Below are positions 1 through 64,000 of a stretch of 64,000 nt of DNA, in pieces. The DNA is from Polaromonas jejuensis NBRC 106434 (lineage in GTDB: Bacteria; Pseudomonadota; Gammaproteobacteria; Burkholderiales; Burkholderiaceae_C). Within the stretch, counting starts at the first letter, position 1. Every line of letters begins with the position of its first letter. Position numbers and translations under genes: made by a program. The DNA lies in the NCBI RefSeq assembly GCF_001598235.1, contig NZ_BCYO01000002.1:62001-126000 (forward strand), read 5' to 3'. The notes beneath the pieces are model-generated. The model did not search any database, was not told the origin of the DNA, and saw nothing but the letters and a program-made list of their open reading frames with translations.

Positions 1-1
1 T

Positions 2-202
2 CTGATCTCCGCAGCAGCGGCAACCCTCATCGCCCTGACCGGCTGCGGAACCAACCCCACCAGGGAACAAATTGGCACGGCCACTGGCGCCGTAGTAGGC
101 GGTGTCGTTGGTAATGCGCTGTTTGACAACACGGTGGGCACCGTGGGCGGCGCTGCCGCGGGTGCAGTGATCGGTCATGAAGTCAGCAAGAAGAGGAGAT
201 AA
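2..202 (+). CDS. Glycine-zipper lipoprotein, 3' part
   Basis: The frame enters from the left edge and ends at TAA 200-202. About 66 codons are visible. They begin with a hydrophobic stretch and a lipobox (LTGC), followed by a glycine-rich segment (GAVVGGVVGN and VGGAAAGAVIG) typical of OsmB/17-kDa-antigen glycine-zipper lipoproteins, and a basic KKRR tail. The protein is expected to be lipidated and held in the outer membrane. The start codon lies outside the window, probably only a few codons upstream. The exact role is unknown; small proteins of this kind are often stress-induced. Confidence 0.75.
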   Translation: MISAAAATLIALTGCGTNPTREQIGTATGAVVGGVVGNALFDNTVGTVGGAAAGAVIGHEVSKKRR

Positions 203-231
203 GCAATGGTGCAATTGCCCGGCTGACGCGG

Positions 232-483
232 TCATGCCGGGTAGACCAGTGAGTTGACTCTCAACTCACTGTCGCACACAGGCGACTCACTGAACTTCAG
301 TGAGTCGTCTTTTTTTTCGTGATCTCGTCGAGATAGCTGCCGACCTTGTAAACCTCGCTGACGCCGCCAGAAGAGGGTCCCAAACACCGCATAGTCGGCT
401 TCAGCCCTGATCACATCACCGCCCTGCGACAGGATGCGTGCAGGGCTGATGACATGGCGCATGTCATACAGGCGGTTTGCGTG
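232..483 (-). pseudogene. Decayed C-terminal fragment of a ring-hydroxylating dioxygenase beta subunit
   Basis: Read leftward, the sequence gives YDMRHVISPAR then VIRAEADYAVFGT, which aligns with YYMRHVVSPAR and VIRAQVNYAVFRT of the intact beta subunit at 2953-3432. The alignment then shifts frame: GGVSEVYKVGSYLDEI is found in a neighbouring frame before the original frame resumes at the SELRVNSLVYP terminus. The N-terminal half is missing and the HiPIP gene begins 7 bp away. This is a dead paralogue of the gene 2.5 kb to the right. Confidence 0.8.
247..317 (+). terminator. Two perfect hairpins followed by a T-tract
   Basis: Positions 247-271 form a perfect inverted repeat (arms CAGTGAGTTGA, 3-nt loop). 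Positions 284-306 form a second (arms GACTCACTGAA, 1-nt loop). A run of eight T follows at 310-317. The layout fits an intrinsic terminator for the lipoprotein gene on the plus strand. Both hairpins lie in the decayed dioxygenase fragment. Confidence 0.65.
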
Positions 484-489
484 ATCAGG

Positions 490-804
490 CTATGCCTGTT
501 TCACGAACGCATTGCACCATCCCTCGGCACTGACCAGTTTCCCCGGATAGATGGCGCACGAGCCAACCGCAGCGCCCGCCTCGCGGGCCCGAAACAGCTG
601 GCATTGGCCACATTTTTGTCCGGCGACGTATTTCGGAAAACTGCTGCTGTCGACCTTGCTGGCATCAGTCCTGTAGCCCAGGGCGCTCGCCTGGGGATAA
701 GACTCCATCAGCATGGATGCTTCCGCGTGCGTCACGTCCACAGCGACGAAACCGGCCGTGCCGAGGATGGATTGAATGGCAAAGATTCTGCGGTTGACTT
801 TCAT
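490..804 (-). CDS. hip: High-potential iron-sulfur protein (HiPIP)
   Basis: A 104-residue exported protein. The N-terminus (NRRIFAI followed by a hydrophobic stretch) resembles a Tat signal, the usual route for folded HiPIPs. The mature part has the four-cysteine pattern C-x2-C (KCGQC), then GSC and GWC, which binds one [4Fe-4S] cluster. HiPIPs are soluble periplasmic one-electron carriers in photosynthetic and respiratory chains. It is the last gene of a leftward group that also holds a cytochrome c and a Tat-exported metallophosphoesterase, with 35 bp between it and the cytochrome gene. The grouping suggests a shared periplasmic redox role, but the donor and acceptor cannot be read from the sequence. 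Confidence 0.9.
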   Translation of the reverse strand: MKVNRRIFAIQSILGTAGFVAVDVTHAEASMLMESYPQASALGYRTDASKVDSSSFPKYVAGQKCGQCQLFRAREAGAAVGSCAIYPGKLVSAEGWCNAFVKQA

Positions 805-839
805 GGCCCCTCTCCTTCACACAAGTGACAATTTCCGCT

Positions 840-1310
840 TCACGGTCCGGGAACGCCGATTTCCATGATCTGGCCGCGACTCTCATACGCCTGATAAGCT
901 TCCAGCGCCGTCAGGTCCTCGCTGCCAATTTCCTGACTGTCACCACGCATGGCGGCGACGATGCACCAGTTGATGAACTCCTGAACCGTCACCACCCGGC
1001 CGAACTGCTGCTTGAACTTGGGAAAGGTCTCGGGATGCGTGGCCGCGCCGCTGGGATGGCACATATTGCAATTCTGGCCATTGGTGCCCAGCTGGCGATC
1101 CTTCCACAGCGCCGCCCCGCGCCTGATCACCTTGTCGGTTTCTTCCTGGGTCTTGCGCACCAGCGCCGGGTCCAGTTTCGGACTTTGCACATGAATGCCT
1201 CGCGGCGCCTTGGTCGCCTCGTCCGCCGCGGCGACACCGGGCGATGACTGGGCTATCGTGACCAGCACCGCCAGCATCGCGGGCAGCACTATTTGAATGC
1301 TTGGTTTCAT
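840..1310 (-). CDS. Periplasmic monohaem c-type cytochrome
   Basis: A 156-residue protein with a cleavable signal peptide (hydrophobic residues about 8-28, ending near VAAADEA) and one haem-binding CNMCH motif at about residue 82. The following segment (GAATHPETFPKF) and the later Cys in FINWCIV are conserved-looking but I cannot place the protein in a named subfamily. It lies between the metallophosphoesterase and HiPIP genes in the same direction. A cytochrome beside a HiPIP suggests an electron relay between periplasmic donors and the respiratory chain. The C-terminus (MEIGVPGP) is complete. The haem assignment is secure; the partner is inferred. Confidence 0.85.
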   Translation of the reverse strand: MKPSIQIVLPAMLAVLVTIAQSSPGVAAADEATKAPRGIHVQSPKLDPALVRKTQEETDKVIRRGAALWKDRQLGTNGQNCNMCHPSGAATHPETFPKFKQQFGRVVTVQEFINWCIVAAMRGDSQEIGSEDLTALEAYQAYESRGQIMEIGVPGP

Positions 1311-1365
1311 GATTTCCCTCCCTTGCCGGCTTCACTTCGATCTGACCTTGATGCGTGACATGTCC

Positions 1366-2466
1366 TTAACTCTCCGGCGGCTTGAGGGTCCACAAAATAT
1401 CTTCGTGGCTCACCTTGCCACTGCCTTCGACTCGGGCAATATGCCAGCCCAGGCCGTCGAACAGCCGGGCCGGGTTGGGGCGCGGCATCTGGCCGCTCAG
1501 CCCCAGCGTGTGATAGCTCTCGGGATACGGATGGGGCCACGAGGTGGACAAGATCCCGCAGAACTTCATGTTGGCAATCTGGTGCTCTACCAGCTGGTGC
1601 ACATGGGCGTGAAACACCTGGACGTTGCTGAAAGGCTTGAGGATGGCGTGGGCCTGGTCCGCGTCCTGCGTCCAGAAATTCCAGGGCTTGTAGTACTGAT
1701 ACAGCGGCACGTGGCTGAAGATCAGGATGGGGGCATTCCTGGGCACCGTTGCCAGGTCCTTTTCCATCCAGTCCAGTTGCGCCCTGCCCAGCGCGAAGGT
1801 TCCCTGGGCCGGGTCGTTGATATCGCCAGCCACTTTCATCCGCTCTTGCGGACTCAGCTTGCGGCTGCTCCAGAAATCGTTCAAATTGGACCCGTGCAGC
1901 GCCATGATGTGCGCGCCCTTGTGGTCAAACGAGTAGTAAGGCCTGGCGCGCTGGATCATGTGCTGCATGTAGTACTCGCCCATGTCCAGGTACCAGTCGT
2001 GCTCACCGGCCAAATAGTAAGTTTTGGGTTTGAGTCCGGCGATGATGTCTTCGAAATACTTGAACTCGTCGATCGTCCCGTCGGTGATGGCGTCACCCAG
2101 GTACATCACGAAGTCGGGCGCAGGGTTCATCGCGTTGATCTGCCTGATGGCCGCCTCCAGCCGGACTTTCATCGGGTTGTTCTTCTTTCCCATGGTGTGG
2201 CTGTCGGCGAGGATCGCGAACCTGAAATCCTCTACAGCGCTACCGGCAAGAGCCGAGCCAGGGAGCAGCATGGAAGCCAGTGGCGCGGCCGCCAGGGTGG
2301 CCCCCGTCAACCCCAGCGTCTCTATGAACCCCCTGCGGCTCCAGCCCGGGGACAGCACATTGCGACAGCCGTCGTACACATAGCCTTCGCCGGTGACACC
2401 GGTCGAGTAAACCGGGCAATCCGCCGGCGCATCCGGGTCTTGCTTGTCTGCAGTTTTCATCGCCAC
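1366..2466 (-). CDS. Tat-exported calcineurin-like metallophosphoesterase
   Basis: A 366-residue protein with an unusual N-terminal extension of about 40 residues before a twin-arginine signal (SRRGFIETL, then a hydrophobic stretch ending SALAG). The catalytic fold follows: ADSH (motif I), GDAITD (motif II), GEHD in place of the common GNHD (motif III), SHVP (motif IV) and FHAHVH in place of GHxH (motif V). It should be a periplasmic dinuclear-metal phosphoesterase. It leads the leftward group with the cytochrome c and HiPIP genes. The substrate is unknown. The Glu in motif III replaces an Asn that normally binds metal, which may mark a subfamily. Confidence 0.85.
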   Translation of the reverse strand: MAMKTADKQDPDAPADCPVYSTGVTGEGYVYDGCRNVLSPGWSRRGFIETLGLTGATLAAAPLASMLLPGSALAGSAVEDFRFAILADSHTMGKKNNPMKVRLEAAIRQINAMNPAPDFVMYLGDAITDGTIDEFKYFEDIIAGLKPKTYYLAGEHDWYLDMGEYYMQHMIQRARPYYSFDHKGAHIMALHGSNLNDFWSSRKLSPQERMKVAGDINDPAQGTFALGRAQLDWMEKDLATVPRNAPILIFSHVPLYQYYKPWNFWTQDADQAHAILKPFSNVQVFHAHVHQLVEHQIANMKFCGILSTSWPHPYPESYHTLGLSGQMPRPNPARLFDGLGWHIARVEGSGKVSHEDILWTLKPPES

Positions 2467-2952
2467 CCTCGCTTTCTCTGTCTTCCAGTTGTAAGGGACA
2501 GTGTGGTGCCAGACAATGGGTAAACACCCCCCAAAATTAGTTACTTTTCATGTAGATCGGCAACGCTGAGACAGGGCTTGGAAGGTCCGGACTTTCCGGC
2601 GAAAACTCAACATTTGCGGCACTCTGCGGGCCTCTCAAAGCGATGGCACCGGCAACCGCCATAACGTGTGTCCAAGCAAAACTTTTGTAACTTTTAGAAA
2701 CATGCCGTATGAGATCGCGGCTTTTCCGCGCTCAGTTCAGGCGGTATTTGCACCATTTGATTTCATCGTTGGCACAGTGTGGCCGGCGGGCAAAATACCG
2801 GTTCTGAACGCATTGGACGCACGGCCTCTCGAAGCACCGCCGCATGGAAGAAGGAATGCCCAAAGACCCGCTCAAGCCCGGGCTCGGGGGCCAGATTTGG
2901 ATTTGTATTGACAGGCGGACGCAGCGGCGCAGCTCACATCCGGGCCACAGCG
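2467..2952. other. Intergenic region, about 490 bp
   Basis: No convincing gene. The region must hold the promoter of the leftward metallophosphoesterase group. A near-perfect 18-bp palindrome lies at 2580-2597 (GGAAGGTCC / GGACTTTCC, one mismatch) and could be an operator. No terminator with a T-tract was seen for the oxygenase genes that end at 2953. Confidence 0.4.
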
Positions 2953-3432
2953 TCAAACCGGATAAATGAGCGAATTCAGCACCATCTCGCTGTCGTACAC
3001 GCACAGGCGCGCCTGAAACTTCAGGCGCCCGTCAACCCGCACCAGTTCGTCGATGTAGCGGCCCACGTTGTACACCTCGCTGACGCCGCCGGGCCGGGTT
3101 CGGAACACGGCGTAATTCACCTGGGCGCGGATGACACTGCCTTGGTGATCCGTGACCCGCGCCGGGCTCACCACATGCCGCATGTAGTAGGGGGCGTGGT
3201 AAATGGTCTGGGTGATGCCGTAAACACGGTCTTTCATCATGCCCTTGCTTTCCAGTGCCATCAACGCCAGCGGCAAGCCACGGTCAAAATTTTCACGCGC
3301 CTGCACCGTGTAGAGGCCATCTGCCACAAAGAATTCGGGCCAGTCCTCAAAGCGCTTTTCATCCAGCGCCGCAACGTATGCAGCATTGAGCTGGTCAACC
3401 TCATGGTGCAACAAGAGGGTTTCGAGGCTCAT
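2953..3432 (-). CDS. Aromatic-ring-hydroxylating dioxygenase, beta (small) subunit, NagH-like
   Basis: 159 residues, the usual length for the family. Beta subunits form a cone-shaped SnoaL-like fold that stabilises the alpha3-beta3 oxygenase; they carry no cofactor. Family-typical segments are DWPEFFVADGLYTVQARENFD near residue 30, MMKDRVYGI, MRHVVSPARV and the NSLIYPV end. The start ATG overlaps the stop of the alpha-subunit gene by four bases, so the two were co-translated. The most similar system I can name is the salicylate 5-hydroxylase oxygenase NagGH; this is by recall. With the alpha gene interrupted, this subunit may have no partner. A decayed copy lies at 232-483. Confidence 0.8.
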   Translation of the reverse strand: MSLETLLLHHEVDQLNAAYVAALDEKRFEDWPEFFVADGLYTVQARENFDRGLPLALMALESKGMMKDRVYGITQTIYHAPYYMRHVVSPARVTDHQGSVIRAQVNYAVFRTRPGGVSEVYNVGRYIDELVRVDGRLKFQARLCVYDSEMVLNSLIYPV

Positions 3433-4784
3433 ACCGCCATCACCTTTCGCCAGTAGGCATACATGCTGCGGATCAGGGTTTCGGTCACCATGTGTTCGGT
3501 CATTTCCGTGCCGGTGCCGCCCAGCTCACACAGGGTTGAGCCGCCCTCACCGGCCTGCCGAAAGCCACCCTGACTGAGCTCGATCACCTCGCCGTCGTCG
3601 GCGCTGACAAAGCCGGCCGGGCCGAACAGGTTGGCCTGGCGCAGCCGGCGCCGCGTCATGTCCGGCGTGTCGTCGGAAAAACCAAAATGGGTCCAGACAA
3701 AGTCGAATTCGCCCGGCCCCCGCGGCACGATATGGCGCGTGCTCAGGGAGTTGACCTGCTGCTGGATGATCAGGCTGGGAAACAGGGTGATCATGGTCAC
3801 GGTGGGCATGATGTCGCTGCCCGGCTTCGAAGGATCGGGCACCTTCCACCAGGCCTCCGGCACCACATCCAGCAAGCGGTCATCGTGCAGCGTCATGTTG
3901 GCCTTGAAAGAGGTCACGCCTTCGGTCACGGCCGCCTGCCCGCCTTCGTTGCGGCGCGAAATCATCACCGCGTGGCGGCCCTTGTCGTCCATGACCATGC
4001 GGCTCTTCTGGTCGGCACGCCACAGGCCGAAGGTCACAAACCAGGTGTGCAGCAAGCCCGGGTGGTAAGGGTCCTTGATGTTTTCCATCATCAGCTTCCA
4101 GTTGCCTGGAATCCGCTGGCGGTTGTAGCCCAGCAGCGTCAGCTTGCGGGCGCCCTGTTCCGCCGTGTTTTGCCCTTTGAAGATCCGGTCCAGCCACGGC
4201 ATGGCCTGCGGACCCAGGTAGTCTTGCAGCGCTTCGGTGTCTTCGCTGAAGGTGGCAAACACCAGGCCATGCAGCACCGCCACGCGGAGCTTGGTCAGGC
4301 CGTGGTCCTTGAGCTCAAAACCTTCCGGCATGCCGCCATTGACACAGTCGCCCTCCTTCACACCGTCCCTGAACGGCAGGCCGGCCAGGTCGCCGTTGAG
4401 CTTGTAGGTCCACTGGTGGTAGGGGCAGACAAAGCTGCGGGCATTGCCCTGCAGATTCTGGCAAAAGCGCACGCCGCGGTGCGCGCAGCGGTTTTCCACC
4501 ACACGGATGCCGTGGTCGGTGGCGCGGTCTTTGGGCGCCACGCGATCGCGCACCATCAGCACTTGGCGCTCGCCCACGTGGCTGAGCTTTTAGTCGCCGA
4601 TGTTGGGAATTTCGACCTCCAGGCCGACATAGCACCAGTGCGCGCCGTAAAAAATCCGGTCCAGTTCGCGCTGGTAAAGCAGCGCGTCGGTGTAGGCCCA
4701 GAAGGGCACGCGGCTGGAGCCGGGCTGGCTCCAGCGGGACAATTCAGCGGTGGAAAGAGACGGCACGTTCATGGTTTCTCGCAC
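3429..4784 (-). pseudogene. Ring-hydroxylating oxygenase alpha (large) subunit, NagG-like, with an in-frame stop
   Basis: The frame starts at ATG 4784 (MRETMNVPSL) and would encode about 450 residues, but codon 65 is TAA (4590-4592). The reading NIGD-stop-KLSHVGERQ sits where relatives have an aromatic residue after GD, so a Tyr codon (TAT or TAC) changed by one base is the simplest cause. Everything after the stop is intact: the Rieske motifs CAHRG and CPYH, the mononuclear iron site NIKDPYHPGLLH, and the C-terminal catalytic domain. Restart at the GTG at 4577 would keep both Rieske motifs but lose the N-terminus. The gene is either a fresh pseudogene or a sequence error. Confidence 0.8.
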
Positions 4785-4837
4785 AGGTTTTCGGGCGACG
4801 ATAAATAGGTACTCATTCGTTCGACGGTGAAATCCAT

Positions 4838-4882
4838 TTGGAATAGCCCAAGTTGATTTGGCATAGTCCGGAACTTGGCATA
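4838..4882. promoter_or_regulatory. Three direct repeats of TTGG(A/C)ATA upstream of the oxygenase genes
   Basis: TTGGAATA at 4838, TTGGCATA at 4858 and TTGGCATA at 4875 lie in the same orientation, 20 and 17 bp apart, between the divergent oxygenase alpha gene and the gene at 5024. Spaced direct repeats of this kind are common as activator sites. No regulator gene lies next to them. Confidence 0.4.
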
Positions 4883-5023
4883 ATCAATGTTACCGAGCGG
4901 CTGGAGTTTGTTCTAATCGCTTAACTACCCAGGCGTACTGCCAAGACTTGGCCAGGCCACCTGCGTACCTGACTCTCTGCAGGGGCTGTCGCTGCACTCT
5001 AGACGGTAAGGGCCTGAACCAAC

Positions 5024-5704
5024 ATGCGACGCGTGACTCTGGCAATTCTGGCCATTTGTTTGGTTTACGCGAGTGTCGATTTTTTTTGGCCCTTGCACCG
5101 TGACCTGCGTCAGTTTGATCCTGTGGCGTTGGGCAAGCTGGAAACGACCATGTGGCAGTCATATTACGGGCGCCAACGCGTGGCACTATTCGCTGAGTTG
5201 GCGGAAATGCTGCGCACTCAATATCAATTCCCTTTGCTCAGGTCGTATCTTGGCGCCTACCACGGAGCTTCGGCCGCCTTCACATTCAAAGATGGCAAGC
5301 AGCGCAGCGATTACGAGAAAGCGTTGCCCGCGCTACAAGCCTACTTTGGACTCATCCGCAACACGGGCAATATAGATTTCGACGCACAGCGCGCTGCCAA
5401 TCTCGAATTGGAATGGTGGATTGTGCACCGGGAGCGTGCCCGCTATCCTCCCGGTGCGCTGGGACGGGCCTGTGCTGAAGCCGCCGCGGCAGTTTATCAA
5501 GTTCCTGCCAATTCGACGTTGAAGCACGGCCAGCTGCGTGCGGAAGCGATGGTCATGCGCGATACACGCGCAGATGCGGGCGGTGTAACCGAGGCAGATT
5601 GGGCGGATATCGCATCGTTATTGCGCCAAAGCTACCAGGCACTCCGCCTCGCGGTCTCGGACACTTTGATAACACCTGTCCCGGATCAACCGTTGCAGCG
5701 GTAA
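5024..5704 (+). CDS. Hypothetical membrane-anchored protein
   Basis: 226 residues. A single N-terminal hydrophobic segment (residues about 5-24) ends in a tryptophan and should anchor the protein in the inner membrane with the rest outside. The exported part is largely helical, with a conserved-looking HGASAAFTF segment and ELEWWIVHRERARYP near residue 125. No catalytic motif is evident. It is transcribed away from the oxygenase genes and meets the dedA gene tail to tail. I do not recognise the family. Confidence 0.6.
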   Translation: MRRVTLAILAICLVYASVDFFWPLHRDLRQFDPVALGKLETTMWQSYYGRQRVALFAELAEMLRTQYQFPLLRSYLGAYHGASAAFTFKDGKQRSDYEKALPALQAYFGLIRNTGNIDFDAQRAANLELEWWIVHRERARYPPGALGRACAEAAAAVYQVPANSTLKHGQLRAEAMVMRDTRADAGGVTEADWADIASLLRQSYQALRLAVSDTLITPVPDQPLQR

Positions 5705-5721
5705 GTCCACCGCCACATGCT

Positions 5722-6372
5722 TCACACCGAAGCGGCCGCCTTGCGCCTGGCTTTCCACGCACCCAGCAGAACAAACAAGCCCGGAACCAGGATCAGGGCC
5801 CAGATGATCTTGTCCAGGTGCGCCTTGACGAAGGGCACGTTGCCGAAAAAATAACCCGCCGTGACAATGCCGCCCACCCACAGCGCGCCGCCCGTGATGT
5901 CGTACAGCGTGAACTTGCTGCGCGTCATCTGCGACACCCCCGCCACAAAGGGCGCAAAGGTGCGCAGAAAGGGCATGAAGCGCGCCGCCACGATGGTGAT
6001 GCCGCCGTAGCGCTCGTAAAACTCGTGGGCCTGGTTGAACGCCTTCTTGTTGAAGAGCTTCGAGTCTTCCCATTGAAACACCTTGGGGCCGAAATAATGG
6101 CCGAGGGTGTAGTTGGACTGGTTGCCCAGCACCGCTGCGGCAAACAGCAGGCCCAGCGCCAGCGGGTAGCTCATCAGGCCCACGCCGCACATGGCGCCCA
6201 CCACAAACAGCAGGGAATCGCCCGGCAGAAACGGCATGACGACCACGCCGGTTTCCACAAAAATGATCAAAAACAGCAGCGCGTAGACCCAGACCCCGTA
6301 GCTGGTTACAAAAGCCTCCAGGTGCTTGTCGACGTGGAGGATGAAATCGATGAGAAAGGTAGCTAGTTCCAT
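5722..6372 (-). CDS. DedA family integral membrane protein
   Basis: 216 residues from the ATG at 6372 (MELATFL). The pattern is typical of the DedA/SNARE-associated superfamily: about five membrane segments, the FVETGVVVMPFLPGDSLL signature near residue 40, GNQSNYTLGHYFG, and the re-entrant segment FYERYGGITIVAARFMPFLRTFAPFVAG with its conserved Arg residues. DedA proteins support membrane homeostasis and are linked to undecaprenyl-phosphate or phospholipid recycling. It converges on the hypothetical gene at 5024 and diverges from mutL, whose start lies 84 bp away. Confidence 0.9.
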   Translation of the reverse strand: MELATFLIDFILHVDKHLEAFVTSYGVWVYALLFLIIFVETGVVVMPFLPGDSLLFVVGAMCGVGLMSYPLALGLLFAAAVLGNQSNYTLGHYFGPKVFQWEDSKLFNKKAFNQAHEFYERYGGITIVAARFMPFLRTFAPFVAGVSQMTRSKFTLYDITGGALWVGGIVTAGYFFGNVPFVKAHLDKIIWALILVPGLFVLLGAWKARRKAAASV

Positions 6373-6456
6373 GCCGCGATTTTGACAGGTCTGCAATGGC
6401 CGCCCTTCAGCCGGTCAGCCGGCCAAGCCGCGGGGCTGCGCCTAAAATCGTTGGCA

Positions 6457-8391
<1,935 letters not shown>

Positions 8392-8519
8392 GCGCGCAGC
8401 AAGCATTTTTGGCGCATTCAATCCACCCATTTGATGCAACCTCGACAAGCTTGCGAAAAAATGCCGCTTTTCCGGGAAAGTACGTTTTCCGCATAGGTTT
8501 ATGCACCAAACTGGAAACT

Positions 8520-9016
8520 TATTAACGAAGCACAGACAGTGGGCGGCTTTCTCAGCCATGTAGCCGAACCGCAATCCAGGCCAGCCCGAATACATCCAGG
8601 CCGTCACCGAAGTGATGGAAAGCCTGTGGCCCTGGCATGTGCCGGTGGACGTGGCCCTGCCCTGCGCCACCCAGAACGAGCTCAACGGTGAAGACGCCGC
8701 CATCCTGGTCAAAAACGGCGTGCTCTGCGTGGCCGAAGGCGCCAACATGCCGTCCACGCTGGAAGCGGTCCGCCTCTTCGAGAACAGCGGCGTGCTGTAC
8801 GCGCCCGGCAAGGCCAGCAATGCGGGCGGCGTGGCCACGTCCGGACTGGAAATGAGCCAGAACGCGGCGCACCTGTCCCGGCCGCGCAAAGAGGTGGATG
8901 CCCGCCTGCTGCAGATCATGCGCAGCATCCACGAAGCCTGCGTGCAGCACGGCCGCCGCGCCGACGGCCGCATCAGCCATGTGGATGGCGCCATGCTCGC
9001 ACAAGGCGTGGTCTGA
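8520..9016 (+). pseudogene. gdhA: Internally deleted gdhA (NADP-glutamate dehydrogenase) remnant
   Basis: The 5' part reads GGFLSHVAE, then after a one-base insertion NPGQPEYIQAVTEVMESLWP, which is the N-terminus of the roughly 450-residue glutamate dehydrogenase family. It then joins directly to WHVPVDVALPCATQNEL and the C-terminal catalytic half (EGANMPSTLEAV, GKASNAGGVATSGLEMSQN). Some 280 residues between the two parts are gone, including the dinucleotide and active-site lysine regions. A second small deletion lies before the terminal AMLAQGVV. A frame beginning at ATG 8612 stays open, but the product cannot be an active enzyme. An intact but different glutamate dehydrogenase gene lies at 52636. 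Confidence 0.85.
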
Positions 9017-9031
9017 GCCTGAATTGAGGGT

Positions 9032-9096
9032 GGCGCCGGTCCTTTGGGCCGGCACCGCTGTCCATAAAAGCCGGCTTCGATGTCGGCCGTTTATGG
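9032..9096. other. Two inverted repeats between the gdhA remnant and the hydrolase gene
   Basis: Positions 9032-9056 pair GGCGCCGGTCC with GGGCCGGCACC (two G-T pairs), a strong stem with no T-tract that may terminate or stabilise transcripts. Positions 9062-9096 have CCATAAA and TTTATGG arms with partly paired GC inside, upstream of the hydrolase start, and could be an operator. Confidence 0.35.
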
Positions 9097-9130
9097 CACG
9101 GCGCTTGCGTGATGGAGAACTTTCTGGGTC

Positions 9131-10027
9131 ATGGCGACTCACTCCCGGTTCATGAAACACTGGCCCCGCCACTGCTGCCTCGTTCTGGCCTTCGCCGCTC
9201 TGGCGGGGTGCGCGGCCCTGGACGCAAGGCAGCGCGCCTGGATTTTCCAGCCCAGCGACAGCAGCTGGGGCGCCAGCGCCGACATGGCCAGGGACATGCA
9301 GGATGTCTGGATAGCCTTTGACGCAAAAACGACGGGCCGCCCCGTCAGGCTGCACGGCCTGTGGTTGCCCGCCGATGCCGCGCAACCCGCCTGGAACAAG
9401 GGCCAAAACAGCGCCCAGGCCCCGGTAATGCTCTACCTGCATGGTGCACGCTGGAATGTGGAGGGCTCGGCACCCCGCATCCGCCGCATGCAGGCGCTGG
9501 GGTTTTCGGTGCTGGCCATTGACTACCGCGGTTTTGGCAAAAGCTCGCTGGACTTGCCCTCGGAGGACATGGCTTACGAGGACGCGCGGGCCGCCTGGGA
9601 CTGGCTGGGCGCGCGGCACCCGGGCCAGCCGCGCTACATCTTCGGCCATTCGCTGGGCGGCGCCATCGCCATCGACCTGGCGTCAAAGGTCGACGACGAG
9701 GCCGGCACCATTGTCGAAGGCACATTCACCTCCATTGCCGATGTGGCCAGCAGCATGAAATGGGGCTGGCTGCCGCTGCGTCCGCTGATCACCCAGCATT
9801 TCGAGTCGGTGGAAAAAGTCGGCCACCTGGGCTCGCCACTGCTGGTGGTGCACGGCTCCGACGACAGCCTGATTTCGCCCGCGCTGGGCCGCAAGCTCTT
9901 CGAGGCCGCCCGCGAACCCAAGGCCTTTGTGCTGGTGGAAGGCGGCTCCCACCACAACACCAACACCCTGGGCCAGGCGCAGTACCGCGAGGCCCTGGCC
10001 CTGCTGTTTGGCACGGCCAGCCGCTGA
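9131..10027 (+). CDS. Alpha/beta hydrolase, predicted lipoprotein
   Basis: 298 residues. The N-terminus has a signal segment ending in the lipobox LAGC (Cys about 27), so the protein is expected to be lipid-anchored. The hydrolase domain shows LYLHGARWN (oxyanion region), AIDYRGFGKSS, the nucleophile elbow GHSLGG near residue 177, the acid region HGSDDSLIS and the histidine in GGSHHN. This is the BEM46/YfhR-like group of alpha/beta hydrolases. The substrate is unknown. Both ATG 9131 and ATG 9152 are possible; the first has a weak upstream GGAG. Confidence 0.85.
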   Translation: MATHSRFMKHWPRHCCLVLAFAALAGCAALDARQRAWIFQPSDSSWGASADMARDMQDVWIAFDAKTTGRPVRLHGLWLPADAAQPAWNKGQNSAQAPVMLYLHGARWNVEGSAPRIRRMQALGFSVLAIDYRGFGKSSLDLPSEDMAYEDARAAWDWLGARHPGQPRYIFGHSLGGAIAIDLASKVDDEAGTIVEGTFTSIADVASSMKWGWLPLRPLITQHFESVEKVGHLGSPLLVVHGSDDSLISPALGRKLFEAAREPKAFVLVEGGSHHNTNTLGQAQYREALALLFGTASR

Positions 10028-10092
10028 AATTCACGGTCTGAATCGCCCTGCTTGCGGGCTGGGGCCCGGCGCTTTCTGGTAGCCTAGACCGC

Positions 10093-11370
10093 ATGTCCGT
10101 TTCTCTCACCTCCGCGCCCGGCGCACCGCCCGTGACCGCCATGCAGCCCGGCCTGATCGTGCTGATTTTGTCAATGCTTCTGGGCATCCAGCCCATCACC
10201 ACCGATCTGTACCTGCCGGCCCTGCCGGCGCTGACTGAAGGCTTTGGCGCGCCCATGTCGCAGGCGCAGCTCACGCTGAGTGCGCTGCTGCTCGCCTTTG
10301 GCAGCTCGCAGCTGATCTGGGGCCCGCTGTCCGACCGCTTTGGCCGGCGCCCCATCCTGCTGTGGGGACTCGCGGCTTACACCCTGGCTTCCATCGGCAG
10401 CACACTGGCGCCTTCCATGGTGCTGCTGATTGCCTGGCGCGTGGTGCAGGGCGCGGCCATGGGCGCGGTGGTGATGTGCGCGCGCGCCATTGTGCGAGAC
10501 CTTTACCAACCCATGGAAGGCGCCCGCATCATGTCCAAGGGCCTGACCGGCCTGGGCATTCTGGCCTGTGTCTGCGCGCCGCTGGGCGGCCTGCTGTCGG
10601 AACTGTTCGGCTGGCGTGTGGCCTTGATGGCGCTGGCCGTCTTTGGCGCCTGCACACTGGCCCTGGTCAGCCTGCGCTTTGAGGAAAGCCTGCAGCAGAA
10701 AAACCTCGACGCCTTACGCCCGGCCACGCTGCTGGGCACCTGGGTGCATATTTTCAGCAGCCCCACGTTTCTGGCCTTCTCCGCGCTGACGGCGGCCTCC
10801 TACGGCGGGCTGTTTACCTTTCTCGCCACCTCTTCGTTTGTCTTCATCAAGGTGCTGGGGCTGAGCAAGACGCACTACGGCCTGGTGATGTTCTCCATGA
10901 GCCTTTGCTATGTCATCGGCACCTTCATCTGCCGGCGTCTGCTGCCGCGCTTCGGGGTGCGCAGATCGGTAGCGCTGGCCGGCGGCCTGAGTCTGGCCGG
11001 TGGCACCCTGATGGGCGTGCTGGCCTGGGCCGGCGTGCAAACCGTCTGGGCCATCGTGCTGCCCTACTACCTCTTCATGCTGGGCCACGGCGTGCACCAA
11101 CCCTGCGGCCAGAGCGGCGCCGTCGGGCCTTTTCCCCAATCGGCCGGCGCGGCCTCGGCAATGAACGGATTCCTGATGATGATCGTGGCCTTTGCCATGG
11201 GCGGCTGGCTGGGCAGCCACATGGATGGCACGGTGCGGCCGCTGACCCACGGCGTGTGGTTCTGGAGTGTGCTGATTGCTGCGGCGGCCTGGACCGTGGT
11301 CCAGAAATACGGTGAGCCGGCCCGCGGCACGCCAGCCAATCCTGACGCAGCGCCGCCCCTTAAAGCATGA
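10093..11370 (+). CDS. MFS drug-resistance transporter, Bcr/CflA family
   Basis: 425 residues with 12 predicted membrane segments. Early signature [15 protein letters not shown] in helix 1, and the loop 2-3 motif [14 protein letters not shown], both typical of Bcr/CflA (DHA1) proton-driven exporters of drugs and small molecules such as bicyclomycin. The stop overlaps the miaA start by four bases (ATGA), so the two genes are probably co-transcribed, although their functions are unrelated. The substrate is not predictable. Confidence 0.92.
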
Positions 11371-12311
11371 CGAGTCCCTACATCGCGCTGGCCGGCCCCA
11401 CGGCTTCGGGCAAAACCGCCGCCGCGCTGGCGATTGCGCAGCAGCAGGCAGTTGAAATCATCAGCGTCGATTCCGCCTTGGTCTATCGCGGCATGGACAT
11501 CGGCACGGCCAAACCGACGGCCGGGGAGCTGGCCGCCGTGCCGCACCACCTGATTGACATCCGCGACCCGCTGGATGCCTACAGCGCCGCCGAGTTTGTG
11601 GCGGATGCGCAGCGGCTGATTGAAGACATCAGCGCGCGCGGCAAGCTGCCGCTGCTGGTGGGCGGCACCATGCTGTATTTCAAGGCGCTGTTTGACGGCC
11701 TCGACGACATGCCCAAGGCCGACCCCGCGGTGCGCGCCGTGCTGGCCGACGAAGCCGCCGCCAAAGGCTGGCCCGCGCTGCATGCCGAGCTGGCCCAGCT
11801 GGACCCGCTCACGGCCGCCCGGCTGGCGCCGAATGACTCGCAGCGCATCTCGCGGGCGCTGGAAGTGTTCCGGGTGTCGGGGCAGCCCCTGTCATTCTTC
11901 CACCAGCGAAACGCTATTAAAAGCATAGCTACCAACGCCCATAACGCAAGGGCTGCAACCCTTATTTCCCTGGAACCGCTGGAGCGCAGCTGGCTCCACG
12001 GCCGGATCGCCGAGCGCTTTGACGCCATGCTGGCGGCCGGCTTTATCGAAGAAGTCAAGGCCCTGCGCGCGCGCGGTGACCTGACAGCGGATTTACCGTC
12101 CATGCGCTGCGTCGGTTACCGCCAGGCCTGGGAAGCGTTGGACGGTGAATATTCGATGAACGAATTGCGCGACCGGGGCATTTTTGCCACGCGCCAGCTG
12201 GCCAAGCGCCAGATCACCTGGCTGCGCTCCATGCCGCAGCGGCATGTGGTGGCCTGCGACGACCCGACCGCGCTGCAGCGGGTGCTGACCCTCGTGAAGG
12301 CGACAGCGTGA
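11367..12311 (+). CDS. miaA: tRNA dimethylallyltransferase MiaA
   Basis: 314 residues. MiaA transfers a dimethylallyl group to N6 of A37 in tRNAs that read codons starting with U. The P-loop GPTASGKT opens the protein, followed by [36 protein letters not shown] and [12 protein letters not shown] near the end, all diagnostic. The start overlaps the transporter stop, and the stop overlaps the GTG start of the downstream ATPase (GTGA), giving a three-gene coupled unit. Residues about 182-201 are encoded by an interspersed repeat inserted in frame. Confidence 0.97.
11912..11970 (+). repeat. Interspersed approximately 60-bp repeat, copy in miaA
   Basis: GCTATTAAAAGCATAGCT at the 5' end, then ACGC, AAGGGCT and CCTTATTT spaced as in the other copies. 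It is in frame and lies between SFFHQ and LISLEPLER of MiaA, where family members vary in length. Confidence 0.7.
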
Positions 12312-12955
12312 GCCTGCAGATCAGCCAGCTAGGCAAGCGCTATGGCGACAGCGTGGTGTTCAGCCAGGTGTCGCTGGACGTCGCCGCCGGCGAGTTTGTC
12401 GCCATCGTCGGGGAATCGGGCGTGGGCAAATCCACGCTGCTCAACTGCATGGCCGGGCTGGACATTTGGGACGAAGGCACGGTCACGCTGGACGGCCAGG
12501 ACCTGGGCACCTTATCGGAGGACCAGCGCGCGCTGCTGCGCCGCCGGCAGGTGGGCTTTGTGTTTCAGGCTTTTCATGTGCTGCCGCATCTGGATGTGGC
12601 GCAGAACGTAGGGCTTCCCCTTCTGCTGCTGGGCCAGCCCGACGATGCCCGCGTGCAGCAGATGCTGGACGCGGTGGGCCTGCAGGGCCTGGGCCAGCGC
12701 CTGCCGCAGCAACTGAGCGGCGGCCAGTTGCAACGCGTGGCGATCGCCCGCGCCCTGGTGCACCGCCCCGGTCTGCTGCTGGCCGACGAGCCCACCGGCA
12801 ACCTCGACCCCCGCACCGCCGCCAAGGTGATGGATGTGCTGATCAGCCAGACCCGCGGGCAGCAGGCCTCGCTGGTGCTGGTGACGCATTCCGAAACGGC
12901 GGCAGCACGCGCCGACCGCGTGCTGCACCTGACGAGCACCGGTATTTCAGCCTAG
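12308..12955 (+). CDS. LolD/YbbA-like ABC transporter ATP-binding protein
   Basis: 215 residues, GTG start within the miaA stop. Walker [11 protein letters not shown]-loop [12 protein letters not shown], signature [15 protein letters not shown], Walker [13 protein letters not shown] and H-loop VTHS are complete. This subfamily (LolD, YbbA, MacB ATPases) drives FtsX-type permeases rather than substrate importers. No permease follows. The best candidate in the window is the FtsX-like protein at 24317, 11 kb downstream. The TAG stop overlaps the TAG of the convergent phnW gene inside the palindrome CCTAGG. Confidence 0.92.
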
Positions 12956-14088
12956 GCCTCGCTGCTTTCGGGCTCGCGCACCGCGATGCCCATGTCCTGC
13001 AGCGCATCGCGAACCGCTTCGACGGCGCCAGCCATGCCGCGCGCGCCCAGCTGGCCCATGCAGCCGACACGGAAAGTTTCCACGGTGGTCAGCTTGCCGG
13101 GGTAGAGGATGTAACCGCGCTGCTTGACCGCGTTGTAGAAGGCCTTGAACTCGTAGCGCGGGCTGGCAGGCGCATGAAAGGTCACGATGATGGGGGCCTG
13201 GATCGCCGTGGGCAAAAAGCTGCGCAGGCCCAGGCCGGCCAGGCCCGTTATCAGCTCGCGGCAGTTCCTTGCATAGGCGCCGCCGCGCGCGGCCAGGCCG
13301 CCCTCCTCGAAATACTGCGTCAGCGCGGCGTCGAGTGCGGCCACCACATGGGTGGGTGGCGTGAAGCGCCACTGCGTGGTCTTGTTCATGTAGACCCACT
13401 GGTCGTACAGGTCCATGGCCAGCGAATGGCAGTTGCCCTCGCAGCGCTCCAGCGCGGCCCGGCGCGCCAGCACAAAGCCCATGCCCGGCACGCCTTCCAG
13501 GCATTTGCCCGAGGCGGCGATGACGGCATCGAACGGTGTCTTGCGCGCGTCGATCTCGAGCGCGCCAAACGAGCTCATGGCGTCGATGATCAGGCCCTTG
13601 CCGTGGCGCTGCACCACCAGCGCGATCTCGTGCAGCGGGTTCAGGATGCCGGTGCTGGTCTCGCAGTGCACCAGCGCCACATGCGTGATCGAAGGGTCAT
13701 TGGTCAGCAGCCGGTCAATGTCCTCGGGGCGGATTTGCGCGTCCTCGGCATAGTCGAAGGTGCTGAGCTGGCGGCCCAGCACCTTGCAGATCTTGGCGAT
13801 GCGCTGGCAGTAGGCGCCGTTGTTGGGCACCAGCACATGGCCCCCTTTTTCGCCTGGGGGCACCAGGGTACCGATGGCCGCCTCGACCGAGAAGGTGCCG
13901 CTGCCCTGCAGGGGCACGCACTCATGGGTGCCCTCGCCGTGCACGATGCGCAGCAGGCCCTGGCGCAGGCGCGCGGTGATCTGGTTGAACTCGCTGTCCC
14001 AGGAGCCCCAGTCGCGCAGCATGCTTTGCTTGGTGCGTGCCGAGGTGGTCAGGGGGCCGGGGGTCAGAAGAATGGTGTCGGTGGTCAC
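12952..14088 (-). CDS. phnW: 2-aminoethylphosphonate:pyruvate transaminase
   Basis: 378 residues from the GTG at 14088, preceded by AAGGAG at a good distance and beginning [15 protein letters not shown]. PhnW is a class V PLP aminotransferase that converts 2-aminoethylphosphonate and pyruvate to phosphonoacetaldehyde and alanine. Visible marks: [34 protein letters not shown], and [11 protein letters not shown] with the PLP-binding Lys. It is the third gene of the leftward ABC importer operon. The product is handled by PhnY and PhnA, encoded on the other strand, and alanine can be recycled by the alanine dehydrogenase at 20682. Confidence 0.95.
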
Positions 14089-14129
14089 GGAGTGTCTCCT
14101 TGGATGGTTTCGGGGATGGTGATCAGGAT

Positions 14130-15860
14130 TCAGTGCCGGGCGACATTTCGCCAGGCCTGGGTTTTTCTCAGCAGCACGCGGGTGGCGAGCGCATACAGCA
14201 GGCACACCACCACCGAGGTCAGCACGGTCAGGCTGGCCAGCGCGGCGGCGGGGCCGATGTCGCCGGCCTCATCCAGATTCATGATGGCCACCGCTGCCAG
14301 GATGGTGTCGGGCGAATACAGAAACACCACACCCGACAGCGTGGCCATGGAGACCACGAAGTAGTAGCGTGCGATCTCCAGCACCGCCGGCAGGCACACC
14401 GGCAGCGTGACGCGGAAAAAGGTCTTGTAGAACGGCACCTTGAGCGAGGCCGACACCGCCTCGAATTCGTTGTCGATCTGCTTGAGCGCCGTCACCGCCG
14501 TCAAATGGCTGGAGGTGTAGTAGTGCACGATCACCGACAGCACCAGAATGGTCATGGTGGAGTACAGGAAGTTCAGCGGGTTGTTCGGATGGTTGAAGAA
14601 CATGATGTAGCCCAGGCCCAGCACCAGGCCGGGCACGGCCATGGACAGCATGGCCAGCAGGTGCATCAGCGGGCGTATTACTTCCAGCCCGCGCGTCTTT
14701 TCGGTCAGGTAGGCGCCTATGAACACCGTGAGCGAGCCGAAGAAGGCCACGCACAGCGCCATCTTCAAACTGTTGGTGTAGGCCGAGGCCAGGTCGCCGT
14801 CGAGCAGCGCGAACTCGTAATGGTGCAGGCTCAGGGAGAGGTCGTAGGGCCAGAGCTTGATGAACGAGGTCCAGATGGCCATGCCCACCACCGCCAGCAG
14901 CAGGGTGCACACCAGCGCGCAGTAGCCCGTCATCAGTGCATCAAAGCCCCGCTGCGGTTTGGCGGTATAGGGCACGGAGCGCGCCGACAGCTGGGCCCGC
15001 AGTTTGCGGCGTACGCGGCTGTCGATCAGGAAGGAAGCGATCGAAGGCAGCAGCAGCAACAGGCCGACCACGGCGCCGCGGCCGAAGTGCTGCTGCCCGA
15101 CCACCTGCTTGAACACATCCAGCGACAGCACATTGAAGTTGCCGCCTATCACCTTGGGCGCGCCGAAATCGCTGATCACGTAGGTGAAGACCACGGTGGA
15201 GGCGCTGATCAGGCCGTATTTGCAGGACGGCAGGGTGATGGTGAAGAACTTGCGCACGGTCGAGGTGCCGAAGGAATCGGCCGCCTCGTACAGGCGGCCG
15301 TCGGCCAGCGACAGCGCGGTCAGCAGAATCATCAGCGCATGCGGGAAGGTGTTGTAGACCTCGGACAGGATGATGCCGGGCGCACCGTAGATCGTGCTCA
15401 AGCCCAGTGCCTCCAGCAGCGGCTTGAGCACGCCCTGGTTGCCGAACCACTGTATGAAGGCGATGGCCGACAGCAGCGAGGGCGCCAGCAGCGGGATCAG
15501 CGCGATCAGGCGGAAGGTGCCCTTGAACGGCGCACAGCTGCGGGTCAGCGCATAGGCGAAGGTAAAAGCCAGCGGCACCGAGATCAGCACCACCGAGCTG
15601 GCCACCCAGACCGAGTTCCAGGCCGCGTTCAGCAGCGCCGGGTTGCCCAGGTAGTCGGCGAAGTGGGTGAAGCCGACGAAATTGCCGTCGTTGTCCTGCA
15701 CCGCCCGCACGAAGATAGAGGCCATGGGCGCCAGCAGGAACAACACCAGGAACAGCATCACGGCAAGCAGCACGCCGCGCGCAATCAGGTCCTCGCCCGA
15801 CAGGCTTTGCTTGCGCAAGGCGGCCACCGGGCCGGCCAGCGTATCGGCGCGGGCGCTCAT
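14130..15860 (-). CDS. 2-aminoethylphosphonate ABC transporter permease (two fused units)
   Basis: 576 residues from the ATG at 15860 ([10 protein letters not shown]), which overlaps the ATPase stop as ATGA. Two permease halves, each with about six membrane segments, are fused as in the iron/phosphonate-type family. The coupling loops with the EAA-like pattern are [21 protein letters not shown] in the first half and [23 protein letters not shown] in the second. Its position between an importer ATPase and phnW indicates 2-aminoethylphosphonate or a related phosphonate as substrate. No periplasmic binding protein gene is present in the cluster. Confidence 0.9.
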
Positions 15861-17017
15861 GCCCTGACCCCTTCGACCGCAGCCGGAAACACCCGGATGC
15901 GCTCGCTGCGCAGGGCCAGGTCGATACGCGCGCCGGCCTGTATGCCCAGGTCGTGCAGCTGGTTCAGCGAAAAGCACAGTTGCAGGGCCTGGCCGTCCAG
16001 CTCGTCAATCTGCATTTCCGCGAGACAGGAGCTGCCCAGGAATTCGACCTTGCGCACCTCGCCGCTGACGCGGTTCGGCTGGCCTTCGCGCTCGTGGCCC
16101 ACGGCCCGGTCTTCCGGGCGCAGGTAGAGCCTGACCGCCTGCCCGGGGGCGTAGTCGCCGCGCTCGCCGCTGCAATGCAGCTCCAGGCGGCCGGCGCGAA
16201 AACGTCCCTGGCCGAGCGCAACGGCCGGCAGCACATTGACCTTGCCCACAAAATCGGCCACGAAAGGCGTGGCCGGGCGCTCGTAAATGTCGTTCGGTGT
16301 GCCGACCTGCTCGATCACGCCATGGTTCATCACCACGATGCGGTCGGCCATGGACAGCGCCTCCTCCTGGTCGTGCGTCACCATGATGGTGGTCACCCCC
16401 AGTTTTTGCTGCAGCCTGCGGATCTCGCCGCGCAGGCGGATGCGCTCCAGCGCGTCCAGCGCCGACAGCGGCTCGTCGAGCAGCAGCAGGCGCGGGGAGG
16501 TGGCCAGTGCGCGCGCCAGGGCGACACGCTGCTGCTGCCCACCCGAAAGCTGGGCCGGGTACTTCTCGCCCGAGGTCGGCAGGCCCACCAGCTTGAGCAG
16601 CTCGGCCACGCGGGCGGCGATCTCGGCCCTGGGCTTTTTCCGGTTCACCAGCCCGTAGGCCACGTTTTCAGCGATGGTGAGGTTGGGGAACAGCGCATAG
16701 GACTGGAACACGATGCCGTAGTCGCGCTTGACCGGCGGCAGCCAGGAGATGTCGCGCTCGTTCTGCACAATACGGCCGCTGGTCTGCGCTTCCAGGCCCG
16801 CGATGATGCGCAGCAGCGTGGTCTTGCCGCAGCCCGAGGGCCCCAGCAGGCACAGCATTTCGCCCTGCCTGACCTGCAGGTCAATGTGCTTGAGCACCGT
16901 GACCTTGTCGAAACGCTTGTGCACGCCCGTGATGGCCAGTGCGGTGTCCGTGTGATGCTGCGGTGACGCGAAGCTCGCTATTTCCGCCGGTAGTCTCATG
17001 TCCATAGGGTGTCCCAT
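15857..17017 (-). CDS. 2-aminoethylphosphonate ABC transporter ATP-binding protein
   Basis: 386 residues. The nucleotide-binding domain holds Walker A GPSGCGKTT, signature LSGGQQQRVALARAL, Walker B LLLLDEPLSALD and the H-loop VTHDQEEAL. A C-terminal TOBE-like regulatory domain follows (YLRPEDRAVG). This is the PotA/FbpC-type importer ATPase, and it pairs with the fused permease whose start it overlaps. Three Met codons lie close together at the N-terminus (17017, 17005, 16999) and none has a strong ribosome-binding site, so the start is uncertain. The gene is divergent from the GntR regulator across a 175-bp promoter region. Confidence 0.92.
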   Translation of the reverse strand: MGHPMDMRLPAEIASFASPQHHTDTALAITGVHKRFDKVTVLKHIDLQVRQGEMLCLLGPSGCGKTTLLRIIAGLEAQTSGRIVQNERDISWLPPVKRDYGIVFQSYALFPNLTIAENVAYGLVNRKKPRAEIAARVAELLKLVGLPTSGEKYPAQLSGGQQQRVALARALATSPRLLLLDEPLSALDALERIRLRGEIRRLQQKLGVTTIMVTHDQEEALSMADRIVVMNHGVIEQVGTPNDIYERPATPFVADFVGKVNVLPAVALGQGRFRAGRLELHCSGERGDYAPGQAVRLYLRPEDRAVGHEREGQPNRVSGEVRKVEFLGSSCLAEMQIDELDGQALQLCFSLNQLHDLGIQAGARIDLALRSERIRVFPAAVEGVRA

Positions 17018-17122
17018 CGTGAAGTTGTACGCATGTATGCGGCGCGCAGCGCGTTCGTCCCGGTTGTCTCTTCAGTCCTTTTCGCGATGCCGTGAATAAA
17101 TAGTAAATTGCAAACTTAAATA

Positions 17123-17137
17123 TGTCAACTGTTGACA
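17123..17137. promoter_or_regulatory. Palindromic operator TGTCAAC-T-GTTGACA in the phn divergent promoter
   Basis: A perfect 15-bp palindrome with 7-bp arms lies 56 bp before the GntR start and 106 bp before the importer operon, inside an AT-rich stretch that should carry both promoters. FCD-type GntR regulators bind TTGTCAACAA-like palindromes, so this is a likely site for the adjacent regulator. Confidence 0.65.
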
Positions 17138-17192
17138 ATCTTCAATTCAAATGATTTAATTCAATCATCAAGAAAAGATCCGGAGCACCTTC

Positions 17193-19158
<1,966 letters not shown>

Positions 19159-19175
19159 CAGCCCAAGGAGAATCC

Positions 19176-20630
19176 ATGTCCGCCGTATTCGCCCCAGCCA
19201 AGTCCCATTCCGTCATTCACGAGTCGCTGCGCATCGCCGGCGAAAAGGTGGCGCGCGATCGCGTCATCGAGGTCAGACACCCTTACAGCGGTGAGCTCGT
19301 CGCCACCGTGCCCAAGGCGATGCTCGAAGATGTCAAGCGCGCCCTGCGCATCGCCCGTGACTACCGCTCCAAACTGACACGCCACGACCGCTACCGCATC
19401 CTGATGAAGGCGGGTGAAATCGTCGCCGCGCGGCGCGATGAAATCGCGCGCCTGATCACGCTCGAATCCGGTCTGTGCCTGAAGGACACGCAGTACGAGG
19501 TGGGCCGCGCCTCCGACGTGATGCTGTTCGCCGCCAACCAGGCCCTGGTCGACGACGGCCAGGTGTTCTCCTGCGACCTCACAGCCCATGGCAAGAGCCG
19601 CAAGGTCTACACGCTGAAAGAGCCGCTGCTCGGCGCGATCACGGCGATCACGCCGTTCAACCACCCGCTGAATCAGGTCATCCACAAGATCGCCCCGGCC
19701 GTGGCCACCAACAACCGCGTCGTGCTAAAGCCCAGCGAGAAGACACCGCTGGCCGCCTACCTGATCGCCGACATCCTGTATGAAGCCGGCCTGCCGCCAG
19801 AGATGCTGTCGGTGGTGACCGGCGACCCTGCGGAAATTGCCGACGAACTGCTGACCAGCCCCGATGTCGACCTGGTCACCTTCACCGGCGGCGTCACCAT
19901 CGGCAAGTACATTGCGGCCAAGGCGGTCTACAAACGGCAGATCCTCGAGCTCGGCGGCAACGACCCGATCATCGTGATGGAAGACGCCGACCTTGAAGAG
20001 GCGGCGACCCTGGCCGTGAGCGGCTCCTACAAGAACTCGGGCCAGCGCTGCACCGCCATCAAGCGCATGCTGGTGCAGGAGAGCGTGGCCGACCGCTTCG
20101 TCGAACTGCTGGTGCAGAAAACCCGCGCGCTGAAATATGGCGACCCGTTCGACCCGGCCATGGACATGGGCACGGTGATTGATGAGCCGGCCGCCATCCA
20201 TTTCGAGAAGGTCGTCAACGAGGCCATCGCCCAGGGCGCCAAGCTGCTGGTCGGCAACGTGCGGTGCGGCGCGCTGTACTCGCCCACGGTGCTCGACCAT
20301 GTGCGGCCCGAGATGACGGTGGTGCGCGAAGAGACCTTCGGCCCGGTGTCGCCGGTGATACGCTTCAAGACCCTTGACGAGGCGATCCAGATCGTCAACG
20401 GCACGGCCTACGGCCTGTCATCGTCGCTGTGCACCAACCGGCTCGACATCATCACCCGCGTCGTGCAGGAGCTGCATGTGGGCAGCGTCAATGTGCGCGA
20501 GGTGCCGGGCTACCGCCTCGAGATGACGCCGTTTGGCGGCATCAAGGACTCGGGCCTGGGCTACAAGGAAGGTGTGCTCGAGGCGATGAAGAGCTTTTGC
20601 AACAGCAAGACCTATTCCCTGCCCTGGTAA
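19176..20630 (+). CDS. phnY: Phosphonoacetaldehyde dehydrogenase
   Basis: 484 residues, aldehyde dehydrogenase superfamily. Visible marks: ITPFNHPLNQVIHKIAPAVA (cofactor), PSEKTPL, FTGGVTIGKYI, LELGGNDPIIV (catalytic Glu region), the nucleophile Cys in NSGQRCTAIKR, and EETFGPVSPVIRF. PhnY oxidises phosphonoacetaldehyde to phosphonoacetate with NAD. It sits between phnA and the alanine dehydrogenase gene, in the same direction, and has AAGGAG before the ATG. The choice of substrate rests on the gene neighbourhood as much as on sequence. Confidence 0.93.
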   Translation: MSAVFAPAKSHSVIHESLRIAGEKVARDRVIEVRHPYSGELVATVPKAMLEDVKRALRIARDYRSKLTRHDRYRILMKAGEIVAARRDEIARLITLESGLCLKDTQYEVGRASDVMLFAANQALVDDGQVFSCDLTAHGKSRKVYTLKEPLLGAITAITPFNHPLNQVIHKIAPAVATNNRVVLKPSEKTPLAAYLIADILYEAGLPPEMLSVVTGDPAEIADELLTSPDVDLVTFTGGVTIGKYIAAKAVYKRQILELGGNDPIIVMEDADLEEAATLAVSGSYKNSGQRCTAIKRMLVQESVADRFVELLVQKTRALKYGDPFDPAMDMGTVIDEPAAIHFEKVVNEAIAQGAKLLVGNVRCGALYSPTVLDHVRPEMTVVREETFGPVSPVIRFKTLDEAIQIVNGTAYGLSSSLCTNRLDIITRVVQELHVGSVNVREVPGYRLEMTPFGGIKDSGLGYKEGVLEAMKSFCNSKTYSLPW

Positions 20631-20681
20631 CGGGACTTGCCACCGTTAATCCCCTCCCATTCACCCAAGGAGACAAGCACC

Positions 20682-21800
20682 ATGCTGATCGGAATCCCCA
20701 AGGAAATCAAGAACCATGAATACCGCGTCGGCCTCACGCCATCATCGGTGCGCGAGCTGACGGCCGCCGGCCATCGCATCATCGTGGAGCGCAACGCCGG
20801 CACCGGCATAGGCGCCAGCGATGCCGAGTACGAGCTGGCGGGTGCCGGCATCGTGCAGGGCGCCGACGAGGTGTTCGCGCGTGCCGACATGATCGTCAAG
20901 GTCAAGGAGCCGCAAGCCCCGGAGCGCGCGCAACTCAGGCCCGGCCAGCTGTTGTTCACCTATCTGCATCTGGCGCCCGATCCGCAGCAGTGCAAGGAGC
21001 TGATGGACAGCGGCGCCGTATGCATTGCCTACGAGACCGTGACGCAGGCCGGCGGCGGTTTGCCGCTGCTGGCGCCGATGTCGGAAGTGGCGGGCCGCAT
21101 GTCCATCCAGGCCGCGGCGCACAGCCTGGAGCGCGTCCATGGCGGACGCGGCATTCTGCTGGGCGGCGTGCCCGGCGTGGCTCCGGCCAAGATCGTGATT
21201 TTGGGCGCCGGCGTGGTCGGCTCCAATGCGGCACAGATGGCGGTCGGCACGGGGGCCCAGGTGGTGGTCATCGACCGCAGCCTGGATGCGCTGCGCCGCA
21301 TGGACCGGCTGCTGGGCGCGCGCGTGATCACCCTGTTCTCGAACCGCGACAACATCGAGGAACAGGTGCTGTCGGCCGACGTGGTGATAGGCGGCGTGCT
21401 GATCCCGGGTGCCGCGGCGCCCAAGCTGGTCACGCGTGCCATGCTGCCCCGCATGAAGCCGGGCTCGGTGGTGGTCGACGTGGCGATCGACCAGGGCGGC
21501 TGCTTTGAAACCTCGCACGCCACCACGCATGCGGAGCCGACCTATGTGGTCGATGGCGTCGTGCATTACTGCGTGGCCAACATGCCGGGCGGCGTGCCGC
21601 GCACCTCGACCTATGCGCTCAACAACGCCACCCTGCCCTATGTGCTGGCGCTGGCGAACAAGGGCTGGCAGCAGGCGCTGCGAGACGACGCCCACCTGCG
21701 CAACGGCCTCAACGTGGCCGATGGCAAGGTCACCTGCCGCGAGGTGGCCAACGACCTCCACCACCCCTACCACGCCCCCCTGACCTTGCTGGCAACCTGA
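20682..21800 (+). CDS. ald: Alanine dehydrogenase
   Basis: 372 residues from the ATG at 20682 (MLIGIPKEIKNHEYRVGLTP), with AAGGAGA upstream. The family start motif is followed by the catalytic Lys in IVKVKEPQ, the His in FTYLHLA, the Rossmann motif ILGAGVVGSNAAQMA, and MPGGVPRTSTYALNN. It oxidises L-alanine to pyruvate and ammonia with NAD. In this operon it would regenerate the pyruvate consumed by PhnW and release usable nitrogen, closing the transamination loop. That role is inferred from context; the enzyme identity is well supported. Confidence 0.94.
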   Translation: MLIGIPKEIKNHEYRVGLTPSSVRELTAAGHRIIVERNAGTGIGASDAEYELAGAGIVQGADEVFARADMIVKVKEPQAPERAQLRPGQLLFTYLHLAPDPQQCKELMDSGAVCIAYETVTQAGGGLPLLAPMSEVAGRMSIQAAAHSLERVHGGRGILLGGVPGVAPAKIVILGAGVVGSNAAQMAVGTGAQVVVIDRSLDALRRMDRLLGARVITLFSNRDNIEEQVLSADVVIGGVLIPGAAAPKLVTRAMLPRMKPGSVVVDVAIDQGGCFETSHATTHAEPTYVVDGVVHYCVANMPGGVPRTSTYALNNATLPYVLALANKGWQQALRDDAHLRNGLNVADGKVTCREVANDLHHPYHAPLTLLAT

Positions 21801-21803
21801 ACC

Positions 21804-23201
21804 ATGGAGCAACGTCCTTACTGGCTGTCGCAGGCGCTTGCCGCCGAAGCCGGCGGCCCGGCCCCGGCGCTGGTGCAGGGTACGCGCGCCCAGCTGTGCA
21901 TCATTGGCGGCGGCTTCACCGGACTGTGGACCGCCATCCTCGCGAAAAAAGCCAGGCCCGAGCTCGACGTGATCGTGCTCGAGGCCGATGTCTGCGGCGG
22001 CGGCGCCAGCGGCCGCAACGGCGGCTGCGCGCTGACCTGGTCCACCAAATTCTTCACCCTGCAGCGCCTGTTCGGCGAGGCCGAGGCGGTGCGCCTGGTG
22101 CGCGCCTCCGAGCAGGCCCTGCTCGACATCGAGGCCTTCTGTGTAGAGCACGAGATCGATTGCGAATGGCGGCGCCACGGCACACTGTTCACCGCGACCT
22201 CGCAGGCGCAGGTCGGCGCCTCCGATGCCGTGGTCGCCGCACTGGAAGCCCGCGGCATCCACTCCTGGCAACGGGTCCCCCAAGACAAACTGCAGCGCCG
22301 CGCCGGCTCGCGCGCCCACCTCGAAGGCTGGTACTCGCCGCTGGCGGCCACGGTGCAGCCGGGCAAGCTGGTGCGCGGCCTGCGCCGGGTAGCTTTGGCG
22401 CTCGGCGTTCGGCTGCATGAAGGCACACCAATGCTAAGCCTCGAAGACGGCTCGCCCCCCGTGGTTCGCACGCCGCACGGCAAGGTGACGGCCGAGCGCG
22501 TGGTGATTGCGATCAACGCCTGGATGGCCAGCAGCTTCCGCGAGTTCGAGCGCAGCATCGCCATCGTCTCCAGCGACATGGTCATCACCGAACCGGCCGC
22601 CCAGCCGCTGGCCGCCTCCGCGCTGGACGCCGGCATCTCGGTGCTCGATTCGCGCATCTTCGTGCACTACTACCGCAGCACCGTCGATGGCCGGCTGATG
22701 TTCGGCAAAGGCGGCAACACCTTTGCCTATGGCGGCCGCATGCTGCCGGTGTTCAACCAGCCCTCGCCCTACCGCGAGGAGCTGACCGGGCGCCTGCGGG
22801 GCTTCATCCCGGAACTGGCCGGCACGCCGATTGCCGCCAGCTGGAACGGCGCGTCGGACCGCTCGGTCACCGGCCTGCCCTTCTTCGGCTGCCTGCGCGG
22901 CCGCCCCGACGTGTTTTACGGCTTCGGCTACTCGGGCAATGGCGTCGGCCCCAGCCGCATGGGCGGCGAACTGCTGTCTTCGCTGGCGCTGGGACTGGAC
23001 AACGAATGGACGCGCAGCCCGCTGTTCCGCGGCCCGCTCGGACGCTTCCCGCCCGAGCCTATCCGCTTTGTCGGCTCGTTGATGGTGCGCAACGCGGTGC
23101 GGCGCAAGGAAGCCGCCGAAGACCGCGGTCGCCGCCCATTCCTGCCCGACGTGATGCTGTCGCGTTTCGCAGCAGCCGCGGGCAAGGCGGACAAAGCATG
23201 A
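21804..23201 (+). CDS. FAD-dependent amine oxidoreductase (DadA/glycine oxidase-like) of the phosphonate cluster
   Basis: 465 residues, starting 3 bp after ald. The N-terminal FAD-binding fold is clear: LCIIGGGFTGLWTAI, VLEADVCGGGASGRNGG. The substrate domain and the second FAD contact follow (YGFGYSGNGVGPSRMGGELLSSL). Such oxidoreductases recur beside phnW genes and some act on N-alkylated aminoethylphosphonates, releasing phosphonoacetaldehyde. The same role is plausible here and would widen the substrate range of the island. The exact substrate is not shown by the sequence. Confidence 0.85.
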   Translation: MEQRPYWLSQALAAEAGGPAPALVQGTRAQLCIIGGGFTGLWTAILAKKARPELDVIVLEADVCGGGASGRNGGCALTWSTKFFTLQRLFGEAEAVRLVRASEQALLDIEAFCVEHEIDCEWRRHGTLFTATSQAQVGASDAVVAALEARGIHSWQRVPQDKLQRRAGSRAHLEGWYSPLAATVQPGKLVRGLRRVALALGVRLHEGTPMLSLEDGSPPVVRTPHGKVTAERVVIAINAWMASSFREFERSIAIVSSDMVITEPAAQPLAASALDAGISVLDSRIFVHYYRSTVDGRLMFGKGGNTFAYGGRMLPVFNQPSPYREELTGRLRGFIPELAGTPIAASWNGASDRSVTGLPFFGCLRGRPDVFYGFGYSGNGVGPSRMGGELLSSLALGLDNEWTRSPLFRGPLGRFPPEPIRFVGSLMVRNAVRRKEAAEDRGRRPFLPDVMLSRFAAAAGKADKA

Positions 23202-23254
23202 TCCGGCGTGCCAGCGCTGTCTCAGCTGAAGCCGGCATGTTGCTTTGACAGCAA

Positions 23255-24229
23255 TTAAGCAACTTCGGCCATCAGCTCGCCAAAGCGGCGCAGGTCCACA
23301 TTGCCGCCGCTGATGATCACCCCCACGCGCCGGCCGGCGATCGGCAAACCGGCCTCGCAGGCGGCCGCAAAACCGAGGCAGCCGGTGGGCTCCACCACCA
23401 TCTTCATGCGTTCGGCAAAAAAGCGCATGGCCTGCACCAGCTGCGCATCGCTGACGGTCAGGATGTCATCGACATCGCGCCGTATCACCCCGAAGGTGTA
23501 CTCGCCCAGATGCTGGGTTTGCGCGCCGTCGGCAATGGTCCTGGGGGTGGGAATGGTGACGATGGCGCCGCTGCGAAATGACTGCTGGCCATCGTTGCCG
23601 GCCTCGGGCTCCACCCCGTAGACCTTGCAGGCCGGCGACAGCGCACGCGCCGACAGGGCCGAGCCGCTGAGCAGGCCGCCGCCGCCCAGGCACACGAACA
23701 AATAATCCAGCTCGCCCACCTCGTCAAACAGCTCCCTGGCGGCGGTGCCCTGGCCGGCGATCACGTCGGGATGGTCATAGGGCGGAATCAGCGTCATGCC
23801 GCGCGCCTGGGCAATTTCGCGCGTCAGGGCCTCGCGGTCCTGCTTGAAGCGGTCAAACAGAATCACCTCGCCGCCATAGCCCCGGGTGGCATCCACCTTG
23901 GCGGGCGGCGCGTCCAGCGGCATCAGGATCACGGCGGGAATGCCCAGCAGGCGGGCCGACAGGGCCACGGCCTGCGCATGGTTGCCCGATGAGAAGGTGA
24001 TGACGCCGGCCTTGCGCTGTTCGGCACTGAAGCGGGAAAGCGCATTGAAGGCGCCGCGAAACTTGAAGGCGCCCATGCGCTGAAAGTTCTCGCACTTAAA
24101 GAATACACTGGCCTTGAGCCTGTCGTCCGCCGTGCGCGAGCGCAGCACGGGCGTGCGGTGGGCATGGCCATCGAGCCGCCGGGCGGCAGCCATCACATCA
24201 TCAAAAGTGGGCAAGGTCAGCATGTTCAA
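23255..24229 (-). CDS. Threonine/serine dehydratase-like PLP enzyme
   Basis: 324 residues, fold type II PLP family. PLP Lys in GAFKFRGAFNAL, phosphate loop GGGGLLSGSALSA, SSGNHAQAVAL near residue 85, and the C-terminal SGGNVDL. The length lacks the regulatory ACT domain of biosynthetic IlvA, so it is a catabolic type such as threonine dehydratase, serine racemase or threo-3-hydroxyaspartate ammonia-lyase. It converges on the phosphonate operon and is divergent from the FtsX-type permease gene. It need not belong to the phosphonate pathway. Confidence 0.85.
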   Translation of the reverse strand: MNMLTLPTFDDVMAAARRLDGHAHRTPVLRSRTADDRLKASVFFKCENFQRMGAFKFRGAFNALSRFSAEQRKAGVITFSSGNHAQAVALSARLLGIPAVILMPLDAPPAKVDATRGYGGEVILFDRFKQDREALTREIAQARGMTLIPPYDHPDVIAGQGTAARELFDEVGELDYLFVCLGGGGLLSGSALSARALSPACKVYGVEPEAGNDGQQSFRSGAIVTIPTPRTIADGAQTQHLGEYTFGVIRRDVDDILTVSDAQLVQAMRFFAERMKMVVEPTGCLGFAAACEAGLPIAGRRVGVIISGGNVDLRRFGELMAEVA

Positions 24230-24316
24230 GGTCCGGTTCGAAGCCAGGGTGTATTGCAGGCAAGTCAGCCCGATTTATACAGGAAACCGCCAGGCGGCCC
24301 GCCGCACGTTCACTCC

Positions 24317-26908
24317 ATGATCAGGCTGCTGCAAACCTTCTCCTGGCAGGAACTGCGCTTGCACCCCTGGCGCAATGCCGCCGCCGTGCTGGCGGTGATG
24401 CTGGGCGTGGCGCTGGCGTTTTCGGTGCAGCTGATCAATGCCTCGGCGCTCAGCGAGTTTTCGCAGGCCGTGCGCGCGGTGAACGGCCAGCCCGACCTGG
24501 AGCTGCGGGCCGTGCAGGGCGGCTTTGATGAGCGCCTGTACGAGCGCGTGGCCAATGACCGCCAGGTCGCCATGGCCAGCCCGGTGCTGGAAATGGCCAC
24601 CTATGCACTCACGGACAAAGGCGGCCAGGCAGAGCGCCAGCCCTTGCGCATCATCGGCATAGACGCGCTGGCGGTGGCGCAGATCGCGCCGGCCCTGATG
24701 CCGGCGCCTGCCAACGGCGCAGACCGCCTGGCGATCTTTGCGCCGGATGCGGTCTTTCTCAACCCGGCAGCGCGCCAGGTGTTCAGCGCCCCGCATTTGC
24801 AGCTGCAAAGCGGTTTGCAGCTGCGCAGCGTCACCGTGGCTGGCAGCGTGAGCGCCGGCGGCGGCCCGCTGGCGGTGATGGACATCGCGGCCGCGCAGGA
24901 GCTGTTTGGCAAGGGCGGCCAGCTCTCGCGCATTGATGTGCGGCTGAAGCCCGGCAGCGACCCGCAAGCCTTTGTCAGCGCGCTGCAGCTTCCGCCCCAC
25001 ATCACCGCCACGGCCCCGGGCGATGCGGCCCAGCGCGTGAGCAACCTGTCGCGCGCCTACCGCGTCAACCTCACGGTGCTGGCGCTGGTGGCCTTGTTCA
25101 CCGGCGCGTTTCTGGTGTTCTCGGTGCTGTCGCTCAGCGTGGCCAAGCGGGCGCAGCAGTTTGCGCTGCTCGGCGTGCTGGGCCTGACCGGGCGCGAGCG
25201 GCTGCAGCTGGTGCTGGCCGAATCGCTGCTGCTGGGTCTGCTGGGCAGTTTGCTGGGCCTTGCGCTGGGCACGGCGCTGGCGGCGCTGGCGCTGCGCGTG
25301 CTGGGCGGCGACCTGGGCGGCGGCTACTTTGCCGGCGTCGCGCCCGCGCTGCAATGGAACGGCTGGGCGGCGCTCATCTATGGCGCGCTGGGCGTCGTGG
25401 CGGCCGGCGTGGGCGGCTGGTGGCCGGCGCGCGCGGCCCAAAAATTGCCGCCCGCGCAAACGCTCAAGGGCCTGGGCCTGGCCCCCGGCGCCGGCACATC
25501 CCGCTGGTTCAGTATCGTTTTGATAGCTGCCGGCGCCCTGCTGGCGCTGGCGCCACCGGTATTTGGCATACCACTGGCAGCGTATCTGTCGGTCGGGCTG
25601 CTGCTGGTCGGCGGCATCACCGCGCTGCCCTGGCTGATTGCACGGCTGTACGACCGGCTCAGCCCCTGGGTGGCCCACCGCCTCTTGCCGCTGCTGGCCG
25701 TGGAACGCGCGCGCCGGGTGCGCGAAAGCGCTGCGGTGGCCGTCAGCGGCGTGGTCGCCTCGCTGAGCCTGGCCGTGGCGCTGACCGTGATGGTGGCGAG
25801 CTTTCGCGATTCGGTCACGCACTGGCTGGACGTGCTGCTGCCGGCCGATCTGTATGTGCGCACGGCCCTTGGCGGCCCGGCCAGCGACGCCGCGTATTTT
25901 TCTCCGGACTTTGTGCAGCAGCTGAAACAGCTGCCCGGCGTGGCGCGCGTGAACGCCTTGCGCAGCACGCCCCTGATGCTGGACGCGGCCCAGCCCGCCG
26001 TCACGCTGATAGCGCGCAGCATTGGCGACCCGGCCACCACCCTGCCGCTGGTCGGCAAGGCGCTGCCCGTGCCGCCCGGCCACGTGGGCATTTATGTGAG
26101 CGAGGCCATGGTCGACCTGTACGGCGCCAAGCCGGGCCGCGTCTTTGCCCCACTTTCACAGGCTTTCAGGGCTCTAGCCCAGGACGGACGGGCGCCAGCA
26201 GCTCCTGATTCAATAGCAATTCCGGCAAGCTCAGCCGCCACCTCGTTTTACGTCGCCGGCATCTGGCGCGACTACGCCCGCCAGTTCGGCAGCATCGCCA
26301 TGGCGCAGCGCGACTTCGAACGCCTGAGCGGGGACGCGCGCGTCAACGAACTGGCACTATGGCTGAGCTCCGGTGCGAGCGACACCGGGGTACAGCAGGC
26401 GATACGCCGCCTGGCCGAGCAGCAATCGGGCGCCGGTGCGCTGCTGGAGATGGCCTCGGTCAGCCAGCTGCGCGCCACCTCGCTCAAGATTTTTGACCGC
26501 AGCTTTGCCGTGACCTACTGGCTGCAGGGCGTGGCCATTGCGATTGGCCTGTTTGGCGTGGCGGCCAGCTTCAGTGCCCAGGTGCTGGCGCGCCGCAAGG
26601 AGTTCGGCCTGCTGGCCCACCTGGGCCTGACACGGCGGCAAATCCTCGCGGTGGTGGCCGGCGAAGGCGCAGCCTGGACGGTGATTGGCGCGCTGGCCGG
26701 GCTGGCGCTGGGCCTGGCCGTGTCCGCCGTGCTGGTCTACGTGGTGAACCCGCAAAGCTTTCACTGGACCATGGACTTGCAAGTGCCCTGGCTGCGCCTG
26801 CTGCTGCTGTGCGCGGCGGTGGTGGTGGCGGGCACGCTGACGGCCCGGCTCACCGGCCGTGCCGCCGCGGGCAAGGATGCCGTGCTGGCCGTGAAAGAAG
26901 ACTGGTAG
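24317..26908 (+). CDS. FtsX-type ABC transporter permease (YbbP-like)
   Basis: 863 residues from the ATG at 24317 (MIRLLQTFSWQELRLHPWRN). The architecture is that of YbbP/AttF-G: an N-terminal helix, a large periplasmic domain, a cluster of membrane segments with FtsX motifs (about residues 255-430), a second periplasmic domain, and a C-terminal FtsX cluster (about 735-855; RRKEFGLLAHLGLTRRQI). It needs a LolD-like ATPase, absent next to it but present at 12308. Two interspersed repeats are inserted in frame, at residues about 398-418 and 615-636. Its cargo is probably a lipid or lipoprotein-like compound. Confidence 0.88.
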   Translation: MIRLLQTFSWQELRLHPWRNAAAVLAVMLGVALAFSVQLINASALSEFSQAVRAVNGQPDLELRAVQGGFDERLYERVANDRQVAMASPVLEMATYALTDKGGQAERQPLRIIGIDALAVAQIAPALMPAPANGADRLAIFAPDAVFLNPAARQVFSAPHLQLQSGLQLRSVTVAGSVSAGGGPLAVMDIAAAQELFGKGGQLSRIDVRLKPGSDPQAFVSALQLPPHITATAPGDAAQRVSNLSRAYRVNLTVLALVALFTGAFLVFSVLSLSVAKRAQQFALLGVLGLTGRERLQLVLAESLLLGLLGSLLGLALGTALAALALRVLGGDLGGGYFAGVAPALQWNGWAALIYGALGVVAAGVGGWWPARAAQKLPPAQTLKGLGLAPGAGTSRWFSIVLIAAGALLALAPPVFGIPLAAYLSVGLLLVGGITALPWLIARLYDRLSPWVAHRLLPLLAVERARRVRESAAVAVSGVVASLSLAVALTVMVASFRDSVTHWLDVLLPADLYVRTALGGPASDAAYFSPDFVQQLKQLPGVARVNALRSTPLMLDAAQPAVTLIARSIGDPATTLPLVGKALPVPPGHVGIYVSEAMVDLYGAKPGRVFAPLSQAFRALAQDGRAPAAPDSIAIPASSAATSFYVAGIWRDYARQFGSIAMAQRDFERLSGDARVNELALWLSSGASDTGVQQAIRRLAEQQSGAGALLEMASVSQLRATSLKIFDRSFAVTYWLQGVAIAIGLFGVAASFSAQVLARRKEFGLLAHLGLTRRQILAVVAGEGAAWTVIGALAGLALGLAVSAVLVYVVNPQSFHWTMDLQVPWLRLLLLCAAVVVAGTLTARLTGRAAAGKDAVLAVKEDW
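25512..25570 (+). repeat. Interspersed approximately 60-bp repeat, first copy in the FtsX-type permease
   Basis: GTATCGTTTTGATAGCTGCC, then GGCGCC and GGTATTT as in the other copies. It is in frame and encodes part of a membrane segment after the first FtsX cluster. Confidence 0.6.
26161..26224 (-). repeat. Interspersed approximately 60-bp repeat, second copy in the FtsX-type permease
   Basis: On the minus strand: GAATTGCTATTGAATCAGGA, then GCTGCTGGCGC, GGGCT and AAAGCCT. It is in frame in the second periplasmic domain, after PLSQAFRAL. Confidence 0.65.
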
Positions 26909-27082
26909 TCCGCGCACCGGACACCGATAACCATGTTCCGGCAACGGTCGATGCAGGTTTCTTTTGCTTACGATGCTCACCCTTCTGACGCGGAAATGTC
27001 ATACTCATGCCGCTTGCCACGCTTACCATCACGTTCACCTTCATTGAAAAACCGATTCGCAACCTCGACCCGAGTCTTCATC

Positions 27083-27313
27083 ATGGCCGCCATCAAAGCA
27101 CACCCTCATGACTACCGTATCGAAAGCCGCGACCCGCTGCAAGGCAGCCTGCTGCCGCCCGGCGGGCAGGAGCACATCTACGCCGACCTTTCGCTGGCCG
27201 TCGCCGTCGCCGTCAAAAGCGTGACCGACCCCACGCGCCAGGAAGTGCGGGTAGTGCACATTCCCAGTGGGGAAATTGTGTTCAGGACCACGCCCACGGG
27301 CCAGGCTTTGTGA
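27083..27313 (+). CDS. Small hypothetical protein
   Basis: 76 residues from the ATG at 27083 (MAAIKAHPHDYRIESRDPL). A short polar N-terminus is followed by a segment that could form a small beta-rich domain (AVAVAVKSVTDPTRQEVRVVHIPSGEIVFRTT). No export signal or motif. It converges on the LysR gene at 27329. Longer versions starting upstream at 26933 lack a plausible start. I do not recognise the family. Confidence 0.5.
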   Translation: MAAIKAHPHDYRIESRDPLQGSLLPPGGQEHIYADLSLAVAVAVKSVTDPTRQEVRVVHIPSGEIVFRTTPTGQAL

Positions 27314-27328
27314 AGCCTGGCGCGGAGA

Positions 27329-28267
27329 CTACGCCAGCCGTATGTTCTCTGCAAAATGCTCGTAGACCGTGGCGATTCTTCGCAGGTGCCGCGATTCGGC
27401 GTGCGCCAGCAGCCACAGGTCTGATTCGCAGTCCGGCAAGGTCTCGGTAAGGGGCAGCAGCGCGGGCTCGCCCGCCAGCATGAAGACGGGCACTATGCCC
27501 ACACCCAGGCCCGCCTTGATCGCGTCCATGACGGCCACGATGCCATCGGCGTAGTGGCGCGGCGTGACTTTTGGCAGTTGTTTGCGCCGCCATAGCACCG
27601 ACGGATGTTCGGGCAGGGATTCATCGGGCGCGATCCAGTCGAGGGTCTCGAGCAGGCCGAATTGGTTCAGGTCCTGGACGCTTTTTTTCCGTTGGGATGT
27701 GAGGGCCTGGGTTTTCGCGCCTTTCAAGCCTTTTGAGCCGCACACCACAAAGCGCACCGTCCCGAGCTTTCGGCCCACCAAATGGTCAGGGGGCTTGCGG
27801 GTGGCGCGCAGCGCCAGGTCGGCGTCGCGCCGGCTCAGGCTGGCGAGCTCGTTGCCGCAGCGCATGTCCAGTTTCAGCAAAGGATGCTGCGCCAGCAAGG
27901 GCTTCAGCGAAGGCAGCACCAGCCCGCGCAGGACCGCGTCGGTCGTCGTCAGCCGCACCAATCCCGACACCCCCTCGTGCGGCCGCTGGGCGGTGGCGCG
28001 TGCGGCTTCAAGTTCCGCCTCTATGCGTTCTGCGTGGCGTGCCAGCTCCAGCATCGGCTCTGTCGGCAGGTAGCCGCGGCGCGAGCGTTCAAACAGACGC
28101 TGCCCCAGGCTTTTTTCAATGCGCTGCACCGAACGGAACACGGTAGACGCATCGGCACCCAGCCGGCGCGCGGCCTCGGCGAGCGTCATGCCGCGCACCA
28201 GCGCCAGCAGGACTTGCAGGTCATACGCGGTCAAAGCGCATTGCGTTTTTGCAATGAATTTTTTCAT
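27329..28267 (-). CDS. LysR-family transcriptional regulator
   Basis: 312 residues. The N-terminal helix-turn-helix (DLQVLLALVRGMTLAEAARRLGADASTVFRSVQRIEKSLGQRLFERSRRG) differs from most LysR proteins in having TVFRSVQRIE, but the rest is standard, with a two-lobed effector domain (VRLTTTDAVLRGLVLPSL, GLGVGIVPVF). It is divergent from the DoxX and GST genes and probably regulates them from the 70-bp gap, which holds an ATTGC-N6-GCAAT palindrome. Confidence 0.88.
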   Translation of the reverse strand: MKKFIAKTQCALTAYDLQVLLALVRGMTLAEAARRLGADASTVFRSVQRIEKSLGQRLFERSRRGYLPTEPMLELARHAERIEAELEAARATAQRPHEGVSGLVRLTTTDAVLRGLVLPSLKPLLAQHPLLKLDMRCGNELASLSRRDADLALRATRKPPDHLVGRKLGTVRFVVCGSKGLKGAKTQALTSQRKKSVQDLNQFGLLETLDWIAPDESLPEHPSVLWRRKQLPKVTPRHYADGIVAVMDAIKAGLGVGIVPVFMLAGEPALLPLTETLPDCESDLWLLAHAESRHLRRIATVYEHFAENIRLA

Positions 28268-28281
28268 TAATGCAAATTTAC

Positions 28282-28297
28282 ATTGCTTTCATGCAAT
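28282..28297. promoter_or_regulatory. Candidate LysR binding palindrome ATTGC-N6-GCAAT
   Basis: A 16-bp interrupted palindrome between the divergent LysR and DoxX genes. LysR proteins bind short interrupted dyads in such gaps and usually repress their own gene from them. Confidence 0.45.
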
Positions 28298-28365
28298 CGT
28301 ACAGTGGCCCTCCCTTCAACGCCACCGCGACATCACCATGAACACCACGACGCCCACCCACACGC

Positions 28366-28761
28366 TTGACAACGCCACGCAGGCCTGGGCTGCGGGTGGC
28401 CCTCGGCACGATGTGGTGCACCCATGCGCTGCTCAAGATCCTGGTCTACACCCTGCCGGGTGCAGCGCAATTTTTCAGCGCGGTCGGCCTGCCCGGCTTC
28501 ATGGCCTACCCGGTGGTGGTGATGGAACTGGCGGGCGGCACGGCCTTGTTGCTGGGCTTTTATGGCCGTCAGGCTTCGCTGCTGCTGGCGCCCATCCTGG
28601 TCGTAGCCGCCTGGGTACACCTGCCCAACGGGTGGGTCTTCTCCAATGCCAAGGGCGGCTGGGAATACCCGGTGTTTCTGCTCGTCGCCTCGCTGAGCCA
28701 CTGGTTGCTGGGCGACGGCAAATGGGCTGCACGCCGCAGCCGCCTGCTCGTTCCGGCTTGA
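28366..28761 (+). CDS. DoxX family membrane protein, 5' end uncertain
   Basis: About 125 residues with four membrane segments. DoxX marks are LRVALGTMWCTHALLKILVYTLPG, GLPGFMAYPVVVMELAGGTALLLGFYGR and NGWVFSNAKGGWEYPVFLL. The frame of the body has only a TTG start at 28366. A good ATG lies at 28338 in another frame (MNTTTPTHTLDNATQAW), which reads like a DoxX N-terminus. A one- or two-base shift near 28370-28395 would join them, so this may be a frameshifted gene or a sequence error. It is grouped with the GST gene 52 bp downstream. Confidence 0.7.
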   Translation: MTTPRRPGLRVALGTMWCTHALLKILVYTLPGAAQFFSAVGLPGFMAYPVVVMELAGGTALLLGFYGRQASLLLAPILVVAAWVHLPNGWVFSNAKGGWEYPVFLLVASLSHWLLGDGKWAARRSRLLVPA

Positions 28762-28813
28762 GGCGAGCAAGCACCTTTTCATCAACAGGCCGGAACGCCA
28801 CGGAGCATCCCTC

Positions 28814-29494
28814 ATGAAACTGACCTTGATCAGCCACACCCTGTGCCCCTATGTGCAGCGCGCCGCCATCGTGCTGGCCGAAAAAGAAGCTGCTTTCGAG
28901 CGACGCAACATCGACCTGGCCAACAAGCCCGCATGGTTCAAGGCCGTGTCCCCGCTGGGCAAAACGCCGGTGCTGATGGTGGACGGCGATGCCATCTTTG
29001 AATCCGCCGTGATCTGCGAATACCTGGACGACACGCTGCTGCCACGCCTGCACCCGGCCGATGCGCTCAAGCGCGCCCAGCACCGCGCGTGGATGGAGTT
29101 TGGCACCACCTTGCTCAACACCCTGGGCGGGTTTTACAACGCGCCGGATGCGGCCAGCCTGGAGAGCCGCAGGAGGGAACTGAGGGCCAGGTTCGCGCAA
29201 ATCGAGCCGGTCTTGCCGCGGCAGGGCACCTACTTTTCCGGTGACGCGTTCAGCCTGGTGGACGCGGTGTTTGGCCCGGTGTTCCGGTATTTCGATGTCT
29301 TTGAGCAAGCGGGTGAGCACGGCATTTTTGAACACACGCCCAAGGTGCGCGCCTGGCGCGCCGCGCTGGCGCAGCGGGCGTCCATCCAACGGGCCGTGCG
29401 TAGCGACTACGCCGACGAGCTGCGGCAGTTTTTACTGAAACGCGGCTCGGAACTCTCAAGGCGCATGAGCGCGAGCGTGCGGACTCAGGCCTGA
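28814..29494 (+). CDS. Glutathione S-transferase family protein
   Basis: 226 residues. The thioredoxin-like N-terminal domain starts with LTLISHTLCPYVQRAAIVLAE, in which the CPYVQR motif marks omega-like or stringent-starvation-type GSTs with a catalytic Cys. GKTPVLMVDGDAIFESAVICEYL carries the cis-Pro and the glutathione-binding ES. The C-terminal helical domain includes FSLVDAVFGPVFRYFD. It follows DoxX under the divergent LysR regulator, and the trio suggests a response to electrophiles or oxidants. Its last 10 bases overlap the convergent LysR gene at 29485. Confidence 0.9.
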   Translation: MKLTLISHTLCPYVQRAAIVLAEKEAAFERRNIDLANKPAWFKAVSPLGKTPVLMVDGDAIFESAVICEYLDDTLLPRLHPADALKRAQHRAWMEFGTTLLNTLGGFYNAPDAASLESRRRELRARFAQIEPVLPRQGTYFSGDAFSLVDAVFGPVFRYFDVFEQAGEHGIFEHTPKVRAWRAALAQRASIQRAVRSDYADELRQFLLKRGSELSRRMSASVRTQA

Positions 29495-30375
29495 CGAAAC
29501 TGCACCAGCGTCTCCAGCAGTTTGCGCGTCGCGCCGTCCACCGTTGCCAGCGGGCGATGCACCACGGCCGTGTGGCGCGTCAGCGCGGGTTTCAGGGGGA
29601 GTACCTGCATGCCATGCTGAACCGCCAGTTCGCCGTTGTGCTCCAGCGGCAGCACGGCCGCCCCATACCCGGCAGCCACCAGGCTCTTCATAGCCTCGGT
29701 GAAATTGAGCTCGATACGGGCGCGGGGCGTGAAGCCCGCGCCGGCAAACCACTCCATGGTCAGGCGGTACATGTGGGTGGTGGCGTCGTTGAAGATCAGC
29801 GGCCGGCTGGCCAGCCATTGCGGCGTGATGCGTTTGGGCGCCTGCCAGCGCTGCGGCACAAAAGCCATCATGGGGTCGCTGCGCCAGTGGGTCATCGCCA
29901 GGCCGCGCTGTGACGGCTGTGGTGTGGCGACCAGTCCAACGTCGAGCGTGCCCTGGCTCAGCCGTTCCATGGTTTCAGCGGAGCCCAGAATGCTGACCTC
30001 GACATCGATGCCCGGGTGGGCATGCTCCATGGCTTTGAGCACGCGCGGCAGCAAATGCACCACGACGCCCGTGGAGGTGCCCAGGCGTACCCGGCCGACC
30101 CGGCCTTCGACATGGCGCTTCACGGCATCGACGGCGTCGTCGGCATCGCGCAGCAGGCGCCTGGCGCGCTCCACCAGCACGGCGCCCGCGGCGGTGGGCT
30201 GCACGCTTTTGCCTCCGCGCACCACCAGCGAGGCCGCCAGTCGGCTTTCCAGCTCGCTGATGTGCAGGCTCACGGTGGGCTGGGCCAGATGCAGCGCCCG
30301 CGCCGCCGCTGAAAAAGTGCCGAGATCGGCGATGGCGACGAGCGTGCGGAGTTGGTCGAGATTCAGTTCACGCAT
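29485..30375 (-). CDS. LysR-family transcriptional regulator
   Basis: 296 residues with a textbook LysR N-terminus (LDQLRTLVAIADLGTFSAAARALHLAQPTVSLHISELESRL) and an effector domain (VRLGTSTGVVVHLLPRVL, LDVGLVAT, VAAGYGAAVLPLEH). It is divergent from the DUF1127 gene. The 90-bp gap contains the dyad CTGAT-N7-ATCAG nine bases before its start, a likely autoregulatory site. Target genes other than the neighbour are unknown. Confidence 0.9.
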   Translation of the reverse strand: MRELNLDQLRTLVAIADLGTFSAAARALHLAQPTVSLHISELESRLAASLVVRGGKSVQPTAAGAVLVERARRLLRDADDAVDAVKRHVEGRVGRVRLGTSTGVVVHLLPRVLKAMEHAHPGIDVEVSILGSAETMERLSQGTLDVGLVATPQPSQRGLAMTHWRSDPMMAFVPQRWQAPKRITPQWLASRPLIFNDATTHMYRLTMEWFAGAGFTPRARIELNFTEAMKSLVAAGYGAAVLPLEHNGELAVQHGMQVLPLKPALTRHTAVVHRPLATVDGATRKLLETLVQFRQA

Positions 30376-30383
30376 CAGTAATC

Positions 30384-30400
30384 CTGATAAATTTCATCAG
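30384..30400. promoter_or_regulatory. Candidate LysR operator CTGAT-N7-ATCAG
   Basis: A 17-bp interrupted palindrome immediately upstream of the LysR start codon and 67 bp before the DUF1127 gene. Position and shape fit an autoregulatory LysR site. Confidence 0.45.
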
Positions 30401-30466
30401 AAAATTCAACTTTCATAATAACAAGATACGCGGCACCATCGGGTACTTCTCATCAGGAGTACCGCC

Positions 30467-30694
30467 ATGCTGCCAAAGACCATCGCCCTTGTTTCCAGCG
30501 CACTGCAGCGCCTGCTTGCCCGCTTACCCGGTCGCCCGATGTTTCCCGGGCGCCAACAACGCGGGCAGGACAAGCGGCACGAGGCCGAGCTCCGGCAGAT
30601 GAGCACCCGGGAACTGAACGACCTGGGCATAGGCCGGGGAGAAATCCCCGCCTTGCTGGAAACACCTGCGACGTGGCGCGGGGGCCGATGCTGA
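30467..30694 (+). CDS. DUF1127 protein
   Basis: 75 residues. The C-terminal half carries the DUF1127 signature (ELRQMSTRELNDLGIGRGEI), a short arginine-rich helix-turn pattern. Proteins of this family are small, basic and often induced by stress; some bind RNA and affect phosphate or polyamine-related regulation. The N-terminal half is basic and poorly conserved. Its promoter region is shared with the divergent LysR gene, which may control it. Confidence 0.85.
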   Translation: MLPKTIALVSSALQRLLARLPGRPMFPGRQQRGQDKRHEAELRQMSTRELNDLGIGRGEIPALLETPATWRGGRC

Positions 30695-30730
30695 ACTGCA
30701 AGCACAGGAGATCCGTTCCCATCCCGCGGC

Positions 30731-30895
30731 CTAGTGTGGTGTTGCATGCTTGACGGTACAAATAAAACCGATGGATTTTTGTTCAGGGCAAGGCGCAAAC
30801 CGCAGCAATAGTTCCACTATTGCGAGGAGTTGCAACGCCGCCATGGACGAAAAGACGCGGTTTTATGTGCCGGATAGCGTGCAACACCACACTAG
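30731..30895. mobile_element. 165-bp MITE-like element with long terminal inverted repeats
   Basis: The ends CTAGTGTGGTGTTGCA (left) and the complement of TGCAACACCACACTAG (right) match perfectly over 16 bp, and similarity continues to about 40 bp (left ATAAAACCG at 30762-30770, right CGGTTTTAT at 30858-30866). Inside is a perfect GCAATAGT-TCC-ACTATTGC hairpin. There is no coding capacity. It sits in the promoter region of the PLP enzyme gene, 17 bp before the start codon. Confidence 0.7.
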
Positions 30896-30912
30896 CTGCG
30901 AGAATCAGGGCC

Positions 30913-31995
30913 ATGACCTCCCAGCAAACGGCCCAAGCCTTCAACGACCCCTGGCTCAGCACCGCCATCGCCCGCATCGAGGCGGACTTCCAGCGCAGCG
31001 CCGACACGCACCTGATCCCCCTGCCCTTGCCCGAATTTGCCGCGCGCGGCGTTGACCTCTACCTCAAGGACGAGTCCACCCACCCCACCGGCAGCCTGAA
31101 GCACCGGCTGGCCCGCTCGCTGTTTCTGTACGCGCTGTGCAATGGCCTGATCCATGAAACATCCACCATCGTGGAAGCCTCCAGCGGTTCCACCGCCGTG
31201 AGCGAGGCCTACTTCGCGCGGCTGCTGGGCCTGCCCTTCATTGCCGTGATGCCACGCAGCACCTCCCCCGAAAAAGTGGCGCAGATCGAGTTTTACGGCG
31301 GGCGCTGCCATTGGGTGGACAGCGCCGCGCAGGTGTACGACGAGGCCCACAAGCTGGCCAATGAGACCGGCGGGCATTACATGGACCAGTTCACCTACGC
31401 CGAGCGCGCCACCGACTGGCGCGGCAACAACAACATCGCCGAAAGCATGTTCAGCCAGATGGCCCTCGAGCGCCATCCGGTGCCGCGCTGGATTGTGGTG
31501 GGCGCGGGCACGGGCGGCACCAGCGCTACCATAGGCCGCTACGTGCGCTACCAGCGCCACAACAGCCAGCTGTGCGTGGCCGACCCGGCCGGCTCGGTCT
31601 TTGGCGCCTACCACCGCACCGGCGATGCCAGCCTCACGGGCGCCGGCTCACGCATCGAGGGCATTGGCCGACCGCGCGTGGAGGCCAGCTTCATCCGCAC
31701 GGTGATAGACCGCATGATTGAAGTGGCCGATGTGGATTCGCTGGCCGCCATGCACGCGCTGTCGCAGCTGCTGGGGCGCAAGGTGGGGCCCTCGACCGGG
31801 ACCAACTTTGTCGGCATGCTCACGCTGGCGCACGACATGCTGGCGCGCGGCGAGCAAGGCTCCATCCTGTCGCTGCTGTGCGATTCGGGGGAGCGCTATT
31901 TGCCCACCTATCACGACGCCAGCTGGGTGAAAGAAAAGATCGGCGACTGCGCGGCCGCGCTCGATTGCATCGACAAGCAGATGCACCCCGCGTAG
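30913..31995 (+). CDS. PLP-dependent cysteine synthase-family protein
   Basis: 360 residues from the ATG at 30913 ([15 protein letters not shown]). Fold type II PLP enzyme: PLP Lys in [14 protein letters not shown], substrate loop [15 protein letters not shown], phosphate-binding [16 protein letters not shown], and [11 protein letters not shown] near the end. It resembles the cysteine synthase/cystathionine beta-synthase group but differs from CysK and CysM, so it may be a lyase or desulfhydrase. The upstream region is almost entirely MITE-like element, so its promoter may lie within that element. Confidence 0.85.
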
Positions 31996-32013
31996 GTGCG
32001 CTGAAACAGCGCC

Positions 32014-33114
32014 ATGCACGCTTCCTTGTTGCCAGTCAATCCCCTGCGGCGCCAACTGCTGATGGGCGGCATGGCCGGGCTCGCAGGGCTTGCAGGGTTC
32101 ACGGGCAACAGCCATGCCCTGCCCGCCAGAACCCTGAGCTTTCCGCGTGACCGAGGCGCGCACCCCGGCTTTCGCACCGAGTGGTGGTACATCACCGGGC
32201 AGGCGAGCGCCACAGGTGCGGGCAGTCGCCTGTTTGGCTTTCAGCTCACATTTTTCCGCTCGCGGGTCGATGGCACACAGGCTATGGCCTCCCAATTTGC
32301 GGCCAAGCAGCTGATCTTTGCGCACGCCGCTGTCACCGATGTGCAGGGCAGGAAGCTCTGGCATGACCAGCGCATGGCGCGCGATGGCTTTGGCGTGGCG
32401 TCTGCCAGCGAGCTGGACATGGCCATCAAGCTGCGCGACTGGTCGCTGAAAGCCGACGGCGGAAACTACACCGCCGAGCTGCCGGCGACGGACTTTGCAC
32501 TGAAGCTGCAATTTGAGGAAACGCAAACCCTGATCCTTCAGGGCAACCAGGGCCTCTCGCGCAAAGGGCCGGAAGCCAAGCAGGCCAGCTACTACTACAG
32601 CCAGCCGCAACTCGCCACCCGCGGCAGCCTGCAGATCAAGGGCGAAACCTTTGAAGTCACCGGAAAAGCCTGGCTGGACCATGAGTGGAGTGAGGAGCTG
32701 CTGCACCCCAACGCCGTGGGATGGGACTGGATAGGCATGAACCTGGACGACGGCAGCGCCCTCACCGCCTTCCGCCTGCGCGACAAGGACGGCAATGCCA
32801 TCTGGGACGGTGGCTCATTCAGGTCACCCCAGGGCGGGCTCTACACCTTCCGCCGCGGCGAAGTGATTTTCAAGCCCATGCGACGCTGGAAAAGCCCGCT
32901 CACCCAGACTGCTTACCCGGTGGAATGGATGGTTCGCACACCGGCCGATTTTTATACCGTGCGGGCCGTGCTCGACAACCAGGAACTGGACAGCCGCGCC
33001 TCCACCGGTGCGATTTACTGGGAAGGCCTGAGCGAGTTGATCGACAGCAATGGCAAGCGCGTCGGCAGCGGCTATCTGGAGATGACGGGATACGCACAGA
33101 CCTTGCGCCTTTAA
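32014..33114 (+). CDS. Lipocalin-like AttH/CrtC family exported protein
   Basis: 366 residues. The N-terminus has RR and a hydrophobic segment (PLRRQLLMGGMAGLAGLAG), a possible Tat or Sec signal. Family marks are FRTEWWYITG near residue 55, FGFQLTFFRSR, AKQLIFAHAAVTD and WLDHEWS near residue 225. The family includes carotenoid 1,2-hydratase and AttH. The usual partners are a LolD-like ATPase and an FtsX-type permease, which in this window lie apart at 12308 and 24317. The role is probably in envelope lipid transport rather than carotenoids, as no other carotenoid gene is present. Confidence 0.85.
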   Translation: MHASLLPVNPLRRQLLMGGMAGLAGLAGFTGNSHALPARTLSFPRDRGAHPGFRTEWWYITGQASATGAGSRLFGFQLTFFRSRVDGTQAMASQFAAKQLIFAHAAVTDVQGRKLWHDQRMARDGFGVASASELDMAIKLRDWSLKADGGNYTAELPATDFALKLQFEETQTLILQGNQGLSRKGPEAKQASYYYSQPQLATRGSLQIKGETFEVTGKAWLDHEWSEELLHPNAVGWDWIGMNLDDGSALTAFRLRDKDGNAIWDGGSFRSPQGGLYTFRRGEVIFKPMRRWKSPLTQTAYPVEWMVRTPADFYTVRAVLDNQELDSRASTGAIYWEGLSELIDSNGKRVGSGYLEMTGYAQTLRL

Positions 33115-33377
33115 CCACAGAAAGCACAAGGCGGTTGCGAGCGGCCAGGTGCAGCCGGCCTGCGGGCAGGTCCCGGTGGTCCGCGCTACCGCACCCTCCT
33201 CTCCGCAAGCATGGCATGGCGACTTTCGCGCCAACCCACGCCTTGGCACTGAGCCCCACCAGCAGGGCGAACAAGGCCAAGGCTTCCCGACCGAGCAATG
33301 CCGCGCGCCATCCAGCACGGCAGGCGCACCGGCTGCATTGGCAGATTTGGGAATCCTGGGAAATCCAGGGTATGCCC
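33115..33377. other. Intergenic region upstream of the chemotaxis genes
   Basis: No convincing gene in 263 bp. Open frames on either strand here lack ribosome-binding sites and recognisable domains. No terminator with a T-tract was seen. Confidence 0.4.
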
Positions 33378-33404
33378 TGAATTTTTTCCGGAAATTGCCG
33401 ATAA
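33378..33404 (+). promoter_or_regulatory. FliA (sigma-28) type promoter for cheW
   Basis: TGAATTTT (33378-33385), an 11-bp spacer, and GCCGATAA (33397-33404). The -10 is an exact match to the flagellar sigma-28 consensus, the spacer has the expected length, and the -35 matches 6 of 8. It lies 94 bp upstream of the cheW start, so the chemotaxis pair is probably in the late flagellar regulon. Confidence 0.7.
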
Positions 33405-33498
33405 GCAGGTTTGGGTATATGCCGCGGCATGTTTGCCGCTCCAGCGCGTCCGTGCCTGGCCGAGCGTATGCCTCCCGCTATTGTCCAAAGGAATGCGC

Positions 33499-34014
33499 AT
33501 GCACGAAAAACCAAACAACCCCTACGCCACAGCGGCAGCGCCCACCAGCGCTGCGGCCACCAGGACGCTGGAATACCTGTCCTTCACGCTGGGCCAGGAA
33601 GAGTACGGCATCGACATCCAGAAGGTGCAGGAACTGCGCGGCTATGACGCGGTGACGCGCATCGCCAATGCGCCCGAGCACATCAAGGGCGTGGTGAACC
33701 TGCGCGGCATCATCGTGCCCATCGTCGACATGCGCATCAAGTTCAGGCTGGGCACGCCCAGCTACGACCAGTTCACGGTGGTGATCATCCTCAACATTGG
33801 CAGCCGCGTCATGGGCATGGTGGTGGACAGCGTCTCGGACGTGATCACTTTGACGCCGGAGCAAATCAAGCCGGCCCCCGAGATGGGCGCGGTGCTGGAC
33901 ACCGAATACCTGATCGGCCTGGGCACGCTGGACGAACGCATGCTGATCCTGGTGGACCTGGAAAAACTCATGTCCAGCGATGAGATGGGATTGGTCAATG
34001 CAACCCATCAATAG
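33499..34014 (+). CDS. cheW: Chemotaxis coupling protein CheW
   Basis: 171 residues. CheW links chemoreceptors to the CheA kinase. Family marks are [41 protein letters not shown], and [13 protein letters not shown]. Two ATG codons are close together (33493 and 33499). AAAGGA abuts the first and is well spaced from the second, so 33499 is preferred. The gene is 70 bp upstream of a chemoreceptor gene and has its own sigma-28 type promoter. The rest of the chemotaxis operon is not in this window. Confidence 0.95.
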
Positions 34015-34083
34015 TTGGAAGAATTTACATGGCCATTCGCATGCGGCGTTTTTGCATCCCACACATCTTCTAGAGTCACCATT

Positions 34084-35748
34084 ATGTTTCTGAGCAATAT
34101 CTCGATTGGTAAGCGTCTGGCCCTTGTGCTCGGCATCATCCTTGCGTTGTTCCTGGCGAGCAGCCTATTTGCCGTGCTGAAGCTGCGCCAGCTGGGCGTT
34201 GAAATCGACACCATGGTCAAAGATAACGTCAAGACCGAACGTGCCGGTGCCGACTGGCTGCGCCACACCACGGCGGGTGTGCAGCGGGCCGCTGCCATCG
34301 CCAAAAGCAGCGATGCAAGTCTGATTCCTTACTTCGCACCGGCAACGGCTGAGTCGATTCGGCTGACCAACGATTTGCAGAAGTTGATCGAAGCCCAGAT
34401 GAACACGCCTGAAGAGCATCAGTTGTTCGACAAGGTCGGCGAATTGCGCAAGAACTACCTGGCCGCTCGCGAGGAGGTTAGCAAACTCAAGCAGGCGGGC
34501 GAACTGGAGGGGGCTAACCGCGTTTTTATCGAGCGTTTCGAGCCAACCTCGCGCAGCTATCTGGCCGGGGTGCAGAAAATGGTGGACTCACAGCGAGCCC
34601 AGCTAAATGCCGCGGCACAACGCAGCCAGGACTTGCGTGCCCAGACCAGCATGCTGCTGATTGTCTGCAGCGTGCTGTCGCTGGGCCTGGGTACCTTTCT
34701 GGCCTGGTTCCTGGCGCGCAGCATCACGCACCCGCTGCGCCGGGCCGTGCAAGTGGCCCAAACCGTCGCCAGCGGCGACCTGAGCAGCCACATCGAGGTC
34801 AGCAGCCGGGACGAGACCGGCCAGCTGATGCAGGCGCTCAAAGACATGAACGCCAGCCTGGTCGGGATCGTCGGCCAGGTGCGCACCGGCACGGACACCA
34901 TGGCCACGGCGTCCAGCCAGATTGCCGCCGGCAACCAGGACCTGTCGTCCCGTACCGAAGAGCAGGCCAGCTCCCTGGAAGAGACCGCCGCCTCCATGGA
35001 GGAGCTGACGAGTACGGTCAAGCAGAACGCCGACAACGCCCGCCAGGCCAACCAGCTGGCCGTCTCCGCCTCCAGCGTTGCGCTCAAGGGCGGCAGCGTC
35101 GTCGCCCAGGTGGTGGACACCATGGGCGCCATCAATGCCTCGTCCAGGAAGATCGTCGACATCATCGGTGTCATCGACGGCATCGCCTTCCAGACCAACA
35201 TCCTGGCGCTGAATGCCGCGGTCGAAGCCGCCCGGGCCGGCGAGCAGGGCCGCGGCTTTGCCGTGGTCGCCGCAGAAGTCAGGAACCTGGCCCAGCGCTC
35301 AGCGGCGGCGGCCAAGGAGATCAAGGTCTTGATCGACGACTCGGTGGGCAAGGTCGAGAAAGGCAGCCAGCAGGTCAGCCAGGCCGGCAAGACCATGGAC
35401 GAGATCGTGGACAGCGTCAAGCGCGTGACCGACATCATGGCCGAGATCACGGCAGCCAGCCAGGAGCAGACCCAGGGCATCGAGCAGATCAACCAGGCCA
35501 TCACGCAGATGGACCAGGTGACGCAGCAAAACGCCGCGCTGGTCGAAGAAGCGGCCGCGGCCGCGCAGTCCTTGCAGGAGCAGGCCAGCGGGCTGTCCCA
35601 GGTGGTGAGCGTGTTCAGGCTGGACCTGGACCACGGGCAGCAGGTCCATGTGGCCCCGACCAGGCGTGCGGCGCCCGCTTACCCGAGAGGCGCGCCGATG
35701 CAGCCGCCGGCGGCCAGGCCGGCGATTGCCGCGCCAGCGCTCGGTTAA
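34084..35748 (+). CDS. Methyl-accepting chemotaxis protein
   Basis: 554 residues from the ATG at 34084 ([17 protein letters not shown]). Layout: membrane segment at about 10-30, periplasmic four-helix ligand domain to about 205, second membrane segment, HAMP at about 225-275 ([21 protein letters not shown]), and a long signalling coiled coil with the hairpin tip [38 protein letters not shown]. The C-terminus is proline- and alanine-rich and lacks the NWETF-type CheR-binding pentapeptide. It is probably co-transcribed with cheW. The ligand is unknown. Confidence 0.94.
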
Positions 35749-35837
35749 GCTGTCATCAACAGAATAAGGCTTTCGCCGCCCAGCGTGGCGAAAGCGACTT
35801 GCAGGAACGCCACGACTAAAATCAAGGCCAGATACTC

Positions 35838-36236
35838 ATGAAAAACTTCACAGACATCTTTCAAAGCCACAGCGTTGGCTTGCTGCTTCTTCGCTGCTAC
35901 CTTGCCATCGCCACGCTGCTTCACGGAATAAGCAAGCTCCAGCATGGCATTGGCGGGATAGAAAACATGGTCGTCGCGCACGGTCTTCCCGCCTTCTTCG
36001 CCTACGGCGTGCTGGTGGGCGAAATCGTCGCGCCCCTCATGTTGCTGGTGGGTTATTGGGTAACGCCGGCGGCCCTGCTCATTGCCGTCAACATGGTCGT
36101 CGCGATTTGGCTGGCGCACACCGGTCAAATTTTCTCCCTCTCGAAATCCGGCGGGTGGCAAATTGAACTGCAGGCGTTTTTCCTGGTGAGCGCACTGACG
36201 GTGGCGATGACGGCCCGCACGTCCCAACGGCGCTGA
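35838..36236 (+). CDS. DoxX family membrane protein
   Basis: 132 residues with four membrane segments. DoxX marks: LLLLRCYLAIATLLHGISKLQHGIGGI, GLPAFFAYGVLVGEIVAPLMLLVGYW, and the last helix LQAFFLVSALTVAMTART. Unlike the DoxX protein at 28366, this one has a normal ATG start and no frame problem. DoxX proteins are linked to thiol and oxidative stress, but the function of this subgroup is not known. The neighbours give no clue. Confidence 0.85.
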   Translation: MKNFTDIFQSHSVGLLLLRCYLAIATLLHGISKLQHGIGGIENMVVAHGLPAFFAYGVLVGEIVAPLMLLVGYWVTPAALLIAVNMVVAIWLAHTGQIFSLSKSGGWQIELQAFFLVSALTVAMTARTSQRR

Positions 36237-36511
36237 GCCTTTCACCCCGAGGCCAGCACCGGCTTCAAACCAGCGGCGGCCATATTCTTGTTTCGAATGA
36301 CGCGGACAATCCTCATTCAGATCAGGATCAATTCACCGACGTTCATCAATTTGAGGAGGCACCCGCCAAACGGGACTGCTGCTGTGTATCGCCGTCTGAT
36401 CTAGGGCCTAGAGGATTGACCAACGGCTGCCGATGATGCTCTGAAACGCCCATGATGGCGATTCGCCCCGATGCGTGGCACACTGGACCGACGTTTTGAG
36501 GAGTGAGCACC

Positions 36512-37078
36512 ATGTTGCGCAAGCTCTTTTTCTGGCTGCTGGCACTTACGGCAATGCTGTATCCGGTGCAGGGGGCCATGGCGGCCGATGGGCCAGCGCT
36601 TGTGCCCGAGAGCGATGTCCGGGTCACGCGTTCGGGAGCCAGCTTCACCGTGGACATGGCCATGTATGCGCCGGTGCCACCTGCGCAGGCCTGGGCGGTG
36701 CTCACCGATTTTGAGCATTATGGCAATTTCGTGCCCAACCTGAGCAACAGCCAGGTGCTCGAGCGCAGCGATACCGTGCTCAAGGTCCACCAAAAGGGCG
36801 TGGCCCGTTTTGGCTTCTTTTCAGCCAACTTTGAGTCCACCCGGGAGATTCAGCTGATCCCGCAGAGCGAGATCCGGGCGCACGGCGTGGGCGGCAACGT
36901 CGAGCGCATGGAGAGCGTGATGCAGCTGCAAGCCGAAGGCGCCGGCACCCGGCTGAACTACCACGCCGAAGTGCGGCCGGGCTTTTGGTTTCCCCCACTC
37001 ATCGGGCCGGCCCTGGTGCGACATCAAACGGCCGAGCAATTTTCCGCCATGCTGCAGGAAATGATCCGGCGTCAATGA
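36512..37078 (+). CDS. Exported SRPBCC (START-like) protein
   Basis: 188 residues from the ATG at 36512, chosen over GTG 36503 because GAGGAG is well spaced from it. A signal peptide (hydrophobic residues about 5-22, ending GAMAA) precedes a polyketide-cyclase-type SRPBCC fold: APVPPAQAWAVLTDFEHYGNFVPNLSNSQVLER, HQKGVARFGFFSANF, and TRLNYHAEVRPGFWFPPLIG. Such folds bind hydrophobic ligands. Periplasmic members have no well-defined role. It is transcribed alone, ahead of the LLM oxidoreductase gene. Confidence 0.8.
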   Translation: MLRKLFFWLLALTAMLYPVQGAMAADGPALVPESDVRVTRSGASFTVDMAMYAPVPPAQAWAVLTDFEHYGNFVPNLSNSQVLERSDTVLKVHQKGVARFGFFSANFESTREIQLIPQSEIRAHGVGGNVERMESVMQLQAEGAGTRLNYHAEVRPGFWFPPLIGPALVRHQTAEQFSAMLQEMIRRQ

Positions 37079-37146
37079 GGTCAATGCCCCGCAGGCACTG
37101 GCGCGCAGCATAACCCTCCAAGCGCGAAGGAAGACAAGCCACGACA

Positions 37147-38157
<1,011 letters not shown>

Positions 38158-38275
38158 CGTCGGGCGGGCCACCACAGCGCCCACCAAGATGCCGGATTAC
38201 GACTGCAGGCGCTTCCCCAAAAGCCACACCATCGGTCAGCTTCTTGCCGTTGAGGGGGAGTCCATATCTGACCAG

Positions 38276-38926
38276 TTAAGTTCCATTTTCCGCTACCGGA
38301 TGAAGCTTGAATTCGGGCCAGAACCGGCTGCTGAGGTCTTCATATGTTTTCGTTAGTGCCCAGTTTGGCAATTGCGAGGTTTCCCCAGCTGTGTGCCACT
38401 GCATCAAGCCGACGTAGTAGTACGGGTATTTGTACGTTACTGGATTCATGATGGACTGTTCCAGCGTACCGAGGTTATCGTCATGAAATGGATCCGTGGC
38501 CGCAAAGTGCGCCGCGACCTTGTTCCGCCACAGGTGGACTTCTGGAATAGTTGCCTTGACGAACGCGATGCAGTGCGCCTTGATTGCGGGTCGGTTGGCG
38601 GGATCGCTAAGTGATGCCGACTTCCAGCCGTTAGTGGTCATCAGTTCAACTAGCGCGACCAAACGTAAGTAATTCACCAAGGTCACTGAGAACCAGTTGA
38701 ACGCGCACGGCACAAGATCTGGCACCTGACTGGACATGTGCAGAACAACATGGGCAGCATGAGGATCGCTCGCCACGTATTGACGCTCAAGTTCGCGCAC
38801 AGAGTCCGCGAGAATCTTGAGGCCGACATAATTCGACTTGAAAGCCTGATAGTTGTTGAATGGGGGATCGGCGGGATCGAGTTTGATCCCGCGTTCGTGA
38901 TCTAAGACGATCTGCGAGATGTTCAT
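38276..38926 (-). CDS. Cassette 9: hypothetical protein with a HEPN-like RNKVAAH motif
   Basis: 216 residues, all-helical in appearance, no export signal. The start codon lies 3 bases from the attC of the preceding cassette, so there is no room for a normal ribosome-binding site. Residues 134-140 read RNKVAAH, which fits the R-x(4-6)-H signature of HEPN RNase-like domains with the common Asn after Arg; it is preceded by HLW. HEPN proteins often act as toxins or anti-phage effectors. The fold assignment rests on this motif only. The stop is followed by ACTTAAC, a good R'' element, but the rest of its attC is missing. Confidence 0.6.
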   Translation of the reverse strand: MNISQIVLDHERGIKLDPADPPFNNYQAFKSNYVGLKILADSVRELERQYVASDPHAAHVVLHMSSQVPDLVPCAFNWFSVTLVNYLRLVALVELMTTNGWKSASLSDPANRPAIKAHCIAFVKATIPEVHLWRNKVAAHFAATDPFHDDNLGTLEQSIMNPVTYKYPYYYVGLMQWHTAGETSQLPNWALTKTYEDLSSRFWPEFKLHPVAENGT

Positions 38927-38928
38927 GG

Positions 38929-39030
38929 GGCCAACGTTGGCAATGAGTGGACGACGACGGCGCGGGTTAGCGCGTCGGCGCCCCGAGACCTTGCCCGCCG
39001 TGGTCGCTCCACTCGATCAACCAGTTAAAT
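38929..39030 (-). repeat. attC site of cassette 8
   Basis: On the minus strand: ATTTAAC (R'') at 39024-39030 containing the stop codon of cassette 8, the arm GAGTGGAGCGAC, the partner GTCGTCCACTC with one base fewer, and GTTGGCC (R') at 38929-38935. Spacers of nine bases separate outer and inner arms on both sides. Confidence 0.75.
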
Positions 39031-39414
39031 GTCATTTGATTTTTTGCTTCCTCTTAACTGCGTCAACTTGAGAGTCACGGCTCCGACGATTCCAAAATTG
39101 AACGCCGAGCCGAGAATAAATACAAGGTTTGAGGGGAGCGCCCCGCGTATTAGTCTAAGCCACGGAAATGAGAAGACAGCGAGTGCCAACTTGGCCGTGA
39201 ATTGGAGAATCAGCAATGGAATGCCAACAATCCAGAGAAGGGCGCACGATCCGCTAGACCCTTCGGAGCATTTCGCGTCGGCCATCAAGTTGAAAGCCCC
39301 AACGATTAAGACCAATATCGTAGAGAACACTCCGCCAAAGATAAGACCTATCACGAAGCCACCGAGCACTGGAGTTGGGAATTTTTGGGCAAGTCGTCGG
39401 AGCATATTGGTCAT
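39025..39414 (-). CDS. Cassette 8: hypothetical membrane protein
   Basis: 129 residues with three or four membrane segments (about 14-48, 60-88 and 94-118) and a short basic tail (KKSNDI). The first segment is glycine-rich (GGFVIGLIFGGVF). No family recognised. GC content is clearly lower than in the chromosomal genes around the integron, as is usual for cassettes of foreign origin. The TAA stop lies inside its attC. Confidence 0.65.
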   Translation of the reverse strand: MTNMLRRLAQKFPTPVLGGFVIGLIFGGVFSTILVLIVGAFNLMADAKCSEGSSGSCALLWIVGIPLLILQFTAKLALAVFSFPWLRLIRGALPSNLVFILGSAFNFGIVGAVTLKLTQLRGSKKSNDI

Positions 39415-39424
39415 AAGACGTGAA

Positions 39425-39545
39425 ATCTAACATTGGAAATCAGCGGTGGGCCGACCGCACAGCGCTCAAATAGGCGAGGCGCTCGCGGCCCGTTCGCTGC
39501 ATTGAGGGGCTAGATGGCCCACCGAGCAAGCCGAACGGCTCACGC
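39425..39545 (-). repeat. attC site of cassette 7
   Basis: R' GTTAGAT on the minus strand at 39425-39431 is a full match. The inner arms CGGTGGGCC (39444-39452) and GGCCCACCG (39516-39524) pair perfectly. R'' next to the gene stop is degenerate. Confidence 0.7.
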
Positions 39546-40187
39546 GCGCTTGCGCAGAAAGACGTGGGTCGCACGTTCGCCCGCGACGCACTTCGCGCAT
39601 TCATAGCCCAAGGCACGCATATCGATGCCGTTCAAGAGATGCTCCCCGGAACCGAGCAAGACAGGTCGGATGGCGAGATGCAGCTCGTCAATCAGGGCGG
39701 CGCGCAGATACTGCCGGATCGTGGATACGCCGCCACCGAGGCGGACGTCGCGGCCGCCGGCTGCAGCGGTCGCCTGCTCCAAAGCGGCGTGAATGCCTTC
39801 GGTGACAAAGCGAAACTCCGTACCTCCCGCCATCCTGAGCGGCGCCCGCGGGTGATGCGTCAGCACGAAGACGGGCGTGTGATACGGTGGCTCGTCGCCC
39901 CACCAGCCCTTCCAGCTGTCGTCTGGCCACGGGCCCCGGACAGGGCCGAACATGTTGCGCCCAAGAATCCAGGCACCGATTCCGGCAAAGCCTTGCTCCG
40001 CAATTCCGTTATCGATTCCCGTCTCTCCATCGTCATGGCCCTGCATCCTCCGCCATATGCGTGTGGGGAAGAACCACTCCATCAACTCAGGGCCTCCGAC
40101 GCCGAGCGGATTCTGGAGATCCTGGTTCGGCCCGGCACCGTAGCCGTCGATGGAAATCGCAAAGCTTTGAACACGGAGTTTCGACAT
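39540..40187 (-). CDS. Cassette 7: dihydrofolate reductase/RibD C-terminal family protein
   Basis: 215 residues from the ATG at 40187 (MSKLRVQSF), with GAGGA upstream; a longer frame to 40256 would run into the neighbouring attC. The fold is the COG0262 reductase type: FAISIDGYGAG at the start, AWILGRNMFGP near residue 75, PVFVLTHHPRAP, GGRDVRLGGGVSTIRQYL and DELHLAIRPVLLGSGEHLL. This family uses NADPH but is not the trimethoprim target. Members are frequent in integrons and are of unknown substrate. Confidence 0.88.
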   Translation of the reverse strand: MSKLRVQSFAISIDGYGAGPNQDLQNPLGVGGPELMEWFFPTRIWRRMQGHDDGETGIDNGIAEQGFAGIGAWILGRNMFGPVRGPWPDDSWKGWWGDEPPYHTPVFVLTHHPRAPLRMAGGTEFRFVTEGIHAALEQATAAAGGRDVRLGGGVSTIRQYLRAALIDELHLAIRPVLLGSGEHLLNGIDMRALGYECAKCVAGERATHVFLRKRA

Positions 40188-40232
40188 GACATTCCTCGCG
40201 GCTTGGTCAGTGGGACGGCCCAGCGGTGGGCC

Positions 40233-40345
40233 ACCTAACGAAAGTAACCGGCGCATTGCGGCAGGACGCGCATGGCCAGAATGAAATGGGGATCATGCGT
40301 GGCATGCCGCAATGCGTCCGGTTGACCGAAGGGTCGGGCGTCACC
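40233..40345 (-). repeat. attC site of cassette 6
   Basis: R' GTTAGGT at 40233-40239 (minus strand). Inner arms CCGGCGCATTGCGGCA (40248-40263) and TGCCGCAATGCGTCCGG (40305-40321) pair over 16 bp with one extra base. R'' is degenerate. Confidence 0.75.
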
Positions 40346-40348
40346 TCG

Positions 40349-40795
40349 TTATCCCTGAATCTCAGGCTCGACGAGCTTCGCAAGTTGTGCGAGCGACTCT
40401 TGCCAGCCCAAGTAGCACATCTCGAGCGGAATCGCTTCAGGCACCCCCTCTTGCACTACGTTGAGCTCAGTTCCGCACGACACTTGCTTCAAGGTCACCG
40501 TCGTCTTCATTTCTCCGGGCAAGTTCGGGTCGTCGAACCTGTCCGTATAGCAAATTTTTTCGAATGGCAGCAGTTCACGATACTCGCCGCCAAACGAGTG
40601 ACCGTGGCCTGTCGTGAAGTTCGTAAACGACATCTTGTGGGTGCCGCCAACTTTGGCATCCATGTGGTGAACCTTGCAGGTGAAACCGTAGGGCGGAAGC
40701 CACTTGGCCATGGCGTCGGCGTCCAGGAACGCCCGATAGACGCGCTCCGGATTCGCACGGAGTACGCGGTGAAGTCGGATGGTGCCTGTGGCCAT
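40349..40795 (-). CDS. Cassette 6: SRPBCC/AHSA1-type protein
   Basis: 148 residues from the ATG at 40795 (MATGTIRLHRVL), preceded by AAAGG; an earlier TTG at 40813 is less likely. The Aha1-like START fold is clear: RVLRANPERVYRAFLDADAMAKWLPPYGF, GGTHKMSFTNF, GGEYRELLPFEKICYTDRFDD, and the C-terminal helix GWQESLAQLAKLVEP. Such proteins bind hydrophobic ligands and are common in cassettes. No catalytic role is known. Confidence 0.88.
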   Translation of the reverse strand: MATGTIRLHRVLRANPERVYRAFLDADAMAKWLPPYGFTCKVHHMDAKVGGTHKMSFTNFTTGHGHSFGGEYRELLPFEKICYTDRFDDPNLPGEMKTTVTLKQVSCGTELNVVQEGVPEAIPLEMCYLGWQESLAQLAKLVEPEIQG

Positions 40796-40812
40796 GATCA
40801 ATTCGCCTTTCA

Positions 40813-40944
40813 ATCCGTTGTTCGGTGGAACTTGGGTTCGCGACCTGGTACGGGAGAGCTGATGAATGCATAGTGACGCCGATCGTCAAAGTTTACCGAT
40901 GGCCATGCGAAGCATGGACGTCCGTGTGCAACGCCATGTTAGGC
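40813..40944 (-). repeat. Degenerate attC region of cassette 5
   Basis: A full-match R'' GCCTAAC lies at 40938-40944 on the minus strand, and a CCATGC/GCATGG hairpin follows. No convincing partner arm or R' was found before cassette 6, so the site is degraded. Confidence 0.4.
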
Positions 40945-41225
40945 CGGTGTTTCATTTGTAAATTGAATTCACGCAGCTGCGGAGAGAAAACATAGCACGT
41001 CACAGTGGATTGCGAGAGATGCTTATGCTTGCCTCGTATTCGAGGGTTGTCAATCAGTTCGCTGAAAAGCAAGACGTGACCACTCAACACCAGCAAAACG
41101 GTTAGCGGGCTGTACTGACTGGGTGCGTGCGCTGAATACAGCGCGCAATCCGCGATCTCGTGCCAGCAAGATCGTCTCTTCCTCGGACTGCAGCAAAATT
41201 GGTGTCTGACCCCAATAACTCCAAT

Positions 41226-41720
41226 AACTCTTGGTCCGAAACTTGAGATGTTGGTCAGGGTGGCGTTGTGATGCTGAATCACTTGACGAGGGGTCACGTA
41301 CTCATTGCCTTCCGTGTGCGCATCTTCTACCAGGATGACTGGGTAACCAAGCGCAAACGCCTTGCGCGTGGTTGTATCCACACAGAACTCTGTGTGCATA
41401 CCGCAGATGATCAGATCAGTTATGGCGCGCGCTCGCAGCGCGGCTTCGAGGTCTGTGCGCAGGAAAGAGTCTGGCGTGGCCTTTCGGACGCGAATATCGG
41501 AAGGTTCAGTGTGTAACCCCTGAGCAAGTTGCCATGCGTCGGTGCCAAACTCCAGATACCCAGCTTCTGATTCATGCTGGATGAAGATCACCGGGATACC
41601 GGCCGCGCGGGCTTTGGCTGAAACCCGATTGATTCAAATGACGTCCGCTGATTCGAAAGCGTTATGTTCCCCTTCGCATAAGCCTTGCTGGATGTCGATG
41701 ATGAGAAGTGCTGTTTTCAT
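41226..41720 (-). pseudogene. Cassette 5: isochorismatase-family hydrolase, broken
   Basis: Starts at ATG 41720 (MKTALLIIDIQQGL, catalytic Asp). Codon 29 is TGA (41634-41636); the frame then continues as VSAKARAAGIPVIFIQHESEAG, RVRKATPDSF (catalytic Lys) and ICGMHTEFCVDTT (catalytic Cys), ending near NISSFGPRV. After that point, family similarity stops at a GTGTCTGACCCCAAT sequence and the frame runs on through unrelated DNA to 40893. The gene therefore has both a nonsense codon and a replaced C-terminus. Confidence 0.8.
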
Positions 41721-41752
41721 GATGGCAGGTTGAGATCAGAGGAGATTTTGGG

Positions 41753-41920
41753 GCCTAACTCCATTTCTAAATCATTCGTGAACGCGAAGTCGAAGCGCAG
41801 ACAGTACAAACGTACGGCAAGCGAAGCCGACAAAGTGCACGGATGATTTAGAAATGGAATAACGACCGGCGCTCAGGCGCGGCCCACTTTTGACCGTCGC
41901 CCGCAGCGCCCTGGTTAGCC
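41753..41920 (-). repeat. attC site of cassette 4, split by an inserted element
   Basis: On the minus strand: R'' GGCTAAC at 41914-41920, GC-rich inner arms, then GGTCGTT, the 101-bp element, and GTTAGGC at 41753-41759. Removing the element and one copy of the flanking AAC (plus strand) restores a continuous GTTAGGC R' element. Confidence 0.65.
41760..41860. mobile_element. 101-bp MITE-like element, copy 1
   Basis: Perfect 16-bp terminal inverted repeats TCCATTTCTAAATCAT. The interior contains CGCAGACAGTAC and ACGGCAAG, shared in the same order with copy 2 at 53994. AAC on both sides may be a target duplication. There is no coding capacity. Confidence 0.75.
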
Positions 41921-41949
41921 CTCTCATGATCGTGAAAAGTGCCGGGGCC

Positions 41950-42834
41950 TCAATAAAGCACCGAGGGCATCCACACCTCGCGCGGCGCCTCGTAGGGTCC
42001 CTGCGTCATCAAAGTCCACACTTTAATCGTCCGGCAGCCCATCTTCAGGACCCGGCGAAAGAAGTCAGCCTGGCGGACCGGGCAGAAAAAACGGGCTGCG
42101 TGGGGCGGGAGGCGCCGCGCCATTTCGCCGATCAGCGCGCAGGCATCGTCTTCGCTTTCCGCGACGCCGTGACCCAAAAGGCCGGGAATCAGGTAGCCCG
42201 TGACGCGCCCGTCGCGCCGGCGCAGCAAGGGCGAGAAGTCATGGCGGATCGCCGCCGCCACCTCGTTACGGCGGCTCGCCTGGTAAATGTCCACCGAGAG
42301 CTGCTCGATCGCGGGAAGGTCCTGCTCGGTGACGGGCCGGACACTGGGGTCCCCGGCGGGCGCTGCGGCGGCCTGCAGATACGCGACCTCTTCCCGGGAA
42401 TCGAACCCCATGGAAGCGTACAACGACAGCGAGCCGGCATTCATGGTCTCCTGCAGGAGCCGGATACGCTCGATCCCGCGGCGCCGGCCATGATCCACCA
42501 CGTCCTGCATCAGGGCGAGCCCGATGTCCTTTCCCTGATGGCACGGCTCTACCGTGACCGGGCCGATACCGGCCACGGAATCGGAGAGCGACAGGAAGTT
42601 GGACCCGACCACCTGGCCGTCCAGAAGCGCCACGACGCCATAGAAGTCGCTCCGGCTCACCATCATGCCCAGCACCTGCCGCGCCACCGCTGCGCTGGGC
42701 AGGTCGAGCGGGAAGTGGTGGCGGTCATGGAGGTCCTTGAAAGCCTCGTAGCAGATTCTCCCCATCTCGCCGACGTGCCGGGACTCTGCCCGAACAAGTT
42801 CAAGGCCGGCTGCAGAGGATTGCGAAGAAGACAT
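41950..42834 (-). CDS. Cassette 4: GNAT acetyltransferase with a second domain
   Basis: 294 residues. The N-terminal GNAT domain (about 10-150) shows YGVVALLDGQVVGSNFLSL, the acetyl-CoA loop in VEPCHQGKDIGLALMQ, and NAGSLSLYASMGF. A C-terminal region of about 130 residues (from VRPVTEQDLPAIEQLSVDIY) looks like a second, degenerate GNAT fold. Tandem GNATs of this length acetylate small molecules or proteins; the substrate is unknown. AGGAGAACC lies before the ATG. Confidence 0.85.
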   Translation of the reverse strand: MSSSQSSAAGLELVRAESRHVGEMGRICYEAFKDLHDRHHFPLDLPSAAVARQVLGMMVSRSDFYGVVALLDGQVVGSNFLSLSDSVAGIGPVTVEPCHQGKDIGLALMQDVVDHGRRRGIERIRLLQETMNAGSLSLYASMGFDSREEVAYLQAAAAPAGDPSVRPVTEQDLPAIEQLSVDIYQASRRNEVAAAIRHDFSPLLRRRDGRVTGYLIPGLLGHGVAESEDDACALIGEMARRLPPHAARFFCPVRQADFFRRVLKMGCRTIKVWTLMTQGPYEAPREVWMPSVLY

Positions 42835-42849
42835 GGTGGTTCTCCTCAG

Positions 42850-42919
42850 GGTTAACGTCTGAATTCACCAGCGATGCGCGGCTTTATCGCGCAGTGTCCG
42901 GTGGAATGATGGGTTGGGC
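42850..42919 (-). repeat. attC site of cassette 3
   Basis: 70 bp. R'' GCCCAAC at 42913-42919 and R' GTTAACC at 42850-42856 on the minus strand, with nine-base spacers. A TGCGCG/CGCGCA stem is in the centre. Confidence 0.75.
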
Positions 42920-42921
42920 AT

Positions 42922-43335
42922 CTATGCGCTGCCGCCGACGCCATGCTTGAGAGCCTGCGTAACTATTGCCCTTAGCATCTCGTCCTCGCTCGGAGGGGCT
43001 CCAGATATACCTATGCGCGCTGGCAAGAAACTGGAGCGCTCGTTAATGAGATTATTCATTCCTGTATCAATAGAAACTACGTTGGTCAGCGCTCCAATGA
43101 AGTCGCTATCTTGATGCGAGTAGCTTGTCTTTATCAAGAAACCAGCCGTTATCTTCTTCTGCTTCGATGACGTATCTGATATGCAGACAGCGTACAGATT
43201 GGGAAGTGAGTGATAAAGCTCAACATCAAAATCGTGCATGAAATGCGTAATGGACCCATTGCTGTTGAAAAGGCAGTGAAATAACGGAACGCTCAAGCCG
43301 CCTTTTTGATTGCTATCGGACATAGCGAGTTGCAT
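42922..43335 (-). CDS. Cassette 3: hypothetical protein
   Basis: 137 residues from the ATG at 43335 (MQLAMSDSN), with AGGAGC four bases upstream; a longer frame to 43446 would cross the attC of cassette 2 and is rejected. The product is soluble, with mixed beta and alpha character (VPLFHCLFNSNG, NLYAVCISDTSSKQKKITAGFLIKTSYS). No family recognised. Codon use and GC are lower than in flanking chromosomal genes. The stop lies 3 bases from R'' of its attC. Confidence 0.65.
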   Translation of the reverse strand: MQLAMSDSNQKGGLSVPLFHCLFNSNGSITHFMHDFDVELYHSLPNLYAVCISDTSSKQKKITAGFLIKTSYSHQDSDFIGALTNVVSIDTGMNNLINERSSFLPARIGISGAPPSEDEMLRAIVTQALKHGVGGSA

Positions 43336-43355
43336 AGATGCTCCTTGGTAAAGAC

Positions 43356-43421
43356 GCCCAACGCCCAAGCTCAGCCGCGGGGTTGCCGGGCAACGCCGTC
43401 GGCTGGAGCGCATTGTTGGGC
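43356..43421 (-). repeat. attC site of cassette 2
   Basis: 66 bp. R'' GCCCAAC (43415-43421), spacer of nine, CAGCCGAC; partner GCGGCTG, spacer of nine, R' GTTGGGC (43356-43362), minus strand. This is a near-ideal attC. Confidence 0.85.
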
Positions 43422-43426
43422 CGCTG

Positions 43427-44290
43427 TCACTTCGCCGCTGGTGCATCGAGAAACGCGCTGATCATCGGCACCAGCCACTCCGTGCGCGCCGTCACCTTCA
43501 TGTGATCGGTGCCGGGGAGCACGGCAAGCTGTGCCTGCGGGAGAGCCCGAAACATCTCCACTGCATGTTCGGGGCGGATCACGTCGGCGTCGCCGACAAT
43601 GACAAGTGTCGGCGCAGTGATGCCACGGATGGCGTCAGCTGGAATGTCCTTGAAGTCGCGCACGCGCTGGGCAGCCTTATCGTGAAACATCCGTATATTC
43701 TCAGGCTGTGGTGCGACCTTGAGATACTCCTCCTGCAATTCCCTCGGCATGTTCTCCAGCGTGGCCTTAGCCATCGCCTCCCAGAGCCAAGGATAGGCGC
43801 CATCACGCTTGGCCAAGGCCGATGCCAATACGAGCTTCCGCACGACTTCTGGATGCCGGATCGCCACCTGCAACGCGATGGTGCCGCCATTGCTGAACCC
43901 AAAGAGATCAGCCTTTTCGACGTGCAGGTAGTTCAACAATGCGGCAGTATCGTCTGCCGACTGCTCGAAGCTGAATGGCCGATCGGCGATGTCCGCCGTG
44001 TGCCCGTAGCCCTGCTGCTCGAAAGCAATGATCTGCCTGTCGCGCGCAAGCTCCGGCAGGATGCGGCCGAAGGAGGTCTTGATCGTGTCGCCGCCACCAT
44101 GAAGCAGCACAAGTGGCGGGCGCTCAGGGTTTGCGGTGCCATGGATCTCAAAGTAAATCCGGAGGCCATTGACAGGCGCGTAGCCGACCTTGGCGGGCTG
44201 CTCGACCGCACCGGTGGCGAGACCACGACTGCCACAGCCGGATAACGCGATTGCACAAAATAGCAGGAATGCCACGCCAGCAACCTTCAT
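43427..44290 (-). CDS. Cassette 2: alpha/beta hydrolase, predicted lipoprotein
   Basis: 287 residues from the ATG at 44290, chosen for the GGAGGAG five bases upstream. A signal segment ends in the lipobox LSGC (Cys 19). The hydrolase fold has the oxyanion region VLLHGGGDT, the nucleophile elbow GFSNGG, the acid region VIVGDADVI, and the histidine in GTDHM. Substrate unknown; similar folds include esterases and cofactor-free haloperoxidases. A secreted enzyme is a common cassette cargo. Confidence 0.88.
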   Translation of the reverse strand: MKVAGVAFLLFCAIALSGCGSRGLATGAVEQPAKVGYAPVNGLRIYFEIHGTANPERPPLVLLHGGGDTIKTSFGRILPELARDRQIIAFEQQGYGHTADIADRPFSFEQSADDTAALLNYLHVEKADLFGFSNGGTIALQVAIRHPEVVRKLVLASALAKRDGAYPWLWEAMAKATLENMPRELQEEYLKVAPQPENIRMFHDKAAQRVRDFKDIPADAIRGITAPTLVIVGDADVIRPEHAVEMFRALPQAQLAVLPGTDHMKVTARTEWLVPMISAFLDAPAAK

Positions 44291-44308
44291 CGCTCTCCTC
44301 CGTTTGCG

Positions 44309-44380
44309 GCCCAACGTTTGACATGAGCGGCAGACGAAGGGCGTAGCCCTTTGGCTGTCCGCTCGATGAAGGGGTTAGGC
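44309..44380 (-). repeat. attC site of cassette 1
   Basis: 72 bp. On the minus strand R'' GCCTAAC (44374-44380), nine bases, GAGCGGAC paired with GTCTGCCGCTC carrying extra bases, nine bases, R' GTTGGGC (44309-44315). The best-preserved site in the array. Confidence 0.88.
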
Positions 44381-44405
44381 GGCACTCGGCTCATACCACT
44401 CGGTT

Positions 44406-44921
44406 CTACGCCCACGCACACTTGCGCACCGTTTCCAGTGTGCGGGTGGTGATATTGCTGCCAAGGTTTCGCTCGAGCAGGCTCATGAACACGGGACCTT
44501 TGGGGCCCGGAACGTAGGCAGAGAGGACCTCAGAGCCGGTGAACTTGAGAATGCTCGCGCCGTCGCGTTCAATAGGTAACTCGAACGTTATCTGGCCGGG
44601 GCTGCGAAGGAACGTGACAACCCGCTTGGCCGCTGGGGGAAGGCTGAACTCGGCGAAGGGCTCCGATTCGATGAAGTCCTGTAGGTATTCGGCGGACCGG
44701 ACAATAGTGCCGAATGTGCGACCAAGTTCGGACTGCATTGCTCTCTCAGCGCGGCGCTCTAGCGTGGCCGGGGACGACGAACGAGCATTGAACACAACGT
44801 TCCCGCTGGAGAGCAACGTGCGAACGTCTGAGAAGCCTGCCGCCTCGAAGCAACGCTTGAGCGCCGGCATCTTGGCGTTCATCGGGCTGACTCCACGAAG
44901 GAAGGCGACATAGCGGGGCAT
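44406..44921 (-). CDS. Cassette 1: DUF1697 protein
   Basis: 171 residues. DUF1697 marks: MPRYVAFLRGVSPMNAKMPALKRCFEAAGFSDVRTLLSSGNVVFNA at the N-terminus, and TRTLETVRKCA at the end. The family is small and soluble, of unknown function, and common in integrons. It is the cassette nearest the integrase fragment, so in an intact integron it would have been the last one captured and the best expressed. Just beyond its start, ATTAGGC on the minus strand (44953-44959) is one base from an R' element and may be the old attI/attC junction. Confidence 0.88.
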   Translation of the reverse strand: MPRYVAFLRGVSPMNAKMPALKRCFEAAGFSDVRTLLSSGNVVFNARSSSPATLERRAERAMQSELGRTFGTIVRSAEYLQDFIESEPFAEFSLPPAAKRVVTFLRSPGQITFELPIERDGASILKFTGSEVLSAYVPGPKGPVFMSLLERNLGSNITTRTLETVRKCAWA

Positions 44922-45158
44922 GGGTGGCTGCGCGAGATGGTGGTGGGGTGCTGCCTAATGTAATGTCGACCGTGCGGTCTGCGGTGTAGTCAGATACACC
45001 GCAGCATGATTTTGGAGACCAATACGGCCAGAGCCCTTATGTAGTCTGAGCTTTTTCAAAATCGGCATGTCTGCTCCCTGCTAAATAGCCAGCCAAACCC
45101 TGCGGGTGGTAGACGCATTCTACCGACGAGGCATGCGCGGAGCCAGCAGCTCCGTCTT

Positions 45159-45323
45159 GCCGTGCGGTGTAGCCCGACGCATTTGCTGCGGGCGGGCACC
45201 GATATCCGCGCCGTTCAGGAGCTGCTGGGCCATAGCGACGTAAGCACCACCATGATTTACACCCATGTGCTCAAGGTGGCAGCGGGCGGCACGGCAAGCC
45301 CTTTGGATGCCTTGATGGCCTGA
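45159..45323 (+). pseudogene. intI: Integron integrase (intI), C-terminal fragment
   Basis: The frame reads [18 protein letters not shown], then [14 protein letters not shown], and ends SPLDALMA before TGA 45321-45323. This is the C-terminal box of tyrosine recombinases with the integron-type ending (catalytic His and Tyr; SPLDAL is typical of IntI). About 280 residues of the N-terminus are missing. The fragment is opposite to the cassettes, as in a normal integron. Confidence 0.88.
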
Positions 45324-45326
45324 AAC

Positions 45327-45383
45327 GCTATTCTTTTAGTAGCTATTGGCGACCGCCCCGCCTGGGCCAATAGCCGATTTCAT
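45327..45383 (+). repeat. Interspersed approximately 60-bp repeat, intergenic copy
   Basis: GCTATTCTTTTAGTAGCTAT, then GGCGA, GGGCC and a final ATTTCATT, spaced as in the intragenic copies. It lies between the integrase fragment and the emrB stop. Confidence 0.65.
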
Positions 45384-45386
45384 TCC

Positions 45387-46967
45387 TCAATGCGCCCCGG
45401 CCGCCGCATCCGCGCTGCCCGCCCCGCCGTGGGTAGGCCGCGTCAGATACACCAGCGGAATCAGCAACAGGAACATCAGCGCCGACACATAGAACACATC
45501 GTTGGCCGCCAGCATGTAGGCCTGCTGATCGACCAGGCGATTGAGGGTGCCCAATGCCTGATCGGGCGTCAGGCCGGCGCTCGCCAAACCTGACAAGGCG
45601 CTGTTGGTGGCGGTGCTGCCCAGGTTGACGGCTTCGCTGAGGTTCGCGTGGTGCATGGCGGCACGGTCCTGCCAGATGGTAGTGGCAATCGAGGTGCCGA
45701 AAGAACCGGCCGTGATGCGCGCAAAGTTGGACAGGCCCGAGGCCGCGGGAATCTTCTCAGGCGAAATCCCCGACAGCGTGATGGTGACCAGGGGAATGAA
45801 GAAGCAGGCCATGGCCACCCCCTGGATGATGGTGGGGATCAGGATGGTGACGAGGTCCGCCTGGGTGTTGAAGTTGGAACGCATCCACAGCACCAGCGCA
45901 AACACGGCAAATGCCAGCGCGGCCAGGCGCCGGGGGTCCAGCCTGGCGATGTTCTTGCCCACCACGGGCGACAGCAGCAAGGCCATCAGCCCCACCGGCG
46001 CCAGCACCATGCCGGCCTGCGTGGCGGTGTAGCCCATGAATTGCTGCAGCCACAGCGGCAACAGCACCACGTTGCCGAAAAAGAGGCCGTAACCCACCGA
46101 CAGCGCCAGCGCGCCGGCCCAGAAGTTGCGGCGCTTGAACAGGGTGAGATCGACCACCGGGTGCTCTTCGGTGAGCTCCCAGATCACAAAGGCAACCAGA
46201 CCCACCAGCGCGACGATGCCCAACGCCACCACTTCACCGGAATGGAACCAGTCCAGCTCCTTGCCCTTGTCCAGCATGATCTGCAGCGCCCCCACCCAGA
46301 TCACCAGCAGCGCCAGGCCGACCGAGTCGATGGGGAGCTTTTTGGTTTGGCTTTCCCGCTTGCGGAAGATGCCCCAGGTGATGAAGGCAGCGCCAAAGCC
46401 CACGGGGATGTTGATATAAAAAATCCAGGGCCAGGAAATGTTGTCGGTGATCCAGCCTCCCAGCAGCGGCCCCAACACCGGCGCGATCAGCGTGGTCATG
46501 GACCACAGCGCCATGGCCACGCCCGCCAGGGCCTTGGGGTAGCTCGACAGCAGCAGGGATTGCGACAGCGGAATCAGGGGCCCGGCGACCAGGCCCTGCA
46601 GCACGCGGAAGAAGATCAGCGTGGTCATGTTGGGCGCCAGGCCGCACAGCCACGAAGTCAGCACGAACAGCAGCACGCTGGCCGTGAACAGGCGCACCTG
46701 GCCAAAGCGCTGCGACAGCCAGCCGGTGAGCGGCACGGCAATCGCGTTGGCCACGCCAAAGCTGGTGATGACCCAGGTGCCCTGGTTCGGGCTCACGCCC
46801 AGGTCGCCGGCAATGGCCGGCAGGGAGACGTTGGCAATCGACGTGTCGAGCACGTTCATGAAGGTCGCCGCCGACAGCGCCAGCGTGCCCCACAGGCGGG
46901 CCGAACCCGTCAGCGGCGGCGGGTGGATGTAGCCAGAGGCGGATTCAGAGGCGGGTGCAGAAGCCAT
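45387..46967 (-). CDS. emrB: EmrB-type MFS multidrug transporter (DHA2 family)
   Basis: 526 residues, 14 membrane segments. DHA2 marks: FMNVLDTSIANVSLPAIAGDLG in helix 1, GWLSQRFGQVRLF, RVLQGLVAGPLIPLSQSLLL, and a helix 5 WPWIFYINIPVG segment. EmrB exports hydrophobic drugs with the proton gradient and works with the EmrA adaptor and an outer-membrane factor, both encoded just upstream. Fourth and last gene of the marR-OMF-emrA-emrB unit. Confidence 0.94.
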   Translation of the reverse strand: MASAPASESASGYIHPPPLTGSARLWGTLALSAATFMNVLDTSIANVSLPAIAGDLGVSPNQGTWVITSFGVANAIAVPLTGWLSQRFGQVRLFTASVLLFVLTSWLCGLAPNMTTLIFFRVLQGLVAGPLIPLSQSLLLSSYPKALAGVAMALWSMTTLIAPVLGPLLGGWITDNISWPWIFYINIPVGFGAAFITWGIFRKRESQTKKLPIDSVGLALLVIWVGALQIMLDKGKELDWFHSGEVVALGIVALVGLVAFVIWELTEEHPVVDLTLFKRRNFWAGALALSVGYGLFFGNVVLLPLWLQQFMGYTATQAGMVLAPVGLMALLLSPVVGKNIARLDPRRLAALAFAVFALVLWMRSNFNTQADLVTILIPTIIQGVAMACFFIPLVTITLSGISPEKIPAASGLSNFARITAGSFGTSIATTIWQDRAAMHHANLSEAVNLGSTATNSALSGLASAGLTPDQALGTLNRLVDQQAYMLAANDVFYVSALMFLLLIPLVYLTRPTHGGAGSADAAAGAH

Positions 46968-47041
46968 GGAAAACCTGGAAAAGATGAGCCGGAAAAACGA
47001 AGACGCTTCGCAACATGGCGCGCCTGCCTGATGCGCGCTGC

Positions 47042-48433
47042 TTACTGCGCCTGCGCAGCATGCTGCGGCACGCTGGGGCTGCTGGCCACCGACAGCGTGT
47101 GGCTGACGGCCGGACTGGATCCTTCATCGGCCGCCATGGCCGCGGGCCGCTGGGCCACTGCGCCTGCGCCGGCCTTGCTGGCTTTCTCGGCCTTTCCCAC
47201 ATTGGCGGCAATCACGCGCCGCACATCGTCGTTGGCCGCCTCATCCTGCACGCTATAGGTGTGGCTGTTTGCCAGCGCGGCCGCGCGCGGTGCATCGGCC
47301 AGGGTCTTGCCGTCCTTGTTGCTCACATCAACTTCAGCATCCATGGACAAGCCCACGCGCAGCGGGTTGGTTTCAAGCTGCCTGGCGTCCAGCGCAATGC
47401 GCACGGGCACACGCTGCACCACCTTGATCCAGTTGCCGGTGGCGTTTTGCGCCGGCAGCAGTGAAAACGCGGCACCGGTGCCGACACCGAGGCCGGCGAC
47501 CGTGCCGGTGTATTCCACCTTCTTGCCATACAGGTCAGCCACCAGTTTGGCGGGCTGGCCAATGCGGATATTGCGCAACTGCACTTCCTTGAAGTTGGCA
47601 TCGACCCAGACCTGATTCAGCGGAATGATGGACATCATGGGCGTGCCGGCTGCCACACGCTGGCCCAGCTGCACCGTGCGCTTGGCCACATAGCCATTGA
47701 CCGGAGCCAGCAGGCCGGCGCGCTGCGTGGCCAGCCAGGCTTCGCGCACCTTGGCGGCCGCGACCAGCACGCTGGGGTGCTGCTCGATGCTGGTGCCTTC
47801 GGTCAGCGCCTGGTTGCTGCTGAGCTGCTCGCGCGCGGCGACCACGCCGGCGTTGGCCGCGGCCAGCGCGCTTCTGGCATTGGCCAGCTGCGTTTGCGCA
47901 TGGTTGAGTTCTTCCTTGGACACCGCGCCGTTGCCGGTGAGCGACTGACGGCGGTTGAGATCATCGTTGGCGCGGGCAATCTCGCTCTGGGCCTTCACCA
48001 CGTCGGCATCACGCAGTGCGATTTGTGCGGCCAGCGTGCCGTTGTTGGCGTACAGCGTGCGCACCTGGCGCACGGCCTGGGCCAGCGCCGCTTCGGCCTG
48101 CTCCAGCGCCACCTTGGCATCGGCCGGATCCAGCTGCACCAGCGGCTGGCCGGCTTTCACGAAGTCGGTGTCGTCCGCCATGATGGCCATGACGGTGCCG
48201 CCGATCTGCGGCGTGATCTGGATCACATTGCCTTGTACATAGGCGTTGTCGGTCGACTCGTAGTGGCTGGCCACAAGATACTCGTAAGCGGCCCAGCCCA
48301 GGCCAGCGATGACCACCACGGCGGCCAGCGCGGTCAGCGCCTTCTTGCGCCTGGGGTTGCCGGGGGCCTGCGGGTTGACGGTCAGGCCGGGCGTGCTGGA
48401 GTCAGGGGAATTGGAGGATTGAGTTGCGTTCAT
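47042..48433 (-). CDS. emrA: EmrA-type membrane fusion protein (HlyD family)
   Basis: 463 residues. One N-terminal membrane segment (about 32-52; ALTALAAVVVIAGLGWAAYEYL), then ESTDNAYVQGNVIQITPQIGGTV (lipoyl half), an alpha-helical coiled coil, AKVREAWLATQRAGLLAPVNGYVAKRTVQLGQRV and WVDANFKEVQLRNIRIGQPAKL. The C-terminal tail beyond residue 380 is longer than usual, Ala-rich and of low complexity. It bridges EmrB and the outer-membrane factor across the periplasm. Confidence 0.94.
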   Translation of the reverse strand: MNATQSSNSPDSSTPGLTVNPQAPGNPRRKKALTALAAVVVIAGLGWAAYEYLVASHYESTDNAYVQGNVIQITPQIGGTVMAIMADDTDFVKAGQPLVQLDPADAKVALEQAEAALAQAVRQVRTLYANNGTLAAQIALRDADVVKAQSEIARANDDLNRRQSLTGNGAVSKEELNHAQTQLANARSALAAANAGVVAAREQLSSNQALTEGTSIEQHPSVLVAAAKVREAWLATQRAGLLAPVNGYVAKRTVQLGQRVAAGTPMMSIIPLNQVWVDANFKEVQLRNIRIGQPAKLVADLYGKKVEYTGTVAGLGVGTGAAFSLLPAQNATGNWIKVVQRVPVRIALDARQLETNPLRVGLSMDAEVDVSNKDGKTLADAPRAAALANSHTYSVQDEAANDDVRRVIAANVGKAEKASKAGAGAVAQRPAAMAADEGSSPAVSHTLSVASSPSVPQHAAQAQ

Positions 48434-48498
48434 GATGCTGTGAGGGGTTGCTGATGTTCAGGAAGGCTGGGCTTGCTTGAGGGGCGCTGAAAGGGTTT

Positions 48499-50121
48499 TC
48501 AGTGGACCGCGCCACCGGTTTTTTGATCAAATGTGCCGTCAGCCCCGAAAGGCTGGGCGCCAGCAGCTACTATTTTCGTAGCACCTTGAGCCGCTGCGGC
48601 TTGCCCTGGGGTGTAACCACCGCCAAGTGCGCGGATCAGCGCCACCTGCGTGTCCAGGGCACGGCTTGCCAGGTCCACCGCCAGGCGGCGCTGGGCCAGC
48701 ACGCTGGTTTCGGCGGTCAACACATTGAGGAAGTTGCCCAGGCCCGCCTGGTAGCGCTGCAGCGCAATCTCGTAAGCACTTTCTGCCGCGTCCTGAGCGG
48801 CACGCTGCTCGGCCTGCTGGCGGCCAATGGCTTGCGAGGATGCGACCTGGTCGGCCACATCGCGCACCGCGTCGATCACTGCGGCGTTGTAGCTTTCCAC
48901 GGCGGCGTCCAGGTCGGCGGTTTTGCCGCGCAGGTTGGCGCGCAAGCGGCCCGCGTCAAAAATCGGCAGGCGCAAGGCTGGCCCCACGCCCCACTGCTGG
49001 CTGCCCGAATTCAGCAGCTGGCCCAGACCGATGCTGGAGAAGCCGGCAAAGGCGACCAGGTTGATGTTGGGGTAGAACTGCGTCTTGGCGTTGACCACAT
49101 CCTTGGACGAGGCCTCGACGCGCCAGCGTGCGGCGGCAATGTCGGCGCGGCGGCCCAGCAGGTCGGCCGGAATGGTCGCCGTGATAGCTACATTTTTAAT
49201 AGCATCTTGCGCTGATGGATTCTGGGCTACATCGCCATTGGGCTGCCCAATCAGGGCGCCCAGCGCGTTGCGCGTCAGCGCCATCTGCTCCTGCAGGGTT
49301 TCCAGCTGCAGGCGCGCCTCGGGCAGGCCGCCTTCGCTTTGGCGCAGCTCAAGGCGGGTGTCCAGGCCTGCGCTCACGCGGTCCTGCACCAGCTTGAGGG
49401 TTTCTTCGCGTTGCGCCAGGGTGCGGCGCGCCACGGCCACCTGCTCGTTCAGGCGTACCAGCTGAAAATAGGTGCGCGCCACGTTGCTGGCCAGCAGCAC
49501 ACGGGCGGCCTGGGCATCGGCTTCGGCCGCATTCGCGCTGCCCAGGGCGGCATCCAGGGCGGCGCGGTTTTTGCCGAAGAAATCGAGCTCCCAGCTGGCG
49601 TTGAGCTGGGCTGTGCCGCTGTCACGAATCGAGCCGGCCAGGGGTGGAGGCACGGCACCGTTGGCGGTGTAGCGCTGGCGCGTGAGGTCGAGTTGGCCGT
49701 TCAGTTGCGGCAAGGTGGCGGCATCGGCCGCTTCCGTCGCGGCCTGTGCGCGGGCCAGCCGCGCCTGCGCCAGTTTCAGGCTGGGGCTGGTTTCAAGGGC
49801 TTGGGCGATCAGGCGGTTGAGCTGCTCATCGCCGAAGTCGCGCCACCATTCGGCGGCCACCGGCACCTGCGCCTTGTCAGCCTCACCCGACGCGGCGGCA
49901 CTCAGGCCCAGCGACGGCGCGTCGCGCAGGCTGGACTGCGGCGTGATGCCGGACATGTCGGCGCAACCGGTGATGCCGGTGGCCATCAGGCCCGCGGCCA
50001 CCAGCCCGGCCGCGGCAACGAGGGCCATGCGAAAGGAGGCGCGCCACAGCGGCAAGGGTTGCTGGCTGCGCCCAGGCGCACTCAAGGGAAAGCCTGAAAA
50101 GGAGTTGGTTTTATCTGTCAT
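48499..50121 (-). CDS. NodT-family outer-membrane efflux factor
   Basis: 540 residues. Signal with lipobox ITGC, so an acylated outer-membrane channel of the TolC/OprM type. Two OEP repeats are visible (WWRDFGDEQLNRLIAQALETSPSLKLAQARLARAQA and LDFFGKNRAALDAALGSANAAEADAQAARVLLASNVARTYFQLV; then DIAAARWRVEASSKDVVNAKTQFYPNINLVAFAGF). Interspersed repeats lie in frame at residues about 297-313 and in the C-terminal tail at about 512-532. The start overlaps the marR stop as ATGA. Confidence 0.93.
   Translation of the reverse strand: MTDKTNSFSGFPLSAPGRSQQPLPLWRASFRMALVAAAGLVAAGLMATGITGCADMSGITPQSSLRDAPSLGLSAAASGEADKAQVPVAAEWWRDFGDEQLNRLIAQALETSPSLKLAQARLARAQAATEAADAATLPQLNGQLDLTRQRYTANGAVPPPLAGSIRDSGTAQLNASWELDFFGKNRAALDAALGSANAAEADAQAARVLLASNVARTYFQLVRLNEQVAVARRTLAQREETLKLVQDRVSAGLDTRLELRQSEGGLPEARLQLETLQEQMALTRNALGALIGQPNGDVAQNPSAQDAIKNVAITATIPADLLGRRADIAAARWRVEASSKDVVNAKTQFYPNINLVAFAGFSSIGLGQLLNSGSQQWGVGPALRLPIFDAGRLRANLRGKTADLDAAVESYNAAVIDAVRDVADQVASSQAIGRQQAEQRAAQDAAESAYEIALQRYQAGLGNFLNVLTAETSVLAQRRLAVDLASRALDTQVALIRALGGGYTPGQAAAAQGATKIVAAGAQPFGADGTFDQKTGGAVH
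48524..48584 (-). repeat. Interspersed approximately 60-bp repeat, copy in the efflux channel C-terminus
   Basis: On the minus strand: GCTACGAAAATAGTAGCTGC, GGCGC, GGGGCT and CACATTTG. It encodes most of the variable tail after the last conserved helix. Confidence 0.65.
49183..49230 (+). repeat. Interspersed repeat, shorter copy inside the efflux channel gene
   Basis: GATAGCTACATTTTTAATAG, then CTTGCGC and GGGCTAC. It lies in frame between the two repeats of the channel protein. Confidence 0.55.
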
Positions 50122-50642
50122 TTTTCTTCCGCCGATGCTTGCAGGGTTTGCGCCGTTTCAAGAATGCGGCGCAGGTAGCTTTTAAGGATTTGCCATTCGT
50201 CGACCGAGAAGCCGGCCAGATGGGCGTTCTGGACGCGGCTGAGAATGGCCGGGATGCCTTGGGCCGCCGCACGCCCGGCGTCCGTCAGCTCCAGATTGAC
50301 CACGCGCCGGTCTTCCGAAGAACGAACACGGCGGCACAGCTGCTTGGCCTCCAGGCGGTCAAGCAAGCGGGTCATGGAGCCGGCATCCAGGTCGCATTGG
50401 CGTGCCAGTTCGGCCACCGTTGAGGCCCGGCCCATGTAGAGCTTGAGCAGCGGCACCCATTGCGCGTTGGTCAGGCCGGTGGGCTCGAGTTCGCGCTCCA
50501 CACCCTGGGCAATCAGGGCAATGATGCGGCGCATCAGGTAGCCGACGCTGTCATCCGGCTTGTAGCCTTCCGCACGGTAAAACTCGACCAGCGGACACGC
50601 GAGCGCGTCGATGAAGGGATTGGATTTGCTTTTTGAAGCCAT
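50118..50642 (-). CDS. MarR-family transcriptional regulator
   Basis: 174 residues. The winged helix is clear: LTNAQWVPLLKLYMGRASTVAELARQCDLDAGSMTRLLDRLEAKQLCRRVRSSEDRRVVNLELTDAGRAAA, with the DRR wing. It is the first gene of the efflux operon, and MarR proteins of this type repress their own operon until a drug-like ligand binds. The AT-rich gap to the divergent ABC exporter holds a GACAA-N3-TTGTC dyad that is a likely operator. Confidence 0.93.
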   Translation of the reverse strand: MASKSKSNPFIDALACPLVEFYRAEGYKPDDSVGYLMRRIIALIAQGVERELEPTGLTNAQWVPLLKLYMGRASTVAELARQCDLDAGSMTRLLDRLEAKQLCRRVRSSEDRRVVNLELTDAGRAAAQGIPAILSRVQNAHLAGFSVDEWQILKSYLRRILETAQTLQASAEEK

Positions 50643-50662
50643 GGGCGAATATTACTTGCTTA

Positions 50663-50675
50663 GACAAATATTGTC
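50663..50675. promoter_or_regulatory. Candidate MarR operator GACAA-ATA-TTGTC
   Basis: A perfect 5-bp-arm dyad in the 77-bp gap between the divergent marR and ABC exporter starts, within the wider sequence TTGCTTAGACAAATATTGTC. Size and position fit a MarR site that could control both directions. Confidence 0.55.
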
Positions 50676-50719
50676 AAGGCTGTGTTTGCAAGGGCAATTT
50701 TTATGGCTAAACTCGCCGG

Positions 50720-52522
50720 ATGGCCGCCTCAAACTCCTTATCGCCCTCTTCTGCGTCTGCCGCGCCCAAGGGCTCTCCCCGCTCCCTGTCGGGCCTGGCC
50801 CCCTTTCTGCGCCCCTACCGGGCGCGGATTGCACTGGCCGTGCTGTTCCTGGTGCTGGCGGCGGTGGCCACGCTGGTGTTTCCGCTGGCCTTGCGCAGCC
50901 TGATCGACGGCGGCCTGAGCGCGGCCGGCAAGGGCGAGCAGCTGATGGCGCTGCGCACCCACTTTTTCGAGCTGTTCGCCGTGGCGGCGGCGCTGGGGCT
51001 TTTTTCGGCCGGCCGCTTCTACATGGTCAGCTGGCTGGGCGAACGCGTGACCGCAGACCTGCGCAATGCGGTGTACTCGCATGTGCTGCGGCAAAGCCCG
51101 GAGTTTTTTGAAACCACGCAAACCGGCGAGGTGCTGAGCCGCCTGACCGGCGACACCACGCTGGTGCAGACCGTGGTCGGTTCGTCGCTGAGCATGGGCC
51201 TGCGCAATGCCGTGATGGGCGTGGGCGCCCTGGTCATGCTGGTCTACACCAACCCCTACCTGATGGTGCAGGTACTGGGCGTGCTGGTGCTGATCGTCGC
51301 GCCGTCGGTGTGGTTCGGGCGGCGCGTGCGCAAGCTCTCGCGCGCCAGCCAGGACAGGATGGCCGACTCCAGCGCGATTGCCGCCGAGGTGCTCAATGCG
51401 ATTCCGGTGGTGCAGAGCTACACCGCCGAAGCCAGGGAAACCGCGCGCTTTGACCAGTCGACCAGCGACGCCTTCCATACCGCCGTGCGGCGCAGCAAGG
51501 CGCGCTCGGTGCTGGTGGCCTTCATCATCATCGCCACCTCGGCGGGACTGCTGTGGGGCCTGTACCAGGGCACGCAGGCGGTGATGCGCGGCGACATCAC
51601 GGCCGGCCACCTGGGCCAGACCATCGTCTACGTGATCATTCTGGCCGGCGCCGCCGCCGTGCTCGGCGAGGTCTATGGCGACCTGCTGCGCGCCGCCGGC
51701 GCCACCGAACGGCTGATGGAACTGCTGGAAACCCGCTCACCTGTGATTTCACCTTCAAAACCGGCTCCAGCGCCTACCACGCAAGCGGGAAGCGCTATCA
51801 AATTTGATAACGTGACCTTTCACTACCCGTCCCGCCCGGCGCAAGCGGCGCTCAGCGACTTCAGCATGAACGTGGCGCCCGGCGAAACCGTGGCCATCGT
51901 GGGCCCCAGCGGCGCCGGCAAGAGCACGGTGTTCCAGCTGCTGCTGCGCTTTTACGATCCGACCTCGGGCCGCATCACGCTCGATGGCGTGGCGACCCGC
52001 GACATGGCCCTGGACGACCTGCGCCAGCACATCGGCATCGTGCCGCAGGATGCCGTCATTTTCTCCACCAGCGCACTGGAGAACATCCGCTACGGCAAAC
52101 CCGGGGCCAGCGACGAAGAAACCAGGGCAGCGGCGCAGGCGGCGTTTGCGCATGAATTCATCAGCGCCCTGCCCGAGGGCTACGACACCTTCCTGGGCGA
52201 GCGCGGCGTGCGCCTCTCGGGCGGCCAGCGCCAGCGCATTGCGATTGCCCGCGCCATGCTGAAAAACGCCCCGCTGCTGCTGCTCGACGAAGCCACCAGC
52301 GCACTCGATGCCGAAAGCGAACGCATGGTGCAGGCGGCGCTGGAGTCGGCCATGAAGGGTCGCACCACGCTGGTGATTGCCCACCGGCTGGCCACGGTAC
52401 AAAAAGCCGACCGCATCATCGTGCTGGACCACGGCCGCCTGGTGGAGCAAGGCAGCCATGCCGAGCTGGTGAACCGCGGCGGCGTGTATGCGCGGCTGGC
52501 GGCACTGCAGTTCAACGTCTGA
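50720..52522 (+). CDS. ABC exporter, fused permease and ATPase (MsbA-related)
   Basis: 600 residues. The membrane domain (about 35-325, six helices) begins LAPFLRPYRARIALAVLF and includes FFETTQTGEVLSRLTGDT. The linker at about 344-364 contains an interspersed repeat in frame. The nucleotide-binding domain has Walker A GPSGAGKST, signature RLSGGQRQRIAIARAM and Walker B LLLLDEATSALD. Such half-transporters dimerise and export lipids or drugs. It diverges from the MarR-controlled efflux operon, which suggests joint regulation. Confidence 0.93.
   Translation: MAASNSLSPSSASAAPKGSPRSLSGLAPFLRPYRARIALAVLFLVLAAVATLVFPLALRSLIDGGLSAAGKGEQLMALRTHFFELFAVAAALGLFSAGRFYMVSWLGERVTADLRNAVYSHVLRQSPEFFETTQTGEVLSRLTGDTTLVQTVVGSSLSMGLRNAVMGVGALVMLVYTNPYLMVQVLGVLVLIVAPSVWFGRRVRKLSRASQDRMADSSAIAAEVLNAIPVVQSYTAEARETARFDQSTSDAFHTAVRRSKARSVLVAFIIIATSAGLLWGLYQGTQAVMRGDITAGHLGQTIVYVIILAGAAAVLGEVYGDLLRAAGATERLMELLETRSPVISPSKPAPAPTTQAGSAIKFDNVTFHYPSRPAQAALSDFSMNVAPGETVAIVGPSGAGKSTVFQLLLRFYDPTSGRITLDGVATRDMALDDLRQHIGIVPQDAVIFSTSALENIRYGKPGASDEETRAAAQAAFAHEFISALPEGYDTFLGERGVRLSGGQRQRIAIARAMLKNAPLLLLDEATSALDAESERMVQAALESAMKGRTTLVIAHRLATVQKADRIIVLDHGRLVEQGSHAELVNRGGVYARLAALQFNV
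51752..51812 (-). repeat. Interspersed approximately 60-bp repeat, copy in the ABC exporter linker
   Basis: On the minus strand: CGTTATCAAATTTGATAGCG, CGCTT, GGCGCTGG, AGCCGGTTTTGAA. It encodes the linker between membrane and ATPase domains and ends at the start of the ATPase domain (KFDNVTF). Confidence 0.65.
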
Positions 52523-52635
52523 GGCAAACCTTAACTATGCATTTTTTGCATGAAGCCACATGAAGCTGGCCTTGGACAGTTCAAGGCCACGCACCTAAGC
52601 TCCGGGGCTTGATTGTTCCCACAAGGAGTTTTTTC

Positions 52636-53952
52636 ATGTCACAAACACCCTCCTCCGGCGCAGGCGTTGCCCCTGGAGCCCACCCCCTGCCCTCTTATTT
52701 GCAGGCCGACAACCTCGGCCCCTGGGGCAATTACCTGCAGCAGGTAGACCGCGTCATACCGCACCTGGGCAGCCTGGCGCGCTGGGCCGAAACGCTGAAG
52801 CGCCCCAAGCGCGTGCTGATTGTGGACGTGCCGATTCACATGGACAACGGCACCGTGGCGCACTTTGAAGGCTACCGCGTGCAGCACAACGTCTCGCGCG
52901 GCCCCGGCAAGGGTGGCGTGCGTTTTCACCAGGACGTGACGCTGTCTGAAGTGATGGCGCTGTCGGCCTGGATGTCGGTGAAAAACGCGGCGGTGAACGT
53001 ACCTTACGGCGGTGCCAAGGGCGGCATCCGTGTCGACCCGAAAAAGCTGTCACGCGGCGAGCTCGAGCGCGTCACGCGCCGCTACACCAGCGAGATCGGC
53101 ATCATCATCGGCCCCACCAAGGACATTCCGGCGCCCGACGTGAACACCAACGAGCAGATCATGGCCTGGATGATGGACACCTACTCGATGAACACCGGCT
53201 CCACCTCCACCGGTGTCGTCACCGGAAAACCGGTCGACCTGGGGGGCTCACTGGGCCGGCGCGAAGCCACCGGCCGCGGCGTCTTCACGGTAGGTGTTGA
53301 AGCGGCCAAACACATCGAACTGGATATCGCTACCTCCCGCGTGGCGGTACAGGGCTTCGGCAATGTGGGCGGCGTCGCCGGCAAACTGTTTGCCGAAGCC
53401 GGTGCCCGCGTGGTCGCCGTGCAGGACCACGGCGGCACGATTTACCGCGAAGCCGGGCTGGATGTGCCGGCCCTGCTCAGGCATGTGGCCGAGACCGGCA
53501 GCGTGGGCGGCTTTGCGCAAGCGGAGGTGATTGCCAATGAGCAGTTCTGGGACGTGGACTGCGACATCCTGATTCCCGCAGCGCTGGAGCAGCAAATCAC
53601 CGCGGCCAATGCCGGGCGCATCAAGGCGCGCATGATTATTGAAGGCGCGAACGGGCCGACCACGCCCGAGGCCGACGACATCCTGCAGGAACGCAATGTG
53701 CTGGTGCTGCCCGACGTGATCGCCAATGCCGGCGGCGTCACCGTCAGCTACTTTGAATGGGTGCAGGATTTTTCCAGCTTCTTTTGGGATGAGGCCGAGA
53801 TCAATGCGCGCCTGGTGCGCATCATGAAAGAGGCCTTCGCCAGCGTCTGGCAGGTCGCCCAGGACCACAAGGTCAGCCTGCGCACCGCCACATTTATCGT
53901 GGCCTGCAAGCGCATTCTGCACACGCGCGAACTGCGCGGCCTCTACCCTTGA
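52636..53952 (+). CDS. Glutamate dehydrogenase (Glu/Leu/Phe/Val dehydrogenase family)
   Basis: 438 residues from the ATG at 52636 (MSQTPSSG), with AAGGAG upstream. The N-terminal domain has [45 protein letters not shown] (active-site Lys), then [13 protein letters not shown]. The nucleotide-binding domain shows [19 protein letters not shown]. It converts glutamate and 2-oxoglutarate, with NAD as likely cofactor. It is a different family member from the deleted gdhA at 8520 and may be the only functional one in the region. Confidence 0.94.
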
Positions 53953-53993
53953 ACCCGCCCGGCCTGGCGTGCTGAACGCCAGGCCATCAGGCC

Positions 53994-54100
53994 TTATTCC
54001 ATTTCCAATTCAATGCGGGATTAGGCGCACGCCCGCAGACAGTACTACAGCACGGCAAGGGCGTGCAACGACATACCGTGCTGAAGTGGAAATGGAATTA
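53994..54100. mobile_element. MITE-like element, copy 2
   Basis: Ends ATTCCATTTCCA form a 12-bp perfect inverted repeat, similarity continuing to about 19 bp. The interior holds CGCAGACAGTAC and ACGGCAAG in the same order as copy 1 at 41760. The right end provides the TAA stop of the DUF1178 gene. It lies between the convergent glutamate dehydrogenase and DUF1178 genes and could act as a bidirectional terminator. Confidence 0.75.
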
Positions 54101-54622
54101 CTGCAGGGTTTCCTTGAGGGCCGGAGGCAGGGGCAAGGGCATCACGTCGATACCCTCCTCCAGCAACGCCACCGTTTCGCGCGCGCTGGCCCGGCCGCGG
54201 ATGTTGCGCGCCTCGGCGTCGCCGTAATGCATGCGGCGCGCCTCGTCGGCAAAGCGCTCCCCCACATCTTCGGTATTGGCCAGCACATGACGCAAGGCCT
54301 TGAGAAACGCGGCCTGCGCTTCAGGACCTGATGCCACGGGATGCTTCACCGCCGTTTCGCCACGAGTCGCAACGCCGTCGACGCCCGGCACCGCTGGCGT
54401 GGCGGCGGATGGCTGGTGCGCGCGCTCCGCGCGTGCCGCATCGGACGCCTGATGGGCCCCCAGGTTGAGCCGCGGCGCACTGGGCAGCTTTTGAATGCCT
54501 TTATCCGCACACATCGGGCATTCAATCAGGCCACGCGCCAGTTGACCCTGGAAATCATCTTCAGAGGCAAACCAGCCTTCAAACGAATGCTGCCGCGAAC
54601 ACTGGAGATTCAGGACTTTCAT
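54098..54622 (-). CDS. DUF1178 protein
   Basis: 174 residues. DUF1178 marks: MKVLNLQCSRQHSFEGWFASEDDFQGQLARGLIECPMC at the N-terminus, with a zinc-ribbon-like C...CPMC pair, and a conserved C-terminal block (EDVGERFADEARRMHYGDAEARNIRGRASARETVALLEEGI). Function unknown. It is the last gene downstream of nuoN in the same direction, after DUF2818 and NUDIX genes, a conserved order in Betaproteobacteria. The stop codon lies at the edge of an inserted element. Confidence 0.9.
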   Translation of the reverse strand: MKVLNLQCSRQHSFEGWFASEDDFQGQLARGLIECPMCADKGIQKLPSAPRLNLGAHQASDAARAERAHQPSAATPAVPGVDGVATRGETAVKHPVASGPEAQAAFLKALRHVLANTEDVGERFADEARRMHYGDAEARNIRGRASARETVALLEEGIDVMPLPLPPALKETLQ

Positions 54623-54643
54623 GACGGGATTATCGCCAGGCGG

Positions 54644-55258
54644 CTACCGGGCCGCAGGCTGCCAGTCCAGTGCCCATGTTCCCGACAACACGTTCTGCAA
54701 CCACAACATGCCGGTCAGCGTTTTGGCATCGGTGACCTGGCCGTTGCCGCACCAGGCCAGCAATTCGGCAGGCGTGGCCGTGAACACGTCGAGGAACTCC
54801 CCCGCATCCAGCTGGCGCTCGCCCTGGGTCAGGCCGCGCGCAAACCAGACGTCAATGAATTCGGTCGAATAGGAAATCACCGGGTGCAGCACGCCTGCCC
54901 TGGCCCATTCGCGCGCGCTGTAGCCGGTTTCCTCCAGCAATTCGCGCTGCGCACAAGCCAGCGAAGGCTCGCCGGGGTCGAGCTTGCCGGCCGGGAATTC
55001 AATCATCACCGCTTGCACCGGATAGCGGTATTGGCGCTCCAGCACCAGCCGGCCGTCGTCCAGCAGGGCCACGATCATCACTGCGCCGGGGTGAACCACA
55101 TATTCGCGCGTGGCATGGCTGCCATCCGGCAAACCCACCGTATCGCGCAGCACATGAAGGAAGTTCCCCTTCAGCAATTTTTCAGAGCCCACGCAGGTCT
55201 CGACCAGATGGGCGTCGGCCACGCCGTTCTCCCCGTCCAGAGCAAGCGCAGGCCTCAT
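54644..55258 (-). CDS. NUDIX hydrolase, ADP-ribose pyrophosphatase-like
   Basis: 204 residues from the ATG at 55258, which overlaps the DUF2818 stop as ATGA. The Nudix box is G-x5-E-x7-R-E-x2-E-E-x-G: GKLDPGEPSLACAQRELLEETG, complete. The preceding beta-strand pair (REYVVHPGAVMIVALLDDGRLVLERQYRYPV) is typical of ADP-ribose and nucleoside-diphosphate-sugar hydrolases. A housekeeping role in clearing ADP-ribose fits its place after the NADH dehydrogenase genes. Confidence 0.92.
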   Translation of the reverse strand: MRPALALDGENGVADAHLVETCVGSEKLLKGNFLHVLRDTVGLPDGSHATREYVVHPGAVMIVALLDDGRLVLERQYRYPVQAVMIEFPAGKLDPGEPSLACAQRELLEETGYSAREWARAGVLHPVISYSTEFIDVWFARGLTQGERQLDAGEFLDVFTATPAELLAWCGNGQVTDAKTLTGMLWLQNVLSGTWALDWQPAAR

Positions 55259-55557
55259 GTCCGGGGCTTGAACAGATAGCGGTAGGTAAAACCAGGAAAG
55301 GCAAAAGTCAGGAAGAGCGTGCCGGTGATGGCGTAAAACTCCCAACCCTGAGGCGCAATCTGCCCGAGGCGATGCTCAAGGTACAGCCCTAGCGCGCCGA
55401 CCAGCAGATACCAGACGACCAGCTCCCCCAATCGCAGCGCCAGACTCTTAGGGGTCTTGAGCGCCACCACCGCGAAGAGGCGGTTGCTGATAAAGGGCAG
55501 ATTGGCTGCCAGCAAGGCCAGCAACACCACCAGCCACACTGAAGCGGTCTGAGTCAT
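55255..55557 (-). CDS. DUF2818 membrane protein
   Basis: 100 residues with three membrane segments (about 6-24, 45-65, 75-92), matching DUF2818 (LLAANLPFISNRLFAV near the start, TLFLTFAFPGFTYRYLF at the end). It starts 9 bp after nuoN and overlaps the NUDIX gene. This position is conserved in Burkholderiales and suggests a link to complex I, but none has been shown as far as I know. Confidence 0.9.
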   Translation of the reverse strand: MTQTASVWLVVLLALLAANLPFISNRLFAVVALKTPKSLALRLGELVVWYLLVGALGLYLEHRLGQIAPQGWEFYAITGTLFLTFAFPGFTYRYLFKPRT

Positions 55558-55566
55558 GAGCGGGTC

Positions 55567-57069
55567 TTAGCTTCCCAGGGTCTTGACGATGCTGCTGATC
55601 GATTCCGCGCACAAGTTCATCAGGCCGCCAGGCACGATGCCCAGAATCAGGATGAGCGCGCCATTCATGGCCAACACGGCCTGGGCATCCGCCGGTGCCG
55701 AGATGGGCTGGGCATTGTGGCTATGGGGTGCATCAAAATACATCACCTTCACCACGCGCAGGTAGTAGAACGCGCCAACAAGCGACATGATCACCGCAAA
55801 AACGGCGAGCACGATGTAGCTGGTTTGCTGCGAAGAAATCAAGGCCTGCAACACAGACAGCTTGGCGTAGAAACCCACCAGTGGCGGCAAACCGGCCAGC
55901 GAGAACATGCTTATCGCCATGACACCGGCGTACAAGGGGCTGCGCTGATTGAGGCCGGCCAGGTCGGTGATCTCTTCGGACTCGTGCCCGGCACGCGCCA
56001 GCAGCAGGATGATGCCGAACGCGCCCAGCGTGGTGAGCACATAGGTCAAGGCATAGAACATGGCGGCGCCATAGGCCGACTCGGTATTGATCTGGTTGCC
56101 GTTGACCACACCGGCCAGCAGGCCAAGCAGCAGGAAACCCATTTGCGAAATCGTTGAAAACGCCAGCATGCGCTTGAGATTGGACTGGGCTATCGCGGCC
56201 AGATTGCCGACCAGCAGCGAGCCAATGGCCATCAAGGCCAGCATCTGCTGCCAGTCAATCGCCAGGGGCAGCAGGCCTTCCACCAAAAGGCGGATGCAGA
56301 TGGCGAAAGCCGCCAGCTGCGGTGCGCCGCCGATCAGCAGGGTGATGGCCGTTGGGGCACCCTGGTAAACGTCGGGCAGCCACATATGGAAGGGCACAGC
56401 ACCCAGCTTGAACGCCAGGCCGGCGACGATGAACACCAGGCCGAACACCAGCACCTGGTGCTTGACCTGACGGCTGGCAATGGCGTTGAACACCTCGTTG
56501 ATGTCCAGAGAACCGGTCGCGCCGTACAGCATGGACAAACCATAAAGCAGGAAGCCAGAGGCCAGCGCACCGAGCACAAAGTACTTCATCGCCGCTTCCG
56601 TGGCGGTGGCGTTGTCACGGCGCAAGGCCACCAGTGCGTAACTGGACAGCGTCAGCAATTCCAGGCCCATGTAGAGGACAAGGAAGTTGTGACCCGAGAT
56701 CATCACAAACATGCCCAGCAAGGAGAACAGGCCCAGGGTAAAGAACTCGCCACCGCGCAGCATGTCGCGGTCAGCCGCGTAAGGCCGGCCATACACCAGC
56801 GTGACCATCAGGGCGATGCTGGAAAAACACTTGAGCCAACTGCCCATGGGGTCCACGACCACCATGTTGCCAAAGCCATAGAAGGTCTGGCCGCCCAGCG
56901 CGTAGCGGGCTTCCAGAGCGGCCACCACGGCCAGCGTCAGCATGGTCAGCACATGGGTGCCGGTGCGGCGCGGTGTTTTTACGCCCAGGTCTGCGAGCGC
57001 AATCACGCAGGCCATCACCAAGAGGACGATCTCGGGGAAAACCGCGATCCAACTGAGTTTGTCAATCAT
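55567..57069 (-). CDS. nuoN: NADH-quinone oxidoreductase subunit N
   Basis: 500 residues, about 14 membrane segments. One of the three antiporter-like subunits of complex I. Marks: FFTLGLFSLLGMFVMISGHNFLVLYMGLELLTLSSYALVAL, the proton-path Lys in AFKLGAVPFHMWLPDVYQGAP, and NLKRMLAFSTISQMGF. Last nuo gene of the operon, 23 bp after nuoM. Confidence 0.97.
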   Translation of the reverse strand: MIDKLSWIAVFPEIVLLVMACVIALADLGVKTPRRTGTHVLTMLTLAVVAALEARYALGGQTFYGFGNMVVVDPMGSWLKCFSSIALMVTLVYGRPYAADRDMLRGGEFFTLGLFSLLGMFVMISGHNFLVLYMGLELLTLSSYALVALRRDNATATEAAMKYFVLGALASGFLLYGLSMLYGATGSLDINEVFNAIASRQVKHQVLVFGLVFIVAGLAFKLGAVPFHMWLPDVYQGAPTAITLLIGGAPQLAAFAICIRLLVEGLLPLAIDWQQMLALMAIGSLLVGNLAAIAQSNLKRMLAFSTISQMGFLLLGLLAGVVNGNQINTESAYGAAMFYALTYVLTTLGAFGIILLLARAGHESEEITDLAGLNQRSPLYAGVMAISMFSLAGLPPLVGFYAKLSVLQALISSQQTSYIVLAVFAVIMSLVGAFYYLRVVKVMYFDAPHSHNAQPISAPADAQAVLAMNGALILILGIVPGGLMNLCAESISSIVKTLGS

Positions 57070-57092
57070 CTGAATTCTTTGGATAGGTTGCG

Positions 57093-58568
57093 TCAGTTCA
57101 GTTTCGAGATGGCCACGTGCTTGAGCAGATCAGCCACCGAGCTGTCCATCACATCGGTAAACGGCTTTGGATAAATACCCATGTACAAAGTAGCAATGGC
57201 CAGCAAGGCCAGCGACAGGAATTCGCGGGCATTGATGTCTTTCAGCGCCTTGACGTCGTCATTGGCCACCGGCCCCAGGTAGACGCGCTTGTACATCCAC
57301 AGGGTGTAAGAGGCGCCGAAGATCAGTGCCGTGGCGGCGGCCCCGCCGATCCAGAAATTGGACTTCACGGCCCCCAGAATCACCATCCACTCGCCCACAA
57401 AACCGGCCGTCGCCGGCAAGCCGCAGTTGGCCATGGCGAACAGCAGCGCAAACGCTGCAAACTTGGGCATGGTGTTGACCACGCCGCCGTAACTGGCGAT
57501 TTCGCGTGAATGCACGCGGTCGTAAAGCACGCCGATGCACAGGAACATCGCGCCCGACACGAAGCCGTGGGCAATCATCTGGACGATACCGCCCGAGACG
57601 CCGAGGTCATTGAAGATAAAGAAACCCAGGGTGACAAAACCCATGTGCGCGACAGACGAATAAGCCACCAGCTTTTTCATGTCCTGCTGCACCAGGGCCA
57701 CCAGCCCCACGTAGACCACCGCAATCAGCGACACGGCCGCCATCAACCACGCCCACTCATGCGCCGCATCGGGGGCGATCGGCATGGAGAAGCGCAGAAA
57801 GCCGTAAGCACCGAGCTTGAGCATGATGGCCGCCAGCACCGCCGAGCCGCCCGTCGGAGCCTCCACGTGAACGTCGGGCAACCAGGTGTGGACTGGCCAC
57901 ATCGGCACCTTGACGGCAAAGGCCGCAAAGAAGGCGAAGAACAGCAGCGTCTGCACCGTACTGCCCAGCGGCAGCTTGTGCCAGGTCAAGATATCAAAGC
58001 TGCCACCCGACTTGTTGTACAGGAAGATCAGCGCCACCAGCAGCAACAGCGAACCAAGCAGCGTGTACAGGAAGAACTTGAAGGCCGCGTAGATCTTGTT
58101 GGGGCCGCCCCAGATACCGATGATCAGGTACATCGGTATCAGCGTGGCCTCGAAGAACACGTAGAACAGAATCCCGTCCAGCGCCGCGAACACACCAATC
58201 ATCAGGCCGCTGAGGATCAGGAAGGACGCCATGTACTGGTTGACGCGGGTCGTGATGGACTCCCAGCTGGCGATGATGACCACCACATTGATGAAGGCCG
58301 TCAGCAGCACGAACCAGAACGAAATGCCATCAACACCGAGGTGGTAGTTGACATTGAAACGCTGGATCCAGCTCGCTTTTTCGACGAACTGCATGGCCGA
58401 AGTACCCAGCTTGAAGCCGTCATACAAAGGCAAAGTCACCAGGAAACTGACGATCGCACCGATCAGGGCAATCCAGCGCACACTGCGTGCCTGCTCGTCC
58501 CGACCCAGCGCCAGTAGAACGACACCGAAAACAATCGGTGTCCAGATGGCAAGGCTCAACAAACCCAT
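57093..58568 (-). CDS. nuoM: NADH-quinone oxidoreductase subunit M
   Basis: 491 residues, antiporter-like subunit of the proton-pumping arm. Marks: the conserved Glu in LFYVFFEATLIPMYLIIGIWGG, AVKVPMWPVHTWLPDVHVEAPTGGSAVLAAIMLKLGAYGFLR (Lys of the proton path), and QQDMKKLVAYSSVAHMGF. Located between nuoL and nuoN with short spacers. Confidence 0.97.
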   Translation of the reverse strand: MGLLSLAIWTPIVFGVVLLALGRDEQARSVRWIALIGAIVSFLVTLPLYDGFKLGTSAMQFVEKASWIQRFNVNYHLGVDGISFWFVLLTAFINVVVIIASWESITTRVNQYMASFLILSGLMIGVFAALDGILFYVFFEATLIPMYLIIGIWGGPNKIYAAFKFFLYTLLGSLLLLVALIFLYNKSGGSFDILTWHKLPLGSTVQTLLFFAFFAAFAVKVPMWPVHTWLPDVHVEAPTGGSAVLAAIMLKLGAYGFLRFSMPIAPDAAHEWAWLMAAVSLIAVVYVGLVALVQQDMKKLVAYSSVAHMGFVTLGFFIFNDLGVSGGIVQMIAHGFVSGAMFLCIGVLYDRVHSREIASYGGVVNTMPKFAAFALLFAMANCGLPATAGFVGEWMVILGAVKSNFWIGGAAATALIFGASYTLWMYKRVYLGPVANDDVKALKDINAREFLSLALLAIATLYMGIYPKPFTDVMDSSVADLLKHVAISKLN

Positions 58569-58586
58569 TCTTGTTCTTCCTTATTC

Positions 58587-60623
58587 TTATCGATTGAGCC
58601 AGACGAAGTACGTCATCAAAACGAAGACGCCCAGAATCATCCCGAAGGCATAGTGATAGATATAGCCCGACTGCAAGCGGCGGATCACGCTGGAGACCCA
58701 GCCCACCAGCTTCCAGGAGCCGTTGACGAACGCACCGTCGATCAGCGCCTCATCGCCGCCCTTCCACAGAGCCGTCCCCAGCAGGCGTGTACCACGGGCA
58801 ATGACGTTTTCGTTGAACCAGTCGAAGTAGTACTTGTTCTCCAGCAGCGTGTGGATCGGCTGCACCTTGCGCTTGATGGCCGCAGGCAAGGCCGGGTTCA
58901 CCAGGTACATGTAATACGACAGCACCACACCCGACAAGGCCAGCCAGAACGGCGCTGCCGTCAGGCCGTGAATCGCCATCTGGAGCGGGCCGTGGAAGAC
59001 CTTGGCCATCTCTTCCATGGCGGGATGGTGCTCAAGACTGACGAAGATCACGTCCTTGAAGAAATCACCGTACAGCATGGGCTGAATCGTCATGAAGCCA
59101 ATCACCACGGAAGGGATCGCCAGCAGGATCAGCGGAACCGTCACCACCCACGGCGACTCGTGCGGCGCATGGTGCTCGTCATGGTGATGATGCGGATCGG
59201 GTTCTTCGGCCGGGTCGTGGTCTGCAGCGCTGTGGTTCTGGTCATAGCGCTCCTTGCCGTGGAAGACCAGGAAGTACATGCGGAATGAATAGAAAGCCGT
59301 GACGAAGACACCGGCCAGCACGGCGAAGTGCGCGAAGCCGGCGCCCGGCAGGTGGCTCTCGGCCACCGCCTCGATGATGCTGTCCTTGGAATAGAAGCCG
59401 GCGAACAGAGGCGTTCCGATCAGCGCCAGCGAGCCCAGCAGCGACGTGATCCAGGTGATGGGCATGTATTTACGCACGCCGCCCATCCAGCGGATGTCCT
59501 GGTTGTGGTGCATGCCGATGATGACCGAACCAGCGCCCAGGAACAGCAGCGCCTTGAAGAAGGCATGCGTCATCAGATGGAATACAGCCACCGAGTAAGC
59601 CGACGCCCCCAGGGCCACCGTCATGTAGCCCAGTTGCGACAAGGTGGAATAGGCCACCACGCGCTTGATGTCGTTCTGGATGATGCCGAGAAAACCCATG
59701 AACAGCGCCGTGATGGCGCCGATCACCATGATGAAGCTCAGTGCGGTATCGCTGAGTTCAAACAGGGGCGACATGCGGGCCACCATGAAAATGCCTGCCG
59801 TCACCATGGTGGCGGCGTGAATCAGCGCGGAAATCGGCGTGGGGCCTTCCATAGAATCGGGCAGCCACACATGCAGGGGGAACTGGGCGGACTTGCCCAT
59901 GGCACCGATAAACAGGCAAATGCAGATCACCGTGACCAGCATCCAGCCGGTGCCGGGGAAAGCCAGCTTGGCCAGTTCGTCAGCCTTGGCAAAGGCTTCG
60001 CCATAGTTGAGCGTGCCGGCATAAGCCGCGATCAGGCCAATGCCGAGTATGAAACCGAAGTCACCTACCCGGTTCACCAGGAAGGCCTTCATGTTGGCGA
60101 AAATGGCGGACGGCTTGTTGAACCAGAAACCGATCAGCAGATACGACACCAGGCCCACCGCCTCCCAGCCGAAAAACAGCTGCAGCATGTTGTTGCTCAT
60201 CACCAGCATCAGCATGGAGAAGGTGAACAGCGAGATGTAGGCGAAGAAGCGGTTATAGCCCTCGTCTTCCTCCATGTAGCCGATGGTGTAGATGTGCACC
60301 ATGAGCGACACAAAGCTCACCACGCACATCATCATGGCGGTCAGGCTGTCGACCAGGAAGCCGACTTCCATTTTCAGGCCGCCCACCGTCATCCAGGTGT
60401 AAATCGTTTCATTGAAGCGCGCACCATCGAGCGCAACGCTTTTGAGCGTCATGGCCGAAATGATGAAGGCCACCAGCACACCAAAAATTGTGAGGGTGTG
60501 CGACAGGCGGCGACCTATCCAGTTGCCGCCAAACGAGGTGCCGAGAATACCGGCAACCAGCGCCCCCACCAGGGGCGCCATCGGAACGGCCAGCAAGGCC
60601 GATGCAGAAAGGGTTTGACTCAT
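58587..60623 (-). CDS. nuoL: NADH-quinone oxidoreductase subunit L
   Basis: 678 residues, the distal antiporter-like subunit with the long lateral helix at the C-terminus. Marks: FFGWEAVGLVSYLLIGFW, SAQFPLHVWLPDSMEGPTPISALIHAATMVTAG, and NDIKRVVAYSTLSQLGYM. A His-rich loop (HHHHDEHH) near residue 475 is unusual and could bind metal. The ATG is 93 bp from the nuoK stop because of an inserted repeat, where relatives should have the two genes nearly touching. Confidence 0.97.
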   Translation of the reverse strand: MSQTLSASALLAVPMAPLVGALVAGILGTSFGGNWIGRRLSHTLTIFGVLVAFIISAMTLKSVALDGARFNETIYTWMTVGGLKMEVGFLVDSLTAMMMCVVSFVSLMVHIYTIGYMEEDEGYNRFFAYISLFTFSMLMLVMSNNMLQLFFGWEAVGLVSYLLIGFWFNKPSAIFANMKAFLVNRVGDFGFILGIGLIAAYAGTLNYGEAFAKADELAKLAFPGTGWMLVTVICICLFIGAMGKSAQFPLHVWLPDSMEGPTPISALIHAATMVTAGIFMVARMSPLFELSDTALSFIMVIGAITALFMGFLGIIQNDIKRVVAYSTLSQLGYMTVALGASAYSVAVFHLMTHAFFKALLFLGAGSVIIGMHHNQDIRWMGGVRKYMPITWITSLLGSLALIGTPLFAGFYSKDSIIEAVAESHLPGAGFAHFAVLAGVFVTAFYSFRMYFLVFHGKERYDQNHSAADHDPAEEPDPHHHHDEHHAPHESPWVVTVPLILLAIPSVVIGFMTIQPMLYGDFFKDVIFVSLEHHPAMEEMAKVFHGPLQMAIHGLTAAPFWLALSGVVLSYYMYLVNPALPAAIKRKVQPIHTLLENKYYFDWFNENVIARGTRLLGTALWKGGDEALIDGAFVNGSWKLVGWVSSVIRRLQSGYIYHYAFGMILGVFVLMTYFVWLNR

Positions 60624-60721
60624 TGTTTAACCGCCCGTAGGGCCGCCCCAAGGGCGGTTAGCGCCCCCTTGGGGGGCAGCGAATACATGAAGTGAAAAGC
60701 GTGGGGGCTCATTGTTTAACC
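60619..60721 (-). repeat. GC-rich repeat insertion between nuoK and nuoL with 14-bp direct repeats
   Basis: The junction GGTTAAACAATGAG (minus strand) occurs twice, at 60708-60721 with the nuoK stop and at 60619-60632 with the nuoL start. Between them is a repeat containing GGGGGGCAGCG and GAAGTGAAAAGCGTGGGGGC, also found between nuoH and nuoI. The second ATG in the right-hand copy opens a 30-codon frame (60712 to 60620) that ends in TGA overlapping the nuoL ATG. Confidence 0.8.
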
Positions 60722-61024
60722 CTGCAGCGTATTGAGTTCGTCGACGTTGATGCTGGCCTTGTTACGGAACAGCAGCACCAGGATGGCCAGCCCGATGGCG
60801 GACTCGGCAGCCGCAACGGTCAGGATGAAAAACACAAAGACCTGGCCCGCCATGTCGTTCAGGTAGTAGGAGAACGCCACAAAATTCATGTTGACGGCCA
60901 GCAGCATCAGCTCAATGGCCATCAGCAGCACGATCAGGTTCTTGCGGTTCAGAAAAATGCCGATGACCGACAGCGCAAACAGCATCGCGCCGAGGGAAAG
61001 AAAGTGTCCCAAAGTGAGCATCAT
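60716..61024 (-). CDS. nuoK: NADH-quinone oxidoreductase subunit K
   Basis: 102 residues, three membrane helices, with the two conserved Glu of the proton path ([15 protein letters not shown] and [11 protein letters not shown]). The start overlaps the nuoJ stop as ATGA. The stop lies in one copy of a 14-bp direct repeat created by an insertion ahead of nuoL. Confidence 0.97.
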
Positions 61025-61674
61025 GATTGTTTTTCCTCGGCGGCAGCCGGCACGGGCACCACAGGCGCAGCGACCACAGGCTTCATCTTGACCAGGCGAA
61101 GACGGTCAGCCGCCTTGACACGGACTTGTTCAGATGGATTCGTGTTTCTGGAATCCTTGCGCTGACGCAGCGTCATGGCAATGGCCGCAACCATGGCCAC
61201 CAGCAAGATGACAGCCGCAATTTCCAGCGGATAGAGATATTCCGAATACAGCAGCTTGCCCAACTCTTTGGTATTGGACACCTGAGCCGCGAGTTGACCG
61301 GCCGCCGAAGAGGCCAGCTTGGGCGGCTCGCGAAACCCGCCCATCAAGACATAGGACATTTCCAGCGCAATGATGGCGCCCACCGTGCCGGCCAGCGGAA
61401 AATGCTTCCAGAAGCCCTTGCGCACGCTGTCCAGGTTGATGTCGAGCATCATCACCACAAACAGAAAGAGCACCATCACCGCGCCCACATAGACAAGCAC
61501 CAGCGTGATGGCCAGAAATTCGGCTTTGAGCAATATCCAGACGGCGGCCGCCTGGAAAAATGCGAGCACAAGGTACAGCGCCGCATGCACCGGGTTGCGC
61601 GCCGTAATCACCCGGAATGCAGCAAAGAGCAGCACCGCGGCGAAGACATAGAAGAGACCTGTTTTAGCGTCCAT
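61021..61674 (-). CDS. nuoJ: NADH-quinone oxidoreductase subunit J
   Basis: 217 residues, five membrane helices, the conserved [53 protein letters not shown] block including the pi-bulge helix of complex I. The C-terminal 40 residues are a charged tail ([14 protein letters not shown]). Overlaps nuoK, 45 bp after nuoI. Confidence 0.96.
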
Positions 61675-61718
61675 ATTGTTGTGGATTCTTTCTTGAGCCA
61701 GCTACTTGGGCGTGGGAT

Positions 61719-62216
61719 TCAGCGGTATTTGGCATCGGCCGCCTTGTTGGCAGCAATTTCGGCTTCATAGCGGTCACCCACTGCGAGCAGCATCTCTTTG
61801 GTGAAATACAGGTCACCACGTTTTTCACCGTGGTACTCAAAAATGTGGGTCTCGACAACCGCGTCCACCGGGCAGGCCTCCTCGCAGAAGCCGCAAAAAA
61901 TGCATTTGGTCAGATCGATGTCGTAACGCGAGGTGCGGCGGCTGCCGTCGTCCCGCACGTCGGACTCAATGGTGATGGCCAATGCCGGACACACCGCTTC
62001 GCAGAGCTTGCAGGCAATGCAGCGCTCTTCGCCGTTTTCATAACGGCGCAGCGCGTGCAGGCCGCGAAAACGCGGGCTCAGCGGGGTTTTCTCTTCGGGG
62101 AACTGGACCGTGATCTTGCGGCTGAACATGTACTTGCCGGTCAGGGCCATGCCCTTGAACAGCTCGGTGAGCATGAAGCTCGAAACAAAATCCTTGACGG
62201 AGGCTACGGCACTCAT
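61719..62216 (-). CDS. nuoI: NADH-quinone oxidoreductase subunit I
   Basis: 165 residues, peripheral-arm subunit with two [4Fe-4S] clusters N6a and N6b: [12 protein letters not shown] and [38 protein letters not shown] is typical. The ATG overlaps the TGA of a 48-codon frame that begins at the nuoH stop and runs through a repeat. Confidence 0.97.
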
Positions 62217-62357
62217 GATGATTTCCTGCGCAACTGAGTCATAGAAAGGCTGCTATTCAAGCAGGGGCCGCGGAACCGGCTTAGCCGGGCCGCAGGCGCA
62301 GCGGCCCCCTCGGGGGGCAGCGCATTACACGAAGTGAAAAGCGTGGGGGCCATCGTC
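62213..62357 (-). repeat. GC-rich repeat insertion between nuoH and nuoI
   Basis: The plus strand contains GGCCCCCTCGGGGGGCAGCG and GAAGTGAAAAGCGTGGGGGC, matching the nuoK-nuoL copy. A 48-codon frame starts at an ATG overlapping the nuoH stop and ends in a TGA overlapping the nuoI ATG. The repeat is read in a different frame from the other copy, so the conserved unit is the DNA or RNA, not a peptide. Confidence 0.75.
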
Positions 62358-63435
62358 ATTTCCAGATGTTGTATGGGGTCTGCATCCAGGCCCCGACGAC
62401 CACCAGCCAGACCAGGGTCACAGGTATGAAGATCTTCCAGCCCAGACGCATGATCTGGTCGTAACGGAAGCGTGGGAAGGTGGCGCGCACCCACAGGAAC
62501 ATCGTGACCACCACAAAGGTTTTTGCCGCCAGCCAGATCCAGCCCGGGATCCAGTTGAAAAAGGCGCTGTCGATCGGAGGCAGCCAGCCACCCAGGAACA
62601 GGATGACGCACAGGGTCGACACCAGAATCATGTTGGCGTACTCGGCCAGGAAGAACATGGCAAAGGCCATGCCCGAGTACTCGACCATGTGGCCGGCAAC
62701 GATCTCGGACTCACCCTCGACCACGTCAAACGGATGGCGGTTGGTCTCGGCCAGGCCGGAGATGAAATACACCACAAAAATCGGCAGCAAGGGCAGCCAG
62801 TTCCATGACAGGAAATTCAGCCCTTGACTTGCAGCCATGCCTTTGCCCTGGCTCATGACGATGTCCGTCATGTTCAGGCTGCCTGCCACCATGAGCACCA
62901 CCACCAGGCAAAAGCCCATGGCAATTTCATAGCTCACCATTTGTGCCGAGGCGCGCATGGCGCCCAGAAACGCATACTTGGAGTTGGAGGCCCAGCCCGC
63001 AATGATCACGCCATAGACTTCCATCGAAGTAATGGCCATCAAAAACAGCAAGCCGGCATTGATGTTGGCCAGCGCCACATCAGGACCAAAAGGAATGACG
63101 GCCCAGGCCGCCAGCGCCGGCATGATGGTCATGATGGGACCCAGCACAAACAAGCCCTTGCTGGCCGCCGTGGGCATGATGATTTCCTTGGTCAGCAGCT
63201 TGAGCGCATCGGCAATCGGCTGCAGCAAACCCAAAGGCCCCACGCGATTGGGGCCGAGACGGATCTGCGTAAAACCAATCGCCTTGCGTTCCCACAAGGT
63301 GAGGTAGGCCACGCAACCCATGAGCGGCAGCAGAACACAGACGATCTTGATGAGCGCCCAGAGCACGGGCCAGACTGTCGCGGGCCAGATGCCGCCCAGC
63401 AGACCCTGGCCGAAGCCGTAAATTCCGTCAATCAT
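62356..63435 (-). CDS. nuoH: NADH-quinone oxidoreductase subunit H
   Basis: 359 residues, eight membrane helices, contacts the quinone chamber. Marks: [76 protein letters not shown] and [18 protein letters not shown]. The start overlaps the nuoG stop as ATGA. Confidence 0.97.
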
Positions 63436-64000
63436 GCGCTGACTCCTTCAAGGCTGGCCGCCTGCCGCGCATCGGCCGTCAGCTGCAGCGATGTCGCGCG
63501 CCTGACCAGCCCGTCGAGTTGATAAATGCTGGCCACCGCAGGCACTTGGCCGACAGCATCGGCCGGCGTAAGGGTCGCCTGCATGGCGTCCATGCTGTTG
63601 TCCAGCCTGTCGGCCGGCACTTGCGCCGCGGCTGCGCCAGGGATCTGCTTGAGCACATCCTGTGCCGACTCAAAATCAAAACCGGGCAAATTCAGCAGAT
63701 TGGCCAGCACGCGCAAGACTTTCCATGCCGGACGCGTTTCACCCAGCGGCTTGACGACGGCATGGAAGCTCTGGATGCGACCTTCGGCATTGACGAAGGT
63801 ACCGGGGGTTTCGGTGAACGGCGCAATCGGCAACAGCACGTCGCTAAAGCCCATATTGGCCTTGAACGGGCTCAGCGTGACGACCATCTGGGCGGCGTTC
63901 AGCGACGCTTTGGCCCTGGCGCCTGCGGCCGAATCAAATTCCGGCTCGTTATTCAACAAGATGACGGCCTTCAGCCTGCCATCGAGCATTTGGCCGGCGT
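63432..64000 (-). CDS. nuoG: NADH-quinone oxidoreductase subunit G, C-terminal part
   Basis: About 190 C-terminal residues are in the window; the gene continues past the right edge. Marks: [78 protein letters not shown], the molybdopterin-oxidoreductase-like domain of NuoG. The Fe-S-binding N-terminal part is outside. It overlaps nuoH by four bases. Confidence 0.94.

Follow-up and report, generated by a model that had tools for sequence, protein, structure and literature searches.

The nuo operon of the window, by which we mean the whole 64-kb stretch of DNA analyzed in this study, has a GC-rich repeat in the spacer that separates nuoK from nuoL. This arrangement raises the question of how such a repeat can lie between two genes of an operon while the ribosomes leaving the first gene still arrive at the second. 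The features of the junction are as follows.

60716 to 61024, minus strand: nuoK (called ORF, with alignment to NuoK of relatives)
60708 to 60721, minus strand: first copy of GGTTAAACAATGAG, made up of the native nuoK end and stop followed by the start of the micro-ORF
60620 to 60712, minus strand: bridging micro-ORF between nuoK and nuoL, 30 codons, MSPHAFHFMYSLPPKGALTALGAALRAVKQ
60628 to 60708, minus strand: repeat resembling the Beta-proteobacterial Repeat Element (BRE) in the nuoK/nuoL spacer (BLAST and motif matches, arm analysis of 88 copies)
60652 to 60660 and 60628 to 60636, minus strand: arms TAACCGCCC and GGGCGGTTA of the 3' hairpin of this repeat, around a 15-nt loop
60619 to 60632, minus strand: second copy of GGTTAAACAATGAG, made up of the hairpin-arm end of the element and the nuoL start
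58587 to 60623, minus strand: nuoL (called ORF)

Layout of the nuoK-nuoL junction

The initial annotation had described a 14-mer holding the nuoK stop and the nuoL start on both sides of a GC-rich repeat, and a 30-codon frame opening at the first 14-mer and ending on nuoL. Both descriptions are correct: the 14-mers are exact, and with up to one mismatch allowed the sequence has exactly two matches in the 64 kb, a number found in none of 100 shuffles. The 3' end of nuoK reads GGTTAA, the ATG of the micro-ORF lies 3 nt past the nuoK stop, and its TGA overlaps the nuoL ATG (60623) as ATGA. The repeat, whose edges were set by comparing copies, consists of a 5' part (GCCCCCACGCT), a palindrome (CTGCCCCCCAAGGGGGC), and the 3' hairpin. 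In addition, a Shine-Dalgarno-like GGGCGG of nuoL (match of -6.5 kcal/mol) sits in the 3' arm of this hairpin, and the 80 nt around the nuoL start have the most stable fold (-38.3 kcal/mol) of the seven nuo starts examined.

Repeat family and its likely identity

In its own 5.13-Mb genome, the repeat had at least 44 BLAST matches, itself included (40 of 93 candidates scored), and its core motif had 109 matches at up to two mismatches, compared with 4 for a reversed control pattern. Three other genomes of the genus contained at least 29, 42, and 50 matches (39, 40, and 40 candidates scored, respectively), and the closest named nuoK relatives were mostly Polaromonas among the matches listed. For copy-level analyses, 88 copies of the own genome were gathered. 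The usual copy opens with an A/T-rich 5' edge, of which the last bases are often ATG, followed by GCCCCCACGCT, the CTGCCCCCCGAGGGGGC palindrome, and a hairpin, and tandem pairs are also present. Complementary arms of 7-9 nt around a 15-nt loop were found in 23 of the 88 copies, including the nuoK-nuoL copy (60628-60660); the arm sequences vary from copy to copy yet remain complementary.

The nuoK-nuoL insert belongs to a short repeat that forms hairpins and is present in high copy number. This repeat is most likely the BRE, since its length, base composition, hosts, and tandem arrangement all fit the published description. According to the BRE section of Hot et al. 2011 (PMC3110155), the elements are 75-91 bp long in Bordetella, GC-rich, present in many copies and arranged in tandem units; they are mostly intergenic, with some entirely inside coding sequences, and among Comamonadaceae the copy number is highest in Polaromonas sp. 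JS666 (29 copies). The present repeat agrees with that section in size class, GC-richness, copy number, tandem units, Comamonadaceae hosts, and a placement largely between genes with some copies inside them, and it fits the class of 75-91 bp GC-rich, multi-copy chromosomal repeats of Comamonadaceae and Alcaligenaceae that also occur as tandem or partial units. The same section does not deal with reading frames, bridging, or stop/start positions and leaves the function open, and no description of BRE as a translational bridge was found in the titles and abstract openings of the papers listed.

The initial annotation had also spoken of a mobile repeat in an essential operon. A dispersed repeat does lie inside the nuo operon, and its mobility is presumed. 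A RAYT (Y1_Tnp) was considered as the mobilizer and rejected, as the genome has a single such gene and the repeat motif was not found in its 3.3-kb locus.

Origin of the flanking 14-mers and of the first ATG

According to the initial annotation, insertion of the repeat duplicated a 14-bp target containing the nuoK stop and nuoL start, at an ancestral junction of three bases, and so produced a spare ATG. This model is consistent with the exact 14-mer on both sides of the repeat and with one other copy (L164) that has a 10-bp match, TCGAAATGAA, on both sides. However, the GGTTA of the second 14-mer belongs to the element's own 3' hairpin arm, GGGCGGTTA, which pairs with TAACCGCCC, so that duplication of a 14-bp target does not explain the junction best. 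The GGTTAA of the first 14-mer is the native end of nuoK: within the genus set (loci L010-L044 and L046, in which at least three genomes are counted twice), 15 of the 20 junctions with a short spacer have it. The 36 nuoK-nuoL spacers of this set measure 4-8 nt (20 junctions) or more than 30 nt (16 junctions) and in no case 3 nt, which argues against an ancestral junction of three bases. Moreover, the 14-mers are unequal in relatives with the insert (GGTTAAGCAATGAG and GGTTAAATAATGAG in L012; likewise in L018 and L020). Among the 88 copies, flanking direct repeats differed little from those of permuted flank pairs: repeats of at least 8 nt occurred at 5 copies, against about 2.6 in the permuted pairs, the nuoK-nuoL locus having the longest. 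A target site duplication of fixed length, as in target-duplicating transposons or MITEs, was not found at most of these copies within flank windows of fixed size, which very short duplications would escape. As the initial annotation had expected, none of the relatives without the repeat has the 14-mer twice among the junctions read. Taken together, we regard the target-duplication model as highly doubtful.

An ATG within 5 nt of the 5' edge of the element was present in 19 of 34 sense copies at junctions, 11 of 26 copies inside genes, and 2 of 17 antisense copies, against a chance level of about 0.04. These results suggest that the element brings its start codon along. Because the ATG is also found in the gene-internal copies (though in few antisense ones), the first ATG of the nuoK-nuoL micro-ORF is probably the element's own.

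Bridging frames at nuo junctions of relatives

A second case was found in the same operon, with the following features.

62356 to 63435, minus strand: nuoH (called ORF)
62213 to 62359, minus strand: bridging micro-ORF between nuoH and nuoI, 48 codons, with an ATGA overlap both with the nuoH stop and with the nuoI start
62268 to 62350, minus strand: second BRE-like repeat, in the nuoH/nuoI spacer (3' boundary approximate)
61719 to 62216, minus strand: nuoI (called ORF)

Among the nuoH-nuoI junctions readable in 110 loci (L010-L119), 29 had spacers of 40-300 nt, and the frame opening at the upstream gene was scored as touch in 20, fused in 5, short in 1, and without ATG in 3. The repeat was assigned to junctions by eye from the spacers, including L018, which the pattern had missed. 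At all 20 repeat-bearing junctions the bridging ORF ends -3 to +13 nt from nuoI, with spacers ranging from 111 to 149 nt, three frames of the repeat in use, and unlike peptides. These are 17 distinct junctions, since L040, L042, and L046 duplicate L021, L032, and L012, and they form 6 clusters at 75% identity, all bridging; being orthologous, they are not fully independent owing to common ancestry. The repeat-free fused cases (L082, L095, L102, L114, and L118) are internal start choices and were left out as evidence.

These junctions also bear on whether selection acts on the amino acids of the micro-ORFs, which would then encode functional peptides. The motif MAPTL..ALPPEGA does recur, as such selection would have it, but its recurrence follows from the DNA repeat held in common, and the orthologous nuoH-nuoI junctions use three frames with unlike peptides. 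Selection on the peptide is thus unsupported, and we consider it extremely improbable.

At nuoK-nuoL, 26 long spacers comprised 14 touch, 2 near, 4 short, 1 over, and 5 without ATG. Eight of the nine repeat-bearing junctions were bridged, with the frame ending -4 to +4 nt from nuoL, including L018, L020, and L044, whose copies differ considerably in their interior; in the ninth (L041), which has two repeat copies, the frame stops 24 nt short. L094 was flagged by a loose pattern and excluded from the nine, as the repeat is absent from its spacer. No bridge was found in L094, L062, L114, L119, and some shorter spacers. Spacers unrelated to the repeat also bridge in L028, L039, L056, L072, and L091; the GC-rich inserts of the first three are dissimilar and likewise carry a frame up to the nuoL start.

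Position of copies and excess of stop/start contacts

In the own genome, 29 of the 34 sense copies at co-directional junctions begin between -1 and +8 nt relative to the stop of the upstream gene; of the five exceptions, three are the second member of a tandem pair. A further 17 of the 88 copies are antisense to a co-directional pair, and 26 lie inside one long called frame. Across the four genomes, 104 distinct co-directional junctions carry the repeat, 91 of them with spacers of 40-300 nt. These 91 were scored as touch (25), fused (12), near (8), over (1), short (9), or without ATG (36), using ORF-end windows that were chosen after examples had been looked at. In comparison, 37 repeat-free spacers of 45-300 nt included 1 touch, 1 fused, 2 near, 8 short, 1 over, and 24 without ATG. 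Gene starts were taken from a purpose-written gene caller and not from annotation; for nuoL this caller chose a start that lies 42 nt within the true gene, and the nuoK-nuoL junction itself was therefore scored as short in the pooled tests.

A GC-rich and stop-poor repeat might give open frames and overlaps as unselected by-products of its composition. In line with this explanation, the repeat has several open frames whichever way it is oriented, and many junctions are unbridged. However, a composition-keeping null of 1-2 nt indels, applied to the 55 testable junctions, predicted 8.4 touch, 9.0 fused, 3.9 near, 18.7 over, and 15.0 short, against the 25 touch and 1 over observed, and the observed touch count was reached in none of 100,000 draws. 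The bridging of all 20 repeat-bearing nuoH-nuoI junctions despite indels likewise speaks against composition. An earlier test with narrower windows gave 17 touch for sense copies, compared with 8.9 expected under a phase null (P 0.0005) and 9.7 under a shuffle null (0/20,000). For antisense copies it gave 5 touch, compared with 2.3 under the phase null (P 0.04) and, without significance, 3.5 under the shuffle null (P 0.19).

In a strict test, only stop/start overlaps of 1 or 4 nt were counted, with one junction per orthologous downstream gene. Such overlaps were present at 17 of 48 non-orthologous junctions of the four genomes (7.5 expected, P 5e-5) and at 12 of 26 in the own genome (4.7 expected, P 7e-5). 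The three other genomes alone showed no significant excess (5 of 22, 2.9 expected, P 0.12), so that the strict signal rests mainly on the own genome, a weakness that favors the composition explanation. The comparison of orthologues is evidence separate from this test. Overall, we judge it rather unlikely that composition alone accounts for the frames.

Further bridged junctions precede genes that are presumably mnmG-like, kdsC-like, or transporter genes, the labels being our own by similarity. Long spacers before mnmG bridge in 2 of 2 cases, and those before kdsC touch or fuse in 3 of 3. At lolC-lolD, the long spacers number 17, some of them lacking the repeat, and comprise 6 fused, 6 short, and 5 without ATG. 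The repeat frame runs on as an N-terminal extension in trpF-, lolD-, and tmk-like genes, and such extensions occur in several genomes (L124, trpF-like; L185, L212, and L250, lolD-like; L199 and L278, tmk-like). Some antisense copies bridge as well. In antisense copies L120, L140, L144, L156, L163, and L181, the edge of the element lies 2-4 nt upstream of the downstream start codon.

Copies in frame within genes

Repeat copies were also found in frame inside conserved proteins (plus strand in each case: L184, 3-1301; L161, 770-1744; L183, 2884-4101; L191, 362-1999; L135, 3-689). The hosts include MCC-alpha-like (L184) and PrmA-like proteins, together with others that we take to be acyl-CoA-dehydrogenase-like, CobQ-like, and LigA-like; the CobQ-like protein contains two copies in opposite orientation. 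Relative to 3u9s_A, residues 204-237 of the L184 protein are a clean in-frame insert, which falls between residues 287 and 289 of that structure.

Proposed mechanism

The repeat might instead act as an RNA or DNA element of the operon, such as a processing site, a terminator or attenuator, or a stability hairpin, with the ORF incidental. The strong hairpin of the repeat (-47 kcal/mol, z -2.17) would suit such a role, as would the finding, in the BRE section of PMC3110155, that a BRE is located where two small RNAs of Bordetella lie. Nevertheless, this explanation predicts neither the conservation of the frame nor its overlap with the next start, and the sole Rfam match at E up to 1 in 60500-62500, HCV_J750, was taken as chance, since its 24.5 bits are far under the gathering score of 90. 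We consider an RNA or DNA element with an incidental ORF quite unlikely.

The repeat can probably sit in operons because its bridging frame would deliver ribosomes from the upstream to the downstream gene. The initial annotation had proposed that coupling is preserved by the micro-ORF, and as architecture this proposal is supported, as both nuo junctions retain the arrangement although their sequences have diverged, and other junctions show it too. The repeat would bring, or would survive only where it gives, a stop-free frame with its start at the upstream stop and its stop at the downstream start. At nuoK-nuoL, ribosomes ending nuoK would re-initiate on the micro-ORF ATG 3 nt downstream and read about 30 codons through the GC-rich hairpin, whose stem would otherwise hold the Shine-Dalgarno-like sequence of nuoL. 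The ribosome on the micro-ORF would thereby open the hairpin, terminate at ATGA, and re-initiate on nuoL. What would count is the delivery of ribosomes, the opening of the hairpin, and the avoidance of polarity, the peptide being irrelevant. According to PMC10666635, about 20 nt between genes nearly abolishes termination-reinitiation in reporters, so that a bridge would restore the -4 spacing across about 90 nt; gene overlaps are also enriched there among subunits of heteromeric complexes. With its Shine-Dalgarno-like match, nuoL need not rely on coupling alone.

The gene-internal in-frame copies show that the repeat tolerates being read, which favors bridging. Against it stand the 36 of 91 spacers without an ATG near the upstream stop and the 9 in which the frame ends early, together with the mixed outcome at lolC-lolD and the L041 frame that falls short of nuoL.

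If bridging frames work in this way, being translated would be a testable reason for the presence of short repeats inside essential operons, and many unannotated micro-ORFs at operon junctions may be ribosome bridges rather than peptides. The 17 distinct nuoH-nuoI junctions, with their indels and frame changes, are natural bridge variants for gauging how far coupling needs the stop/start overlap. More tentatively, BRE could be a portable translational bridge, namely a selfish repeat that has evolved a start codon of its own, together with frames free of stops whichever way it lies, and that has done so independently of MIRU, a possibility to which we give somewhat less than even weight. If true, ribosome flow would stay unbroken when such a bridge enters the junctions of operons or the genes of essential complexes, and the evolution of short repeats in operons would follow a general rule of keeping ribosomes moving.

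Comparison with known repeats

The closest known case is that of the mycobacterial interspersed repetitive units (MIRUs), as described in the review PMC12548453. Their repeat contains a small ORF, which is coupled to the gene downstream of it at -4 nt and has its counterpart, as architecture, in both copies of the window. The host of the present repeat is a Polaromonas-like betaproteobacterium, judging from its nuoK relatives, and belongs to another phylum than the mycobacterial hosts. To our knowledge, MIRUs have no palindromes and always follow the orientation of the operon. In contrast, the present repeat forms hairpins, occurs in both orientations (17 of the 88 own copies being antisense), and is also found inside genes. 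It would work like a MIRU but is not filed as one, and going by their descriptions the two are apparently unrelated.

The bridge ends show -4 and -1 stop/start overlaps, which are also the most frequent spacings in PMC10666635, on termination-reinitiation; the overlaps there are native and lie between two genes, whereas those described here come through an inserted repeat. The enterobacterial RU-1, RU-2, and RU-3 are likewise small mobile repeats that carry ORFs and are found within genes, and junction bridging is not mentioned in the abstract of PMC2759123. Rickettsia palindromic elements (RPEs) are palindromic repeats, a high proportion of which lie in frame in protein genes (PMC10969869, PMC3733652); the passages on RPEs in these sources describe no bridging ORFs at operon junctions. 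Going by its placement, the present repeat shares this habit, with 26 of 88 copies in long frames and the insert of L184. The MIRU habit and the RPE habit of the in-frame palindromic insert are united in one betaproteobacterial repeat.
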